NCBI GenBank assembly: GCA_018824085.1
Contig: JAHJHI010000050.1
Coordinates: 1 to 64,000, forward strand
Direction: 5' to 3'
Length of the DNA: 64,000 nt
Source: Gammaproteobacteria bacterium
GTDB taxonomy: Bacteria > Pseudomonadota > Gammaproteobacteria > Burkholderiales > Rhodocyclaceae
The notes beneath the pieces are model-generated. The model was not told the DNA's origin. It ran no database searches and saw only the letters and a list, made by a program, of their open reading frames with translations. Position numbers and translations under genes: made by a program. Below are positions 1 through 64,000 of the stretch, piece after piece (positions within the stretch are counted from its first letter, which is position 1; every line of letters starts with the position of its first letter).

Positions 1-71
1 AGCCAGTCTTGAAGGGCGTCGGGCAGCAGTCGCTGCTGCTGCGGTTCATAGGGGAGGTAACTTGCGGCCAT
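1..71 (-). CDS. IS1182-like transposase, N-terminal fragment cut by window edge
   Basis: Reading leftwards from an ATG at 71-69 gives 23 codons before the window ends. The peptide begins MAASYLPYEPQQQ and continues LLPDALQDWL. This matches the usual opening of IS1182-family (DDE-type) transposases, with a Y-x-PY-x-P-x-Q stretch followed by LLP-x-x-L-x-x-WL. Only the N-terminus is visible, so it cannot be said whether the gene is intact. The 54 bases between its start and the kinase stop at 126 would hold the insertion sequence end, but no inverted repeat can be tested from one side. The family call is from memory of the N-terminal motif. Confidence 0.6.
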   Translation of the reverse strand, partial: MAASYLPYEPQQQRLLPDALQDW

Positions 72-125
72 GCCCACAATTTACCAAGCCTTCGCCACCT
101 TATTGCGCTTCTGCCGCGCAGCCTC

Positions 126-2399
126 CTAGCGCCGGTACGGCAGCCACAGCCCGATCGAGGCACCGCCCTGCGGGCGGTTCGACGCCCGTATCCAGCCGTG
201 ATGAAGCTTGATGACCTCACGGCATACGGCGAGCCCCAGACCGGTGCCGCCGGCATGCCCGCGCAGCCGCTCGGCCTGCGTGAACTGGTCGAATATCTTT
301 TCCAGGTCCGCCTCCGGAATGCCGGGCCCGTCGTCGCTCACCTGCAGCAGCACGCCATCGACGCCGTCGTGCCGCTGCGCCGACAGCGCGATGACCACCT
401 CACCCGACTGCGGCGACAGGCGGATGCCGTTGTCCAGCAGCTTGCGCAGCACCTCGGCCAGCCGGTTGCCATCGGCATTGATGACCGGCTCGGCCACTTC
501 GCCGCTCACGCTCATGCGCACGTCGCGCTCGAGCGCCATCGGCGCCATGTCGGCCAGCGCCTCGCGCGCAAGCGTGTCGATATTGCACGGCGCAATGTTC
601 AGATGCACGGCAGCGCCTTCAAGCCGCGAAAGATCGAGCAGGTCGTCCACCAGCGCAAGCAGCCGGTCACCGTTCTGGCGGATCACCTGGAAGCGGTGGC
701 GCGTCGTGTCGCTCAGCGGCGGGCGGTCGCGCAGCGCGAGCCGTGCGAAGCCGAGGATGGCGTGGATGGGCGTACGCAATTCGTGCGACATGCTGGCAAG
801 GAAGCGGCTCTTCGCGCGGTTGGCCTGCTCCGCCTGACGGCGCGCGGATATGCTGTCGGACAGCTGCTCCTCGACCAGTCCGGTCATGCGCGCGCGGTGC
901 CGCGTCAATTCGGTTTCGGCATGCACGCGCGCGTGCTCGCGACGCATTGCCTCAAGCATCAGGCCCAGCGTGCTGACGGCGGTCCGTACGGCCTCCATGC
1001 GGTCATCATCGATGCGTCCTTCGCCGCTGGCGAGCCCGACCAGCCCGACCAGTCGGCGCCGGTTCATCACGGCGATACAGACCAGGCCACGGCCGTGCGT
1101 GCCGTTCGCATCTGCGGCGACCGGCGCACCTGATTCGCAATCGCTGCCGTCCGCCCCGAGCGCGGTGTCTATCAGGTCGGCGCGCTCGTTCAGCCAGTCG
1201 ATGTCGCGACGGGCCAGCACATTGACGTGCGGCCGGGCGCGCGCGTCGCTGACGACGTCTGCGATGAAGCCGTCCGCGCATCCCGACAGCGCCTCGATCA
1301 CCTGCAGCATGGCCGCGAACAGCGTGTCGGCCGGCTCACCGGCGACGAAGCGCGCCTGCAGCTCGCCCAGCGCCGCGATCTGCAGCCGGCTGCGCTCCAG
1401 TGCAGCTTCCACCCGCTTGCGTTCGCTGATGTCGCGCGCGAAACCGACGATGCCGAGCAGCTCGCTGTCGTCGTCGAAGACGGGCGCCTTCCACACGTCG
1501 AACACCTTGCGGTGCGCCCCCGCGTCGATCACCGATTCACCACCCCGCGGCTTGCGGCTGTCGAGTACCGCCAGGTCGTCGGCGCGGTAGGCGTCCGACC
1601 GGGCGCCCGGCCACATGTCGTGGTCGAGCAGCCCTTGGACCTCCTCGGGTGATGCGCGTCCGCCCGCGCGGGCGAGTGGTTTGTTGGCCGCCAGATAGCG
1701 CAGGTTGCGGTCCTTGACCCACACCATGAACGGGAAGTTGTCGAGCAGCGCGCGCTGGTAGCGCATCGCCTGCCGCAGTTCCCCTTCCAGGCGGCGGACG
1801 CCGGTCACGTCCTGCACGACACCGGACATGCACCCGCCCGGCGCGCTGTCCGGCACACCGGATGCCGCGTCGGACGGCACGCCGCACCGTCCTTCGAGCA
1901 GCACATGGCGCACGCCGTCGTCACCGGGAATGGCCACTTCCACCCGGAAGCCGGTGCCGGCCATCGCGGCGCGCCAGGCGCGCTCCAGCTGGCCGCGATC
2001 ATCCGGCGCCACCTGCTTGAGCAGTTGCTCGAGCGTGCCGGGCAGTGGCGCGCCGATGCCGAATACCGCGCGCGCCTGCGGCGCCCATTCAAAGCCGCTG
2101 TTCCGATACGTCCAGTTGGCGATGCGGCCCAGCGCCTGTGCCCGGGCGAGTTCGTCGCGCGTCTGATCAAGGTCGCGGCGCGTCGCGTCCAGTCGCACAC
2201 CCACGACGCACAGCAGCGCGCACACCAGCAGCCCGGGCGCGAGCACGGCCGCCAGACCGGAGTCGGCAAGATGGCTAGGCAGGTGCACGCCGGTCGGCCC
2301 GGACAGGTCGGCCAGCAGCATGCCGGCGGCGAGCGCCAGCAGCAGATAGGCCAACCAGTTCCGGGCGAGGTGCCGGACCAGCAAATGCGGAAATGTCAT
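126..2399 (-). CDS. PAS/GAF membrane sensor histidine kinase
   Basis: This is a sensor kinase of 757 residues when started at the ATG at 2399, where the peptide opens MTFPHLLVRHLARNW. Two hydrophobic segments lie near residues 15-35 and 50-68. They are followed by two PAS-like domains (about 60-200 and 210-330), a GAF-like region (about 345-485), a HisKA domain with the phosphoacceptor His near 539 in FLASMSHELRTP, and a C-terminal HATPase_c with the glycine-rich boxes DDGPGIPEADL and GGTGLGLAVC. No receiver domain is fused and no response regulator lies beside it, so its partner is unknown. An upstream ATG at 2471 would add 24 residues of arginine-rich sequence that looks non-coding. The input signal is not evident. 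Confidence 0.85.
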   Translation of the reverse strand: MTFPHLLVRHLARNWLAYLLLALAAGMLLADLSGPTGVHLPSHLADSGLAAVLAPGLLVCALLCVVGVRLDATRRDLDQTRDELARAQALGRIANWTYRNSGFEWAPQARAVFGIGAPLPGTLEQLLKQVAPDDRGQLERAWRAAMAGTGFRVEVAIPGDDGVRHVLLEGRCGVPSDAASGVPDSAPGGCMSGVVQDVTGVRRLEGELRQAMRYQRALLDNFPFMVWVKDRNLRYLAANKPLARAGGRASPEEVQGLLDHDMWPGARSDAYRADDLAVLDSRKPRGGESVIDAGAHRKVFDVWKAPVFDDDSELLGIVGFARDISERKRVEAALERSRLQIAALGELQARFVAGEPADTLFAAMLQVIEALSGCADGFIADVVSDARARPHVNVLARRDIDWLNERADLIDTALGADGSDCESGAPVAADANGTHGRGLVCIAVMNRRRLVGLVGLASGEGRIDDDRMEAVRTAVSTLGLMLEAMRREHARVHAETELTRHRARMTGLVEEQLSDSISARRQAEQANRAKSRFLASMSHELRTPIHAILGFARLALRDRPPLSDTTRHRFQVIRQNGDRLLALVDDLLDLSRLEGAAVHLNIAPCNIDTLAREALADMAPMALERDVRMSVSGEVAEPVINADGNRLAEVLRKLLDNGIRLSPQSGEVVIALSAQRHDGVDGVLLQVSDDGPGIPEADLEKIFDQFTQAERLRGHAGGTGLGLAVCREVIKLHHGWIRASNRPQGGASIGLWLPYRR

Positions 2400-2520
2400 C
2401 CGGATCGGGCCGGCCCTGCGAGGGCGGCCATGCGAGTCGCAACCTCTGAAGTACGGCCGCAACGCGCGCATCTTGAGCGCGGCGGTGGTGTCTTTCCGGC
2501 GCGAAGGCCGCGCCGGGGGG

Positions 2521-2526
2521 TAGAAT
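2521..2526 (+). promoter_or_regulatory. Probable -10 element of the RNase P RNA gene
   Basis: TAGAAT lies 8 bases before the predicted 5' end of the RNase P RNA, the right distance for a sigma-70 -10 box. The -35 region around 2492-2503 is a poor match, so the promoter is inferred mainly from position. Confidence 0.5.
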
Positions 2527-2531
2527 CCGCC

Positions 2532-2936
2532 CCGGAAGTCCGCCGGGCAACCGCGGCGCGCAAGCGTGGAGGAAAGTCCGGGCCCCGCAGAGCAGGATGC
2601 CGGCTAACGGCCGGGCGCTATAAGTCACGCGCAAGCGTGGCCCAAGGCGACGGAAAGTGGAACAGAAAAGACACCGCCGATGGCCGCAAGGATCAGGCAA
2701 GGTTGAAATGGTGCGCCTTCGGGCGGGTGGCAACACCGGGTAAGAGCCCACCGCGTGCGCGGCAACGCGCACGGCATGCAAAACCCCATCCGGGGCAAGG
2801 CCAAATAGGGAAGCAATGACGCGGCTCGTGTCGCTTCCGGGTAGGCTGCTCGAGCGGCGTGGCAACACGCCGCCCAGATGAATGGTTGCCAGTGCGTTCG
2901 CGCACGACAGAACCCGGCTTACAGGCGGACTTCCAC
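2532..2936 (+). ncRNA. rnpB: RNase P RNA (bacterial class A)
   Basis: This is the catalytic RNA of ribonuclease P, which trims tRNA 5' leaders. The ends form the P1 helix: bases 2534-2544 are exactly complementary to 2924-2934. The 5' core motif GAGGAAAGTCCGGGC is present near 2569-2583, and the 3' universal ACAGAA followed by CCCGGCTTA is at 2907-2920; together these build the P4 pseudoknot. The total length of about 400 nt fits type A RNase P RNA. It lies directly upstream of the dcw cluster. No strong poly-T terminator follows, so the exact 3' end is uncertain by a few bases. Confidence 0.97.
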
Positions 2937-3183
2937 TCCTCGCCAGGCCATGAAACACCGGCAGCCCCCTCGCCGGCACGCTGAAAGTCGCACTTCCGGC
3001 GTTTTCCTCCCCGTTTCTCCCCACTTTCTCCCACTGCCGCATTCGTGGCGGCCGCGTCTTCTCAGCAAGCACTTTCAGTTCATTTTCTATCCCATTCAAA
3101 ACAAAGGAGTTTTATTTTCAGTACTGTTGCAATAAACAGCGCTAAGTCATTGTTGCGACAACAGATTTACGGCAATTTGTCTA
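2937..3183 (+). other. Non-coding, AT-richer spacer between rnpB and the mraZ promoter
   Basis: The 370 bases between rnpB and mraZ hold no convincing gene. Composition changes from GC-rich to clearly AT-richer from about 3060 on. A perfect dyad TGTTG-CGA-CAACA lies at 3151-3163, with a related CTGTTGC at about 3124. It could be an operator or a small RNA leader, but nothing identifies the binder. Confidence 0.5.
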
Positions 3184-3212
3184 TTGACCCTGCAAGCTTT
3201 GATGGCTAAAGT
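3184..3212 (+). promoter_or_regulatory. Sigma-70 promoter of the dcw cluster (Pmra-like)
   Basis: TTGACC at 3184-3189 and TAAAGT at 3207-3212 are separated by exactly 17 bases, a good sigma-70 promoter. It would start transcription near 3219, inside the operator repeats, and drive mraZ and the genes downstream. Confidence 0.75.
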
Positions 3213-3255
3213 GGAGCAATATTGGATTGATTGTGGAGCGATTGTGGGAAACCCG
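3212..3255 (+). promoter_or_regulatory. MraZ-type operator: four TGG(A/G) repeats with 11-bp period
   Basis: TGGA, TGGA, TGGA and TGGG begin at 3212, 3223, 3234 and 3245, each exactly 11 bases apart. MraZ of Escherichia coli is known to bind TGGG-type direct repeats just downstream of the mraZ promoter and repress it. The position here, overlapping the predicted start site, matches that role. The autorepression is inferred; the repeats are seen directly. Confidence 0.75.
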
Positions 3256-3306
3256 ACGCACGCCGCACGATCCTCCGGCTCCTGAACCGCTTTCACAGGC
3301 ACACGC

Positions 3307-3759
3307 ATGTTCTACGGAACAACCCGGCTCACCATGGATGACAAGCACAGGCTTGTTATCCCCGCTCGTCCGCGCAAGAAGCTGATGGACATGTGCGGCG
3401 GCGAGGTGGTGATGACCGCGCGAACCCGGGAACACGTGCTGCTCTATCCGCAGCCCGAATTCGAGGCGCTGCTGGCACGGCTGGACCGCATGCCGGATCT
3501 GGATCAGGCCAGCAACGACTTCAAGCTCAGCTTCACCGCCAACGCGCGCGACGAACAGATCGACCGCGCAGGGCGGCTGTTGCTGTGCAGCGATCTGCGC
3601 GAACGCGCCGGACTGACCCGCAGCGTGATGCTGGTCGGTCGCGGCAACCGTTTCGAACTGTGGGACGAAGAACGCTGGAACGCCGAGGCGGCCGCACGCG
3701 ATGCACGAGAAAGCGCGGCGGTCATGCCTTCCCAGGTCATCAGCGACTTCAGGCTCTGA
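3307..3759 (+). CDS. mraZ: MraZ, transcriptional regulator of the dcw cluster
   Basis: MraZ is a DNA-binding protein with two SpoVT/AbrB-like (MraZ) domains that assembles into rings and represses its own operon. The 150-residue product opens [19 protein letters not shown], with the family's D-x-K-x-R-hydrophobic-x-hydrophobic-P motif. The second copy is degenerate around [19 protein letters not shown]. It is the first gene of the cluster, 48-95 bases downstream of the periodic repeats it probably binds. Its stop is one base from the rsmH start. Length is normal for the family. Confidence 0.97.
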
Positions 3760-3760
3760 C

Positions 3761-4675
3761 ATGGAGCACATACCGGTACTGCTCGCCGAGACGCTGGACG
3801 CTCTGGCGATGCGCCCCGATGGCTGCTACGTCGACGGCACCTTCGGCCGCGGCGGCCACAGCCGGGCGCTGCTCGAACGGCTCGGTCCGCACGGCCGGCT
3901 GATCGCACTCGACCGCGATCCGAGCGCGATCGAGGCAGGCCGCGCCATCCATGACGAACGCTTCACGCTGATCCACGCGCGTTTTGCCGAACTGGCCGAC
4001 GTACTGGACGAACTGGGCGTGGACGCCATCGACGGCGCAATGCTCGACATCGGCGTGTCATCGCCGCAACTCGACGAAGCAGCAAGGGGCATGAGCTTCA
4101 GGCAGGACGCACCACTGGACATGCGCATGGACACCAGCAAGGGCGAAACGGTCGCGCAGTGGCTGGCGCGCGCAGACGAATCAGACATCAGGGAGGTCAT
4201 CAGGGACTATGGCGAAGAACGGTTTGCTTCAGCGATTGCAAAGGCGATTGTTGCTGCTCGGAGCGAGCGGCCTGTCGACACCACACACCAGCTTGCCCAG
4301 ATCGTGGCGGCCACTGTCCGCACGCGCGAGGCGGGCCAGCATCCGGCGACGCGCAGCTTTCAGGCTCTACGGATTTTCATCAATAAAGAGCTTGAAGAGC
4401 TGTCGCTAGTCCTGCCGCAGGCGCTGGCGGCGCTGACACCCGGCGGACGGCTCGCCGTGATCGCCTTCCACTCGCTGGAAGACCGCATCGTCAAGCGTTT
4501 CATGGCCGACCAGGCGACGCCGCCGCAACCACCGCGCGGACTGCCGCTGCGTGCCGACCAGTTGCCCCGCCCGACGATGAAACTGATCGGCCGCATCCGT
4601 GCCGGTGCGGAGGAAGTTGCCCGCAATCCGCGCGCCCGCAGCGCCACGCTGCGCGTCGCCGAGAAGGTGGCCTGA
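3761..4675 (+). CDS. rsmH: 16S rRNA m4C1402 methyltransferase RsmH
   Basis: RsmH (MraW) adds the N4 methyl group to C1402 of 16S rRNA in the ribosomal P site, using S-adenosylmethionine. The product has 304 residues when started at ATG 3761. The opening [14 protein letters not shown], the SAM-binding [14 protein letters not shown], the [14 protein letters not shown] stretch and the late [12 protein letters not shown] motif are all characteristic. The longer reading frame from 3701 overlaps mraZ and is less likely. A one-base gap to mraZ and ftsL starting two bases after its stop support one transcript. Confidence 0.97.
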
Positions 4676-4676
4676 C

Positions 4677-4952
4677 GTGCTGCGCACGCACTTCATCCTG
4701 ATCGCCGTGCTGCTCGCCAGCGCCATCGCGCTGGTGTCGGCCCAGCACCGCTCGCGCACGCTGCACACCCAGCTTGAACGCGAGCACGCCCACATGCGCG
4801 TGCTGGAAACCGAGCACGGGCAACTGCAGATCGAGCAGGGCACGCTGGCCGCGCACGCGCGCATCGCGGCGCTGGCCGAAACCCGGCTGCACATGAAGAC
4901 GCCTGCCCGCGACGGCATCATCGTCATCGAATCGGCGGTGCCCTCGCCATGA
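4677..4952 (+). CDS. ftsL: Cell division protein FtsL
   Basis: FtsL is a small bitopic membrane protein that joins FtsQ and FtsB in the divisome and helps activate FtsWI. The predicted product has 91 residues from a GTG at 4677, two bases after the rsmH stop. An N-terminal membrane segment (about residues 4-20) is followed by a short heptad-rich periplasmic coiled coil, as in the FtsL family. An upstream ATG at 4599 would sit deep inside rsmH and add a basic, non-family tail. The stop overlaps the ftsI start by four bases (ATGA). Sequence conservation in this family is low, so position in the cluster is a main part of the evidence. Confidence 0.9.
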   Translation: MLRTHFILIAVLLASAIALVSAQHRSRTLHTQLEREHAHMRVLETEHGQLQIEQGTLAAHARIAALAETRLHMKTPARDGIIVIESAVPSP

Positions 4953-6715
4953 AGCTCTCGCACAACCCCCTGCTTGCCGAACTGCTGCCGGCATGGCGCG
5001 CCCGCGCCATGCTCATCCTCATGATGGCGCTGTTCGGCGGACTGGTCGCACGCGCGTTCTGGCTGCAGGTGGTCAATGACGAGTTCTACCAGCGCAAGGG
5101 CGAAGAGCGGTTCTCGCGCGTGCTGCCGACGCCGGCCTCGCGTGGACGCGTGCTCGACCGCAACGAGCAGGTGCTGGCGATGAGCACGCAGGTGTCGGCC
5201 ATCGTCGCCGAGTCGCGCCCGACGCGTCTCGAAGCGAAGGTGAACGCGCGCGACATCGGCGCGGAGTCGCTGTCGCCGGTGCAGGTCCGGGCGCTCGCCG
5301 AACTGCTGGAGATGGATCACCGGGAGGTCGCGCGCAAGATCCCCGACCAGCGCGGACGCGGCTATCTGAAACGCCAGGTGCCGCCCGAGGTCGCGCAGCG
5401 CATCCTCGCGTTGAAGCTGCCTGGCATACGTGCCGAACCGGAGTACCGCCGCTACTACCCGCACGGCGAGGTGAGCGCACACGTGGTCGGCTTCACCGGC
5501 GCCGACGACAAGGGGCTGGAAGGCATCGAACTGGCGATGAACCGGCCGCTCACCGGCCAGACCGGTTCGCGCCGCGTCATCACGGACGCGCGCCGCAATG
5601 TGGTCGAGGACGTCGAGACGCTGCAGTTGCCGCGCGACGGCGGCGACGTGCGGCTGGCGATCGACACCCGCGTGCAGTTTCTCGTGCATAGCCGCCTGCA
5701 GGCGGCGGTGACCCGGCACCGCGCGCGCGCCGGCAGCGCCGTCGTCATCGACGTGCGTACCGGCGAGGTGCTCGCACTGGCCAACTGGCCCACCTACAAC
5801 CCGAACAACCGCAGCCAGCTCAGCGGACCGTCGCTGCGCAACCGGGCGTTCACCGACACCTTCGAACCCGGTTCGACCATCAAGCCCTTCGTTGCCGCGA
5901 TGGCGCTCGATGCCGGCCGCTTCACCTTCAATACACCGATCGACTGCTCCGGCAAGCTGACCTTCGGCCGCTATTCCATCGGTGACGCGCACAAGCACGA
6001 CACGCTGACCGTGGCCGAGGTGATCGAGAAGTCGTCCAATATCGGCATCGCCAAGATCGCCGCCGAATTCAAGCCGCAGGAAATGTGGACGGTCTATGAC
6101 AGCGTGGGCTTCGGCAATCCGCTCAAGCTCGGTTTTCCGGGCGAGGCCGCCGGGCGGCTGCGGGCACCGTCGACATGGAAACCGGTCGAACAGGCAACCA
6201 TGTCCTACGGCCACGGCATCTCGGTCACCTTGATGCAGCTCGCGCACGCCTATCTCGCATTCGCCCGCAACGGCGACCTGATTCCGCTGTCGTTGACCCG
6301 CGTCGACACGCCGCCGCTCAGTGGTCTGCAGGTGTTTTCGCCGCAGACCGCGCGCGAGGTGCGGCGCATGCTTGAAATGGCGGCCGGGCCGAACGGCACC
6401 GCCCCGCTGTCGCAGATTCCCGGTTACCGGGTCGCCGGCAAGACCGGCACGGCGCACAAGATCGAGGGCGGCAACTACGCCAACAAGTACGTCGCCTCCT
6501 TCGTCGGCTTCGCGCCGGTGTCCGAGCCGCGCTACATCGTCGCCGTCATGATCGACGAGCCGTCGAACGGCGTGCATTACGGCGGCCAGGTCGCCGCGCC
6601 GGTGTTCTCGGACATCATGGGCGCCACGCTGCGCGCCGCCGGCATCGCGCCCGACGCACCGGGTCCGGTGCTGCAGATGGCCCGCACGGCGGTCGGCGCG
6701 AAGGAGGACATGTGA
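4949..6715 (+). CDS. ftsI: Septal peptidoglycan transpeptidase FtsI (PBP3)
   Basis: FtsI is the division-specific class B penicillin-binding protein that cross-links septal peptidoglycan with FtsW. The 588-residue product has one N-terminal membrane anchor (about 20-40), a PBP dimerisation domain (about 60-210) and a transpeptidase domain (about 250-560). The three active-site motifs are present: STIK with the nucleophile Ser at about 309, SSN at 362-364 and KTGT at 498-501. The ATG overlaps the ftsL stop. Length is typical for the family. Confidence 0.98.
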   Translation: MKLSHNPLLAELLPAWRARAMLILMMALFGGLVARAFWLQVVNDEFYQRKGEERFSRVLPTPASRGRVLDRNEQVLAMSTQVSAIVAESRPTRLEAKVNARDIGAESLSPVQVRALAELLEMDHREVARKIPDQRGRGYLKRQVPPEVAQRILALKLPGIRAEPEYRRYYPHGEVSAHVVGFTGADDKGLEGIELAMNRPLTGQTGSRRVITDARRNVVEDVETLQLPRDGGDVRLAIDTRVQFLVHSRLQAAVTRHRARAGSAVVIDVRTGEVLALANWPTYNPNNRSQLSGPSLRNRAFTDTFEPGSTIKPFVAAMALDAGRFTFNTPIDCSGKLTFGRYSIGDAHKHDTLTVAEVIEKSSNIGIAKIAAEFKPQEMWTVYDSVGFGNPLKLGFPGEAAGRLRAPSTWKPVEQATMSYGHGISVTLMQLAHAYLAFARNGDLIPLSLTRVDTPPLSGLQVFSPQTAREVRRMLEMAAGPNGTAPLSQIPGYRVAGKTGTAHKIEGGNYANKYVASFVGFAPVSEPRYIVAVMIDEPSNGVHYGGQVAAPVFSDIMGATLRAAGIAPDAPGPVLQMARTAVGAKEDM

Positions 6716-8196
6716 GCGCCGACGTCATCGAGCGGGTTCGCGCGGCGCTGTCGCAGCACGGCGTGTCGCCGCGCGCGCTGCGCGCCGATTCGCGCCACGT
6801 CGGGCCGGGCGAACTGTTCGTCGCATTGCCCGGCGCGCGGACCGACGGTCGCCACTTCATGGACGCCGCGATCGAACGCGGCGCCTGCGTCGTGCTGTGC
6901 GAGGCGGGCAGCACTCCCGTTCATGGCCGCGTGCCGGTCATCGAGGTCGATGCGCTGCGCAGCCACGCCGGCGCAATCGCGGACGCGCTGCTCGACCACC
7001 CGTCGGCCGCACTGCACGTCATCGGCATCACCGGCACCAACGGCAAGACGTCCGTCAGCCAGTGGATCGCGCAGGCGATGTCCACGCTCGGCACGCGCTG
7101 TGGCGTCATCGGCACGCTGGGCAGCGGCCTGCCGGGGCAGCTCGCGCTGTCGCACAACACGACACCCGATGTGGTGAGCATCCATCAGACGCTGGCCGAC
7201 CTGCGCCGCGCCGGCGCCCGCGCCTGCGCCATGGAGGTGTCCTCCATCGGCCTGCACCAGCACCGCATCGATGCCGTCCGCATTCACACCGCCGCGTTCA
7301 CCAATCTGAGCCGCGACCATCTCGACTATCACGGCGACATGGAGGCCTACGGCGACGCCAAGGCCGCGCTGTTCTCGCACCCCGGCCTGCAGGCGGCGGT
7401 CATCAATACCGACGACGCCTTCGGACGCGCACTGGCGCACCGCTGCGTGCCGCACATTCCGGTCACCGCCTGCGCCTTCGACGAAGCGCTGCCGGACGAC
7501 TGCACCGGCCTGCGCGTACGCCATGCAGACCTGGCGCACGGCATGTCCTTCGATCTCGAGCACGGCAGCGAACAGGTGCGCATCGACACGGCACTGGTCG
7601 GGCGCTTCAACATCCACAACCTGATGACGGTTGCCGGTTGCCTGCTGCACGCCGGCATGGCGCTCGCCGACGTGGCGCGCGCGCTGGCCGCGCTGACCCC
7701 GCCGCCCGGGCGCATGCAGCAGCTCGGCGGCAGCGGCACGCAGCCGCTGGTCGTCGTCGACTACGCCCACACGCCGGCCGCACTCGAACAGGCGCTGCTC
7801 GCGCTGCAGCCGGTCGCCGCCGCGCGCGCCGGCAGGCTGCTGTGCGTATTCGGCTGCGGCGGCGAGCGCGACGCCGGCAAGCGTCCGCTGATGGGTTCCG
7901 TCGCCGCCGCACGCGCGGACATGGTGTGGGTCACGTCGGACAACCCGCGCGGCGAAGACCCGGAATCGATACTGGACGACATCCTGCGCGGCGTCGGCAC
8001 GGCGGCGACGGCGCAGCGCGAGGTCGACCGCGCGCGCGCCATCCGCGGCGCCGTGCTCGCGGCCGGCGCCGCGGACGTGATCCTGCTCGCCGGCAAGGGG
8101 CACGAAAGCTACCAGGAGCGCGACGGCCGGCGCACGCCCTGGTCGGACATCGAACAGGCGCGCAGCGCACTGACCGCGCGGGAGACCTCCGCATGA
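6712..8196 (+). CDS. murE: UDP-MurNAc-L-Ala-D-Glu:meso-diaminopimelate ligase MurE
   Basis: MurE adds the third amino acid to the muropeptide precursor in the cytoplasm, with ATP. The 494-residue product has the Mur ligase P-loop GTNGKTS at about 108-114, the central Mur domain and a C-terminal ligase domain. The DNPR motif in SDNPRGEDPE is the known signature of enzymes that use meso-diaminopimelate rather than lysine, so the wall should be of the Gram-negative DAP type. Start and stop overlap ftsI and murF by four bases each. Confidence 0.98.
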   Translation: MSADVIERVRAALSQHGVSPRALRADSRHVGPGELFVALPGARTDGRHFMDAAIERGACVVLCEAGSTPVHGRVPVIEVDALRSHAGAIADALLDHPSAALHVIGITGTNGKTSVSQWIAQAMSTLGTRCGVIGTLGSGLPGQLALSHNTTPDVVSIHQTLADLRRAGARACAMEVSSIGLHQHRIDAVRIHTAAFTNLSRDHLDYHGDMEAYGDAKAALFSHPGLQAAVINTDDAFGRALAHRCVPHIPVTACAFDEALPDDCTGLRVRHADLAHGMSFDLEHGSEQVRIDTALVGRFNIHNLMTVAGCLLHAGMALADVARALAALTPPPGRMQQLGGSGTQPLVVVDYAHTPAALEQALLALQPVAAARAGRLLCVFGCGGERDAGKRPLMGSVAAARADMVWVTSDNPRGEDPESILDDILRGVGTAATAQREVDRARAIRGAVLAAGAADVILLAGKGHESYQERDGRRTPWSDIEQARSALTARETSA

Positions 8197-9602
8197 ACGC
8201 ACTGTGGAATGCATCCGGCATTGCCCGCGCCTGTTCCGGCGCGCTGAGCGGGCCCGACGTCGCGGTGAGCGGCTTTTCCACCGACAGTCGCTCGGTACAG
8301 ACGGGCGCCATGTTTCTCGCACTGCGCGGCGAACGCTTCGATGCGCATGACTTCGTTGCAGACGTGCTCGGGGCCGGCGCCGCCGTCGCCGTGGTCGCCC
8401 GCGATTTCGCGCCGGACGGATTGCCTGCGGACTGCAGCCTGATCAGGGTCGACGACACCCGCATCGCGCTTGGGGACATCGCCCGCGCGTGGCGCAGCCG
8501 CTTCACGCTGCCGCTGATCGGCGTGACCGGCAGCAACGGCAAGACGACGGTCAAGGAAATGGTCGCCGCCATCCTGCGCGCGCACGCGCTCGGCCTCGGA
8601 CTGGACCCGGCCACGGCGGTGCTCGCGACGCGCGGCAACCTCAACAACGACATCGGTGTACCGCTGATGCTGCTCGGTCTGCGCGACACGCACCGACTGG
8701 CGGTCATCGAGATGGGCATGAACCATCCGGGCGAGATCGCGTGGCTCGCCGGCATGACGAAGCCCACCGTCGCGCTCGTCAACAACGCGCAGCGCGAGCA
8801 CCTCGAATTCATGCACAGCGTCGCCGAAGTGGCGCGTGAGAATGGTGACGTGTTCGACGCGCTCGGCGACGACGGCATCGCCGTCATCAATGGCGACGAC
8901 GATTTTTCCGACTACTGGTGCGGCCGCAATGCGCAGCGCACGGTGCTGCGCTTCGCACTGGACCACGAAGCGGAAGTGAGCGCCCGCGCCGTCGCCGACG
9001 GACTGGGCTGCAGCCTCCACATCAGCGGTGCCTTCGGCAACGCCCGCGTCGTGCTGCGCGTGCCGGGCCTGCACAACGCGCGAAATGCACTGTGTGCCGC
9101 CACGGCGACGCTGGCGGCCGGCGCGGACATGGCCGCCGTCGTGTGGGCGTTGTCCCGCTTCGAGGGCGTCAAGGGCCGCCAGCAGGTACGCGCCGGCGCC
9201 GCCGGCAGCACCCTCATCGACGACAGCTACAACGCCAATCCCGACTCCGTGCGCGCCGCCATCGACGTGCTTGCGCGGGCGCGCGGCCGGCGCGTGCTGG
9301 TGCTCGGAGACATGGGCGAGGTTGGCGACCGCGGCGCCGATTTCCACCGGGAAGCCGGCGCCTACGCGCTGGAACACGGCATCGACGCCCTGCACGCGAC
9401 GGGCACGCTCGCCGCTCACAGCGTCACCGCCTTCGGTGCGCACGCGCACCTCCATCCGGACCACGCATCCATCGCGGCCGCGTTGCGCCCGCAACTTGAC
9501 GCCGACACCACCTTGCTGGTGAAGGGCTCGCGCTTCATGCGCATGGAGCGTGTCGTCGAGGCGCTGCTCGCCAACACAGGACAGGACAACAATGCTTCTT
9601 GA
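8193..9602 (+). CDS. murF: UDP-MurNAc-tripeptide:D-Ala-D-Ala ligase MurF
   Basis: MurF attaches the D-alanyl-D-alanine dipeptide to complete the muropeptide. The product has 469 residues from ATG 8193, which overlaps the murE stop (ATGA). The N-terminal substrate domain is followed by the P-loop GSNGKTT at about 113-119, the family motif [14 protein letters not shown] and the C-terminal [13 protein letters not shown] stretch typical of MurF. The 3' end overlaps mraY by 11 bases. The frame stays open far upstream inside murE, but that extension is antiparallel noise. Confidence 0.98.
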
Positions 9603-10680
9603 ACTCGCACGCTGGCTGTCGGAAGACATCCGCGCCTTCAGTGTCTTCAACTACATCACGCTGCGCGCAGTGCTGGCGATGATGACCTCGCTGGCGATCT
9701 GCTGGACCTTCGGTCCGATGCTCATCCGCAAGCTGACCCAGTACAAGATCGGCCAGGCGGTGCGCGACGACGGCCCGAAATCGCATCTGACCAAGGCGGG
9801 CACGCCCACCATGGGCGGCGCCCTCATCCTGATCGCGCTCGGCCTCACCACGCTGCTCTGGGCCGACCTCACCAATCGCTACGTGTGGGTGGTGCTCATC
9901 GTCACGCTCGGCTTCGGCGCGGTCGGCTGGGTCGATGACTGGCGCAAGGTCGTCGACCGCAATCCGAAGGGACTGCCGGCGAAGCCCAAGTTCTTCTGGT
10001 CGTCGGTATTCGCCGCCGGCGCGGCCGTGTACCTGGGCCTGACCGCCCAGGTGCCGGCCCAGCTCGAACTGATCGTGCCCTTCTTCAAGACCGTCGCCTA
10101 TCCGCTCGGCGCCATCGGCTTCATGGTGCTCACCTATTTCGTCATCGTCGGCACCAGCCACGCGGTCAATCTGACGGACGGCCTGGACGGTCTCGCGACG
10201 ATGCCGGCCGTCATGGTCAGCGGCGCGCTCGCCATCTTCGCCTACGTTGCCGGCAACGCCGTGTTCTCGCGCTATCTCGGCGTGCCCTTCATTCCGGGAG
10301 CGGGCGAACTCGCCATCTTCTGCGGTGCGCTGTGCGGCGCCGGACTCGGCTTCCTGTGGTTCAACGCCTATCCGGCCGAAGTGTTCATGGGCGACGTCGG
10401 CGCACTGGCGCTGGGCGCCGCGCTCGGCACCGTCGCGGTCATCGTGCGTCAGGAAATCGTGCTGTTCATCATGGGCGGCCTGTTCGTGGCGGAAACGCTG
10501 TCGGTGATGATCCAGGTGCTCTACTTCAAGTGGTCCGGCGGCAAGCGCATCTTCCGCATGGCACCGCTGCATCACCATTACGAACTGGGCGGATGGAAGG
10601 AAACGCAGGTCGTCGTGCGCTTCTGGATCATCACGCTGATGCTCGTGCTGTTCGGCCTGTCGACGTTGAAGCTGCGCTGA
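9592..10680 (+). CDS. mraY: Phospho-MurNAc-pentapeptide translocase MraY
   Basis: MraY transfers phospho-MurNAc-pentapeptide from UDP to undecaprenyl phosphate, making lipid I at the inner membrane. The 362-residue product, started at ATG 9592, has about ten membrane segments. Conserved cytoplasmic motifs include KAGTPTMGG, the aspartate-rich [21 protein letters not shown] and the histidine motif PLHHHYE. The start overlaps the end of murF. The ORF begins slightly further upstream, but the peptide MLLELARWL is the usual family N-terminus. Confidence 0.98.
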
Positions 10681-12077
10681 TGAGCCTGAGCGAACGACAC
10701 GTCCTGATACTCGGCCTCGGTGAATCCGGGCTGGCCATGGCGCGCTGGTGCGCGCGCCAGGGCGCGCGCCTGCGCATCGCGGACAGCCGTGATCAGCCGC
10801 CCGGCCGCGACGCCGTCGCACGCGAACTGCCCGCCGCCGACCTGCATGCCGGAGCCTTCTGCCATGCGCTGCTGGATGGCATCGACCTGCTCGCACTGTC
10901 GCCCGGGCTGGCGCCGTACGAACCGCTGGTGCTCGAAGCGCGGCGGCGCGGCATCGAAGTGGTCGGCGAGATCGAGCTGTTCGCGCGTGCGCTGCGTGAG
11001 CTCGGCTGGCGCGACCGCGCCAAGGTGATCGCCATCACCGGTACCAACGGCAAGACCACGACGACGACGCTGGTCGGCGCACTGGTGCGCGCCTGCGGCC
11101 TGTCAGCGCAGGTCTGCGGCAACATTTCCCCGGCCGCGCTGGACGTGCTGGGCCGCGCGCTCGACAGCGGCGACGCGCCGGACGTGTGGGTGCTTGAGCT
11201 GTCCAGCTTCCAGCTTGAAACGACGTCCACGCTCGACGCCGACGCCGCCACGGTACTGAACGTCACGCAGGACCATCTGGACCGCTACCCCGATGGCATT
11301 GCCGGCTACGCATCCGCGAAGCAGCGCATCTTCGGCGCGCGCAGCGTGCGCGTGCTCAATCGTGACGACGCGCTCGTCGGCGCGATGCAGGCGCCCGGCG
11401 CGCGCCACGTGAGCTTCGGCGAGGGCGCGCCGACGGCAGCCGGCGAATTCGGCCTGATCGAACGCGACGGCCGCACGTGGCTCGCGCGCGGCGACACGCC
11501 GCTGCTCGCGCAGGATTCGATGCGCCTGACCGGCCGGCACAACGCGCTCAACGCGCTCGCAGCGCTGGCGCTGTGCGAGGCATGCGGCCTGCCGCAGGCA
11601 CCCTGCCTCGACGCACTGCGCACCTTCGACGGCCTGCCCCACCGCGTGCAGGCCGTGCTCGACATCGGCGACGTGCGCTTCATCGACGACTCCAAGGGCA
11701 CCAATGTCGGCGCCACCGTTGCGGCGATCGAAGGCCTCGGCCGTTCCGTGTGCCTCATCCTCGGCGGCGACGGCAAGGACCAGGACTTCGTGCCGCTCGG
11801 CCCGGTATGCGAGCGGCACGCGCGCTTTTGCGCGCTGATCGGCCTCGACGCGCCGGCGATCGCCACCGTGCTGGCCCGCCACGGCGTCGGATACCGCCTG
11901 TGCGAATCGCTGGAAGAAGCCACCCGCGCCGCGTTCGCTGCCGCACAGCCGGGCGACGCGGTGCTGCTGTCGCCGGCCTGCGCCAGCCTCGACATGTTCC
12001 GCAACTATGCGCACCGCGCCGAAGTGTTCATTGCCGAGGCGCGTCGCCTCGCCGATGCGCAGAAAGGCAAGCGATGA
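10680..12077 (+). CDS. murD: UDP-MurNAc-L-alanine:D-glutamate ligase MurD
   Basis: MurD adds D-glutamate to UDP-MurNAc-L-alanine. The product has 465 residues from ATG 10680, whose first base is the last base of the mraY stop (TGATG). It shows the N-terminal dinucleotide-like fold [15 protein letters not shown], the P-loop GTNGKTTTT, the [14 protein letters not shown] motif and the C-terminal [10 protein letters not shown] loop. Upstream extension of the frame into mraY is not expected to be used. Confidence 0.98.
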
Positions 12078-13237
12078 GCGCAAGCATGCGTCTGGACGCA
12101 CCGCGCAACCGCGGCACGACGCCGCAGCCGGCCGAGCTCGACCCCTGGCTGCTGTGGCCGGCCGTCGCGCTGCTGCTGATCGGCCTTGTCATGGTGTATT
12201 CCGCGTCGATCGCCGTCGCCGGCAGCAGCCGTTTCACCGGCAACCAGACCAACTACTTCCTGATCCGCCAGGCCATCTTCCTCGCCATCGGCGGCGTCGC
12301 GGCGCTGATGGCCTTCCAGGTGCCGGTGCGCACATGGCAGGCGTGGTCGATGTGGCTGTTCCTCGGCGGCATCGTGCTGCTGTTGCTCGTCCTCATTCCG
12401 GGTATCGGCACCGTCGTGAACAACTCGCGGCGCTGGATCAATTTCGGCCCGGTCAATCTGCAGCCGTCCGAACTCGCGAAGCTGTTCACGGTGCTCTACG
12501 CCGCGAGCTACATCGTGCGCCGCCTGCCCGAAATGGGTTCGTTCCGCCGCGCCTTCGTACCGATGGCAATGGCCATCCTGTTCGTCGGCGCGCTGCTGGT
12601 CGCCGAGCCGGATTACGGCGCCTTCGTCGTCATCGTGCTGATCGCCTTCGGCATGCTTTTTCTCGGTGGCATCAACGGCAAGCTGTTTTTCTCGCTCGGT
12701 CTGGTCGCCATCGTCGGCTTCGCCGTGCTGATCCGCTTCAATGAACTGCGCTGGGGCCGCTTCATCGCCTTCCTCGACCCGTTCAACAACGACCCGCTGG
12801 GCAAGGGCTATCAGCTCACGCATTCGCTGATCGCCTTCGGTCGCGGCGAATGGTTCGGCGTCGGTCTCGGCGGCAGCGTCGAAAAGCTGCTCTACCTGCC
12901 GGAAGCGCACACCGACTTCCTGCTCGCCGTCATCGGCGAGGAGCTCGGCCTGGTCGGCGTCGCCACGGTGATCGGCCTGTTCGCGCTGGTGGTGCACCGC
13001 TCGTTCGCGATCGGCCGCCGCGCGCTGCTGCTGGAGCGCGCCTACGCCGGACTCGTCGCGCAGGGTGTCGGCATCTGGTTCGGCGTGCAGGCCTTCATCA
13101 ACATGGGCGTGAACGTCGGCGTGCTGCCCACGAAGGGGCTGACGCTGCCGCTGATGAGCTACGGCGGCTCCGGCATCCTCGTCAACTGCATCGCACTGGC
13201 CATCCTGCTGCGCATCGACTGGGAGAACCGTCGATGA
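12074..13237 (+). CDS. ftsW: Septal peptidoglycan glycosyltransferase FtsW
   Basis: FtsW is the SEDS-family polymerase that builds septal glycan strands with FtsI. The 387-residue product has about ten membrane segments and the conserved SEDS motifs [17 protein letters not shown] and [16 protein letters not shown]. The ATG at 12074 overlaps the murD stop, and the murG start overlaps its own stop. The N-terminal 28 residues before the first membrane segment are cytoplasmic and variable, as usual. Confidence 0.97.
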
Positions 13238-14322
13238 AGGCGGACATGCCCACCGCACTCGTGATGGCCGGCGGCACCGGCGGCCACATCTACCCCGGAC
13301 TGGCGGTGGCCGACGAGCTGCGCGGCCGCGGCTGGCATGTGGTGTGGCTGGGCAACGCGGACGGCATGGAGTCGCGCATCGTGCCGCCTCGCGGCTACGA
13401 ACTGCAGTCCATCCGCTTCACCGCGCTGCGCGGCAAGGGCCTGCTGCGCAAACTCATGCTGCCTTTGAACCTGCTGCGCGGCTTCTGGCAGGCGCTGCGC
13501 GTGCTCGCCCGCGTGCGCCCGCAAGTGGTGCTGGGGCTCGGCGGCTACGTCACGTTTCCGGGCGGCATGATGGCGTCGCTGCGCGGCATCCCGCTGGTGC
13601 TGCACGAACAGAATTCGATCGCCGGTCTGGCCAACCGCGTGCTCGCGCGCGTGGCCGATCGCGTGCTCACCGGCTTTCCCGACGCACTGCCCCATGCCCG
13701 CTGGACCGGCAACCCGGTGCGCGCCGACATCGCGGCGCTGCCCGCGCCGGAACAGCGCTTTGCCGGGCGCAGCGGCCCGCTGAACATTCTCGTCGTCGGC
13801 GGCAGTCTGGGCGCGCAGGTGCTCAACGTCACGGTGCCGCGCGCGCTTGCCGGCATGCCGGAAGATGCGCGCGCAAAGGTCACGCACCAGGCCGGCGAAC
13901 GCAACATGCCGGAACTGGAAAAGGCCTACGCCGCCGCCGGCATCACGAACGCCACGCTGAAGCCCTTCATCGAAGACATGGCGACTGCCTACGCGCAGGC
14001 CGATCTGGTCATCTGCCGCGCCGGCGCGCTGACCGTTGCCGAGCTGGCGGCAGCCGGCGTCGCGGCCATTCTCGTGCCGTTGCCGCACGCGGTGGACGAT
14101 CACCAGAGCGGCAACGCCCGCTTTCTGGCCGACCGTGGCGCCGCCCTGCTCGTGCCGCAAAACGCGTTCGACGCAACCGCACTGGCTGCGCTGATCGGCT
14201 CGCTCGACCGCCCCCGCCTGCTCGACATGGCGCAGCGCGCCCGCGCGCTGTCGCGCCCCGGCGCCTCGGCGGACGTCGCCGACGTCTGCGCGGCGCTTGC
14301 CCGCAAGGAACAGAAATCATGA
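13234..14322 (+). CDS. murG: Lipid II synthase MurG (GlcNAc transferase)
   Basis: MurG adds GlcNAc from UDP-GlcNAc to lipid I at the cytoplasmic face of the membrane. The 362-residue product has the two-domain GT28 fold: the N-terminal glycine loop [18 protein letters not shown], the [12 protein letters not shown] motif, the second glycine loop [12 protein letters not shown] and the [15 protein letters not shown] region near the donor site. It overlaps ftsW and murC by four bases each. Confidence 0.98.
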
Positions 14323-15719
14323 AACACAAGATCAATCACATCCATTTCATCGGCATCGGCGGCTCCGGCATGAGCGGCATCGCGGAAGTGCTGCTGAACC
14401 AGGGCTATGTCGTCAGCGGCTCCGACCTTGCGAACAACGCGGTCACCCGCAGGCTCGCCAGCCTGGGGGCACGCGTGGTGCAGGGACATGCCGCCGAGCA
14501 CATCGCCGGCGCCGACGCGGTGGTCACCTCGACTGCCGTCAGCGCCGACAATCCGGAAGTCGAATACGCGCGCACCCGCATGATTCCGGTGGTGCCGCGC
14601 GCGCAGATGCTGGCCGAACTGATGCGCATCAAGCAGGGCATCGCGGTGGCCGGCACGCACGGCAAGACGACGACGACCTCACTCATCGCCAGCTGCCTCG
14701 GCGAGGGCGGCCTTGACCCCACCTTCGTCATCGGCGGCCGCCTCAATTCCGCGGGTGCCAACGCGCGCCTGGGCAGCGGTGACTTCCTGGTGGCGGAAGC
14801 CGACGAGTCCGACGCATCCTTCCTGTTCCTGTCGCCGGTCGTGTCGGTCGTGACGAACATCGACGCCGATCACATGGACACCTATGGCCACGACTTCTCG
14901 AAGCTGAAGCAGGCCTTCGTCGACTTCCTGAACCGCCTGCCCTTCTATGGCGTCGCGGCCCTGTGCGTGGATGACGCCAATGTGCGCGAGATCATCCCGA
15001 TGGTGCCCAAGCAGATCATCCGCTACGGGCTCGACCCGGCCGCCGCGGTGCGCGCCGAGAACGTGCGCGCCGACGGCACCCGCATGCTGTTCGACGCCGT
15101 GCGCGTCAATGGCACGACCACGCGCATCCCGATCGAACTCAATCTGCCCGGCCTGCACAACGTGCGCAACGCGCTGGCGGCGATCGCCGTGGCGAGCGAG
15201 GTCGGCGTGTCCGACGACGCCATCGCGCGCGCGCTGTCCGGCTTCCGGGGCGTGGGCCGGCGCTTCCAGACACACGGCGACGTCGCCCTGCCCGGCGGCG
15301 GCCAGTTCACGCTGGTCGACGACTACGGTCACCACCCGGTCGAAATGGCGGCAACGCTCGACGCGGCGCGCGGCGCCTTCCCCGGACGGCGCATCGTGCT
15401 GGCCTTCCAGCCGCACCGCTACACACGCACGCGCGACTGCTTCGAAGACTTCGTGCGCGTGCTGTCGAACGCCGACGCCGTCGTGCTGACCGAGGTCTAC
15501 GCCGCCGGCGAGGCACCCATCGTCGCCGCCGACGGACGCGCACTGGCGCGCGCACTGCGCGTCGCCGGGCGCGTCGAACCGGTCTTCGTCGAGGACATCA
15601 ACGACCTGCCGCAAGCCCTGCTCGACACCACGCGCGACGGCGACGTGGTGATCGGCATGGGCGCCGGCTCCATCGGGCAGCTGCCCGGAAAATTCGCACT
15701 GGATCAGGACAGGACATGA
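14319..15719 (+). CDS. murC: UDP-MurNAc:L-alanine ligase MurC
   Basis: MurC adds the first amino acid, L-alanine, to UDP-MurNAc. The 466-residue product shows the Rossmann-like start [17 protein letters not shown], the P-loop [10 protein letters not shown], the [10 protein letters not shown] motif and the [10 protein letters not shown] loop of the C-terminal domain. murB is not present between murC and ddl, which is usual for betaproteobacterial dcw clusters. Both ends overlap neighbours by four bases. Confidence 0.98.
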
Positions 15720-16642
15720 GCAGCACATCGCACCCCTCTTTCGGCAAGGTCGCCGTACTGCTTGGCGGCCGCTCCGCCGAGCGCGAAATATCCCTCATGT
15801 CGGGCAACGCCGTGCTTGCGGCGCTGCGCGAACAGGGCGTGGACGCGCACGCCTTCGATCCCGCCGAACGCGACCTGGCGGAACTGAAGCGCGACGGATT
15901 CGGGCGCGTCTTCCTCGCGCTGCACGGCCGCGGCGGCGAGGACGGTACCGTGCAGGGCGCACTTGAATGCCTGGGCATTCCCTATACCGGCAGTGGCGTC
16001 ATGGCGTCAGCCATCGGCATGGACAAGTGGCGCACCAAGATGGTCTGGCTGTCCGCCGGCCTGCCTACGCCGCGCTACAAGCTGCTGCACGCCGGCACCG
16101 ACTTTGCCGCCGTGGCGCGCGAACTCGGCCTGCCGTTGTTCGTGAAGCCGGCGCGCGAAGGTTCGAGCGTCGGCGCCACGCGCGTGAACACGCTGGCCGA
16201 ACTGCCCGCCGCTTACGAGAATGCCGCGCGCTGCGACCCGCTGGTGCTGGCCGAACAGTTCATCAGCGGACAGGAACTGACCGCGCCCTTCCTCGGCGAC
16301 ATGGCATTGCCGCTGATCCGCATCGAAGCGCCGTCGGGCAACTACGACTACCAGAACAAGTACTTCACCGACGACGTGAAGTACCACTGTCCGAGCGGCC
16401 TGGACGCCGATCTCGAACACGAGGTCCAGGACCTCGTGATGCGCGCCGCGCGCCTGATCGACTGCCGCGGCTGGGGCCGCGCCGACCTGATGCTGGGCGA
16501 GGACGGCAAGCCCTGGCTGCTCGAAATCAACACCACCCCGGGCATGACTTCGCACTCGCTGGTGCCGATGGCCGCACGCGCCGTCGGCATCGAATTCGGC
16601 GAACTGTGCCTGCGCATCCTGGAGTCGGCCCGACTTGGCTAG
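15716..16642 (+). CDS. ddl: D-alanine:D-alanine ligase Ddl
   Basis: Ddl makes the D-Ala-D-Ala dipeptide used by MurF. The 308-residue ATP-grasp enzyme starts with [21 protein letters not shown]. It then shows [12 protein letters not shown], the phosphate-binding loop [10 protein letters not shown] and the metal-binding [16 protein letters not shown]. The ATGA start overlaps murC, and its last eight bases overlap ftsQ. This is the DdlB-type position in the cluster. Confidence 0.98.
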
Positions 16643-17435
16643 AAACGCGAAATCGCGCAAACCCGCCACACAGCGCCGCGACGAAGGCGGCCTGTGGGAC
16701 AGCCCGCGCGCGCTCACGATGATCGCCGACATCATCCTGTTGCTGGCAAGTGCCGCACTGGGCTACGCGCTGGTGCTGCTGGTCACGCGCATGCCGGTGC
16801 TGCCGTTGCACAGCATCACCCTCACGCACTCGCCGGAGCATGTGACCACGGCGCAGATCGAGGACGCGGCGCGGCGCGCCGTCACCGGCAGTTTCCTGAC
16901 GACGGACATCGACCAGGCGCGCGCCGTGTTCGAAGCCCTTCCCTGGGTGCGCAGCGCTTCGGTGCGCCGCGTATGGCCGGGCGCCATCGAAATCAACCTT
17001 GAAGAACACGTCGCCGCCGCGCGCTGGTGGGTCGCCGACAACGCACCGGCGCGCATGGTCAACACGCACGGCGAACTGTTCGTGGCCGAACACGAAGACC
17101 GGCTGCCGCTGTTCGTCGGCCCCGACCAGTACGCCGCCGCGATGCTCGCGCGCAACGAGGAGTGGAACCGCGAACTCGCGCGCCTGCAGCGCCACATCCG
17201 CAAGCTCGCACTGACGCGCCGCGAAGCGTGGCAACTCGTGCTGGACGACGACAGCCGGCTTGAACTCGGGCGCGAGGACGAGCGCACGCCGATTTCGCTG
17301 AGGCTCGAACGCTACGTGACAACCCAGCCGGAAGTGCTTCGCCAGGACCCGCAGAAGGTGCTGTACGCCGACCTGCGCTACCCGAACGGATACGCCATAA
17401 GAATGAACGGCCCGCTACACCAGGACAAACCATGA
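16635..17435 (+). CDS. ftsQ: Cell division protein FtsQ
   Basis: FtsQ is a bitopic divisome protein that recruits FtsB and FtsL. The 266-residue product has a basic cytoplasmic tail, one membrane segment at about residues 32-53, a POTRA domain (about 57-125, with [12 protein letters not shown] and [14 protein letters not shown]) and a beta domain. Translation probably begins at TTG 16635, overlapping ddl by eight bases. The next ATG codon would start right at the membrane segment and drop the usual basic tail. The weak start fits a low-abundance protein. Confidence 0.95.
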
Positions 17436-18661
17436 CAAGAGACAGCAAGGACCTCATCGTCGGCCTCGACATCGGCACGTCGAAAATTTCTTCGGTCATC
17501 GCACAGCTGGGCAACGACGGACGACTGGAAATACTCGCCATCGCGTCGCAGGAATCGCACGGGCTGAAGAAGGGCGTCGTCGTCAACATCGAGGAAACCG
17601 TCGACTCGATCTCGCGCGTCATCCAGGAAGTCGAACTGATGGCCGAGTGCAAGGTGCGCGAAGTGTTTACCGGCATCGCCGGCAGCCACATCCGCAGCTT
17701 CAATTCGAACGGCGTGGTGGCGATCAAGGACAAGGAGGTCACGCGGCTCGATCTCGAACGCGTCGTCGAAACGGCCCGTGCGATGCCGATACCGGCCGAT
17801 CAGGAAATCCTGCATACGCTGACGCAGGAATTCATCATCGACGGCCAGGACGGCGTGCGCGAACCGATCGGCATGAGCGGCAAGCGGCTCGAGGTACGCG
17901 TGCATATCGTCACCGGCGCGGTGTCGGCCGCACAGAACATCATCAAGAGCGTCCGCCGTTGCGGCCTCGAAGTGGTCGATCTCGTGCTGCAGCCGCTCGC
18001 ATCCAGCCAGGCCACGCTGTCGGACGACGAGAAGGACCTCGGCGTGTGTCTCGTGGACATCGGCGGCGGCACCACGGATCTCGCCATCTTCACGCAGGGC
18101 GCCATCCGCCACACGGCGGTCATTCCCATCGCCGGCGACCAGATCACCAACGACATCGCGATGGCGATGCGTACGCCGACCGCCGAAGCGGAGGACATCA
18201 AGCTGCGCTACGGCGTCGCGATGTCCGCACTGGCCGACGCGGAGGACATGATCGAAGTACCGGGCATCGGAGATCGCGGGCCGCGCCGCATGTCGCGCCA
18301 GGCGCTGGCCGACGTCATCGAGCCGCGGGTGTCGGAACTGTTCGAACTCGTGCAGGCCGAACTGCGTCGCAGCGGCTACGAGGAATTGCTGTCATCGGGG
18401 ATCGTGCTCACGGGCGGCAGCGCGACGATGCGCGGCATGGCGGATCTGGCCGAGGACGTGTTCCACCTGCCGTCGCGCATCGGCGCGCCGGAGTACCACG
18501 GCAACCTCGCCGACATCGTGCGCCATCCGCGTTACGCGACCGTTGTCGGACTCGCGATGGAGGGCGCCGCACAACGTCGCAGGGGTCAGGTGGCACGTGA
18601 AACTCGCAACGTCCGCCAGGTGCTGGCGAACATGCGCTCATGGTTCGAAAGAAATTTCTGA
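17432..18661 (+). CDS. ftsA: Cell division protein FtsA
   Basis: FtsA is the actin-like ATPase that tethers FtsZ to the membrane. The 409-residue product has the phosphate-1 loop VGLDIGTSKISSVI, the SHS2/1C domain, the phosphate-2 loop DIGGGTTDLAIF, the adenosine loop LTGGSATMRGM and a C-terminal amphipathic membrane-binding helix (about residues 395-409, VLANMRSWFERNF). It overlaps ftsQ by four bases and is the last gene before a 149-base gap. Confidence 0.98.
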   Translation: MTRDSKDLIVGLDIGTSKISSVIAQLGNDGRLEILAIASQESHGLKKGVVVNIEETVDSISRVIQEVELMAECKVREVFTGIAGSHIRSFNSNGVVAIKDKEVTRLDLERVVETARAMPIPADQEILHTLTQEFIIDGQDGVREPIGMSGKRLEVRVHIVTGAVSAAQNIIKSVRRCGLEVVDLVLQPLASSQATLSDDEKDLGVCLVDIGGGTTDLAIFTQGAIRHTAVIPIAGDQITNDIAMAMRTPTAEAEDIKLRYGVAMSALADAEDMIEVPGIGDRGPRRMSRQALADVIEPRVSELFELVQAELRRSGYEELLSSGIVLTGGSATMRGMADLAEDVFHLPSRIGAPEYHGNLADIVRHPRYATVVGLAMEGAAQRRRGQVARETRNVRQVLANMRSWFERNF

Positions 18662-18711
18662 AATTGCGACTCAAACGGCATCTACGGCATGCGTTGCGCT
18701 AAGTTTAGTCG

Positions 18712-18717
18712 TATACT
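18712..18717 (+). promoter_or_regulatory. Possible -10 element of an internal ftsZ promoter
   Basis: TATACT lies in the 149-base ftsA-ftsZ gap, the only sizeable gap in the cluster, about 95 bases before the ftsZ start. No good -35 box is seen 17 bases upstream. An extra promoter for ftsZ is common in Gram-negative bacteria, so this is plausible but weak. Confidence 0.35.
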
Positions 18718-18810
18718 TGCGCAAAATCACTAAATGTAGTGGTGGCGCGCGTTTCATTGCCGACGGAGCCTTCGGGCTTGGCGGCAATTTTGTATAAACA
18801 GGAGGCGGAT

Positions 18811-19971
18811 ATGTTCGAGATTCTCGACAAGGAACCGGTAGGCGCAGTGATCAAGGTGATCGGCGTCGGTGGAGCCGGTGGCAATGCGGTCGATCACATG
18901 ATCCGCGAAGGCGTGAATGGCGTTGAATTCATCACCGCCAACACGGATGGAATGGCATTGAACCGCAGCCTTGCCCCGATGAAGATCCAGCTAGGCAAGA
19001 ACGGCCGCGGCGCCGGTGCCCGGCCGGAAGTCGGGCGCAGTGCAGCGGACGAATACCGCGAACACATCGCTGACCAGTTGCGCGGTGCCGAGATGGTGTT
19101 CATCACCGCCGGCATGGGCGGCGGCACCGGCACCGGAGCTGCACCGATCGTCGCGGAAATCGCCAAGGAAATGGGCATTCTCACGGTCGCCGTGGTCACC
19201 AAGCCCTTCGACTACGAGAACCGCATGCGTGCGGCCGAAAGCGGCATCGAGGAACTGGCCCGCAACGTCGATTCGCTGATCGTGGTGCTCAATGAAAAGC
19301 TGATGGAAGTGCTTGGCGACGAAGCCAGCCTGGAAGACGGCTTCAAGGCCGCCGACAACGTGCTGCGCAACGCCGTGGGCGGCATCGCCGAAATCATCAA
19401 CATCCCTGGCCTCGTAAACGTCGACTTTCAGGACGTGCGTACCGTGATGGGTGAAATGGGCCGCGCAATGATGGGCTCGGCCGAAGCAGCCGGCATGGAC
19501 CGCGCACGCATCGCGGCCGAACAGGCCGTCGCGAGCCCGCTGCTGGAGGGCGTCGAACTGTCCGGCGCGCGCGGCGTGCTGGTCAACATCACCGCCAGCC
19601 GCTCGCTGAAGATGAAGGAAGTGAAGGACGCGATGGAAACCGTGCGCGCCTTTGCCGCTGAAGGCGCACACGTCATTTTCGGCACGGTGTTCGACGAAAC
19701 GATGGAAGACCGCCTGCGCGTGACCGTCGTGGCGACCGGACTGGGCACGCCGCGTGTCATGAGCAGCAAGCCGCCGATGACGATCATCCGCACCGGCACC
19801 GACGACATGGTGATGTCGAGCGGCAGCTCGACGGACTATTCGCACCTCGACATCCCGGCCGTGATGCGTGGCCGCGGTGGCCGCACTGCGTCAAGTGCCG
19901 TCGAAGCCATGCGCGCCAACGGCGTGGAAACGCTGGACATTCCGGCCTTCCTGCGCAAACAGGCGGACTGA
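18811..19971 (+). CDS. ftsZ: Cell division GTPase FtsZ
   Basis: FtsZ is the tubulin-like GTPase that forms the Z ring. The 386-residue product contains the tubulin signature GMGGGTGTGAAP, the N-terminal IGVGGAGGNAVDHM loop and the T7 synergy region. The C-terminal conserved peptide LDIPAFLRKQAD contacts FtsA and ZipA-like partners. Start at ATG 18811 is fixed by an AGGAGG ribosome binding site six to eleven bases upstream. An earlier start at 18739 lacks such a site. Confidence 0.99.
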   Translation: MFEILDKEPVGAVIKVIGVGGAGGNAVDHMIREGVNGVEFITANTDGMALNRSLAPMKIQLGKNGRGAGARPEVGRSAADEYREHIADQLRGAEMVFITAGMGGGTGTGAAPIVAEIAKEMGILTVAVVTKPFDYENRMRAAESGIEELARNVDSLIVVLNEKLMEVLGDEASLEDGFKAADNVLRNAVGGIAEIINIPGLVNVDFQDVRTVMGEMGRAMMGSAEAAGMDRARIAAEQAVASPLLEGVELSGARGVLVNITASRSLKMKEVKDAMETVRAFAAEGAHVIFGTVFDETMEDRLRVTVVATGLGTPRVMSSKPPMTIIRTGTDDMVMSSGSSTDYSHLDIPAVMRGRGGRTASSAVEAMRANGVETLDIPAFLRKQAD

Positions 19972-19976
19972 GTGCC

Positions 19977-19999
19977 CGGAGCGGGCGCCGCCCGCTCCG
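19977..19999 (+). terminator. GC-rich hairpin after ftsZ
   Basis: A perfect 10-bp stem (CGGAGCGGGC / GCCCGCTCCG) with a 3-base loop begins five bases after the ftsZ stop. No T run follows, so it is either a weak or Rho-assisted terminator, or an mRNA-stabilising hairpin. Confidence 0.45.
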
Positions 20000-20087
20000 C
20001 ATCCCGCCCGCAGATACGCGCTGTTACAGGAGCGTGACACACGGGTGAGATAAACTTGACGTTTCGCTTGCAAGCAATACACCTGCC

Positions 20088-21032
20088 ATGATCAGGCAAC
20101 GCACACTTCGCTCCATCGTCCGCGCCACCGGCGTAGGCCTTCACTCCGGCCTCAAGGTCAATCTCGAACTGCGCCCCGCGCCCGCGAACACCGGCATCGT
20201 GTTCCGTCGCACCGACCTGGATCCGGCCATCGACATCCGCGCGGATGCGCATGCCGTCGGCGATACCCGGCTCGCCTCCTGCCTCGGCAACGAGGGCGCT
20301 TCGATCTCCACCGTCGAGCACCTGATGTCCGCGTTGTCAGGCCTCGGCGTCGACAACGCCTTCGTCGACGTCGACGCCGCCGAACTTCCTATCATGGATG
20401 GCTCGGCGTCGACCTTCGTCTACCTGATCCAGCAGGCCGGCATCGTGGAACAACAGGCGGCGAAGAAGTTCGTCCGCGTGCTGCAGACCGTCGAGGTCCG
20501 GGACGGCGACAAATGGGCGAAACTGGAGCCGTACGAAGGCTACAGTCTGGAGTTCTCCATCGAATTCCGGCATCCGGCGATCGAACGCACCGGCACTCGC
20601 GTGAAGATCGATTTCGCGCAGCAGTCCTACGTGGAAGATGTGGCACGGGCACGTACTTTCGGCTTCATGCACGAAGTCGAGTACCTGCGCCAGAACGGAT
20701 TGGCCCAGGGCGGCAGCCTGGACAACGCCATCGTGATGGACGAGTACCGCGTGCTCAACAGTGACGGGCTGCGCTACGCGGACGAATTCGTCAAGCACAA
20801 GGTACTTGACGCCATCGGTGACCTGTACATCCTTGGTCACCCGCTGCTCGCCGCCTTCAGCGCGCACAAGTCCGGTCACGCGCTCAACAACGCCCTGCTG
20901 CACGCACTGCTGGCGCAAGAGGGTGCCTGGGAGTGGGCGCGCTTCGACCAGAGCACCCCGGCGCCGAAGGCGGTGGCCCACCAGTTCCTGCCGCTGGCCG
21001 ACGACGGACCGTCGGCACCGGCGTTCGCCTGA
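20088..21032 (+). CDS. lpxC: UDP-3-O-acyl-GlcNAc deacetylase LpxC
   Basis: LpxC is the zinc deacetylase that commits UDP-GlcNAc to lipid A synthesis. The 314-residue product has the two-domain LpxC fold. The zinc ligands are the His in VEHLMSAL and the His and Asp in [15 protein letters not shown]. The family start [20 protein letters not shown] is intact. It follows ftsZ by 116 bases, the common position at the end of the dcw region. Confidence 0.98.
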
Positions 21033-21042
21033 CGCACGGCAC

Positions 21043-21225
21043 GTGCTCATCCTCCGCCTGATCGGCATCCTGCTGGTCATCACGGTCGGCGCATGCTTCG
21101 CCGCCTTCGTGCTGACGCGTGACCAGCGCTATCTGAACGTTGCCTGGCGGGTGCTGCGCTACGCCGTCATCGCCGCGCTGATCATCGTTTCGCTGTTCGT
21201 GCTGGAGCGTGTCATCGTCCTCTAG
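21043..21225 (+). CDS. Small two-span membrane protein of unknown function
   Basis: A 60-residue peptide starting at GTG 21043 has two hydrophobic segments (about residues 2-21 and 37-57) joined by a short charged loop, TRDQRYLNVAWR. It begins ten bases after the lpxC stop on the same strand and is probably cotranscribed. Small proteins of this layout next to lpxC are seen in related bacteria as far as I recall, but no function is known. The longer reading frame upstream overlaps lpxC and is not used. Confidence 0.6.
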   Translation: MLILRLIGILLVITVGACFAAFVLTRDQRYLNVAWRVLRYAVIAALIIVSLFVLERVIVL

Positions 21226-21255
21226 CGGCGGCGCATGCCGTCCGGCGGACGCGCG

Positions 21256-21684
21256 TCACGCGCGGTCGAGAAGATGCTGCAACGCATCACGCAAGGGGCT
21301 GCCGGGTTCGATGGATGAGGCAGCGGCATTCACCTGCTCGCGCGCCTGTGCACTCACCGGCCGGGGCGCCGGGCGCACCGCTGTTCGGGGCGGATCGAAC
21401 GCTTGCACCTTAACCTTGACTTCGGTAACCTCCCCGCAGCTTTCCTGAAGGGATATCAGGGCACTTGGCAGCAATTGCCGAAGCCGGTTGGCAACCGCCC
21501 CGGACGAAGCGCTGACGACAACGCTGCCCTGTTTCACATTCAGCACCCGACTGGCGCCGTTCAGTTCCGGTGGCAAGAATTTTTCATAAGCCCGTTGCAC
21601 GCGACCAATCAGCTTCGCGTGCGAGGCGAGTTTTGCCAGGCTGTCCTGTGCGGTGAGATGGACGTGCAGATGTCTGGCAAACAT
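21256..21684 (-). CDS. dciA: DciA-like (DUF721) helicase-loader protein
   Basis: DciA is the ancestral loader that brings the replicative helicase DnaB to DNA in bacteria lacking DnaC or DnaI. The 142-residue product, from ATG 21684, has a DUF721 core (LASHAKLIGRVQRAYEKFLPPEL, then VVVSASSGAVANRLRQLLPSAL) and a proline- and alanine-rich C-terminal tail. It is divergent from the M23 peptidase with only 22 bases between the starts. The family call rests on the core pattern and on its place between lpxC and secA. Confidence 0.75.
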   Translation of the reverse strand: MFARHLHVHLTAQDSLAKLASHAKLIGRVQRAYEKFLPPELNGASRVLNVKQGSVVVSASSGAVANRLRQLLPSALISLQESCGEVTEVKVKVQAFDPPRTAVRPAPRPVSAQAREQVNAAASSIEPGSPLRDALQHLLDRA

Positions 21685-21706
21685 ACATAAGATCCTGGGG
21701 GCGGAC

Positions 21707-22675
21707 GTGCAGATTATTCTGGTTTCCGACCGACTGGCAACAGCCAAGGCCATCACGATACAGCCCTGGCATCTGGTCGGCGCGCTGTTTGCATTCACCA
21801 TTCTGCTCTTTACCCTCGCTTCGGCGTTTTCCTTCATCACGCTCAAGCACGCCAGCAAGTGGCAACTCCCCTTCATTGAAGAGATCGTCACCGCCGCGCG
21901 CAACGAGGAGATCCAGCGCAGCGAGGTGTTCGTGCGGGAGAACCTCAACACGATGGCGGTCAAGCTCGGGCAGATGCAGGCCCAGTTGATCCAGCTCGAC
22001 ACCCTGGGTTCGCGCCTTGCGAAGCTCGCCGGCGTCAAGCCGCCCAAGCCGGTCGACACGGCGACGCCGCCCGGGCAGGGTGGCCCGCTGGTGCGCGAGG
22101 ACGTGCTTTCGGCGACCGATCTCGAGCTGCAGATGAAGAACTTCTCCGATCAGTTGTCGCTGCAGGACGACTATCTCGGCGTCATCGAATCAGAGCTGCT
22201 GCTCGATCAGGCCAGCCTGTCGCTGGTACCGTCGACGCTGCCCGTTATCGGCGGCACGTGGAACGCGTCGGGTTTCGGATGGCGCATCGATCCGTTCAAC
22301 GGCTCCCGCGCCATGCATGAGGGCGTGGATTTCGTCGCCTCGGTCGGCACCCCCATCATCGCCGCCGCGGCCGGCATCGTGACGGAAGCAAGCTATCACC
22401 CGGCCTACGGCAACATGATCGAGATCGACCACGGTCGCGACCTGAGCACGCGCTACGCGCACGCCAGCAGGCTCAACGTGACACCGGGCATGGTCGTGCG
22501 TCGCGGCCAGAAGATCGGCGAAGTCGGCACCACCGGGCGGTCGACCGGTCCTCACCTGCATTTCGAGGTGCGCATAAAGGGTGTGGCACAGAACCCCGGG
22601 CGCTTCCTGGAACTCGCGCGCAGTGGCCAACCGGCCGCCCTGCTGCAGGCCCGCTCCGTCGCCGACAAGCGTTGA
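21707..22675 (+). CDS. M23 (LytM-domain) peptidase, membrane-anchored
   Basis: This 322-residue envelope protein probably acts on peptidoglycan or as an amidase activator. From GTG 21707 it has one N-terminal membrane segment (about residues 22-45), a coiled-coil stretch (about 55-105) and a C-terminal LytM domain. The zinc motif HEGVDF and the catalytic HLHFEVR are both present, so it may be enzymatically active. An in-frame ATG at 21653 would lie inside the divergent dciA gene and is less likely. secA follows on the same strand. Confidence 0.85.
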   Translation: MQIILVSDRLATAKAITIQPWHLVGALFAFTILLFTLASAFSFITLKHASKWQLPFIEEIVTAARNEEIQRSEVFVRENLNTMAVKLGQMQAQLIQLDTLGSRLAKLAGVKPPKPVDTATPPGQGGPLVREDVLSATDLELQMKNFSDQLSLQDDYLGVIESELLLDQASLSLVPSTLPVIGGTWNASGFGWRIDPFNGSRAMHEGVDFVASVGTPIIAAAAGIVTEASYHPAYGNMIEIDHGRDLSTRYAHASRLNVTPGMVVRRGQKIGEVGTTGRSTGPHLHFEVRIKGVAQNPGRFLELARSGQPAALLQARSVADKR

Positions 22676-22745
22676 GCCCTCCGGTTCACCACCCCGTCAC
22701 AGGCGATTGTCCCGAATCTGTCACGCCGGGCGGGATACGGCCGCA

Positions 22746-22754
22746 TGCTAGAAT
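22746..22754 (+). promoter_or_regulatory. Extended -10 promoter element of secA
   Basis: TGC-TAGAAT forms an extended -10 motif 49 bases before the secA start. No strong -35 box is seen, as often with extended -10 promoters. Confidence 0.55.
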
Positions 22755-22802
22755 CGCCCACTTTTCTGCCATCGGTTCGCCCGCAACGGGCTTCAGTCTT
22801 CG

Positions 22803-25541
<2,739 letters not shown>

Positions 25542-25584
25542 GCGGCCGCTGAAGGGCCCACTGATCCACAACGCAGCACCCGAA

Positions 25585-25612
25585 GGGCATCCATCGCCGG
25601 ATGCCCTTTTTT
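25585..25612 (+). terminator. Intrinsic terminator of secA
   Basis: GGGCATCC (25585-25592) pairs with GGATGCCC (25599-25606) across a six-base loop and is followed by a run of six T. It sits between secA and the convergent DUF3025 gene. Confidence 0.9.
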
Positions 25613-26400
25613 CATTCCTGCACGCGATGCGCCGGCAAGGGCCTGAACTGCGACGCGTCGTCGAAGTACGCCGCGTGGACGTTGTCCTCCGTCATGCCGG
25701 GCAATCCGAGCACCGGCAACGGATACAGGTCGCGCGGCGCGAGCGGCCAACTGCCCGCGTCCAGTTGCGCCGCGAGCCAGGCGTCGACATCGCGTGTCGT
25801 GGCGCGCTCCGCCTGCATGCCCAGTTCGTCGCCGCCGGCGTAGCGCACCTTCGCACACAGGCCTCTGTGCGGCGCGAGCGCCTTCTCGAGCAGCGCGTGT
25901 CCGAACACGAACAGGCTGGCCGAGGCCATCGCCGTGCGACGTTCCCACAGCGCCTCGCGCCAGCGATGGTGGCGCAGCGCATCGAGCAGTTGCCGGTCGT
26001 CGGACAGCACGACCATGCCGTCCTCGTCGAACTGCGTGAGCGCATCGCGAATGCGGCCGCGTGCGGCGCCGCCGGTGCGCGCGGTCTCCACCACATGGCG
26101 CCGGTTCATCGCCGCCTTGCAGCGAGGAAAGAGCAGCCAGACGCAGGCATTGAACGTGTCGTGCCAGCTCGCGTCGCGCGTGGCGACACAGCCGGTCGTG
26201 GCAACGCGCATTTCGTAGTCGAGGCGGTCGGCCGGACACGGCGCAAAGGACACCGGACGGCCATCGGCAAGGTGTGGCCGACCGGTCTGCAAGGCCAGCC
26301 GGTCCAGGCGCGCCGCAGCCGGGGGACATTCACCGTCGGCCAGACGCGCCAGCAGCGGACGCACGCCGGCGTGCAGCGGGCCGGACGGCATGTCATGCAT
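25612..26400 (-). CDS. DUF3025 family protein
   Basis: The 262-residue product belongs to DUF3025, a proteobacterial family with no known function. The typical core is present: ASWHDTFNACVWLLFPRCKAAMNRRH, followed by LTQFDEDGMVVLSDD, the VFGHALLEKAL stretch and the C-terminal PLPVLGLPGM ... YFDDASQFRP. It is soluble with no signal peptide. The start is eight bases from the stop of the upstream lipoprotein gene, suggesting an operon with that gene and pyrC. Confidence 0.85.
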   Translation of the reverse strand: MHDMPSGPLHAGVRPLLARLADGECPPAAARLDRLALQTGRPHLADGRPVSFAPCPADRLDYEMRVATTGCVATRDASWHDTFNACVWLLFPRCKAAMNRRHVVETARTGGAARGRIRDALTQFDEDGMVVLSDDRQLLDALRHHRWREALWERRTAMASASLFVFGHALLEKALAPHRGLCAKVRYAGGDELGMQAERATTRDVDAWLAAQLDAGSWPLAPRDLYPLPVLGLPGMTEDNVHAAYFDDASQFRPLPAHRVQE

Positions 26401-26408
26401 TCAAAGCT

Positions 26409-26849
26409 TCAGCGGTCTTCGTCGGCGACGGTGTCGGCCGGCTTGCTGGGCACGAAGGCAAACGCGTCGTCCTTGCGCCGATAGACACCGACCAGCGCAG
26501 GGCGAACATCCGGCGCCGCCACCACGGCAAAGGCGCAATTGCCGGAATTGACCGCATACCAGCGGCTGCCCTGGCGCAACAGATAGCGCTCAGGCTCGCC
26601 GCCGTCATAGACGCTGACATTGGCGGCGGCCAGTCGCGCCGGCTTCAGGTCGTAGCGGCGCTGGCAGCTCGGCATGTTGGACACGACGATCGCCAGCTTG
26701 TATTCGCTGCTCCAGAAATAGGGCTTCTCGCGATTCAGGATCAGCGCGTGTTCCTTGCCGTCGATCATGTAGGCCGCGTTGTCGATCTCGCAGCCGGCCA
26801 GAAAGGCAGCCAGGGGCAGCAACAGCAGAAGGCGCAGGGGTCGTGTCAT
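26409..26849 (-). CDS. Small lipoprotein of unknown function
   Basis: The 146-residue product, from ATG 26849, has a short lipoprotein signal with a lipobox LAGC near residue 20, so it is probably anchored in the outer or inner membrane. The rest is a small globular domain with no family I can name; the mature part contains a Cys pair (in MPSCQRRYD and SGNCAFAV) that could form a disulfide. It starts seven bases after pyrC and precedes the DUF3025 gene, so the three are likely cotranscribed. Confidence 0.65.
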   Translation of the reverse strand: MTRPLRLLLLLPLAAFLAGCEIDNAAYMIDGKEHALILNREKPYFWSSEYKLAIVVSNMPSCQRRYDLKPARLAAANVSVYDGGEPERYLLRQGSRWYAVNSGNCAFAVVAAPDVRPALVGVYRRKDDAFAFVPSKPADTVADEDR

Positions 26850-26856
26850 GTACGGG

Positions 26857-27900
26857 TCATCCGAGTTGCCAGGCCACGCGCTCACCGGCGCGCAGCGGTA
26901 CCAGTACCTCACCATCGGCAAAAGGCTGGCTCGCCTTGACCGTCCAGTCCAGGCGACGCAGCGTGATCTGCGACGCGTTGCGCGGCAGGCCGTACCAGTC
27001 CGGCCCGTTGAAGCTGGCGAAGGCTTCCAGCCGGTCGAGCGCACCGGCCGCGTCGAACGCTTCGGCATACAGTTCGATGCCGGCGTGCGAGGTGTAGCAG
27101 CCGGCGCAGCCGCAGGCCGTTTCCTTGGCGCCTTTTGCGTGCGGCGCCGAATCGGTGCCGAGGAAGAAGCGCCGGTTGCCGCTGGTCACCGCCTCGACCA
27201 GCGCCGCGCGGTGCACCTCGCGCTTGAGCACAGGCAGGCAGTAGTGATGCGGCCGCACGCCGCCGGCGAACAGCGCGTTGCGGTTCATCAGCAGATGGTG
27301 CGCCGTCACCGTTGCGGCGATGTTGTCACCGGCCGCCGCGACGAATTCAGCCGCATCCTTCGTCGTGATGTGCTCGAACACCACGCGCAGCGACGGGTGG
27401 CGCGCCAGCAGCGGGCGCAGCACGCGCTCGATGAACACCGCCTCGCGATCGAACACATCGACGTCGCCGTCCGTCACCTCGCCGTGGATGAGCAGAGGCA
27501 GACCGCGCTCGGCCATGCGCGCGAGCGCCGCGTCACAGCGCATCACGTCGGTCACGCCGGAGTCGGAATTCGTCGTCGCGCCCGCCGGATAGAGTTTCAC
27601 CGCATGCACGAAGCCGCTGTCGCAGGCGCGGTCGATCTCGTCCGGCGCGGTGTTGTCCGTCAGGTAGAGCACCATGAGCGGCTCGAACGGCGGCAGCCCC
27701 GGCGTTGCCGCATGCGCCGCCAGGATGCGTCCGCGATACTCGGCGGCGAGCGCGGTCGTGCTCACCGGCGGGCGCAGATTGGGCATCACGATGGCGCGCG
27801 CAAAGCGGCGGGCGGTATCGGGCAGCACGGCCACCAGCGCGGCATCGTCACGCAGATGCAGGTGCCAGTCGTCGGGGCGGGTGATGGTCAGAGTGTCCAA
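26857..27900 (-). CDS. pyrC: Dihydroorotase PyrC
   Basis: PyrC closes carbamoyl aspartate to dihydroorotate in pyrimidine synthesis. The 347-residue product is of the E. coli-type class. It has the zinc-binding DWHLHLRD at the start, the carbamylated lysine region [23 protein letters not shown] and the [10 protein letters not shown] motif. Translation probably begins at a TTG (27900): the peptide begins with the family sequence there, an AGGA lies about ten bases upstream, and no in-frame ATG is nearby. Confidence 0.95.
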
Positions 27901-27955
27901 GAATGCGGTCCTGTCGGAGTCGGTCGGGTGCGCCGGAACCGGCGCGATGTCGGGA

Positions 27956-28870
27956 TTATCCCAAAGAATCGTCGTCAGCCGGCGCGTCGACGCCCAGCGT
28001 CATTGCGTGCGCGTAGAGCAGCTTGCGCGGCGCACCGGTGATGGCCTGCGCAAGTTTCACCGCACGACTCGGCGGCAGCTCGTCGAGCAGCAGGCCAAGC
28101 GTACGCAGGGTGGCGGCGTCCAGTCCTTCCGCCTGCGGCGGAGCGGACAGCAGCAGCACGAATTCGCCGCGCTGATGATTGGCATCCGCCTGCAGCCAGG
28201 CCGGTGCATCCGCCAGCGGCAGGCGCACGATCTGTTCGAACAGCTTGGTCAGTTCGCGCGCGACGACCAGCTCGCGCTGCGGCTGCATCACGGCGACGAT
28301 GTCATCCACGCATTCGACGATGCGGTGAGGCGCTTCGTAGAACACCAGCGCACAGTCCTGCTCACACAGGCCCTCGAGCACGCGGCGGCGCGCCGCCGAT
28401 TTTGGCGGAAGGAAACCGACGAAACGGAACTGCGCGTCGAGCAGGCCGCTGGCCGACAGCGCGACGACTGCCGCGCTCGGCCCGCTGACCGGAATGACGC
28501 GAAAGCCCGCATCCTGTACCGCGCGCACCACCTTCGCGCCGGGGTCGGACACCGCCGGCGTGCCGGCGTCGGATACCAGCGCCACACGTTTGCCTTCGCC
28601 CAGCGCGGCGATGAGCCGGTCGGCGCCGCTGCGTTCGTTGTGCTCATGCACCGCCACCAGCGGCGCGCGCAGAGACAGATGGCGCGCCAGCCGCGCGGTG
28701 CCTCGCGTGTCCTCGCAGGCAATCAGGTCGGCCGCGCGCAGCGCCGCGATGGCGCGCGCCGACAGCTCGCCGAGATGACCGATGGGTGTGCCGACGACAT
28801 ACAATGCCGATGTCTTGAACTCGGCAAGATCCTCGTCATGGGCGGAAGCGTTGGTTTCGGAATCAGTCAT
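27956..28870 (-). CDS. rsmI: 16S rRNA 2'-O-ribose methyltransferase RsmI (C1402)
   Basis: RsmI methylates the 2'-OH of C1402 of 16S rRNA, the same nucleotide modified by RsmH earlier in the window. The 304-residue product has the TP-methylase motifs [48 protein letters not shown] and [17 protein letters not shown]. The ATG at 28870 is chosen over an in-frame start 18 codons upstream that lacks family sequence. It is divergent from yraN, the arrangement also seen around E. coli rsmI. Confidence 0.95.
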
Positions 28871-28947
28871 CGGGGGGCGCGGGATTCGGGGTCCGTCATT
28901 CTGAGCGCCGGCGCGCGGTGCCACAAGCGCGCATCGCCGCGGCCCGC

Positions 28948-29310
28948 ATGAATACGCGGGCGCAGCACGGGGCGCTGGCCGAACGCATCGCCGCCCGCTA
29001 TCTCGAGGCGTGCGGCCTGCGCGTCATCGGACGCAACCTGCGCTGGCGCGACGGCGAACTCGATCTGGTGTGCGAACACGGCGACACGCTGGTGTTCGTC
29101 GAAGTCCGCATGCGGCGCGACACGCGCTTCGGCGGCGCGGCGGCCAGCGTCGGCACGACGAAGCAGGCGCGCCTGATCCGCGCCGCCCAGCACTACCTGG
29201 CGGAACAGGGCCGGCGCGCGCAGGCGCGCCCTGCCCGCTTCGATGTGGTCGCGCTGAGCGCGCTGGACGGCACCGGCATCGAATGGATACGCGACGCGTT
29301 CGGCCTGTAG
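28948..29310 (+). CDS. yraN: UPF0102 (YraN) family nuclease-like protein
   Basis: YraN proteins have a restriction-endonuclease-like fold and no settled function. The 120-residue product has the core GALAERIAARYLEACGLRVIGRNLRWRDGELDLV followed by VFVEVRMR. This is the family's G-E-(I/L)-D-L and V-E-V-(K/R)-x-R nuclease-type pattern. Start at ATG 28948 gives a normal N-terminus; a GTG at 28918 would add ten residues. It leads into diaA and dolP on the same strand. Confidence 0.92.
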   Translation: MNTRAQHGALAERIAARYLEACGLRVIGRNLRWRDGELDLVCEHGDTLVFVEVRMRRDTRFGGAAASVGTTKQARLIRAAQHYLAEQGRRAQARPARFDVVALSALDGTGIEWIRDAFGL

Positions 29311-30668
<1,358 letters not shown>

Positions 30669-30672
30669 GGCC

Positions 30673-30717
30673 GCCGCAACGCTGCGGCGCAGCCAGCCTG
30701 CGCCGCAGCGTTGCGGC
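30673..30717. terminator. Perfect 19-bp hairpin between convergent dolP and hrpA
   Basis: Bases 30673-30691 are exactly complementary to 30699-30717 with a 7-base loop (GCCAGCC). It starts five bases after the dolP stop and lies about 80 bases past the hrpA stop, so it could serve both strands. No T run follows on either side. Confidence 0.6.
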
Positions 30718-30797
30718 CAGGCATTTCAAAGAGCACTGTTCATCACGCCCGTCCCGGGTCCGCGTGGAGCCGTGTCATGTGCGGTCTTCGTAACCGT

Positions 30798-33700
30798 TCA
30801 ACCGCGCGAGCGCGACTCCCAAATCTTCTGCAGGCGTTTCACCGAGATCGGCACCGGCGTGCGCAGTTCCTGCGCGAACAGCTGGACACGCAATTCCTCC
30901 AGCAACCAGCGGAATTCGTCGATGAAGGGATCGGTCACGCCGGCACGCGCACGCGCGATGCGCTCGCGCTCCCACAGCGTGGCCAGCGCCTGCCAGTCGG
31001 TCATCGCGCGCGCATCCCGCGGCGGATCGGCGCGCAGCTTGTCGATGCGCAGCGCCATCGCCTTCAGGTAGCGCGGGTAGTGGGTGAGGCGCTCGAACGG
31101 CGTCGCTTCGACGAAATGCTTGCCCACCAGCGCGTCGAGCTGGGCGCGCATGTCGGCCACCGCCTCGCCATGTGCCTTCATCGTTGCGAAGCGCTTCTGC
31201 AGGCCCGCGTACTCGTTCATGATGGCGCCCGCAAGGCGCCCGATCTCCTGCGCCACCAGTGAGATGCGCGGGCGCGCTTCGTCGCGCCGCGTGGCGAAGG
31301 CGGCGGCGTCCTGCGGCCACGGCTCCATCATGCAGCAGCGCTCGAGCGTGGACGCGACGAGCTGCGCGCGCAGATCCGCCTCGGTGCCCAGATTCATGTA
31401 GAGCATGGCCATGTCGCGCAGGCCCGGCAGGCTCTTTTCGATGTACTTCACCTGGTCGCGCAGCTCCAGCGCGAACAGGCGGCGCAGGCCCCGCCGATGC
31501 ACACCGAGCGCGGCTTCCGGCGTGTCGAACACGCGCAGGCTGACGGCGTCGCCCTCATCCTGCAGCGCCGGAAAGCCGATCACCATGCGTCCGGCAACTT
31601 CCACCTCCATGAGCTCCGGCAGGTCGCCGAAGGTCCATGCGCGAAAGCGCGCTTCGCCCGCCGCTGCCGTCGTGTCCGCCGCGGGGACGGCGAGCGGGGC
31701 CGGTTCGGCGCGCCCCTTTCTGGCCGGTTGCGGCACCGGAGCCTTCGCCACCACGTCGCGCGCGCCGAGTGCGGACAGCGCATCGGCCATGCTGCCGCGC
31801 GCGCCGGCGCTGCGTGCATCGGCCGGCGGCCTCGATGCCGGCGCTGCGGGTGCGGCAGGCGCCGGCGCAGCCGAACCGGCGGCGGGCTGCACCGCCGGCA
31901 GCGCGATGCGCGCCGCCTCGAAGCGTCTCGCCACCTCGTCCTTCAGCCGCGTGCGAAGCTCCGCCAGATTGCGCGACTGGCCCAGCACGCGGCCGTGCTC
32001 GTCCATCACGCGCACATTCATGATGAGGTGGGCCGGCAGGTTTTCGGCGCGGATCGCGTCGCTCGGCAGCTTCAGGCTCACCCTCAGTTCGATCGCGCGT
32101 GCCAGCGCCTTCACCAGCGGCTCAGACAGATCGTGTTCCTGTTCCACGAAGCCGGCGACGAAGCCGGCGACCGGCTGCAGCCGGTGACGCAGCCGGGGCG
32201 GAATGGTCTTGGCGAGCTGCAGCACCTTCTCTTCAATCAGGCCGGGCACCAGCCAGTCCAGCCGGTTGGCCGGAATCTGGTTGAGCAAGGTCAGCGGCAC
32301 GGTGAGGGTCACGCCGTCGTCCGCAGCGCCGGGTTCGTGGCGGTATTCCAGCTTCAGGCGCTGGCCGAGCAGATCCATCTTCGCCGGAAAGCGTTCGCTG
32401 CTGACACCGGCCGCCTCGTGGCGCATCAGCTGCTCGCGCGTCAGGTGCAGCAGCTTCGGGTTCTCGCGCTCGGCGTCGCGGCGCCAGCGCTCGAAGCTGC
32501 GCAGGTCGATCACGTCGACCGGCACGACCGATTCGTAGAAGGCGTGGATCAGCGATTCATCGACCAGCAGGTCCTGCCGCCGCTGCTTCTCTTCCAGCCG
32601 CTCGATCTGCGCGACGAGATCGAGGTTGTGCTGCAGGAACTTCATCTGTCTGAGCGCGACGTCGGTCACGTCGCCATTGACCAGCCCTTCACGGATCAGC
32701 AGCTCGCGCGCCAGTACCGGGTCGGTCTTGCCGTATTGCACCGCGCGCTTCGCGTACAGCGTGATGCCGTGGATGACGCCACGCTCCCAGGCCACCGTTT
32801 CGCCGCGGCTCTTCGACCAGTGCGGCTCGTAGGTCGAGCGGCGGATCAGGTGGGCACCCACCTCCTCCACCCACTCCGGCTCGATGCGTGCGATGCAGCG
32901 CGCGAACAGCCGGCTGGTTTCCACCAGCTCGGCGCACATGATCCACTTGCCGCCCTTCTTCGCCAGTGCGGAACCCGGATGCGGCCAGTACTTGATGGCG
33001 CGCGCGCCCAGATAGGGCGGCTCGCCGGCACGCGCATCCTCGATGCGCAAGCCGAGATTGCCGAGCAGCCCGGCCAGCAGCGCGCGGTGCAGCGCGTCGA
33101 AGCTGGCGGGCAGCTCGTTCTCGCGCCACTCGTGTTCGGCGCACAGCGTATGCAGTTGCGCATGCACGTCGCGCCACTCGCGCATGCGCAGCCAGTTCAG
33201 GAAGTGCGCGCGGCACCACTCGCGCTGCTTCGATTGCGTCTGGTGCTTCCACACCTCGTCGAACGCCGCCCAGGCTTTCAGGTACCACAGGAATTCGCTG
33301 CGTTCGTCAGCGAACTTCGCGTGCGCCTGATCGGCGGTACCGGCACGATCCTCCGGGCGTTCGCGCGGGTCCTGCACCGACAGGCCGGCGGTGATGACGA
33401 GCACCTCGCGCAGCGCGCCCGCGTCACGCGCGGCGAGCACCATGCGCGCCACGCGCGGGTCGACCGGCAGCTTCGCCAGTTCGCGCCCGAGCGTGGTCAG
33501 CGCGCGCGCCTCGTCCACCGCGCCGAGCTCCTGCAGCAGCTGGTAGCCGTCGGCGATGGCGCGCGGCGCCGGGCGGTCGATGAAGGGAAACTCCTCGACG
33601 TCGGCCAGCCCGAGCGACTTCATGCGCAGGATGACGCCGGCCAGCGACGAGCGCAGGATTTCCGGGTCGGTGTGCGCCGCGCGCTGATTGAAGTCTTCCT

Positions 33701-34943
33701 CCTCGTACAGCCGGAAACACACGCCGCTCGACACCCGGCCGCAGCGCCCGGCGCGCTGCCTGGCCGCCGACTGCGCCACCGGCTCGACCTGCAGCTGCTC
33801 CACCTTGTTGCGATAGCTGTAGCGCTTCACGCGCGCCAGCCCGGTGTCGATCACGTAGCGGATGCCGGGCACCGTCAGCGACGTCTCCGCCACATTGGTG
33901 GCGAGGATCACGCGCCGCCCGTTCGAGCCCTGGAACACGCGCGACTGTTCCTGCGCCGACTGGCGCGCATACAGTGCCAGCACCTCGGGTTTCACGCCGG
34001 GCAGCCGGCCGTGGTGCTTGCGCAGCGCCTCGGTGCATTCGCGGATCTCGCGCTCGCCGGGCATGAACACCAGTGCATCACCCGGGCCGATGGAAAACGC
34101 CTCGTCCACCGCGTCGCACACCGCGTCGTACAGGTCGCGATCCTTCTGCGCCTCGAACGGACGCCAGCGCATTTCGATCGGAAACAGCCGGCCGCTCACC
34201 TCGATCACCGGCGCCAGCCGCTCGCCCTGCGCGAAGTGCCGCGCAAAGCGTTCTGCGTCCAGCGTGGCCGAGGTGACGATCACCTTCAGATCGGGGCGGC
34301 GCGGCAGCACCTCGCGCAGATAGCCGAGCAGGAAATCGATGTTCAGGCTGCGCTCGTGCGCCTCGTCGATGATGAGCGTGTCGTAGGCGGCGAGCCAGCG
34401 GTCGCGCTGCGTCTCGGCCAGCAGGATGCCGTCGGTCATCAGCTTGATGCGGCTCTCCTCCGACGTGCGGTCGGTGAAGCGGATCGCGTAGCCCACCTCG
34501 CGCCCGAGCGCCACGTTCAGCTCCTTGGCGACGCGGTCGGCGGTGGCGCGCGCGGCGATGCGTCGCGGCTGCGTGTGGCCGATCAGCCCGCGCGCGCCGC
34601 GTCCCAGCTCAAGGCAGAGCTTGGGCAGCTGGGTCGTCTTGCCGGAGCCGGTTTCGCCGCACACGATGATGACCTGGTGCGCGGCCAGCGCGGCGGCGAT
34701 TTCGTCGCGCCGCGCCGACACCGGCAGCTCCTCCGGATAGCTCACCACCGGCGCCGACGCGCGCCGCGCCGCCACCTTCGCCTGCGACGCCGCAATGCGC
34801 GCGCCCAGCCGCTCCGGCCACTGCCCGGGCGCACGGCTGCCGGGCGGCAGTTCGCGCAGCGCGCGCGCAATGGCGGCCGCGTCGCGGCTCATGCAGCTTT
34901 CGATCAGCGAGGAGATGGCGGTGTCGGGTTGCGGCGATTTCAT
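30798..34943 (-). CDS. hrpA: ATP-dependent RNA helicase HrpA
   Basis: HrpA is a large DEAH-box helicase acting on RNA and stalled ribosomes. The product has 1381 residues from ATG 34943. It contains Walker A GETGSGKTTQLP, the DEAH box IIDEAHERS, SATLDAERF, the motif VI region QRAGRCGRVSSG, HA2 and OB domains, and the long C-terminal DUF3418 region. An alanine- and proline-rich linker lies near residues 1060-1130. A slightly earlier ATG (34961) is possible. It follows crcB on the same strand with a 79-base gap. Confidence 0.97.
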   Translation of the reverse strand: MKSPQPDTAISSLIESCMSRDAAAIARALRELPPGSRAPGQWPERLGARIAASQAKVAARRASAPVVSYPEELPVSARRDEIAAALAAHQVIIVCGETGSGKTTQLPKLCLELGRGARGLIGHTQPRRIAARATADRVAKELNVALGREVGYAIRFTDRTSEESRIKLMTDGILLAETQRDRWLAAYDTLIIDEAHERSLNIDFLLGYLREVLPRRPDLKVIVTSATLDAERFARHFAQGERLAPVIEVSGRLFPIEMRWRPFEAQKDRDLYDAVCDAVDEAFSIGPGDALVFMPGEREIRECTEALRKHHGRLPGVKPEVLALYARQSAQEQSRVFQGSNGRRVILATNVAETSLTVPGIRYVIDTGLARVKRYSYRNKVEQLQVEPVAQSAARQRAGRCGRVSSGVCFRLYEEEDFNQRAAHTDPEILRSSLAGVILRMKSLGLADVEEFPFIDRPAPRAIADGYQLLQELGAVDEARALTTLGRELAKLPVDPRVARMVLAARDAGALREVLVITAGLSVQDPRERPEDRAGTADQAHAKFADERSEFLWYLKAWAAFDEVWKHQTQSKQREWCRAHFLNWLRMREWRDVHAQLHTLCAEHEWRENELPASFDALHRALLAGLLGNLGLRIEDARAGEPPYLGARAIKYWPHPGSALAKKGGKWIMCAELVETSRLFARCIARIEPEWVEEVGAHLIRRSTYEPHWSKSRGETVAWERGVIHGITLYAKRAVQYGKTDPVLARELLIREGLVNGDVTDVALRQMKFLQHNLDLVAQIERLEEKQRRQDLLVDESLIHAFYESVVPVDVIDLRSFERWRRDAERENPKLLHLTREQLMRHEAAGVSSERFPAKMDLLGQRLKLEYRHEPGAADDGVTLTVPLTLLNQIPANRLDWLVPGLIEEKVLQLAKTIPPRLRHRLQPVAGFVAGFVEQEHDLSEPLVKALARAIELRVSLKLPSDAIRAENLPAHLIMNVRVMDEHGRVLGQSRNLAELRTRLKDEVARRFEAARIALPAVQPAAGSAAPAPAAPAAPASRPPADARSAGARGSMADALSALGARDVVAKAPVPQPARKGRAEPAPLAVPAADTTAAAGEARFRAWTFGDLPELMEVEVAGRMVIGFPALQDEGDAVSLRVFDTPEAALGVHRRGLRRLFALELRDQVKYIEKSLPGLRDMAMLYMNLGTEADLRAQLVASTLERCCMMEPWPQDAAAFATRRDEARPRISLVAQEIGRLAGAIMNEYAGLQKRFATMKAHGEAVADMRAQLDALVGKHFVEATPFERLTHYPRYLKAMALRIDKLRADPPRDARAMTDWQALATLWERERIARARAGVTDPFIDEFRWLLEELRVQLFAQELRTPVPISVKRLQKIWESRSRG

Positions 34944-35022
34944 CGGGGAAGCGGGCAGCACGCGCCGGGCTGGCGCGCAAAACCCGCGATTGTCGCGGAA
35001 AGCGCGCGCCGGCGCGACCGCT

Positions 35023-35403
35023 TCAGCTGCGCACCCACTGCTGCCATACCCACCAGCCGAGTGCCGTCATCAGCAGCGAACCGGCAACGTGGGCGACGAT
35101 GGTGAAGGCCGCCCAGCCGGTGTGGCCGCGCTGCATCATCGAAAACACCTCGCCGGAGAAGGTGGAAAAGGTGGTCAGCCCGCCGAGGAAACCGGTCGCG
35201 ATCAGGAGCTTCAGATGCGCCGACAGTTCGGGCGTGCTCTGGAACAGGCCGAGCACCACGCCCATCAGGAAGCCGCCAACCAGATTCGCTGCCCACACGC
35301 CGAGCGGAAACGACGCGAACAGCGGATTGAGCAGCAGTGACAGGCCCCAGCGCAGCCAGGCCCCGACAGCGGCACCCGCGCCGACGGCGAAGAAGTTCAG
35401 CAT
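35023..35403 (-). CDS. crcB: Fluoride channel CrcB (Fluc)
   Basis: CrcB/Fluc forms a dual-topology dimeric fluoride exporter in the inner membrane. The 126-residue product has four membrane segments, the ANLVGGFLMG motif and the family signature GFLGGLTTFSTFSGE. No fluoride riboswitch could be recognised in the 116 bases upstream; only a short stem-loop is visible there. It precedes hrpA. Confidence 0.95.
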   Translation of the reverse strand: MLNFFAVGAGAAVGAWLRWGLSLLLNPLFASFPLGVWAANLVGGFLMGVVLGLFQSTPELSAHLKLLIATGFLGGLTTFSTFSGEVFSMMQRGHTGWAAFTIVAHVAGSLLMTALGWWVWQQWVRS

Positions 35404-35413
35404 GAGGAAGCGT

Positions 35414-35430
35414 CCGGATTCGAAGTCCGG
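35414..35430. repeat. Short stem-loop upstream of crcB
   Basis: CCGGA and TCCGG flank a seven-base loop TTCGAAG, ending 10 bases before the crcB start codon. It resembles a tRNA T-arm but no tRNA is present. It may influence crcB translation; this is only a possibility. Confidence 0.35.
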
Positions 35431-35519
35431 TCGATTTTAGGGCCTTGACGCCAAATCAGCGCGCGTTTCACGGCCCGGGGCGCGACGTTGCCCCTCGCGC
35501 CCCGGGCGGGCAGCCGGTG

Positions 35520-36410
35520 TCAGGCGTCCAATCGCTCCAACAGGCTGCGCAACTGTGCCGTCGCCGGCTCGTCGAGCGGCATCAGCGGACTGCGCGGCAC
35601 ACCGGCATCGAAGTCGCGCAGGCGCAACCCCGCCTTCACCGTGGTCGGCAAGCCGCCCTTGAGGACGAACTGCAGCACCGGCAACTGGCGGTAGAACACT
35701 TCGCGTGCGCGAGCCATGTCACCCGACAAGCAGGCCTCGTAGAGCGCGACCGGCCACTGCGGCACGATGTTCGGCGCCGCCGTGCACCAGCCGACCGCGC
35801 CGGCAGCGAACGCTTCGAGCGCCAGCGGATTGCTGCCGTTGTAGAACGGCACCCGTCCGTCGGACAACTGCACCAGGCGGTGCATGCGCTGGATGTCACC
35901 CGAGCTTTCCTTGACCATCGTCACATTGTCGATCTGCGCGATCATGCGGCAGATCAGCTCCGGCGACATGTCGATGCCGCTGGTCGCCGGGTTGTTGTAG
36001 ACCATGACCGGAATGCCGATGGCCTGCGCGATGCACTCGTAGTGCCGGAACACCTCCTGCTCCGTCAGCTTCCAGTACGACACCGGCAGCACCATCACCG
36101 CGTCGGCGCCGAGCTTCTCGGCGAAGCGCGCGCGGCGCACCGCATTGCGCGTCGTCAGATCCGAAATGCCGACGACCACGGGCAGGCGGCGCGCGACCCG
36201 CCGCACCGACGCCTCGGCCACGCGATCCCATTCATCGTCGTCGAGATAGGCGCTCTCGCCGGTGCTGCCGAGTGGCGCGATGGCGTGCGATCCGCTGGCG
36301 ACGAGCCGATCGATCAGACGCTCCAGCGCGGGCAGGTCCACCTGCCCGTCGCTCTCGCGAAACGGCGTGACCGGATACGAAATGATGCCTTTGAACTGAT
36401 TGTTTTCCAT
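35520..36410 (-). CDS. DapA/NAL-family Schiff-base aldolase or lyase, substrate unknown
   Basis: The 296-residue product belongs to the DHDPS/N-acetylneuraminate lyase family. It has the phosphate/carboxylate loop LGSTGESAYL, the catalytic Tyr in VMVYNNP and the Schiff-base Lys in TMVKESSGD. It is unlikely to be the housekeeping DapA, because it sits with a class II aldolase and a MocR-type regulator in what looks like a catabolic cassette. A GGAG lies about ten bases before its start. The aldolase gene ends 45 bases upstream. Substrate cannot be told from sequence. Confidence 0.85.
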   Translation of the reverse strand: MENNQFKGIISYPVTPFRESDGQVDLPALERLIDRLVASGSHAIAPLGSTGESAYLDDDEWDRVAEASVRRVARRLPVVVGISDLTTRNAVRRARFAEKLGADAVMVLPVSYWKLTEQEVFRHYECIAQAIGIPVMVYNNPATSGIDMSPELICRMIAQIDNVTMVKESSGDIQRMHRLVQLSDGRVPFYNGSNPLALEAFAAGAVGWCTAAPNIVPQWPVALYEACLSGDMARAREVFYRQLPVLQFVLKGGLPTTVKAGLRLRDFDAGVPRSPLMPLDEPATAQLRSLLERLDA

Positions 36411-36455
36411 GACTGCAGTGACTCCGGATGATTGGCGATAGGAATGGCGGGCGGA

Positions 36456-37238
36456 TCAGCAGAGGCAATCCAGATGACGCCCCAGCGCGCGACGCGCCTG
36501 ATATTCGAAAGCCGCCTGATGGCGGCGCGGCGTCGATATCCAGTCGCGCGCCTCGCGCCCGAGCGCATCGGGAACGGGCTGGACCGTGCCGGCGGCCATG
36601 GCCAGCAATTGCATGCGCGCAGCGCGCTCGATCAGCAGCGCCAGCACGCACGCTTCCTCGACGGTGCGCCCGGCGACCAGCTGTCCGTGGTGGGCCAGCA
36701 GGATGGCGCGCTTGTCGCCGAGCGCGCCGGCGATCAATTCACCTTCTTCGTTGCCGACCGGAATGCCCGGCCAGTGCGCGAGAAAGGCGCAGTTGTCGAA
36801 CAGCGGGCACAGGTCCATGTGCGACACCTGCAGCGGCACTTCCAGCATGGACAGCGCCGACACATGCAGCGGGTGCGTGTGGATGATGCAGTTCACGTCC
36901 GGCCGCGCGCGATAGATCCACGTGTGGAAGCGGTTGGCCGGATTGGGCATGCCCTCGCCCGCCACCACGTTCAGGTCATGGTCGACGTGCACCAGGCCGG
37001 ACGCGGTGATCTCGTCGAAACCCAGGCCGAAGCGCTGCGTGTAGAAGGTGCCGTCGGTGTCGGCACGCGCGGTGATCTGGCCGGCGAGCCCGGAATCGTG
37101 GCCGGCGTCGAACAGGATGCGGCAGGTCAGCGCGAGTTTCTCGCGGGTGGTGCGCTGCGGCATCTCGAGCGCCTGCTGCATCTGCCGGTGTGCCCGGTCG
37201 ACCAGTTCGGCCTTGGGCAGGGAGAGCGTATCTGTCAC
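36456..37238 (-). CDS. Class II aldolase/adducin family protein
   Basis: The 260-residue product has the zinc-dependent class II aldolase fold. Metal ligands are in the HTHPLHVSALSM motif and the later LLAHHGQLVAGRTVEEA motif, typical of sugar-phosphate aldolases and related decarboxylases. The GTG at 37238 is preferred because a GGAG ribosome binding site lies about ten bases upstream; the ATG at 37301 would add 21 residues overlapping the control region. It is transcribed away from the MocR regulator and into the DapA-family gene. Confidence 0.85.
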   Translation of the reverse strand: MTDTLSLPKAELVDRAHRQMQQALEMPQRTTREKLALTCRILFDAGHDSGLAGQITARADTDGTFYTQRFGLGFDEITASGLVHVDHDLNVVAGEGMPNPANRFHTWIYRARPDVNCIIHTHPLHVSALSMLEVPLQVSHMDLCPLFDNCAFLAHWPGIPVGNEEGELIAGALGDKRAILLAHHGQLVAGRTVEEACVLALLIERAARMQLLAMAAGTVQPVPDALGREARDWISTPRRHQAAFEYQARRALGRHLDCLC

Positions 37239-37357
37239 GGTGAAATCTCCATCTGGATGAGCGAACACCCGGCCGGCGCCGGGTGACCAGGACGTGGGCA
37301 CCAGCCTGGCAAGGGTTCGGCCAGTGCTCGCGTCCGGTACCCATGCTAGGATTTCAA

Positions 37358-37400
37358 TGGACCCTTAAAAACATCCAGAAAATTAATGTTTGATGGTCCA
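37358..37400. promoter_or_regulatory. Nested dyad operator between aldolase cassette and MocR regulator
   Basis: An outer inverted repeat TGGACC (37358-37363) / GGTCCA (37395-37400) encloses an inner one AAACAT (37369-37374) / ATGTTT (37386-37391), with centres one base apart. It lies in the 224-base divergent region, the expected place for the regulator's binding site. Which strand's promoter it covers is not clear. Confidence 0.65.
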
Positions 37401-37462
37401 GAAGAACGGGGCTGCCCGTCGCGCTCCCATCCGGCCCCGCCCCGTACCACGAGGAGACGCAC

Positions 37463-38944
37463 ATGCTTCGTCGCTGGGAACTGACGATGACGCTGGACCG
37501 GTCCAGTCCGCTGTCGGTCCATCTGCAGATCACCCAGGCCGTCATCGACGAGATCCAGCGCGGGCGGCTGCCACCGGGTACACCGTTGCCGGGCACGCGC
37601 ACGCTGGCACAGCAGCTCGGCGTGAATCGCAAGACCGCCGTGCTGGCTTATGACGAATTGCTGGCACAGGGCTGGATAGACCTGCAAGCGAAGCGGGGCG
37701 CCTTCGTGTCGCCGCAGCTGCCGGCGGCCCGGCCGCGCAGCGACGGGGCGCGCACCGCGGAGCACTTCCCGCTGCAGGACGGCATCGCCGCCGCCACGCC
37801 CTGCGACGGGGCCGACGACGGCGACAGTGCGGGCATCATCAGTTTCAGCGACGGCGTTCCGGACACGCGCCTGATCCCGTTCGACGTGCTGTCGCGCGCC
37901 TATCGGCACGCACTCGTCACGTCCGCCCGCGCCAATCGGCTGGCCTACGGAGATCCGCGCGGCAGTGCCGCCTTGCGCGGCGAGATCGCCGCCATGTTGC
38001 GGCTGGAGCGCGGACTGAACACAAACAAAGAGAACGTCTGCGCGGTGCGCGGCAGCCAGATGGGCATCTATCTCGCGGCCCGCCTGCTGGTCAGGCCGGG
38101 TGACCACGTCGTGCTGGAACACCTGAGCTATCCGCCGGCACGCGCGGCGTTCGCGTCCTGCGGCGCGACGCTGCACGGCGTGTCGCAGGACGCCTGCGGA
38201 CTGATCACCGATGAACTCGAGGCGCTGTGCCGTGGCCAACGCATCCGCGCCGTGTTCGTCACGCCGCACCATCAGTTTCCGACGACGGTGACGATGAGTG
38301 CCGAGCGGCGCATGCGACTCATCGACCTCGCCCGCCGGCATGATTTCGCCATCGTGGAAGACGACTACGACCACGAGTTCCACTTCGCGCACCACCCCAT
38401 GCTGCCGCTGGCCAGCATGGACCACGGCGGACGCGTGATCCACATCGGCTCGCTATCCAAGGTGCTGGCACCCGGCCTGCGCCTGGGCTACGTGGCCGCA
38501 TCGGCGGACGTGATCCGTCGATGCGCCGCCGAAATCATGCTCATAGACCGCCAGGGCAACGCACTGACCGAACTGGCGGTGACCGAACTCATGCACAGCG
38601 GCGAACTGAGGCGCCACATCCGGCGCGCGCTGCGCGTATATCAGGCACGTCTGCAGGACGCGACGACGCAGGTGCGCGCGGCCTTGCACCCACACGTGGC
38701 GTTCGACGTGCCCGGAGGCGGTCTGGCGCTGTGGCTGCGGCTGGCGGACGGTCTGGACATCGCGGCGCTGACGCGTGACGCGCTGGCCGAGGGCGTGCGC
38801 ATCCTGCCCGGGTCACAGTTCTCGGACCGTGACACGCCGGTCCCCGCGTTCCGGCTGGGCTACGGTTCGCTCGACGAAGGTGAGCTTGCGCACGGCGTCA
38901 CACGCCTGAAAGCGGCATTCTCGCGGCAGACCGGCGGTCGTTGA
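37463..38944 (+). CDS. MocR/PdxR-type GntR regulator with aminotransferase domain
   Basis: The 493-residue product joins an N-terminal GntR winged helix (about residues 10-80, with PLPGTRTLAQQLGVNRKTAVLAYDELLAQGW) to a class I aminotransferase-like domain (about 120-480). The PLP-binding lysine is in IHIGSLSKVLAPGLRLGYV. MocR proteins sense PLP-linked amino-acid or amine ligands and control divergent genes. The upstream dyad and the divergent aldolase/DapA-family genes are the likely targets. The first ATG is used, with GAGGAG just upstream. Confidence 0.92.
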   Translation: MLRRWELTMTLDRSSPLSVHLQITQAVIDEIQRGRLPPGTPLPGTRTLAQQLGVNRKTAVLAYDELLAQGWIDLQAKRGAFVSPQLPAARPRSDGARTAEHFPLQDGIAAATPCDGADDGDSAGIISFSDGVPDTRLIPFDVLSRAYRHALVTSARANRLAYGDPRGSAALRGEIAAMLRLERGLNTNKENVCAVRGSQMGIYLAARLLVRPGDHVVLEHLSYPPARAAFASCGATLHGVSQDACGLITDELEALCRGQRIRAVFVTPHHQFPTTVTMSAERRMRLIDLARRHDFAIVEDDYDHEFHFAHHPMLPLASMDHGGRVIHIGSLSKVLAPGLRLGYVAASADVIRRCAAEIMLIDRQGNALTELAVTELMHSGELRRHIRRALRVYQARLQDATTQVRAALHPHVAFDVPGGGLALWLRLADGLDIAALTRDALAEGVRILPGSQFSDRDTPVPAFRLGYGSLDEGELAHGVTRLKAAFSRQTGGR

Positions 38945-38988
38945 CGGCGGACGCGAACGGACCCGTACGCCGAAACCGCCGATCCGCA

Positions 38989-39016
38989 TGTAAGGTTGTT
39001 GCAACGGACCGGGTCT
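38989..39016 (+). promoter_or_regulatory. Candidate ECF-type promoter before the first sigma gene
   Basis: TGTAAG (38989-38994) and GGTCT (39012-39016) are 17 bases apart. A related pair, TGTAAC and CGACT, lies before the peroxidase gene. This could be an autoregulated ECF promoter; it is based on two sites only. Confidence 0.4.
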
Positions 39017-39048
39017 TCTCGGATAACTCCCCACACGCAGGCACGCCA

Positions 39049-39558
39049 GTGATACTCGGATTCAACAAACGAACCAGCTTCGAGCAGGCAGTTCGGGCCT
39101 ACAGCCCCGACCTGTACCGCTTCGCCTGGTGGCTGTGCCGCGACAAGTTCGTTGCCGAAGACCTGGTGCAGGAAACCTTCGCACGGGCCTGGAAGGCGTG
39201 GGGCGACATCAAGGACGCCTCGGCCACAAAGAGCTGGCTCATCACCATCGTGCGACGCGAACACGCCCGCCTGTATGAACGCAAGCAGTTCGACTATGTG
39301 GATACCGAACTGGAAGACCTGCAGATCGCAGCCGACCACGAACCGATAGAACTGTTTGAAATGGATAACCTGCTCGGCAGCCTGCCCCTGACTTTGCGCG
39401 AACCGCTGGTTCTTCAGGCGCTGGGCGGGTTCTCGTGCGCCGAGATCGCCACCATGCTCGATACCACCGAAGGCGCCATCATGACCCGGCTGACACGCGC
39501 CCGTCAGACGCTGCGCGGCGCGCTCAACGCACAACCGGGCCGGAGGGCGGAATCATGA
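39049..39558 (+). CDS. ECF-type sigma factor (first of two)
   Basis: The 169-residue product has sigma region 2 (AYSPDLYRFAWWLCRDKFVAEDLVQETFARAWKAW) and region 4 (LPLTLREPLVLQALGGFSCAEIATMLDTTEGAIMTRLTRARQTLR). It has no region 1 or 3, so it is an extracytoplasmic-function sigma factor. The GTG at 39049 gives a normal N-terminus; an upstream extension would overlap the MocR gene. The stop overlaps the anti-sigma start by four bases, fixing the partner. Confidence 0.9.
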   Translation: MILGFNKRTSFEQAVRAYSPDLYRFAWWLCRDKFVAEDLVQETFARAWKAWGDIKDASATKSWLITIVRREHARLYERKQFDYVDTELEDLQIAADHEPIELFEMDNLLGSLPLTLREPLVLQALGGFSCAEIATMLDTTEGAIMTRLTRARQTLRGALNAQPGRRAES

Positions 39559-40292
39559 ACCAGCCGGTTTTCAACTGCCTCGACTTCCGTCGCGAAAAGA
39601 CGGCCGATCCGCGCCACCTGAGCGAAGCGGCGGAAGAACACCTGATCGCCTGCCCCGCCTGCCAGAGCTTCTCGCGCCGCATCAACGCACAGGAACGATT
39701 GCTGCAGGAAGTGGTGAGCATAGACGTGCCGGACAGCCTGGCGGAACGCATCATCGTGTCGCAGCGTTCGCGTACCCGGGCGCCGTTCGCGCTGTGGGCG
39801 CTCGCCGCAAGCCTGATGCTGAGCGTGGGCATGGGCGTGCAGTTCTGGCATACGGCACCGGACCGCGAGCACGTCGCGATGGCGGTCGAGCATGTGCGCC
39901 ACGAGCCGGAAGCACTCATGAGCACCCGCCTGATCGAGCCCGAGCGCGTCGCACAGGTGTTCGAGAACTTTGGTGCCCATGTGCGCGTGCCGCTGTCGGC
40001 GGTGCGCTACGTGAAGCTGTGCCCGGTGCCGGGCGGCACCGGCTGGCACATCGTGTTCGATACGGCGAAAGGGCCTGTCACCGTGCTGCTGATGCCTCAG
40101 CAGACCGAACGCAAGGCCCGCATCATCACTGCCTCGTACGACGGCATGGGCGTGCACGTGGAACCGGGTGGCCAGGGCTTCTTCGCGGTCGTCGCCGGCG
40201 ACAAGGAACAGGCTCGCGCCGCGTCTGCCATGCTGAGCCAGCACGTGAGCTGGTCCAGCATCGGTCCGCTGGCAAGCGCCCGGGACTCCTGA
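39555..40292 (+). CDS. Membrane anti-sigma factor with zinc-type motif (DUF3379-like)
   Basis: The 245-residue product has a cytoplasmic N-terminus with C8, H29, C33 and C36, a C-x20-H-x3-C-x2-C pattern like zinc anti-sigma domains. One membrane segment follows at about residues 77-98, then a periplasmic domain of about 140 residues. The overall build matches the DUF3379 anti-sigma family. The ATGA overlap with the preceding sigma gene indicates coupled translation and a cognate pair. Confidence 0.8.
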   Translation: MNQPVFNCLDFRREKTADPRHLSEAAEEHLIACPACQSFSRRINAQERLLQEVVSIDVPDSLAERIIVSQRSRTRAPFALWALAASLMLSVGMGVQFWHTAPDREHVAMAVEHVRHEPEALMSTRLIEPERVAQVFENFGAHVRVPLSAVRYVKLCPVPGGTGWHIVFDTAKGPVTVLLMPQQTERKARIITASYDGMGVHVEPGGQGFFAVVAGDKEQARAASAMLSQHVSWSSIGPLASARDS

Positions 40293-40328
40293 ACCGCTGC
40301 GCCGGAACCCGCACCGGGAGAATTTCCC

Positions 40329-40355
40329 TGTAACAAAGCAGTCGCTGACACGACT
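40329..40355 (+). promoter_or_regulatory. Candidate ECF-type promoter of the catalase-like gene
   Basis: TGTAAC (40329-40334) and CGACT (40351-40355) are 16 bases apart, 53 bases before the start of the peroxidase gene. The pair resembles the site before the first sigma gene. Confidence 0.4.
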
Positions 40356-40407
40356 CCACGGTGAGGGCGCCACGAGCGCCCGTTGCCCGCCACCGCCTGG
40401 AGTCGTC

Positions 40408-41406
40408 ATGAAACACACCGCAAAGCCGCCCTGTCACACCGCCCGCCTGCTGGCAGCCGCCGCCCTCGCGTCGTTCGCCACACTGCCGGCATATGCAGCC
40501 GACCCCTCGCCCGCCGATCTGGTGGATGCGCTCAACGGCGTGTTCGGCCAGCACGCGGGGGCACGCGGCTCGCACGCCAAGGGTTTTTGTGCGCGCGGCA
40601 GCTTCACCCCGTCTGCCCACGCACGAACCCTCACCAGTGCGCGCATTTTTGGCGCCGGCACGGTACCCGCCGAAATCCGTTTCTCGGTGGCCGGCGGCAA
40701 TCCGGCCGCGTCCGACAAGAGCCGCTCCGCGCGCGGACTCGCCGTTCGCCTGGCTGACGGACAGGAAACGTGGGACATGGTGTTCATTTCCGAGCCGGTG
40801 TTCTTCGCCGCGACGCCGGCCTCCTTCGTGAGTTTCCTGCAGGCGCGCGTGGCCGACCCCGCAACGAAGAAGCCGGATCCGGCGAAGATTGCCGCACACA
40901 ACGAGCGCTTTCCGGAGGGCAAGACCCAGCTCGCGCTGCTGGCGGCACACGCGGCGCCATCCTCGTATGCCACGACGCCCTACTTCTCGAACCACGCCTT
41001 CCGCTTCGTCGGTGGCGAAGGCGGCGCGCGCTTTGCGCGGCTGCAGTTCGAGCCGCTGGCCGGCACGCACTACCTGAGCGAAGACGAAGAAAAGACGCTG
41101 CCGGGCGAATTCCTGCAGGACGAACTCGGAACACGGCTGGCGCGCGAAGCAGCCGCGTTCGACCTGTACGCGCAGCCGGCCGCCGACGGCGACGCGCTGA
41201 CCGATTCCAGCGTCCAGTGGTCCCGCACGCCCGCCAAGGTGTTGCTCGGGCGGCTCACCGTCACGGCAGTGACAGGTCAGGACTGCGCCGGCAGTGTCTA
41301 TATGCCCACGCAGTTGCCGGCGGGCATCGAACCGTCGGATGATCCGGTGTTGAAGGCTCGCGCGCCCGCCTATGCGGTGTCCGCGGCACGCCGCGCACCG
41401 CGCTGA
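40408..41406 (+). CDS. Exported catalase-like haem peroxidase (SrpA family)
   Basis: The 332-residue product begins with a clear signal peptide (cleavage after AYA, about residue 30), so it acts in the periplasm. It has the reduced catalase fold of catalase-related peroxidases: the distal His at about 56 in GSHAKGFCARGSF, the RFSVAGGNP and RGLAVRL segments, and the C-terminal RAPAYAVSAARR whose Tyr (about 322) is the likely haem ligand. Such enzymes remove organic peroxides more than hydrogen peroxide. It lies between two sigma/anti-sigma pairs. Confidence 0.88.
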   Translation: MKHTAKPPCHTARLLAAAALASFATLPAYAADPSPADLVDALNGVFGQHAGARGSHAKGFCARGSFTPSAHARTLTSARIFGAGTVPAEIRFSVAGGNPAASDKSRSARGLAVRLADGQETWDMVFISEPVFFAATPASFVSFLQARVADPATKKPDPAKIAAHNERFPEGKTQLALLAAHAAPSSYATTPYFSNHAFRFVGGEGGARFARLQFEPLAGTHYLSEDEEKTLPGEFLQDELGTRLAREAAAFDLYAQPAADGDALTDSSVQWSRTPAKVLLGRLTVTAVTGQDCAGSVYMPTQLPAGIEPSDDPVLKARAPAYAVSAARRAPR

Positions 41407-41420
41407 TCCGGCTCGCCCTT

Positions 41421-41449
41421 GATGCGCGCCGCTGCGCGCGGCGCGCATC
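41421..41449 (+). terminator. Perfect 12-bp hairpin after the peroxidase gene
   Basis: GATGCGCGCCGC (41421-41432) pairs fully with GCGGCGCGCATC (41438-41449) across a five-base loop, 15 bases after the peroxidase stop. No T run follows. It also covers the earliest possible start codons of the next sigma gene, which argues for the downstream start at 41485. Confidence 0.5.
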
Positions 41450-41484
41450 ATGCCCCCATGCCGACACCGCCACGTAACCGGCCC

Positions 41485-42069
41485 ATGCCAGAGACCTTCA
41501 CCGCAGAACACCCCGCCGACATCGTGCACAGCTTTGCCGAACACCGGCGCTTCCTGCACAACCTCGCCGCCATGCAACTGAATTCGCGCGACGAAGCCGA
41601 CGACGCGGTGCAGGACACCTTCGCCGCGGCGATCGACGGCGTCGCCGGCTTTTCCGGGCAGGTGCCGGTGCGCGCATGGCTGGTCGGCATTCTGCGCAAC
41701 AAGATCGTCGACGCGATCCGCCGGCGCGCCCGCTACATCCGGCTCGACCCCGCCGACGCGCTGCCGTCCGACGACGCCGAATTCGACGACCGTTTCACGG
41801 CCGACGGATGCTGGCAACCGGGCGTGCTGCACGCAGCCGGACCCGAGTCGTCGATGGCCTACCGGCAACTGCTGGAACTGGTGGATCTGTGCCTGCAGAA
41901 GCTGCCCGCGAACACCGGCCGCGTCTTCCTGATGCGCGAATTCCTCGGTCTCGAATTCACCGAAATCGCCAGCCAGCTCGAGCTGGCCGAAGGGCATCTG
42001 CGCGTGCTGCTGTACCGCGCGCGCATGCGCCTGCGCGACTGCGTCAGCCGTGGCTGGGAGGACGCATGA
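41485..42069 (+). CDS. ECF-type sigma factor (second of two)
   Basis: The 194-residue product has region 2 (HRRFLHNLAAMQLNSRDEADDAVQDTFAAAI, then VRAWLVGILRNKIVDAIRRRAR) and region 4 (LPANTGRVFLMREFLGLEFTEIASQLELAEGHLRVLLYRARMRL), separated by an acidic linker of about 45 residues. It differs clearly from the first sigma in the module. ATG 41485 is chosen; 41458 is an alternative. It overlaps its anti-sigma gene by four bases. Confidence 0.88.
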   Translation: MPETFTAEHPADIVHSFAEHRRFLHNLAAMQLNSRDEADDAVQDTFAAAIDGVAGFSGQVPVRAWLVGILRNKIVDAIRRRARYIRLDPADALPSDDAEFDDRFTADGCWQPGVLHAAGPESSMAYRQLLELVDLCLQKLPANTGRVFLMREFLGLEFTEIASQLELAEGHLRVLLYRARMRLRDCVSRGWEDA

Positions 42070-42311
42070 GGCCGCCAGACCACCATGACGACGAGCACGA
42101 CGACCGTAACGACGGCGCGCGCTTCAGCTGCCGGGACAGCACCTGGCTGGTGTCGGAGGCGCGCGACCGCCCGCTCAGCGCAACCGAGCGTGCGCAACTG
42201 CATCGCCACATCGACAGCTGCCCTCATTGCCAGGTGGCGTCAAAGCAATTCGAGCGCCTGTTCGCGCAGATCGACGACCTGCTCGGCCACACCCGGCACA
42301 ACGGCGGCTGA
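42066..42311 (+). CDS. Small soluble zinc anti-sigma factor (ZAS type)
   Basis: The 81-residue product has C22, H48, C52 and C55, giving the exact ZAS pattern C-x25-H-x3-C-x2-C known from redox-responsive anti-sigma factors such as RsrA and ChrR. There is no membrane segment, so it would sense in the cytoplasm, unlike the membrane-bound partner of the first sigma. The N-terminus is rich in Asp and His. The start overlaps the second sigma gene, fixing the pair. Confidence 0.88.
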   Translation: MRPPDHHDDEHDDRNDGARFSCRDSTWLVSEARDRPLSATERAQLHRHIDSCPHCQVASKQFERLFAQIDDLLGHTRHNGG

Positions 42312-42366
42312 ACGGGCGATCCGGATATTTTCGGCCTGAAACCCGCCTTCGCCACGGCATCCGTCA

Positions 42367-42395
42367 TGTAAAGCACACGCTGCCGGCCTTACAAT
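42367..42395 (+). promoter_or_regulatory. Probable sigma-70 promoter of the SNF2 gene
   Basis: TGTAAA (42367-42372) and TACAAT (42390-42395) are 17 bases apart and lie 44 bases before the helicase start. Confidence 0.5.
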
Positions 42396-42438
42396 CTTGC
42401 GTCCTTTTTTTGCCGGCCCACTGGCCCGTGCGGATGCA

Positions 42439-45400
42439 ATGGAACTGACCCGCCTGTTGTCGCAGCTTGACCCGCGCATGCTGGGCGAACTGTTTTCCGA
42501 ACAAACCATTTCACGCGGCGAGCAATACCTGTCGCGGGTCGGCGACATCGAAGCCAGCGGCCCCACACTGCGCGCGCTGGTGCGCGGATCGAGCCCGCAT
42601 CCCTATCAGGTGTCGGTGCGACTGGAGCGGCGCGAGTACTTCGGCGAGCGCACGCTGGAACTGGCCACCCGCTGCACCTGCCCGGTCGGCAACCGCTGCA
42701 AGCATGCGCTGGCGCTGCTGCTCGCCGCGAAGAAGCAGGGCGAACTGATAGAACGCCCGCGCGCCGAAGTGCTGCGCTGGGTGCAACAGCTCGGCGCACG
42801 CCTTGCGCCGCAGCCGGAACGCCCGGGCCGAAAGCGCGCAGCCACGCGCGACACGCTGATTTACCTCATCGTCACGCGCGGCGCGCTGACACCCGAATTC
42901 CGCCTGCTCAAGGCCAGGCTCGGCCGCGACGGCAAACTCACCGGCGACCACCAGCCCTGGTTCAACTTCGAGCAGGCGCTGCTCAAGCCGCCCGCCTTCG
43001 TGCATGACGACGACCTGCCGGTGCTGCGCATCCTGCGCGACGCGATCCGCCGGCGCGCCAGCAGCGCCTTCGTACCGTTCGAGCTGCGTGGCGCCGATGG
43101 TCTGGCCGTGCTGCGCACCGCGCTGGAAACCGGCCGCGTCTACGCCACCGAACCGGACAGCCCGATCGACGGCGGTCATGCGCGCACACTCGCCGCCGGC
43201 GACGCCCGGCCCGGCACGCTGGCCTGGCAGACAGAAAAGATCGGCGTTCGCGCGCTGCTGCAATGCAAGCCCGCCGTCGACTACGTGCTGCCTACCGATC
43301 CACCCTGGTACCTCGACCTGCAGCACGGCATGGCAGGAGAGATCACCCACCCGGCGCGCGACGCCGTGCTGGCGGTGCTGGAGCTGCCGCCGCTGACGCA
43401 GGCGGAACTCGCGCTGGTGGCCGGCGCACTGGCGGAGGCCGCGCCGGCGCTGCCGTCACCGCTCGGGCGCGAGGCGCGCCGCCTGCCGGAAATCGACGCG
43501 CCGCTGCAGCCGGTGCTGCATCTCGCCACGCTGCCGGTGTGGCACGTGAAGCCGCACCGGCGTTACGAAAAGGCGCTTGGCCACGCGCTCTACGACATCG
43601 CGACGATCACGCTCGAGTACGGACAGGCGAAATTCCACGCGACCGACAACGGCGACCTCGCGAGTCTGCCCAACGGCCGCGCGGTCAAGGTCACACGCGA
43701 TACCGGCGCGGAAGAGGCGGCGCTGGCGCTGCTCGCCGACACCGGCTTCGCACCCGTGCAGGCGCGCTGGCTGCAGGTGCATGCCTCGCTGCCCGTGGGC
43801 GCGCTCGGACTGGAGAGCGAAGCTGCGTGGAGCCGCTTCTTCGCTGACACCGCCGCCACGCTCGGCGCCGCCGGCTGGCGCATCGAATGCCCGCCCGACT
43901 TCCGCCACCGCGTGCTGCTGGTCGACGAATGGCATGCCGACCTCGAAGACAGCGATGCCGGCTGGATGGAGCTGTCGCTCGGCATCGACGTCGGCGGCCG
44001 CCGGCTGGATCTCGCGCCGCTGCTGCACGCGCTGTTCAAGCGCGACGGCCGCTGGCTCGATCCGGTGGCGCTGGACCGCATGCGCGACGAAGACACGACC
44101 GACCTGTTCACCGCAGAAGGCGAACGCATCGTCGTGCAGGCCGGACGCATCAAGCCGCTGGCCCGCACGCTGGTCGACCTGTTCGACAACCCGGGCGGCG
44201 GCACGCTGAAGGTGTCGCGCATGGACGCGCCGCGTCTCGGAGAAACACTGGACAAGGACGGCTGGTCGCGCGAAGGCTTCCAGTCGATCGACAAGTGGGT
44301 GCAGCAGCTGCGCGGCATGCAGGGCGTGACGGCGGTCGACACCCCGCCCGGCTTCGGCATCGAACTGCGGCCCTACCAGCGCGAAGGGCTGGCCTGGCTG
44401 CAGCACCTGCGCGCGCATGATCTCGGCGGCATCCTCGCCGACGACATGGGTCTGGGCAAGACGGCGCAGACGCTCGCCCACCTGCTGCTCGAAAAGCAGG
44501 CCGGCCGGCTCGACCGCCCGGCGCTCGTCGTGCTGCCGACTTCGCTGGTATTCAACTGGCAGCGCGAGGCGGAACGCTTCGCGCCCGATCTGCGCGTGCT
44601 CAAGCTGCACGGCCCGGAGCGCAGTGAACGCTTCGCGCAGATTCCGGAACACGACGTCTGCCTCACCACCTATCCGCTGCTGTGGCGCGACCACGAAAAG
44701 CTCGCCGGGCACGACTACCACCTGCTGATACTGGACGAGGCACAAACCGTGAAGAACGCCGGCAGCCAGGCCGCGCGCGCGGTGCGCCTGCTGCGCGCCC
44801 GGCACCGCCTGTGCCTTACCGGCACGCCGCTGGAAAACCATCTCGGCGAGCTGTGGGCGCAGTTCGACTTCCTGCTGCCCGGTTTCCTCGGCGAGTCGAA
44901 GGACTTCACGCGCACCTGGCGTACGCCGATCGAAAAGCACGGCGACATGATCCGCCGCGAAGTGCTCGCACGGCGCATCGCGCCCTTCATCCTGCGCCGG
45001 CGCAAGGACGACGTCGCGAAGGATCTTCCGCCAAAGACCGAGGTCGTGCGCACGGTGGAACTGACCGGCCGCCAGCGCGACCTCTATGAAACCGTGCGCA
45101 TCACGATGGACAAGCGCGTGCGCGAGGAGATCGCCACGCGCGGCTTCGCGCGCAGCCGCATCGTCATCCTCGACGCGCTGCTCAAGCTGCGCCAGGTCTG
45201 CTGCGACCCGCGCCTGCTCAAGAGCGACGCCGCGATGCGCGTGCGCGAACGCGCCAAGCTCGACCTGCTGATGGACATGCTGGACAACCTGCTCGCCGAA
45301 GGCCGCAAGGTGCTGGTGTTCTCGCAATTCACCGCCATGCTGGACCTGATACACGCCACGCTGACCGACGCCGGCATCGAATGCGTCATGCTCACCGGCG

Positions 45401-45765
45401 ACACCCGGGATCGCGAAGCCGTCGTGCGCAGCTTTCAGGAGGGCAGCGTGCCGGTATTCCTCATCAGCCTCAAGGCCGGCGGCGTCGGCCTGAACCTGAC
45501 CGCCGCCGACACCGTCATCCACTACGATCCCTGGTGGAATCCGGCCGCCGAAAACCAGGCGAGCGACCGCGCCCACCGCATCGGCCAGGACAAGCCGGTG
45601 TTCGTCTACAAGCTGATCGTCGCCGGCAGCATCGAGGAGCGCATCGTCACCCTGCAGGAAAAGAAGGCCGCACTGGCCGAAGGCATCCTCGCCAACGACG
45701 AGGCCGCACTGGAGAAATTCGGCGAGAACGATCTGGCCGCGCTGTTCGAGCCACTGGCGCCGTAA
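42439..45765 (+). CDS. SWIM zinc finger / SNF2 helicase-like protein
   Basis: The 1108-residue protein is a DEAD/SNF2 ATPase with an N-terminal SWIM zinc finger (C79, C81, C87, H89 in RCTCPVGNRCKHA). After a long middle region comes a SNF2 motor with Walker A DDMGLGKT (about 667), DEAQ box (about 767), LTGTPLENHLGELWAQ, and a helicase C domain ending QASDRAHRIGQDKPV. Bacterial members of this RapA/HepA-like group act on nucleoprotein complexes, but no function is firmly known. An upstream TTG adds 14 residues. Codon use matches its neighbours. Confidence 0.93.
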   Translation: MELTRLLSQLDPRMLGELFSEQTISRGEQYLSRVGDIEASGPTLRALVRGSSPHPYQVSVRLERREYFGERTLELATRCTCPVGNRCKHALALLLAAKKQGELIERPRAEVLRWVQQLGARLAPQPERPGRKRAATRDTLIYLIVTRGALTPEFRLLKARLGRDGKLTGDHQPWFNFEQALLKPPAFVHDDDLPVLRILRDAIRRRASSAFVPFELRGADGLAVLRTALETGRVYATEPDSPIDGGHARTLAAGDARPGTLAWQTEKIGVRALLQCKPAVDYVLPTDPPWYLDLQHGMAGEITHPARDAVLAVLELPPLTQAELALVAGALAEAAPALPSPLGREARRLPEIDAPLQPVLHLATLPVWHVKPHRRYEKALGHALYDIATITLEYGQAKFHATDNGDLASLPNGRAVKVTRDTGAEEAALALLADTGFAPVQARWLQVHASLPVGALGLESEAAWSRFFADTAATLGAAGWRIECPPDFRHRVLLVDEWHADLEDSDAGWMELSLGIDVGGRRLDLAPLLHALFKRDGRWLDPVALDRMRDEDTTDLFTAEGERIVVQAGRIKPLARTLVDLFDNPGGGTLKVSRMDAPRLGETLDKDGWSREGFQSIDKWVQQLRGMQGVTAVDTPPGFGIELRPYQREGLAWLQHLRAHDLGGILADDMGLGKTAQTLAHLLLEKQAGRLDRPALVVLPTSLVFNWQREAERFAPDLRVLKLHGPERSERFAQIPEHDVCLTTYPLLWRDHEKLAGHDYHLLILDEAQTVKNAGSQAARAVRLLRARHRLCLTGTPLENHLGELWAQFDFLLPGFLGESKDFTRTWRTPIEKHGDMIRREVLARRIAPFILRRRKDDVAKDLPPKTEVVRTVELTGRQRDLYETVRITMDKRVREEIATRGFARSRIVILDALLKLRQVCCDPRLLKSDAAMRVRERAKLDLLMDMLDNLLAEGRKVLVFSQFTAMLDLIHATLTDAGIECVMLTGDTRDREAVVRSFQEGSVPVFLISLKAGGVGLNLTAADTVIHYDPWWNPAAENQASDRAHRIGQDKPVFVYKLIVAGSIEERIVTLQEKKAALAEGILANDEAALEKFGENDLAALFEPLAP

Positions 45766-45956
45766 ACCAGCCATATGTACGAGGACGGAAACACGCGCGA
45801 AAACAACGGTCAGCGTTTCGTGCCCGCATCCACCAACAGTCAGGAAAAAACCACGTCCCGAACTTCAGTCGGGGGCCTGCCAAGGCAGGGGCGGGGCACG
45901 TGGACACCCCGCGACGACACCGCACGGCAGCTCTGACTTCCAGACCAGAACCTTCA
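45766..45956. other. Intergenic gap, no gene seen
   Basis: These 191 bases between the SNF2 gene and the YdjM-like gene hold no convincing reading frame or RNA. Only a short inverted repeat CCTGCC-AA-GGCAGG near 45876-45890 is visible. Confidence 0.4.
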
Positions 45957-46457
45957 ATGTTCATCGCACACATCCCTTCCGGATACATCATGTCGATCGC
46001 GCTTCTGAAGCGAATCCGGCACGTTCTGGTCCCGGCTGCCATCATTGTTGCAGTCGGGATTTTCGGTGCCGTTGCGCCCGACCTTGATATGGCGTACTTC
46101 CATCTTGTCGATCATCGACAGACGCATCACCACAAGTACGTCACGCACTGGCCCTTGCTGTGGATCACGCTGGCGGCCGCGTTCGCGCTGTGGTTTTCTT
46201 GGCAGAAGCGCTCCCGTGCGGCCTTTCTCGGTCTGGTGTTTTCGCTTGGCGGGGTGCTGCACATGGTTCTGGACAGTTTCGTTGGCGACATCTGGTGGTT
46301 CGCCCCGTTCATTGACAAGTCATATGCCCTGTTCAACGTTCCAGCCCGGTTCAAACCCTGGTGGCTGAACTTTGTCCTTCACTGGTCGTTCGCCGCCGAG
46401 GCGGGAATTCTGGTGTGGGCGCTGCTGCTGTATCGACGACGTTGCCTGGTCCGATGA
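45957..46457 (+). CDS. YdjM-like membrane-bound putative metal-dependent hydrolase
   Basis: The 166-residue product has about four membrane segments and the histidine-rich DHRQTHHHKYVTHWP loop after a DLDMAYF motif, followed by GVLHMVLDSFVGD. This is the PF04307 (YdjM) pattern of membrane proteins predicted to be metal-dependent hydrolases; their substrate is unknown. The start at ATG 45957 is the first that gives family sequence; no good ribosome binding site is seen. Composition seems slightly less GC-rich than the flanks. Confidence 0.75.
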   Translation: MFIAHIPSGYIMSIALLKRIRHVLVPAAIIVAVGIFGAVAPDLDMAYFHLVDHRQTHHHKYVTHWPLLWITLAAAFALWFSWQKRSRAAFLGLVFSLGGVLHMVLDSFVGDIWWFAPFIDKSYALFNVPARFKPWWLNFVLHWSFAAEAGILVWALLLYRRRCLVR

Positions 46458-46678
46458 CCCGCCCCGACTTTGCGGACCGTTCGAAAACGTTGGCCGATGG
46501 CTGCCGGCCGCAGGGAGGACGTCATGCCGAGGGGCCGTTTTCCGGAAAGACCGATACTCAGGCCTCTCCATCAAGCCGGCAAGATACCGGCGGCTGCGGT
46601 GTCGACGAAGCACCGGGTGAGCGGCCAGAAGATCTGTTCGTGGAGTCGCCTCGGGACGACTCACTCATCGAAGATCAC
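46458..46678. other. Intergenic gap between convergent YdjM-like and map genes
   Basis: These 221 bases separate two convergent genes. A ribosome-binding-like GGGAGG before an ATG at 46524 opens a short frame, but it runs antisense into map and codes for nothing recognisable. No terminator with a T run was seen. Confidence 0.4.
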
Positions 46679-47425
46679 TCAATGTCGCGTGACGACCATG
46701 GGTTCGCCCTTGGTCACTATCATCGTGTGCTCGTATTGCGCTGACAAGTTGCCACGCGCTCCAACCAGGGTCCATCCATCGGATGCCTCGGTCACGACGC
46801 GGCTCTTTGTCGACAGGAAAGGTTCGATGGTGATCACCATGCCGTCTTTCAGGGTGCGCCTGTCCGCGGGATCAAAGTACCCGGGAATGTGTTCGGGTGC
46901 TTCATGAAGGGCACGGCCAACCCCGTGACTGCCCAGGTTCTCGATGATCTTGAAGCCGTATGTCTTCGCCGTGCGCTCGATTGCAGCGCCGATGCCGTTG
47001 AGGGGCCGGCCGGCGCGGGCCTGCTTCATGGCCTGTTCAAGTGCCGTGCGGGTAGCGTGGCACAAGCGCGTCTTCTGCGGGTTCGTCGGGGGCACGATCT
47101 TCGTGCCTCCGGTGTCTGCGAAGTAGCCCCCCAGTTCGGCAGACACGTCGACATTCAGTACGTCGCCCGCCCGAATCACCCGGTCACCCGGGATGCCGTG
47201 CGCGGCCTCCTCGTTGATGCTGATGCAGGTTGAGCCCGGGAAATCGTATGTGAGTCTCGGCGCCGATCGCGCGCCGTGCCTTTCAAGCAACTGCTCACCC
47301 AGTGAATCCAGCTCACGCGTAGTCATGCCGGGTTCGGCAGCGTCCAGCATTTCCTGCAGCACGTACGAAACGATCTTGCCGATGCGTTTGAGTGCAACCA
47401 CATCGTCTTCGGTTTCGATGGTCAT
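46679..47425 (-). CDS. map: Type I methionine aminopeptidase (stand-alone copy)
   Basis: MetAP removes N-terminal methionine from new proteins. The 248-residue product has the five metal ligands of the pita-bread fold: Asp residues in VDVSAELGGYFADTGGT, His in SHGVGRALHE, Glu in ITIEPFL and Glu in QYEHT. The active-site His is in EEAAHGIPGD. The gene is alone, not beside rpsB-tsf where the housekeeping copy usually lies, so it may be a second copy. GGAG lies eight bases before the ATG. Confidence 0.93.
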   Translation of the reverse strand: MTIETEDDVVALKRIGKIVSYVLQEMLDAAEPGMTTRELDSLGEQLLERHGARSAPRLTYDFPGSTCISINEEAAHGIPGDRVIRAGDVLNVDVSAELGGYFADTGGTKIVPPTNPQKTRLCHATRTALEQAMKQARAGRPLNGIGAAIERTAKTYGFKIIENLGSHGVGRALHEAPEHIPGYFDPADRRTLKDGMVITIEPFLSTKSRVVTEASDGWTLVGARGNLSAQYEHTMIVTKGEPMVVTRH

Positions 47426-47590
47426 GTGATCTCCTGTCTGAATGCGGCGAGACTACCCGAGAATGGCTGCGTCGCCCCCGAGGGGATGCTCGGGACCGAA
47501 GCCCGGGAGTGACGTCTGCGCGGCCGGCCACCCGCCTCACGCAGTAAACTGGTTCCCGGAAATCAACCGCTCCCCGGAAAGCACTTCGTC

Positions 47591-47908
47591 ATGGACCTTT
47601 TCTTCTCGCGCCGCGAAACCGATCGCGAAGTCGTCATCACGCACAAGCCCTGGTTCCACTTCCTGCTCATTGCGGCGATCGCGGTCTGGGGCATTGCCGG
47701 CACGCAGCCGGAAGAGAGCGTGCTGCGGGGCTGGGCCGGTCTGCTGTGGTTCGTGACGATTGCGGTGATGGTCTGGCGCGCGGTGAGCATGCGCAAGGTG
47801 TGGCGGGAGATGAATGTGGCGATGAAGGCGGGCGGCGTTTCCATGCGCGGCTCGCGCTTCAATCCGCTGGACCCGCTGACGGTGCGCATCGCAAAGGCGC
47901 CGGACTGA
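47591..47908 (+). CDS. Hypothetical two-span membrane protein
   Basis: The 105-residue product has two hydrophobic segments (about residues 22-38 and 46-63) and a basic C-terminal tail. No family was recognised. A purine-rich GGAAAG lies about ten bases before the ATG. It stands alone between divergent map and the VOC gene, and a 165-base upstream gap leaves room for its own promoter. Confidence 0.6.
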   Translation: MDLFFSRRETDREVVITHKPWFHFLLIAAIAVWGIAGTQPEESVLRGWAGLLWFVTIAVMVWRAVSMRKVWREMNVAMKAGGVSMRGSRFNPLDPLTVRIAKAPD

Positions 47909-48022
47909 CGGCCGGGCGGCAGCGCGCGGGGCGGCGCGACTGTCGATTCAGCGCGGCCTCATGCGTCGTACGATCAGCGCGGCGGACCGTCCGCCGCCAT
48001 TGACCAGGACAGGAGACCCACG

Positions 48023-48427
48023 ATGGCGCAACAGATCTACGTCAATCTTCCGGTGAAGGACCTCGAACGTTCCAGGGCCTTTTTCACCGCGCTCGGCTTC
48101 AGCTTCAACCCGCAGTTCACCAACGAGTTGGCCACATGCATGGTCATCTCGGACAACATTTTCGTGATGCTGCTGACCGAGCCCTTCTTCGCGGGTTTTA
48201 CCGGCAAGCCGATTGCCGATGCGCACACGAGCACCGAAGTGCTGGTGTGCATTTCGCGCGACAGCCGCGCAGCGGTGGATGACATGGTGGCGAAGGCGCG
48301 GGCGGCCGGCGGTGCGGTGCCGCGCGCGCCACAGGACCACGGCTTCATGTACGGCCACGGCTTCGAAGACCTTGACGGGCACATCTGGGAACTGAGCCAT
48401 ATGGAAGCGCCCCCGTCGGGCGCCTGA
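48023..48427 (+). CDS. VOC-fold (glyoxalase/bleomycin-resistance-like) protein
   Basis: The 134-residue product is a VOC-family protein of the PhnB/glyoxalase-like kind. It shows the beta-alpha-beta-beta-beta pattern with IYVNLPVKDLERSRAFFTALGFSF at the start and HGFEDLDGHIWELSHM at the end, where His and Glu are possible metal ligands. Substrate is unknown. An AGGAGA site lies before ATG 48023. Confidence 0.8.
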   Translation: MAQQIYVNLPVKDLERSRAFFTALGFSFNPQFTNELATCMVISDNIFVMLLTEPFFAGFTGKPIADAHTSTEVLVCISRDSRAAVDDMVAKARAAGGAVPRAPQDHGFMYGHGFEDLDGHIWELSHMEAPPSGA

Positions 48428-48700
48428 CCCCGCACCGCCGCGACGGCCGCGCGCAGGCGGCCGTGCCCGGTCACACTCCTGCGCCGGGCCCCGGCCCGCG
48501 TCCCCGCCCGTGATTCCCTCCACGCCCGCCTTTCCGCGGGCATCCCGGCCTGCCCTTCAGCGCACGGCCGCACCATCATTTCCCGGCCCCTCCGACCGGC
48601 GCGACGTGCCGGCGCCACCACCTGAGCGGCGCGAGCGTCTATGCTCTGACGCGATGGTCGATCGCATCACCACTTTTTTTACCCACCGGAAGGAATTGCA
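48428..48700. other. Intergenic gap with a possible -10 box
   Basis: These 273 GC-rich bases hold no convincing gene. TATGCT at 48640-48645 could be a -10 element for the DsrE-like gene. No -35 match was found. Confidence 0.35.
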
Positions 48701-49120
48701 ATGCCGTACCTGCCACGCCTGATCCTTGCCCTGGCACTGGTCGCTGGCACCTTTTGTGCGCCCGCACGCGCCGCCGAAAACGCCCCGCTCTTCCTCAACC
48801 TGACGAGCGACAACGTGCATCGCGCGACGATGGGCATCGCGTTCGCACGCGCGCAGTTCGAGCGGGGCCATCCGCTGACCATCTTCCTGAACGACGAGGC
48901 GGTGCGCATCGGTTCGAAGGCGAACACCAAGAATTTCGTGCGCCAGCAGCGGACCCTGGACGAGCTCATGCGCAAGGGCGTCGAGGTGCTGGTGTGCCGC
49001 GACTGCATGACGCACTATGGCGTCCGCGAGGACGACCTGATTGCCGGCGTCAAGGTCGACAATTCCGACCTGAGCGGCGAAGCGCTGTTTCGCAACGACA
49101 CGCGCGCGCTCACCTGGTAA
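48701..49120 (+). CDS. Exported DsrE/DsrF-like protein
   Basis: The 139-residue product has a signal peptide (cleavage after ARA, about residue 24) and a DsrE-like fold: LFLNLTSDNVHRATMGIAFARAQFERGHPLTIFLNDEAV, then GVEVLVCRDCMTHYGV. Two cysteines sit as C-x2-C (CRDC), in the region where DsrE-type proteins carry sulfur-handling residues. Periplasmic DsrE-like proteins of this size are common and largely uncharacterised. A role in sulfur or redox chemistry is only inferred. Confidence 0.75.
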   Translation: MPYLPRLILALALVAGTFCAPARAAENAPLFLNLTSDNVHRATMGIAFARAQFERGHPLTIFLNDEAVRIGSKANTKNFVRQQRTLDELMRKGVEVLVCRDCMTHYGVREDDLIAGVKVDNSDLSGEALFRNDTRALTW

Positions 49121-49163
49121 GGCGGCGCATTCATCCGGCATTCCGGATGAGAAAGGAGACGAC

Positions 49164-49511
49164 ATGAAATACTCCGGCAGCTGCCATTGCGGCAAGGTGG
49201 CGTTCGACGTGGAAGGCGAACTCACCGGCGCGATGTCCTGCAACTGTTCCATATGCCAGCGCAAGGGCGCGCTGATGTGGTTCGTGCCGCGCGAAGCACT
49301 CACGCTGCGCACCCCGCAGGACGCACTGGCCACCTACACCTTCAACAAGCATCACATCCAGCACCGCTTCTGCCCGGTGTGCGGCATCCACCCGTTCGGC
49401 GAGGGGGCCATGCCCGACGGCACGCGCATGGCAGCGATCAACATCCGCTGCCTCGACGGCGTGGATATCGACGCCATCCCCGTTCAGCAGCACGACGGCC
49501 GTTCGGCATGA
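49164..49511 (+). CDS. GFA-family (glutathione-dependent formaldehyde-activating-like) protein
   Basis: The 115-residue product has the GFA/CENP-V zinc fold: CHCGKVAF near the start, CNCSICQRKG next, then FCPVCGIHPFGEG. Gfa was named for condensing formaldehyde with glutathione, but most family members have no tested activity. In a probable methylotroph a formaldehyde role is attractive but not shown. An AAGGAG site precedes ATG 49164, and the stop overlaps the peroxiredoxin start by four bases. Confidence 0.88.
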   Translation: MKYSGSCHCGKVAFDVEGELTGAMSCNCSICQRKGALMWFVPREALTLRTPQDALATYTFNKHHIQHRFCPVCGIHPFGEGAMPDGTRMAAINIRCLDGVDIDAIPVQQHDGRSA

Positions 49512-50092
49512 GCGTGCCATCCGGTTCATCGCTGAGCGACCTGCCGGCCGACCTGCCGGAGCCGGTCGACGATGGCGCGGCCGGCCACCTCGAAGGCATG
49601 CGGCTGCCGCCTGTCGTGCTGCCCTGTACCGCCGGCAGCGAAGTCGACCTTTCGACGCTGGCCGGGCGTCAGGTCATCTATGTCTATCCGATGACCGGCC
49701 GCCCCGGCGTCCCGCTGCCCGACGGCTGGGACGCGATTCCGGGCGCGCGTGGCTGCACGCCGCAGTCGTGCGCCTTCCGTGACCACCACGCCGAGCTGGC
49801 CGCGCTGCGCACGAGCGTCTACGGCCTGAGCACGCAGACGCGCGCGTACCAGCAGGAAGCGCGTACGCGCCTGCATCTGCCCTTTCACCTGCTGTCGGAC
49901 ACCGGACGCGCGCTGGGCTCGGCGCTGCACCTGCCCACGTTCGACGCCGCCGGCATGACGCTGTACCGCCGGCTGACGCTGATCGCACACGACGCGCGCA
50001 TCGTGAAGGTCTTCCACCCGGTTTTTCCGCCCGACCGCAACGCGGGCGACGTGCTCGCCTGGCTGCGCACGCAGCCGTTGCCGGAGGCATGA
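49508..50092 (+). CDS. Peroxiredoxin-like thiol peroxidase
   Basis: The 194-residue product has an AhpC/TSA-type thioredoxin fold. The motif GARGCTPQSCAFRDHH has two cysteines five positions apart, as in PrxQ/BCP peroxiredoxins whose peroxidatic and resolving residues form C-x4-C. The preceding YPMTGRPG is also family-like. An N-terminal extension of about 35 residues is unusual. The ATGA start overlaps the GFA gene and its stop overlaps the DUF1499 gene, so the three are likely cotranscribed. Confidence 0.85.
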   Translation: MSVPSGSSLSDLPADLPEPVDDGAAGHLEGMRLPPVVLPCTAGSEVDLSTLAGRQVIYVYPMTGRPGVPLPDGWDAIPGARGCTPQSCAFRDHHAELAALRTSVYGLSTQTRAYQQEARTRLHLPFHLLSDTGRALGSALHLPTFDAAGMTLYRRLTLIAHDARIVKVFHPVFPPDRNAGDVLAWLRTQPLPEA

Positions 50093-50526
50093 CCATGAAC
50101 CGCGCCTGCCGATACGCGACCGCTTCATTGCTGGTCCATGTGCTGCTGAACCGCGCGGCACATGCGGACACCACCCCCCTCATGCCATGCCCCGACCGCC
50201 CGAACTGCGTGTCGACGCAGGCCGACGGCAAGGCCAACATGCCGCCCATGCGCTACACCGGCGACGCGGGCGACGCGCAGGACGCGTTGCGCCGCGCCAT
50301 CCTGGCGCAGCCGCGCGCCGCCATCACGGCCGACCGGCCAGGCTACGTGGCGGCCGAATTCCGCTCGCGCGTCTTCGGTTTCGTCGACGCGGCGCAGTTC
50401 TCCCTAAACGCCGGCGTCATCCATTTCCGCAGCGGCGCACGCACCGGCTATTCGGACTTCGGCGTCAATCGCACCCGCATGGAAGCGATCACCCGCGCAT
50501 TCACCGCGACGGATTCGCTTCCGTAG
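50089..50526 (+). CDS. DUF1499 family protein
   Basis: The 145-residue product has a short hydrophobic N-terminus, perhaps a signal peptide, then the DUF1499 core: CPDRPNCVSTQ, the YVAAEFRSRVFGFVDAAQF stretch and the final GYSDFGVNRTRMEAI. Function of this family is unknown. ATG 50089 overlaps the peroxiredoxin stop; 50095 is an alternative. Its last 26 bases overlap the convergent histidine kinase gene. Confidence 0.82.
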   Translation: MTMNRACRYATASLLVHVLLNRAAHADTTPLMPCPDRPNCVSTQADGKANMPPMRYTGDAGDAQDALRRAILAQPRAAITADRPGYVAAEFRSRVFGFVDAAQFSLNAGVIHFRSGARTGYSDFGVNRTRMEAITRAFTATDSLP

Positions 50527-52252
50527 CGGGCGGCACCTGCGGATCCTGCGGCTGCAGCACGAAGCGCACGCAGCCGTCATGGTTGTGGTCCAGCGTCAGG
50601 TCGTAGCCGGCACCCTGTGCCAGCCGGGCTGACTGGAACAGCCCGACACCCAGACCGCTGGCCGACGGCACCGGCGCACGCAGCAGGTCGATGGCAAGCG
50701 CCGGGGTGATGGCGCTGCCGCCGTCCTCCACGCTGAGCCGCTCGCCACCGAGACGCAGCACGATGCCGATACCGGGCTCCGCCTGCCGCTTGTGCAGCGC
50801 ATTCGCCAGCAGGTTCTCGGCCACCGTCGTGTAGAGCGCGCCGGGCAGGCGCAGCGCCGGATCCGTGGCCCCTTCCACCGTCACGCCCTGTTCGGCGAAA
50901 CGCGCCGACATCGCCTGCAGCCACTGCGGCGCGGGCAGCCAGTCGCCGGTTGCCGGTTGCGGACGCCGCAGCTTTTCCAGCGTGGCTTCCAGGCGCGCAG
51001 TGATGACCGGCAACTGGCGCGCGAGCAAGGCGTTGGCGCGCGCCGAATGCGCCGGGTCCTCCGCTTCGCGCACCGCGTAGCACAGCGTGTTCAGCGACTG
51101 CAGCAGGTTCTTCACGTCATGCGTGAGCCGCGCGCCGGTGTCGTGGATCGCGGACAGATAGGACAGCCGGCGCAGCTCCTCGGCGCGCAATTGCGCCTGA
51201 TAGAACTGCCCCAGCAACTGCACCAGCAGGTTGAAGTGCCACACCAGCCCGCCTGACAGCGGACGCGCGGTAAATAGCGCCATGTCCAGCAAGGGATGGG
51301 CGAAGTCGTAGCGGTGGCTTGCAAGCTCGCCGAAGCGACCGCTGTGCGTGTCGGCCTGCGCGGCGCGCGCCTGCCATTCGCCACCGGAAATCAGCGGCAG
51401 CGCAAGCAGGCGGTTGGCCGCGCGCGCGACGAAATCTTCCGGCCGGCCGTCTTCCTGCGCCAGCGCAGCCAGGCTTTCCAGCCAGCGCTCGTACGGCATT
51501 GCGAGCGACAGCACGTAACGCGTGAACGCCACGCTGAGTCCGCCGAAGCCGGCGCGCGGATTCCACGCCCAGCTCATGATGACGAGCACGGTGGCGATCA
51601 CGCCCAGCGTGCCGAGCAGCGCGCGCGGGTAATCGACGTCGGCCAGCTGCATCGCGGCCAGCGTGCCGAGCGCCAGCACCGCCAGCAGCAGCAGCACGAA
51701 CAGTCCGGACACCAGATCCAGCACCTCGCGGTCGCGGTCGGCGCGCTCCTGTCCGGGAACCAGCAGCATGACGGTGAGTGCAAGCGGCGACAGCAGCAGC
51801 CCGAGCTGGTCGATGCCCTCGGGCGTGCGCAGCTCGGGCGGCAGCGCACGCGGCAGCGCGACGGTGAGCAGCGCGGTGATGAGATAGGCCAGCGCACCGA
51901 GGTAATGGATGCGCGGCCCGCGCGCGCGGGACAGGAATACCTTGCCGCCGATCAGGCCCGCGAGCAGCAGCATCCAGAGGCTCAGCAGCAGCGGACCGAA
52001 GCCCCACACGAAGACGGCGACGAGCACGCCCAGCACGACCAGTCCGCGCGTACTGAGCCGGTTCTGCGCGCGCACCAGCGGTTGCCAGATCAGCAGCAGG
52101 CCGATGTGGGGCAGCAGCGCGACGCGGCCAAGCTGCGTATCGTCACCGATCCACAGCAGCAGGTGCAGGCTGGCCAGCACGCAAAGCAGCAGCCAGGGCT
52201 GCAGCCGCGTGACGAGGCCGGCGAGCGCGCCGCCCATGTCGCGCCCGCTCAT
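50501..52252 (-). CDS. Membrane sensor histidine kinase, multi-span
   Basis: The 583-residue product has an N-terminal membrane region of about seven to eight segments (residues 18-235), a GAF-like linker (about 255-345) and a kinase core. The phosphoacceptor His (about 389) is in RLTHDVKNLLQSL. The HATPase shows ENLLANALHKR, the short box VEDGGSA and GLGVGLFQSARL. The layout recalls PrsK- or PilS-like kinases, but no cognate response regulator lies beside it. It is divergent from a pilin-like gene with a sigma-54-type promoter, which may be part of its output. Confidence 0.82.
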   Translation of the reverse strand: MSGRDMGGALAGLVTRLQPWLLLCVLASLHLLLWIGDDTQLGRVALLPHIGLLLIWQPLVRAQNRLSTRGLVVLGVLVAVFVWGFGPLLLSLWMLLLAGLIGGKVFLSRARGPRIHYLGALAYLITALLTVALPRALPPELRTPEGIDQLGLLLSPLALTVMLLVPGQERADRDREVLDLVSGLFVLLLLAVLALGTLAAMQLADVDYPRALLGTLGVIATVLVIMSWAWNPRAGFGGLSVAFTRYVLSLAMPYERWLESLAALAQEDGRPEDFVARAANRLLALPLISGGEWQARAAQADTHSGRFGELASHRYDFAHPLLDMALFTARPLSGGLVWHFNLLVQLLGQFYQAQLRAEELRRLSYLSAIHDTGARLTHDVKNLLQSLNTLCYAVREAEDPAHSARANALLARQLPVITARLEATLEKLRRPQPATGDWLPAPQWLQAMSARFAEQGVTVEGATDPALRLPGALYTTVAENLLANALHKRQAEPGIGIVLRLGGERLSVEDGGSAITPALAIDLLRAPVPSASGLGVGLFQSARLAQGAGYDLTLDHNHDGCVRFVLQPQDPQVPPATEANPSR

Positions 52253-52260
52253 CGCGTCAC

Positions 52261-52298
52261 GTGACCGGAAGAAGACACCGCTGTCGATATCCGGTCAC
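52261..52298. promoter_or_regulatory. Inverted repeat in the kinase-pilin divergent region
   Basis: GTGACCGGA (52261-52269) and TCCGGTCAC (52290-52298) form a perfect 9-bp inverted repeat with a 20-base gap. It lies about 120 bases upstream of the sigma-54-type site, where an enhancer-binding activator would be expected to bind. Confidence 0.5.
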
Positions 52299-52415
52299 AT
52301 TCATGCATCCGCACGTCGTGTGCGGCGCGCGCGGCCACAGACCTTTGCGGCGAAAACGCGAAAAAACGTTTCCGATTCAGCGCGCTGGAAGAAAAACTCC
52401 GGCTCGCACGAAGTT

Positions 52416-52431
52416 CGGCACAAAACCTGCA
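52416..52431 (+). promoter_or_regulatory. Sigma-54-type -24/-12 promoter of the pilin-like gene
   Basis: CGGCAC at 52416-52421 and CTGCA at 52427-52431 place GG and GC exactly ten bases apart, the hallmark of sigma-54 promoters. Transcription would start near 52441, just before the GGAGGA ribosome binding site. Confidence 0.65.
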
Positions 52432-52458
52432 TTGGACGGACTGAAACGGAGGATTCAC

Positions 52459-53151
52459 ATGAAAGCCAATCAACAGGGGTTCACGCTGGTCGAAATCGCC
52501 ATCGTGCTCGTCATTATCGGTCTGCTGCTCGGCGGCGTGCTCAAGGGGCAGGAACTGATCAACAGCGCCAAGGCAAAAAGTCTGGTCAGCGATTTCCGCA
52601 CCATGTCGACCGCCATCTACGCCTATCAGGACCGCTTCCGCTTCATGCCGGGCGATGATCCGGCCGCTGACCAGCATGTGGCCGGCACCAATGCAACAAC
52701 ACCCTCCAGCCCCGATGCACGCGGCAACGGCCGCATCGGCGGCGACTGGAATTCCACCACGGACACCGACGAATCGCGTCTCGTGTGGCAGCACCTGCGT
52801 CTGGCCAACCTGCTGACCGGCCCGACCGACGAGAGCGACGCCGCCTACGAGCCGCGCAACGCGGACAACGGCATCATCGGCATCACCAGCACCTCGCCGG
52901 TCAAACCGGCCGAAGGCACCGCTGCGGATTCCCGCCCGATGACCGGCGCCTTCTTCATCTGTTCGGCCGGCGTCACCGCCCGCCTCGCCCGTCAGGTCGA
53001 TTCGACGATGGACGACGGCGTCACCAACACCGGCAATGTACGCGCGATGGCCGAGACGGACGGCACGCCTTCGGCGGGCACGACGGCAACCAACATCGAC
53101 GCCGCCGCAGAAGCCGGCGCGCTGCGCTACACGGTCTGCGCGGCATTCTGA
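52459..53151 (+). CDS. Type IV pilin-like / pseudopilin protein
   Basis: The 230-residue product has a short prepilin leader MKANQQG, the cleavage site G/FTLVEIAIV with the conserved Glu at +5, and the hydrophobic helix IAIVLVIIGLLLGGVLKG. The globular part follows INSAKAKSLVSDFRTMSTAIYAYQDRF; two late cysteines (about 169 and 228) could make a C-terminal disulfide loop. No other pilus genes are adjacent. GGAGGA lies six to eleven bases before ATG 52459. Confidence 0.85.
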   Translation: MKANQQGFTLVEIAIVLVIIGLLLGGVLKGQELINSAKAKSLVSDFRTMSTAIYAYQDRFRFMPGDDPAADQHVAGTNATTPSSPDARGNGRIGGDWNSTTDTDESRLVWQHLRLANLLTGPTDESDAAYEPRNADNGIIGITSTSPVKPAEGTAADSRPMTGAFFICSAGVTARLARQVDSTMDDGVTNTGNVRAMAETDGTPSAGTTATNIDAAAEAGALRYTVCAAF

Positions 53152-53174
53152 ACGCAACGCGCCGCGTTCAGCCG

Positions 53175-53204
53175 AAAAGGGAGCCGCGCGGCTCCCTTTT
53201 CCCG
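53175..53204. terminator. Bidirectional intrinsic terminator
   Basis: AAAAGGGAGCC pairs with GGCTCCCTTTT (53175-53200, 4-base loop). The T run on the plus strand and the mirrored run on the minus strand let it serve both the pilin gene and the convergent antiporter gene. Confidence 0.9.
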
Positions 53205-53222
53205 TCTCCGCGCACCGCTCGA

Positions 53223-55193
53223 TCAGCCCTTGAGCAGTCGTGATTCGGCGCGCGCCAGTTCGGCCGGCTCGCCCAGCAGCACGACGACGTCACCGCTTTC
53301 GAATGCGAGATCCGAACTCGGCTCCAGCGCACGGATGCCGCGACGGCGGATGGCGCTGACCTCGACCCGGATGTCCTCGAAGTGGAATTCGTCGATGCGG
53401 TGGTCGACCGCCCAGGCGCCGGGCGCCAGCAACACCGAATGCAGCCGCTTGTGGTGCTGTTCCAGCAGCGACTCTTCCGCCAGATGGTCGCTGCCGCGAT
53501 ACAGGCCGCGCAGCAGGTGGTAACGGTCGCCGCGCAGCTGGCGGATGCGCTTGAGCACGCGATTGAGCGGAACGCCGAGCAGCACCAGCGCATGCGTCGC
53601 CAGCATCAGTGAGGATTCGAGCGACTCCGGCACCACTTCGGTGGCGCCGCCGGCCGACAGCTTGTCGTAGTCGCGCTCGTCGAACGTGCGCACGACGACC
53701 GGCAGGTCCGGGCGCAGTTCGTGGGCAAGATGGATGACGCGCAGCGCGGCGTCCGTGTCGACGAAGGTGATGACGACGATGGAGGCGCGCGCGATGCCGG
53801 CCGCAATCAGCGTTTCACGCTTGCCGGCGTTGCCGAACACCACGGTTTCACCGGCGGCGGCGGCCTCGCGCACGCGCTCGGGATCAAGATCCAGCGCGAT
53901 GAAGGACACGCCTTCCGTCTCAAGGAAACGCCCCAGATACTGCCCGTTTCGCCCGTAACCGCAGACGATGGCGTGACCGTCGGTCGCGAGCGACTGCGCG
54001 GCGATGGACGTGAGCTGCATGGAGCGCATCAGCCACTCCGACGGCACCAGCCGCAGCACGATGCGGTCGGCGTAGTGCGCGATGATGGGCGCGGTCAGCA
54101 GCGTCAGCAGCAGCGACGCCAGCACGATCTGCAGGATGCGGTCGGGGATCAGGTTGGCGGCGTCGGCCAGCGCCATCATGACGAAACCGAACTCGCCACC
54201 GGCGCACAGCCACAGGCCGACGCGCAGCGCATTGCCGGGCGACGAACCGAACAGGCGCGACGCGCCGGCCGCGACGACGAACTTGCCGGCCAGGATCAGC
54301 AGCACCGTCGCCAGCACATAGAACAATTCGGAAAACACCAGCGCCAGGTTGAGCCGCATGCCCACCGTCACGAAGAACAGTCCGAGCAGCACGTCGCGGA
54401 AGGGCTTGATGTCCTCTTCCACCTGGTAGCGGTACTGCGTTTCGGAAATGAGCATGCCGGCAAGAAAGGCGCCCAGCGCCAAAGAAAGCCCGGCCAGTTC
54501 GGTGGCGAACGCCATGCCCAGCGTCACCAGCAACACGTTGAGCATGAACAGTTCGGGCGACTTGCGCTGCGCCACCACGTAGAACCAGCGCTGCATCAGG
54601 CGCGGCCCCAGATAGAGGATGAGGGTCAGCGCGACGGTCGCCTTGACCGCTGCCAGTCCGAGCGCCTGCACGCTCTCTTCCGCACCGAGCGCCAGCACCG
54701 GAATGACGACGAGGAAGGGAACCACGGCCAGATCCTGGAACAGCAGCACGCCGACCACCTGACGGCCGTGCGCGGAATCCAGTTCGAGCCGCTCGACCAG
54801 CAGCTTGATCAGCACCGCCGTGGATGACATGGCGATGGCGCCGCCGACCGCGATCGCGCCCTTGATGCCCAGCCCGAACAGCGCCGCGCACGCCACGACG
54901 CCCGTCGCCGTCACGGCGACCTGCAGCGCACCCAGCCCGAACACCAGCCGTTTCATCGAGAACAGCTTGGGCAGCGAAAACTCCAAGCCGATGGAGAACA
55001 TCAGGAAGACGATGCCGTACTCGGCAAACTGCCGGGCCTCTTCGGTGTCGGGGATGAAGGCGAGCGCGTGCGGTCCGGCGAGCGCGCCGACCAGCAGATA
55101 GCCCAGGATGGGCGGCAGGCCGATGCTGCGAAACAGGCCGACCACCAGCACCGAGGCGGCAAGCAGGAGGAGTACCAGCTCTAGCGCAGACAT
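53223..55193 (-). CDS. KefB/CPA2-type cation:proton antiporter with RCK domain
   Basis: The 656-residue product has a 12-span CPA2 antiporter domain (about 1-385, with GLPPILGYLLVGALAGP and FSIGLEFSLPKLFSMK). A TrkA-N (RCK) domain follows at about 405-520 with GYGRNGQYLGRFLETEG and IALDLDPERV, then a TrkA-C domain at about 565-650. It most likely moves potassium against protons and is gated by nucleotide or glutathione binding, as in Kef/YbaL systems. No KefF/KefG-like regulator is adjacent. It is divergent from kdsD. Confidence 0.9.
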   Translation of the reverse strand: MSALELVLLLLAASVLVVGLFRSIGLPPILGYLLVGALAGPHALAFIPDTEEARQFAEYGIVFLMFSIGLEFSLPKLFSMKRLVFGLGALQVAVTATGVVACAALFGLGIKGAIAVGGAIAMSSTAVLIKLLVERLELDSAHGRQVVGVLLFQDLAVVPFLVVIPVLALGAEESVQALGLAAVKATVALTLILYLGPRLMQRWFYVVAQRKSPELFMLNVLLVTLGMAFATELAGLSLALGAFLAGMLISETQYRYQVEEDIKPFRDVLLGLFFVTVGMRLNLALVFSELFYVLATVLLILAGKFVVAAGASRLFGSSPGNALRVGLWLCAGGEFGFVMMALADAANLIPDRILQIVLASLLLTLLTAPIIAHYADRIVLRLVPSEWLMRSMQLTSIAAQSLATDGHAIVCGYGRNGQYLGRFLETEGVSFIALDLDPERVREAAAAGETVVFGNAGKRETLIAAGIARASIVVITFVDTDAALRVIHLAHELRPDLPVVVRTFDERDYDKLSAGGATEVVPESLESSLMLATHALVLLGVPLNRVLKRIRQLRGDRYHLLRGLYRGSDHLAEESLLEQHHKRLHSVLLAPGAWAVDHRIDEFHFEDIRVEVSAIRRRGIRALEPSSDLAFESGDVVVLLGEPAELARAESRLLKG

Positions 55194-55250
55194 AGGGATG
55201 TGTGGAGCAGCTTCAGTCAGCTTCAGACCGACCGTCTGTCGTGAGCGGGT

Positions 55251-55259
55251 TGTTATAAT
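55251..55259 (+). promoter_or_regulatory. Extended -10 promoter of the kdsD-lptA operon
   Basis: TGT-TATAAT is a perfect extended -10 element, 78 bases before the kdsD start, in the 143-base divergent gap with the antiporter gene. Confidence 0.7.
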
Positions 55260-55336
55260 CTGTTCCGATCATAACCGATCCGCCCCAACGCCCGCGCAAC
55301 GGGCTTGTCCCGGCACTTCCCGCCAACCAGGAAAAC

Positions 55337-56320
55337 ATGAGCCCTCCTTCCCCGACCGACGACGCACTGGCCGTCGCCCGCCGTGTACTCGACATCGAGG
55401 CGCGCGCGCTCGACGCACTTTCCGGCCGTCTCGGCGACGCGTTCACGCAAGCTGTCCGCCTGATTCTGGACAGCCCGGGTCGCGTCATCGTCAGCGGTCT
55501 CGGCAAGTCCGGCCACGTCGCGCGCAAGATCGCCGCGACGATGGCAAGCACCGGCACGCCGGCCTATTTCGTGCACGCGGCGGAAGCGCTGCACGGCGAC
55601 CTCGGCATGATCCATCGCGACGACGTGCTCATCGCGCTGTCGAATTCCGGCGAAACGGCGGAGCTGCTGGCCATCGTGCCGCTGGTGCGCCGTCAGGGCG
55701 GACGCACCGTGGCGATGACCGGCAGACCGGGATCCACGCTGGCAACGCTGGCCGACGTGCACCTGGACGCCGGCGTCGAGAAGGAAGCCTGTTCGCTGAA
55801 CCTCGCCCCGACCGCCAGCACCACCTGCGCACTCGCACTGGGCGACGCGCTGGCCGTGGCACTGCTGGACGCACGCGGTTTCCGCGAGGACGACTTCGCG
55901 CGCAGCCATCCCGGCGGCGCGCTGGGCCGCCGCCTGCTGACCCATGTGCGCGACGTGATGCGCCCGCGCGACAGCGTGCCGACCGTCACGGCCGGTACCA
56001 CGGTGAGCGAAGCCCTGCTGCAGGTGACGCGCGGCGGCATGGGCATGACGGTCGTGCTGGCCGGTGACGGCACGGTGGCAGGGGTATTCACCGACGGCGA
56101 CCTGCGCCGCGCGATCGACCGCCTGGGTGACGTGCGGACCGTGCCGGTAACCGACGTCATGAGCCGCCACCCGCGCTCGATCGCGGCGGGCCGGCTGGCG
56201 GCCGAAGCCGCCGAGGTGATGGAAACGAACCGCATCAGCCAGCTGCTGGTGCTCGACGAGGACGGCGCGCTGGCCGGCGCGCTGACCATGCACGACCTGA
56301 TGCAGGCCAAGGTGATATGA
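55337..56320 (+). CDS. kdsD: D-arabinose 5-phosphate isomerase KdsD
   Basis: KdsD converts ribulose 5-phosphate to arabinose 5-phosphate, the first step of Kdo synthesis. The 327-residue product has a SIS domain (about 40-170, with VIVSGLGKSGHVARKIAATMASTGTPAYFVHAAEALHGDLGM) and two CBS domains (about 205-325). It heads the operon kdsD-kdsC-lptC-lptA, with four-base overlaps throughout, matching the well-known order in E. coli and relatives. Confidence 0.95.
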   Translation: MSPPSPTDDALAVARRVLDIEARALDALSGRLGDAFTQAVRLILDSPGRVIVSGLGKSGHVARKIAATMASTGTPAYFVHAAEALHGDLGMIHRDDVLIALSNSGETAELLAIVPLVRRQGGRTVAMTGRPGSTLATLADVHLDAGVEKEACSLNLAPTASTTCALALGDALAVALLDARGFREDDFARSHPGGALGRRLLTHVRDVMRPRDSVPTVTAGTTVSEALLQVTRGGMGMTVVLAGDGTVAGVFTDGDLRRAIDRLGDVRTVPVTDVMSRHPRSIAAGRLAAEAAEVMETNRISQLLVLDEDGALAGALTMHDLMQAKVI

Positions 56321-56847
56321 GCGACGACACGGTACTGGCTGCAGCACGCGGCATCCGCCTCATGGGATTCGACGTCGATGGCGTGATGACCGACGGCACG
56401 ATCTGGTTCGGCCCCGATGGCGACATGATGAAGGGCTTCAACACGCTGGACGGGCACGGCCTGAAGATGCTGGCTGGCGCCGGCATCGAAGTCATCATCA
56501 TTTCCGGCCGCTCGTCGGCTGCGGTGCGCCACCGCGCGCAGAATCTCGGCATCACGACCACGCTGCTCGGCGTCGAGGACAAGCGCGAGGCGATGCGCGA
56601 GATTGCGGCCGGGCGCGGCATCGACATGGCGCAATGCGGCTACATGGGCGACGACATCGTCGATCTTCCCGTGCTGCGCGCCTGCGGTTTCTCGGCGGCA
56701 CCGGCCAACGCCCACTTCTTCGTGCGCCAGCACGTTGCCTGGGTCGGTGAGGCCGACGGCGGACGCGGCGCGGTGCGCGAAGTCTGCGAGTACCTGCTCG
56801 ACGCGCGCGGCGCGCTGGATGCGATGCTGCAGGACTGCCTGCGTTGA
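56317..56847 (+). CDS. kdsC: Kdo-8-phosphate phosphatase KdsC
   Basis: KdsC dephosphorylates Kdo-8-phosphate. The 176-residue HAD-type C0 enzyme has the nucleophile motif LMGFDVDGVMTDG, the IISGRSSAAV motif II, and the YMGDDIVDLPVL metal motif. Length and lack of a cap domain fit the tetrameric KdsC group. It overlaps kdsD (ATGA) and lptC (TTGA). Confidence 0.96.
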   Translation: MSDDTVLAAARGIRLMGFDVDGVMTDGTIWFGPDGDMMKGFNTLDGHGLKMLAGAGIEVIIISGRSSAAVRHRAQNLGITTTLLGVEDKREAMREIAAGRGIDMAQCGYMGDDIVDLPVLRACGFSAAPANAHFFVRQHVAWVGEADGGRGAVREVCEYLLDARGALDAMLQDCLR

Positions 56848-57416
56848 ACCGCCTGCTGCGGCAATCGCTGCCCATACTCATCCTGATTGCCTTTGCCGGC
56901 CTGACGGTCTGGCTGGAGCGCGTGACGCGCGTCGACGACGTACCGTCCACCGGCAAGCTGCGCCACGATCCGGACGTGATCGTCGACAATTTCACGCTGC
57001 GCCGCTTCGATGAAACAGGCGTCGTGCAGCACACGCTGACGGCCACGCAGATGCGCCACTATCCGGACGACGACTCGACCGAGCTCGACGCGCCCACCCT
57101 GCTCTACCTCGGCAAACTGTCGCCGACGCACATCACGTCCGAGCGCGCCACGCTGACAAAGGATGGCAAAGAAGCCATCCTGCGCGACAATGTGCGGGTT
57201 TTGCGTGAAGCTGGCGCCGGAAACGCCGAAATGACGCTGACGACGACCGTTCTTTACGTGTACCCGGAAGATGAAATCGCGCAGACCGACCAGCCGGTCC
57301 GCATCACGCAGGGCAAATCGGTCGCGACCGGCGTCGGCCTGCACGCCGACCGGGTCAAACAGGAATACACGCTGCAGTCCCGCGTGAAAGCAACCATCAT
57401 CAGAGCCCGCCCATGA
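56844..57416 (+). CDS. lptC: LPS transport protein LptC
   Basis: LptC is the bitopic inner-membrane part of the LPS bridge that hands LPS from LptFGB to LptA. The 190-residue product has one N-terminal membrane segment (about residues 8-24) and a beta-jellyroll with typical VDNFTLRRFDETGVVQHTL and VLYVYPEDEIAQTDQPVRI stretches. Translation appears to start at TTG 56844, overlapping the kdsC stop. Confidence 0.93.
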   Translation: MNRLLRQSLPILILIAFAGLTVWLERVTRVDDVPSTGKLRHDPDVIVDNFTLRRFDETGVVQHTLTATQMRHYPDDDSTELDAPTLLYLGKLSPTHITSERATLTKDGKEAILRDNVRVLREAGAGNAEMTLTTTVLYVYPEDEIAQTDQPVRITQGKSVATGVGLHADRVKQEYTLQSRVKATIIRARP

Positions 57417-57970
57417 CATCGCGCCCGACCGCCACCGGTCTGATCACCCTCGCCCTGCTGCTGTCTGCCGGCCTCCCCTCCACCGTTCGCGCCGAACGCG
57501 CCGACCGCGAGAAACCGGTGAATCTGGAAGCCGACAAGGCGACCGTGGACGACCGCACGCGCACCCATACCTTCGAAGGCAACGTTGTGTTCACGCAGGG
57601 CACGCTGACGATACGCGCCAACCGCATCGTCGTGACCCAGGACGCCAGCGGCTACCAGACGGGTGTCGCCACCAGCGGAGAAGGCGGTCTCGCCCGCTTC
57701 CGCCAGAAGCGTGAAGGGCAGGATCTCTGGCTTGAGGGCGAGGCGGAACGCATCGAACACGACGCCAAGACCGAAATCACCCGCTTCTACACGCGTGCCT
57801 ACGTGAAGAGCGGCGGCGACGAGGTGCGCGGCCAGTACATCCAGTACGACTCGATCAGCGAGAACTACACGGTGACCAATTCGGCCGACGCGAAGGCGGT
57901 TTCATCCGGCGGCGACCAGTCGAAGCGGGTGCGCGCCATCATCCAGCCCAAGACGGCACCGAAGGAGTGA
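57413..57970 (+). CDS. lptA: Periplasmic LPS transport protein LptA
   Basis: LptA forms the periplasmic beta-jellyroll bridge for LPS. The 185-residue product has a signal peptide (cleavage after VRA, about residue 26). The OstA-like core follows: NLEADKATVDDRTRTHTFEGNVVFTQGTLTI and RFRQKREGQDLWLEGEAERIEHD. It overlaps lptC by four bases. The expected next gene, lptB, is not found downstream; pqqA follows instead. Confidence 0.95.
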   Translation: MTSRPTATGLITLALLLSAGLPSTVRAERADREKPVNLEADKATVDDRTRTHTFEGNVVFTQGTLTIRANRIVVTQDASGYQTGVATSGEGGLARFRQKREGQDLWLEGEAERIEHDAKTEITRFYTRAYVKSGGDEVRGQYIQYDSISENYTVTNSADAKAVSSGGDQSKRVRAIIQPKTAPKE

Positions 57971-58101
57971 AGGCCGCCGGTTCATGAAAATCCTGAGCCT
58001 TCTTTCGCGGGCCGCCTGAGGCCGGCGGCGAGCGACACGCGCACCATGTGATTCATGCATGGCACTTCGCTGTGCCCGACGAACCACCTGAGGAGATCAA
58101 C

Positions 58102-58176
58102 ATGAACTGGCAAACCCCGGCAGCTACCGACCTGCGTTTCGGCTTCGAAATCACGATGTACGTCGCCAACCGCTGA
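58102..58176 (+). CDS. pqqA: PQQ precursor peptide PqqA
   Basis: A 24-residue peptide opens MNWQTPAATDLRFGFE and ends TMYVANR. It matches PqqA, whose Glu and Tyr are cross-linked to make the cofactor pyrroloquinoline quinone: Glu16 and Tyr20 stand in the conserved E-x3-Y spacing. A GAGGAG site lies before the ATG and a strong terminator follows 19 bases after the stop. No pqqB, C, D or E gene is in the window, so this is an orphan copy, as known in some methylotrophs. Confidence 0.93.
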   Translation: MNWQTPAATDLRFGFEITMYVANR

Positions 58177-58194
58177 TCCGGCGCAGGCACACGA

Positions 58195-58225
58195 AAAGCG
58201 GCGGGTTACCCCCGCCGCTTTTTTT
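58195..58225 (+). terminator. Intrinsic terminator of pqqA
   Basis: AAAGCGGCGGG pairs with CCCGCCGCTTT across a five-base loop, and the T run continues to 58225. It makes pqqA the last gene of its transcript. Confidence 0.93.
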
Positions 58226-58324
58226 CGTCCACCGGCAGCACACGTCCGATGCCGTGGAACCGGACACGCCACCCGCCGATCACAGTCCATCCGAACGTGT
58301 TAGAAAGTAGCTTGTCATGATGCC

Positions 58325-58349
58325 CCGACATCAGCGACGGTGATGTCGG
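58325..58349 (+). repeat. Hairpin just before the HD-GYP ribosome binding site
   Basis: CCGACATCA (58325-58333) pairs fully with TGATGTCGG (58341-58349), a 9-bp stem with a 7-base loop, followed within ten bases by GGGGAGG. It may be an operator or may affect translation. Confidence 0.4.
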
Positions 58350-58369
58350 CACCACGGGGAGGCGACGAG

Positions 58370-59479
58370 ATGGACGAAGCACGGCCGGCAGATCGGGAAA
58401 AAGCCAGGCAGACCGTTCTGGTGGCGGACGACACTCCGGAAAACATCGAACTGCTCAGTGACGTGCTGCGCAACGACTATCGCGTCAAGGTCGCCACGAG
58501 CGGCGAGAAGGCCCTCGGCATCGTCGCTTCGGACAACCCGCCCGACCTGATCCTGCTGGACATCATGATGCCTGGCCTGACCGGTTATGAAGTGTGCCGC
58601 CGCATCAAGGCCGACCCGGACCGCAAGGCCATTCCCATCATCTTCGTGACGGCGATGTCGTCGGTCGCCGACGAACGGCTCGGCTTCGAACTGGGCGCGG
58701 TCGACTACATCACCAAGCCGATCAGCCCGCCGGTTGTTGCCGCGCGCGTGCGGACCCATCTGGCGCTGTACGACCAGCAGCGCGAACTTGAATTGCGGGT
58801 GCGCGAACGCACCGCCGAGCTGTTTGCGTCGCGCCAGCAAATCATCCGCCGACTCGGCCGGGCGGCCGAATTCAAGGACAACGAAACGGGAAACCACGTC
58901 ATCCGCATGAGCTATTACGCGCGCCTCATCGCACAGGCGAGCGGAATCGGGCCCGAGGCGACGGAACTGCTGTTCCGCACCGCGTCGATGCACGACATCG
59001 GCAAGATCGGCGTACCGGACGCGGTACTGCTCAAGCCCGGATCGCTGACCGCGGCCGAGTGGGCCATCATGCGGCAGCATCCGGTCATCGGCGGCGAAAT
59101 CATCGGCCACCATGACGACGCGCTGCTTGAGGCGGCCCGCATCATCGCGCTGACGCACCACGAGCACTTCGATGGCGGCGGCTATCCGAACGGCCTGGAG
59201 GGCGACCGGATTCCATTGTTCGGGCGCATCGTCGCCATCGCCGACGTGTTCGACGCGCTGATGACGAAGCGCCCCTACAAGCCCGCGCTTCCGATGGACG
59301 AAACGCTGACCATCATGCGCAAGGGCAGCGGCAGCCACTTCGACCCGGTGCTGCTCGAAGCCTTCAACGCGGTTCTGCCGGAAATCATGCGCATCCACGA
59401 AGCCTACGCGGACAACCACGGCCCGATGACGGACGTCGAGGTCGACGTCGCGCTGCCCGAAACGATGGCGCGCAACTGA
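58370..59479 (+). CDS. Response regulator with HD-GYP cyclic-di-GMP phosphodiesterase domain
   Basis: The 369-residue product has a receiver domain (about 13-130, phosphoacceptor Asp near 64 in LILLDIMMPG) linked by a coiled coil to an HD-GYP domain (about 155-350). The HD motif MHDIGKIGVPD, GGEIIGHH and THHEHFDGGGYPNGL are all intact, so it should hydrolyse cyclic di-GMP. ATG 58370 is supported by GGGGAGG upstream; the longer frame from 58340 runs into the hairpin. It is convergent with the hybrid kinase, four bases apart, which may be its partner. Confidence 0.92.
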   Translation: MDEARPADREKARQTVLVADDTPENIELLSDVLRNDYRVKVATSGEKALGIVASDNPPDLILLDIMMPGLTGYEVCRRIKADPDRKAIPIIFVTAMSSVADERLGFELGAVDYITKPISPPVVAARVRTHLALYDQQRELELRVRERTAELFASRQQIIRRLGRAAEFKDNETGNHVIRMSYYARLIAQASGIGPEATELLFRTASMHDIGKIGVPDAVLLKPGSLTAAEWAIMRQHPVIGGEIIGHHDDALLEAARIIALTHHEHFDGGGYPNGLEGDRIPLFGRIVAIADVFDALMTKRPYKPALPMDETLTIMRKGSGSHFDPVLLEAFNAVLPEIMRIHEAYADNHGPMTDVEVDVALPETMARN

Positions 59480-59483
59480 ACCG

Positions 59484-62400
59484 TCAGGCGCCCGCGCCGG
59501 CACGCGCGCACAAGGCGCCGAGCACCGCCCCCGCCTGATCGAAATCGTAGCGCTCCAGCGCCTCCTGCAGTTCGACCGCGCTCGCTTCGAACACCGTACC
59601 GTGCAGCAGGCCGGTCAGTTCGAGCGCCACGGTGCGCGCCTCGGCATCGCAGTCCGCAAGCAATTGCCGCAGTCGCCGCAGCGGCTCGGCAAGTTTCCCG
59701 GTATCCGGCTGCTCCCGCGCGTCGCCACGCGTGTCGCCAGGCTCTTCAGCCAGCCATGGATGCCCCTGCAGCGCGCCGAGCAACGCTTCCAGCTCGTGCG
59801 TCAGCGCGAACGCGGCGGCGTCGATTCCGTCGTCCGGCGCACCGGCCTGCAGTTGCTGCTCCAGCGTGGCGGCAACGCGCGCCAGCGCATCCGCGCCTAT
59901 CGTGCCGGCCAGCCCGCGCAAGGTATGTACAAGGCGTGCCGCGGCGGCCGTATCCGCGTCGGCGCGCACGCGCGCGAACTGTGCGGAAAAATCGTGCTGG
60001 CTGCGGATGAAACCGCGCAGCACGCGACGATAGAGCGCCGGCTTGTCCATGCAGTGCGACAGCCCGACCGTGCGATCGAGGTGTGGCAGTTGCGGCACCT
60101 CTTCCCCGCCCGCCACGGCTACCGACTGCGTCCGGCGCCCGGCAAGCGCCGGCCCGACCCAGCGGGCGAGCGTGGCGAACATCTTCGGTACGTCGAGCGG
60201 CTTGGGAATGTAGTCGTTCATGCCGCAAGCCTGCATGCGCTGCCGGTCATCCTCCAGCACGCTCGCCGTCATCGCGATGACCGGCAAAGCGGCCAGCGCC
60301 GGCTGCGCGCGGATCTCCCGGGTCGCGCTATAGCCGTCCAGCACCGGCATCTGGCAGTCCATCAACACCACGTCGAACGCCTGATCGCGCGCGAGGATGT
60401 CGAGCGCCTGCAGGCCATCAGCCGCGCTTTCGACGACGACCCCGGCGCGCTCCAGCAGGTCACGCGCCAGTTCCTGGTTCAGTTCGTTGTCTTCGACCAG
60501 CAATACGCGGGCGCCGGCGACCGCCGCCATGCCCGCCGCAAGGCCCGCGTCATCGGTCTGCGCATCGATCGGCGCCGCCACTCCATGCGTCGCATGAGCG
60601 ATCGCGTCGAGCAGCGCCGATGTGGTCACCGGCTTGTGCAGCACGGCGGCAAACTGCTGTCCGGCCGATTGCGTCGTGACGTCGTCGTGGCCAAGCGCGG
60701 TGACCAGGATGAGCTGCATGCGCGCCAGCGGCCAGCGGCTGCGGATCTCGGCGGCGCACTGCAGGCCGTCCATGTGCGGCATCTTCCAGTCGATGAGCAC
60801 CAGCCGATACGCGCCCGGTGCCTGCGCGATCGTCGCCAGCGCCTCTTCGCCTCCGGCAACCGCCTGCGCCTCCAGGCCGATGCCTCCACACAGCGCCTGC
60901 AATACTTCGCGGGCGCCTTCATGGTCATCGACGACCAGCGCACGCGCGCCGGCAAGTTCGCGCGCGAGTGGCGCACGCGCGCCTTCGCTCAGCGCCTGCA
61001 GGCCGAACCGGGCCGTGAAATGGAATACCGACCCTTCGCCGGGGCGGCTTTCCGCCCAGATGCGTCCGTGCATCAGCTCGACCAGCTGGCGCGATATCGT
61101 CAGGCCCAGACCGGTACCGCCGTAGCGGCGGGTGATCGAACTGTCGGCCTGCGTGAAGGGCTGGAACAGGCGGGCCAGCTGCACCTCGTCCATGCCGATG
61201 CCGCAGTCAGCGACGCTGAAATGCAGTTCGACCCCGGCCTCGTCGCGCGCCTCGAGCGTGACGTCGATGATGACGTCACCATGTTCGGAAAACTTGATCG
61301 CGTTGCTGCCGAGATTGATCAGCACCTGCCCGAGCCGGACCGGATCGCCGATAAGCGCGGTCGGAATGCCCGGTTGGGCGGAAAACAGCAGTTCGATGTC
61401 CTTTTCTTCCGCCTTGACGCCGATGACGTCGACCATGTGGTCGACGACGGTGTCTAGCCTGAACGCGACGCGTTCGATCTCGAGCCGGCCGGATTCGATC
61501 TTCGACAGGTCCAGCACGTCGTTCAGGATGGCCAGCAGGCCGCGCGCCGCACGGTGCGCCTTTTCGACGTAGTTGCGCTGGCGCGGCGCCATGTCGTCAC
61601 GCAACGCGAGGTGCGTCATGCCGAGAATGGCGTTCATCGGCGTGCGGATCTCGTGCGACATGTTGGCGAGAAAGCTCGATTTGATGCTGGCAGCCGCCTG
61701 CGCGGCGTCCCGCGCATCGCGCATCGCCTGCTCCGCCTGTTTTTTCAGCGTGACGTCGTGCGCGATCAGACCGTAGAGCTGGCGCGTGCCCTGCAGGATG
61801 GGCATGACCGCCAGTTCGACGGTGAACGCCGAGCCGTCGCTGCGCAGGAAACACCATTCGCAGCGCTGCGCCCGCCCGGCCAGCCGCGCCGCATTCAGCA
61901 GGCATTGCGCGGCGCTCGCACTGTCCGTGCCGTCGGCCTGCTGCGGCGGCGACAGCGGTGCCAGCCAGGGCATGCGCCCGAGCAGCCCGCTTTCCTCGCT
62001 CACGCCGAACAACTGCAGCGTGGCCGGATTGCAGCTCAGCACACCTTCATCGACGCTGACAAAAAAGTAGCCGTCGAGCGCGTACTCGAACACCGCGCGA
62101 AACTTGGCTTCAGCGAGCTTGCGTTCGGTGATGTCCGACCAGTAACCGTTGTACAGCGTACCGCCGCGGCCATCCGGCGACGGCGTGCTGTCGCTTTGCA
62201 GCCAGCGCTCGTCGTCGCCACAGCGTATCGGCAGTTCCACCGCGCTGACCGGTGGCAAGTCGCTGCCGGTGCCCATCATGCGCCAGGGCATGGCCGGATC
62301 GGCGGCGATGGTCGCGACATCGCGCCCGAACAGCGCTTCGGCGCCGTGGCCGATGAAGGTGAAGTAGCCCTTGCGCGCTTTCGGGCGGTGGTAGCGGAAC

Positions 62401-63509
62401 ACCGTCAGCGGCAAGGCGTTTGCGAGATCCAGCAACTCGTTGCGCGCCCGCTCGACTTCGGCATTGAGCCGCTCGCGGCGCGCCCAGAACACGAGCAGCA
62501 ACAGCCCCAGCAACACCGCGAGCAATCCGACGCTCACGTGGCGCTGCCAGATCGCCGCTTCCCCATCCAGCGGCAGCAGCACCCACGCGGTGTACGGCAG
62601 GGCGTCGACCTGGCGCCCGACGAGCACGTGCCGCAAGCCGTCGATGACTTCAATGCGGAGGGTCCTCCCGTCGACGGTCTCGTTCTCCGAGCGCCAGGGC
62701 AGCACTTCGGGAACGTTCTTGTAGAGACGTTCGAGTGAGACGGCATCGGGCGGCTGGCCGGTCCGCGCCGGCGCGAACTGCTTCAGCACCAGGGCCGAAG
62801 GCGAGCCGAGCACGACAACGCCATTGACATCGGTTACCAGCGCCCTCTGGTCGAAGCCGCCGAACAGCGTCTGCATGGAAGTCGGTTCCTGCTTCACGAC
62901 GAGCACGCCGGCCGGCTGACCGGGCAGATCGACACGCGCCGAAAAGTAGAATCCGGGAGAGCCGCTCAGGCGGCCGATGAGGAACTGCGCACCGCGGCCG
63001 CGTTCGAGCGCATCGTGGAAATAGCCGCGCGAACTGAAGTTGCCGCCGATCAGGGCATTGCCCTGGTAGGCGCTGCTGTCGGCGACGACGGTGCCGTCGT
63101 GATCCAGCAGGTAGAGCAGCGAGAGGTTGAAGTCCTGCGCCAGCGCATTGAGTTCGCTGCTGGTGGCGACGACATCGGACTGCCCGAGCAGCCATTCGCG
63201 CCGCACCGCGAGGCCGGCGCTGTCGTCGGGCGCCACGCCGGACATGCGCGGCACCGCCAGGAACTCCTGCAGCGCCCGCTGGCGGGACAGCGCGACCGGC
63301 AAGGCTTCGAGCTGGCGGAAGGTGGTCGACAGCGACTCGACCAGACTGCCCAGACGCACCGCGCTGCGCACCCGGACATCATCGTGATACCCGCGCTCGG
63401 CGCGTTCGGCGAGCTGCCACGTGGCAATTGCCACCAGCGCCGTCCAGCCCAGCCCCAGCAGCGCGAAGCCGCGCCGCACCAGTGTTGCGTCGGTGGGAAA
63501 CTGCGACAT
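59484..63509 (-). CDS. Hybrid sensor histidine kinase with two receivers and Hpt
   Basis: The product has 1341 residues from ATG 63509. It contains two membrane segments (about 20-38 and 326-344) around a periplasmic dCACHE-like sensor, two PAS domains (about 355-465, 475-590), HisKA with the His near 619 (NMSHEIRTPMNAILGM) and HATPase. Two receivers follow (about 860-975 with DWKMPHMDGLQ, about 1000-1120 with MDCQMPVLDG), then a C-terminal Hpt domain (HTLRGLAGTIGA). An AAGGA site favours this start over 63515. It is a complete phosphorelay in one chain; its signal is unknown. Confidence 0.93.
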   Translation of the reverse strand: MSQFPTDATLVRRGFALLGLGWTALVAIATWQLAERAERGYHDDVRVRSAVRLGSLVESLSTTFRQLEALPVALSRQRALQEFLAVPRMSGVAPDDSAGLAVRREWLLGQSDVVATSSELNALAQDFNLSLLYLLDHDGTVVADSSAYQGNALIGGNFSSRGYFHDALERGRGAQFLIGRLSGSPGFYFSARVDLPGQPAGVLVVKQEPTSMQTLFGGFDQRALVTDVNGVVVLGSPSALVLKQFAPARTGQPPDAVSLERLYKNVPEVLPWRSENETVDGRTLRIEVIDGLRHVLVGRQVDALPYTAWVLLPLDGEAAIWQRHVSVGLLAVLLGLLLLVFWARRERLNAEVERARNELLDLANALPLTVFRYHRPKARKGYFTFIGHGAEALFGRDVATIAADPAMPWRMMGTGSDLPPVSAVELPIRCGDDERWLQSDSTPSPDGRGGTLYNGYWSDITERKLAEAKFRAVFEYALDGYFFVSVDEGVLSCNPATLQLFGVSEESGLLGRMPWLAPLSPPQQADGTDSASAAQCLLNAARLAGRAQRCEWCFLRSDGSAFTVELAVMPILQGTRQLYGLIAHDVTLKKQAEQAMRDARDAAQAAASIKSSFLANMSHEIRTPMNAILGMTHLALRDDMAPRQRNYVEKAHRAARGLLAILNDVLDLSKIESGRLEIERVAFRLDTVVDHMVDVIGVKAEEKDIELLFSAQPGIPTALIGDPVRLGQVLINLGSNAIKFSEHGDVIIDVTLEARDEAGVELHFSVADCGIGMDEVQLARLFQPFTQADSSITRRYGGTGLGLTISRQLVELMHGRIWAESRPGEGSVFHFTARFGLQALSEGARAPLARELAGARALVVDDHEGAREVLQALCGGIGLEAQAVAGGEEALATIAQAPGAYRLVLIDWKMPHMDGLQCAAEIRSRWPLARMQLILVTALGHDDVTTQSAGQQFAAVLHKPVTTSALLDAIAHATHGVAAPIDAQTDDAGLAAGMAAVAGARVLLVEDNELNQELARDLLERAGVVVESAADGLQALDILARDQAFDVVLMDCQMPVLDGYSATREIRAQPALAALPVIAMTASVLEDDRQRMQACGMNDYIPKPLDVPKMFATLARWVGPALAGRRTQSVAVAGGEEVPQLPHLDRTVGLSHCMDKPALYRRVLRGFIRSQHDFSAQFARVRADADTAAAARLVHTLRGLAGTIGADALARVAATLEQQLQAGAPDDGIDAAAFALTHELEALLGALQGHPWLAEEPGDTRGDAREQPDTGKLAEPLRRLRQLLADCDAEARTVALELTGLLHGTVFEASAVELQEALERYDFDQAGAVLGALCARAGAGA

Positions 63510-63776
63510 CTGCATGTCCTTGATCGCCCTCCTCGCAAAGCTGCGTGCCGTCGATCAGCCGGAAAAGCCGGCCACATTGCCGTGCCGCCACCCGCCGACA
63601 TGCTGGCGGGCGACTGCAACGGATTCTAGACCGATGACGGCGGACGCGCCCGTTCGGTAACCTGAGTCACCGAGATTCCGCGCGCGGCACGGTTATAAGA
63701 GGCGTTCGGGCACGCGGCCATGGAGCCGCGCCACCGCCCTCGCCAACCCCGCCGCCGCCCGTCCCCAGGAGACCGC
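63510..63776. other. Divergent intergenic region
   Basis: The 267 bases between the hybrid kinase and the MBL-fold gene hold no gene. TATAAG at 63694-63699 could be a -10 box for the rightward gene; no -35 match was seen. Confidence 0.35.
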
Positions 63777-64000
63777 ATGTCCAGTTCATCCATGCACATT
63801 GAAGCCTTTTTTGACGACGCCACCAGCACCGTCAGCTACATCGTTCTCGATCGCGACAGCATGTCCTGCGCGATCGTCGACAGCGTCCTCGACTACGACC
63901 CGAAGGCCGGCCGTACCTCGACCGCGTCGGCCGACCGTGTGATTGCCCGCGTGACAGCGCTCGGCGCCCGCCTCGAATGGATACTCGAAACCCATGTGCA
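63777..64000 (+). CDS. MBL-fold hydrolase, N-terminal part cut by window edge
   Basis: The first 74 codons run from ATG 63777, with AGGAGA upstream, to the window end. The peptide (MHIEAFFDDATSTVSYIVLD, then WILETHV at the edge) matches the start of metallo-beta-lactamase-fold proteins of the ETHE1/BLH-like persulfide dioxygenase type. The usual HADH metal motif would come right after the cut. Identity beyond the fold is uncertain. Confidence 0.75.
   Translation, partial: MSSSSMHIEAFFDDATSTVSYIVLDRDSMSCAIVDSVLDYDPKAGRTSTASADRVIARVTALGARLEWILETHV

Follow-up and report, generated by a model that had tools for sequence, protein, structure and literature searches.

The stretch of DNA analysed here (hereafter the window; 64,000 nt, from the genome of a methanol-using bacterium, Methyloversatilis) carries, directly behind lptA, an orphan copy of pqqA that encodes a peptide of only 24 amino acids, the precursor of the cofactor PQQ. 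The question that this locus raises is under which conditions so small a gene, placed at the end of the lpt operon, is expressed. Of the 11 loci related to the window lptA, 7 come from Methyloversatilis or from MAGs of it that are 83-88% alike, and we compared the locus within the genus and within wider ranks; family, order and class are used here in the sense of GTDB, where we take them to be Rhodocyclaceae, Burkholderiales and Gammaproteobacteria, respectively, and NCBI taxonomy places the genus in Sterolibacteriaceae, Nitrosomonadales.

The identity of the gene is clear. The encoded peptide, MNWQTPAATDLRFGFEITMYVANR, passes both curated models of PqqA, namely, PF08042 (36.3 bits, cut-off 21.1) and TIGR02107 (37.7 bits, cut-off 20), and the Glu and Tyr of PqqA that are joined by PqqE are intact at the expected distance of four residues (E16 and Y20). 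The conservation of these two residues is described in PMC12997753. The hairpin at the 3' end of the gene folds with -23.6 kcal/mol (z -5.85, matched by 0 of 200 shuffles) and is followed by 7 T, so that the preliminary description of a PqqA gene with a ribosome binding site and a strong terminator is borne out. A consensus scanner run over positions 57000-59400 listed neither this terminator nor a promoter; because the sigma-70 consensus scan yielded no promoter, comparative alignment was used instead, and the features that it delineated are included in Table 1.

Table 1. Genes and predicted signals around the orphan pqqA, in window coordinates
Feature	Position	Strand	Basis or remark
lptA, upstream neighbour	57413..57970	+	family matches
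Predicted operator TCATGA-AAA-TCCTGA	57982..57996	+	genus comparison
GAGG element, -35 region	58018..58021	+	A and last G invariant in 25-site alignment
Predicted -10 hexamer CACCAT, 60 nt from operator start	58042..58047	+	A2 and T6 invariant in alignment
Leader hairpin CATGGC-ACTTC-GCTGTG, 6 pairs, two of them G-U	58058..58074	+	leader comparison
Ribosome binding site GAGGAG	58090..58095	+	ends 6 nt before ATG
pqqA, orphan copy, 24 aa	58102..58176	+	reading frame, PF08042, TIGR02107
Intrinsic terminator: 8-bp GC stem, 5-nt loop, 7 T	58198..58225	+	sequence and folding
Response regulator with HD domain, downstream neighbour	58370..59479	+	family matches

The genes that precede pqqA are of the kdsD-kdsC-lptC-lptA type, and the gene had been said to occupy the place where lptB would be expected. 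In this genome, lptB is split from lptA and lies on another contig (C40, locus L071), in surroundings of recA/recX-like frames and an rpoN-like frame, between what we take, from the sequence, to be recX-like and rpoN-like frames; at another locus (L082), an lptB-like ATPase frame directly follows lptA, so the statement on the position is right. Among the 13 genomes of the genus, pqqA follows lptA on its 3' side at a distance of about 0.14 kb in five (G000, the window's own, to G003, and G012) and of about 2 kb in six (G004-G006 and G008-G010); G007, in which pqqA is on other contigs, and G011 have no pqqA near lptA. At two loci, L075 and L078, the 2 kb between lptA and pqqA are occupied by a frame of 511-513 aa on the opposite strand, which in L078 is malonyl-CoA synthase. 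The downstream neighbour of the window pqqA, which is probably HD-GYP-like, is outside the system proposed below.

The window copy is one of three pqqA genes that score over the cut-off in this genome. The second, on contig C24, directly precedes a pqqBCDE set, and the third, on C27, is again an orphan; the coding regions of the copies are near-identical. A fourth copy, on C56 (L251:3930-4130, minus strand), is decayed, with Glu16 replaced by Asp, the stop codon lost and the left half of the operator damaged. The genome-wide search that the preliminary description had proposed thus located pqqBCDE together with the second copy, and the only PqqE over the cut-off, that of C24, lies outside the window, in agreement with the reported lack of pqqBCDE there. 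The suggestion of a PQQ-dependent lifestyle also fits: 7 of the 17 rows of matches to PQQ-dependent alcohol dehydrogenases are over the cut-off. Three intact, dispersed pqqA genes would, in this arrangement, feed a single PqqBCDE machinery.

Multiple copies are the rule in the genus, where each of the 13 genomes carries 2-5 pqqA genes, 45 in total, 43 of which encode the main type of PqqA. The other two (L026 of G010 and L052 of G006) encode a second type (MQWIDPAY...VYVR) and come without the operator; possibly, this type was acquired separately. In the draws from the wider ranks, pqqA is present in 58 of 199 genomes of the family, in 71 of 349 of the order, with up to 8 copies in one family (f25), and in 51 of 369 of the class; most of the 52 pqqA-bearing family genomes that do not belong to the genus carry a single copy (44 genomes), with two copies in 7 and three in one.

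Comparison of the upstream regions within the genus reveals a common promoter unit at 42 of the 43 main-type copies, consisting of the operator, a -10 hexamer at a fixed spacing of 60 nt and, usually, the leader hairpin. The genus operator is the palindrome TCATGA-WWW-TCMTGA; its right half, TCMTGA in many copies, is often degenerate, in particular, in the class of copies linked to pqqBCDE. The order of elements, namely, TCATGA-WWW-TC, the variable right half, TT 22 nt further along, then GAGG and the -10 hexamer with its constant A and T, is kept at fixed spacing even though the distance from the operator to the ATG varies between 119 and 145 nt. The other two intact copies of the window's genome have degenerate right halves, TCCCTA on C24 and TCTTTA on C27, which counts against joint control of the three. 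In the window itself, the 26-nt operator block (57982-58007) is the top site, with 40.6 bits compared to 6.1 for the runner-up, a score level with the maximum among the 43 main-type copies. The operator, which the preliminary description had not noted, gives the window copy predicted control of its own instead of leaving it a simple member of the lpt operon.

The specificity of this unit was assessed with a profile. Of the 26 non-redundant genus sites, 25 could be aligned by MAFFT without gaps over 72 columns (L043 was omitted), and the 72-nt sequence-only profile derived from these 25 sites was run on the 13 genus genomes, with 150 of the thousands of initial candidates scored per genome. It gave 42 matches at E <= 5.4e-8, each located at a pqqA by coordinates, followed by the decayed pqqA (3.7e-5) and by a remainder that starts from 0.014. 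Since the 25 training sites are among the 42 matches, it is the lack of any others that is informative; among the strong matches in the genus, the promoter unit is restricted to pqqA. The pqqA genes that lack a strong match are the two of the second type and L043 (16 bits), a main-type copy whose poor operator speaks against a regulon that embraces all copies. A simpler pattern, TTCATGAANWTC, taken from the upstream regions of the three pqqA of the window's genome, occurs there at 10 sites, 3 of them at these pqqA genes, and its reversed control at none. An operator common to the PQQ dehydrogenases was considered as well and rejected for 8 of the 17 rows (L008-L015), where the best block scored 4.1, against 23-41 at pqqA.

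Could the window copy, nevertheless, be a silent relic, or be expressed only via read-through from the lpt operon? Its -10 hexamer is weak outside the two invariant positions (a 3/6 match to TATAAT), its Ala7 is unique, with Lys in the other 42 of the 43 main-type copies of the genus, and the fourth pqqA of this genome is already in decay. These facts are compatible with such a fate; against it stand the operator block that equals the best of the 43, the intact reading frame, E16, Y20, ribosome binding site and terminator, and the recurrence of pqqA directly behind lptA in 5 of the 13 genomes, so we consider it very unlikely. Another possibility is that the palindrome is an RNA hairpin that terminates the lpt operon and not an operator at all. 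At four lptA-linked loci (L022, L023, L035 and L045), the operator is part of an extended palindrome, GGGTCATGA-WWW-TCATGACCC, with T after it, so that lpt transcription could end there as well. We give this explanation hardly any credence because the same core is found before pqqA copies that are not behind lptA and before a pqqU-type gene in another genome, G028 (see below), and because, in the genus, the palindrome precedes the -10 hexamer at fixed spacing.

The leader hairpin was initially a candidate for the main feature of the locus and was rejected as such, given that folding of whole leaders gave a mean z of only -1.3 against mononucleotide shuffles and, for the window leader, 0.0, no better than the shuffles. 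It is kept as a secondary feature because a six-pair hairpin that starts 6 or 10 nt past the -10 hexamer is present in 16 of 23 non-redundant genus leaders, compared to a mean of 1.2 and a maximum of 5 for shuffles. Covariation was examined in two sets of 8 hand-picked stems with five-base loops, with four-base-loop stems, repeats and long-hairpin leaders omitted. Pairs with changes on both sides do occur, and the evidence is mixed: the covariation score was reached by 5 of 500 and 0 of 500 shuffles in the two sets, whereas 429 of 500 and 44 of 500 shuffles had as many pairs with both bases altered. Conceivably, the hairpin protects the short mRNA.

The operator extends well beyond the genus. 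Its exact core, TCATGAWWWTC, is found 103-157 nt upstream of pqqA in 26 of 30 other loci of the family; the remaining four lack it though their genomes carry the candidate regulator described below, which weighs against the proposed regulon. When one test was applied to all groups (a dyad matching at least 12 of 15 positions, in non-redundant upstream regions), the dyad was detected in 24 of 26 regions of the genus, 23 of 27 of the rest of the family and 40 of 48 of the rest of the order, in 0 of 5 regions of a type that we label Burkholderia-type and in 1 of 32 at class level; among random windows taken from these loci, 0 to 2.4% reach 12/15. The order sample comprised 30 loci and 20 further regions among the matches, with one locus, L155, lacking pqqA by the search pattern, and the class set comprised 29 loci (L192-L220). 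One class-level genome, G702, has 9 pqqA copies; the upstream regions of 7 were examined, and 5 of them contain AAAATCCTGA. Two of these 7 sites are perfect TCAGGA-AAA-TCCTGA dyads in which both half-sites are changed, as expected if the two half-sites change together.

These observations bear on the simplest alternative, namely, that the window gene is an ordinary dosage duplicate that was copied along with its promoter, so that the likeness of the upstream regions reflects common descent and no dedicated regulator is needed. The near-identity of the coding regions and the well-known multiplicity of pqqA are in line with such an origin. Yet the spacer between operator and -10 hexamer has diverged while operator, GAGG and -10 were kept, the operator is retained across families and recurs at pqqU in G028, both half-sites are changed in the two sites of G702, and the presence of the regulator tracks that of the operator; we therefore find plain duplication unlikely.

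A candidate for the regulator is suggested by the neighbourhood of some pqqA genes. At three loci (L188, L189 and L190), divergent pqqA genes enclose the genes of a kinase, of a 214-aa regulator and of a prolyl aminopeptidase-like hydrolase (pip). In L190, the Pfam architecture of the kinase is HAMP-PAS-HisKA_3 (with HATPase) and that of the regulator is receiver-GerE; the third gene of this locus gives a weak TonB-like match (20 bits, cut-off 22). The window's genome encodes a counterpart on C56 (16696-17325; 349 bits, the next in the genome scoring 205), preceded by pip and a kinase gene and adjoined by the decayed pqqA. The recurrence of pip near pqqA and the regulator (L251, L188-L190 and other loci) was noted in its own right, and a role in the processing of PqqA is conceivable.

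A profile built from 12 pqqA-linked regulators was run on 80 genomes, chosen partly by their operator status, with a threshold of 260 bits. A regulator of at least 260 bits was found in all 13 genomes of the genus, in 29 of the 30 examined pqqA-bearing genomes of the family (52 are known), in 10 of 10 operator-bearing genomes of the order versus 0 of 5 pqqA-bearing ones without the operator, in 1 of 10 pqqA-bearing class genomes (G702) and in 1 of 12 genomes in which no pqqA was detected (G028). The operator and the regulator thus co-occur. Three points count against the regulon: operator status was part of the choice of the genomes, the single exception in the family, G046 (82% complete), has a strong operator and no regulator was found in it, and the margin is narrow, with the lowest family regulators at 260 bits and the best paralogue at 254.5. 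In a phylogenetic tree, 47 of the 53 regulators (from the genus, the family, the order and G028; the other six, all from the family, were not included) were on one side of a branch with 100/99 support, and 22 chosen paralogues together with the G702 protein on the other; the best matches of three class-level genomes (G678, G687 and G790) fall among the paralogues.

Linkage of the regulator to pqqA is seen in some lineages and is frequent rather than usual. Of the 30 order loci, 11, which represent six families, have the regulator within 1.5 kb of pqqA, as do 0 of 30 family loci with flanks of this length; in 11 of the 12 other genus genomes, an intact pqqA is 3.7-3.8 kb away, and in G011 the nearest one is at about 16 kb. 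In three genomes of f25 (G229, G391 and G507), the regulator is present and the nearest listed pqqA is at least 29 kb away, which counts against the proposal and indicates that the linkage is not universal.

It might be argued that the operator is real and is bound by another regulator, for example, a counterpart of Pseudomonas AgmR, a LuxR-type protein that is reported to promote PQQ biosynthetic genes (PMC12997753); binding by the linked regulator is, after all, a prediction from sequence. Gene linkage and co-occurrence favour the linked NarL-type protein, however, and neither the L190 kinase and regulator nor those of the window's genome reach any NCBIfam equivalog cut-off. The pair of the window's genome matches the UvrY/GacA, UhpB and NarX groups, in each case below the cut-off (at best 196.8 bits for the regulator, against 280 for UvrY/SirA/GacA), and the L190 regulator scores 55.4 against ErdR, with a cut-off of 390. 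Thus, a different binder appears distinctly unlikely.

Taken with these observations, the window pqqA is probably an autonomous, monocistronic member of a dispersed PQQ-supply regulon run by a NarL-type two-component system. It would form a self-contained transcription unit that consists of operator, -10 hexamer, leader hairpin, ribosome binding site, 24 codons and terminator. Upon a signal presumably perceived by the kinase, the response regulator encoded on C56 would bind the operator, near -65 relative to the predicted start site, and activate the pqqA copies together, and a higher copy number would increase the supply of precursor, perhaps to the benefit of the cell.

The operator and regulator are also linked to pqqU. 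Genome G028, in which the regulator is present and pqqA was not detected, has a perfect operator (15/15) upstream of a TonB-dependent receptor of the pqqU type, whose best matches among solved structures are YncD (3.7e-168) and the PQQ transporter 9c4o (4.9e-167). Its score of 705.2 bits for the NCBIfam PqqU equivalog is the best of four families matched and is below the cut-off of 1200. Within positions 1412-6346 of this locus (L252), the operator, the receptor, a cytochrome-like frame (so labelled from its CxxCH motifs), a PQQ alcohol dehydrogenase and the two-component genes are found together, and G028 is possibly a PQQ scavenger. Another genome, G148, has a second operator-like site (12/15), located upstream of a gene for a relative of the G028 receptor (48% identity), and a receptor gene of this type follows pqqA on the same strand in 9 of 60 family and order loci. 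We lean, if only slightly, towards the broader view that, in much of the betaproteobacteria, a dedicated two-component system acts through one operator to turn on pqqA, in however many scattered copies a genome has, in producers of PQQ and the importer gene pqqU in bacteria that do not make it; the window gene would then be one of its outputs.

The gene itself is of a known kind. The statement that some methylotrophs carry multiple pqqA copies was already in print: 3-12 dispersed copies are reported in Methylophilaceae (PMC4109929), five in a strain of Hyphomicrobium (PMC9851590), orphan pqqA2 and pqqA3 in M. extorquens AM1 (PMC11317620), three copies in strain RH AL1 (PMC10848612) and multiple copies in Methylovorus MP688 (Ge 2015, as cited). 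As in the window's genome, orphan pqqA genes are, as a rule, accompanied by one pqqBCDE set in these reports, and differential expression of the copies is described. The initial reading of the window gene is therefore supported, and what is new, relative to those accounts, is the predicted regulon, with its common conserved operator, fixed promoter geometry and candidate regulator. In Pseudomonas, likewise, LuxR-type regulators and kinases (AgmR/PedR1/ErbR and PedS2-PedR2, also ExaD/ExaE) control PQQ functions (PMC12997753); the present candidate regulator differs in being encoded near pqqA, pip and pqqU. PqqU (YncD) is known as a TonB-dependent PQQ importer (PMC12124388; PDB 6v81 and 9c4o), and the main text of that paper mentions no two-component system, histidine kinase or response regulator, unlike the arrangement here, in which operator and regulator adjoin a pqqU-type gene. 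A literature search, with subscription journals mostly outside its scope, found no paper that describes the operator or the regulator.

With the shared operator and the candidate regulator, it becomes directly testable why methylotrophs carry so many copies of pqqA and what determines the level of PQQ. The shared operator suggests how a gene of 24 codons can work anywhere in the genome, and it offers a DNA signature by which pqqA genes missed in annotation can be located. Moreover, a single switch may link the synthesis of PQQ with its import.
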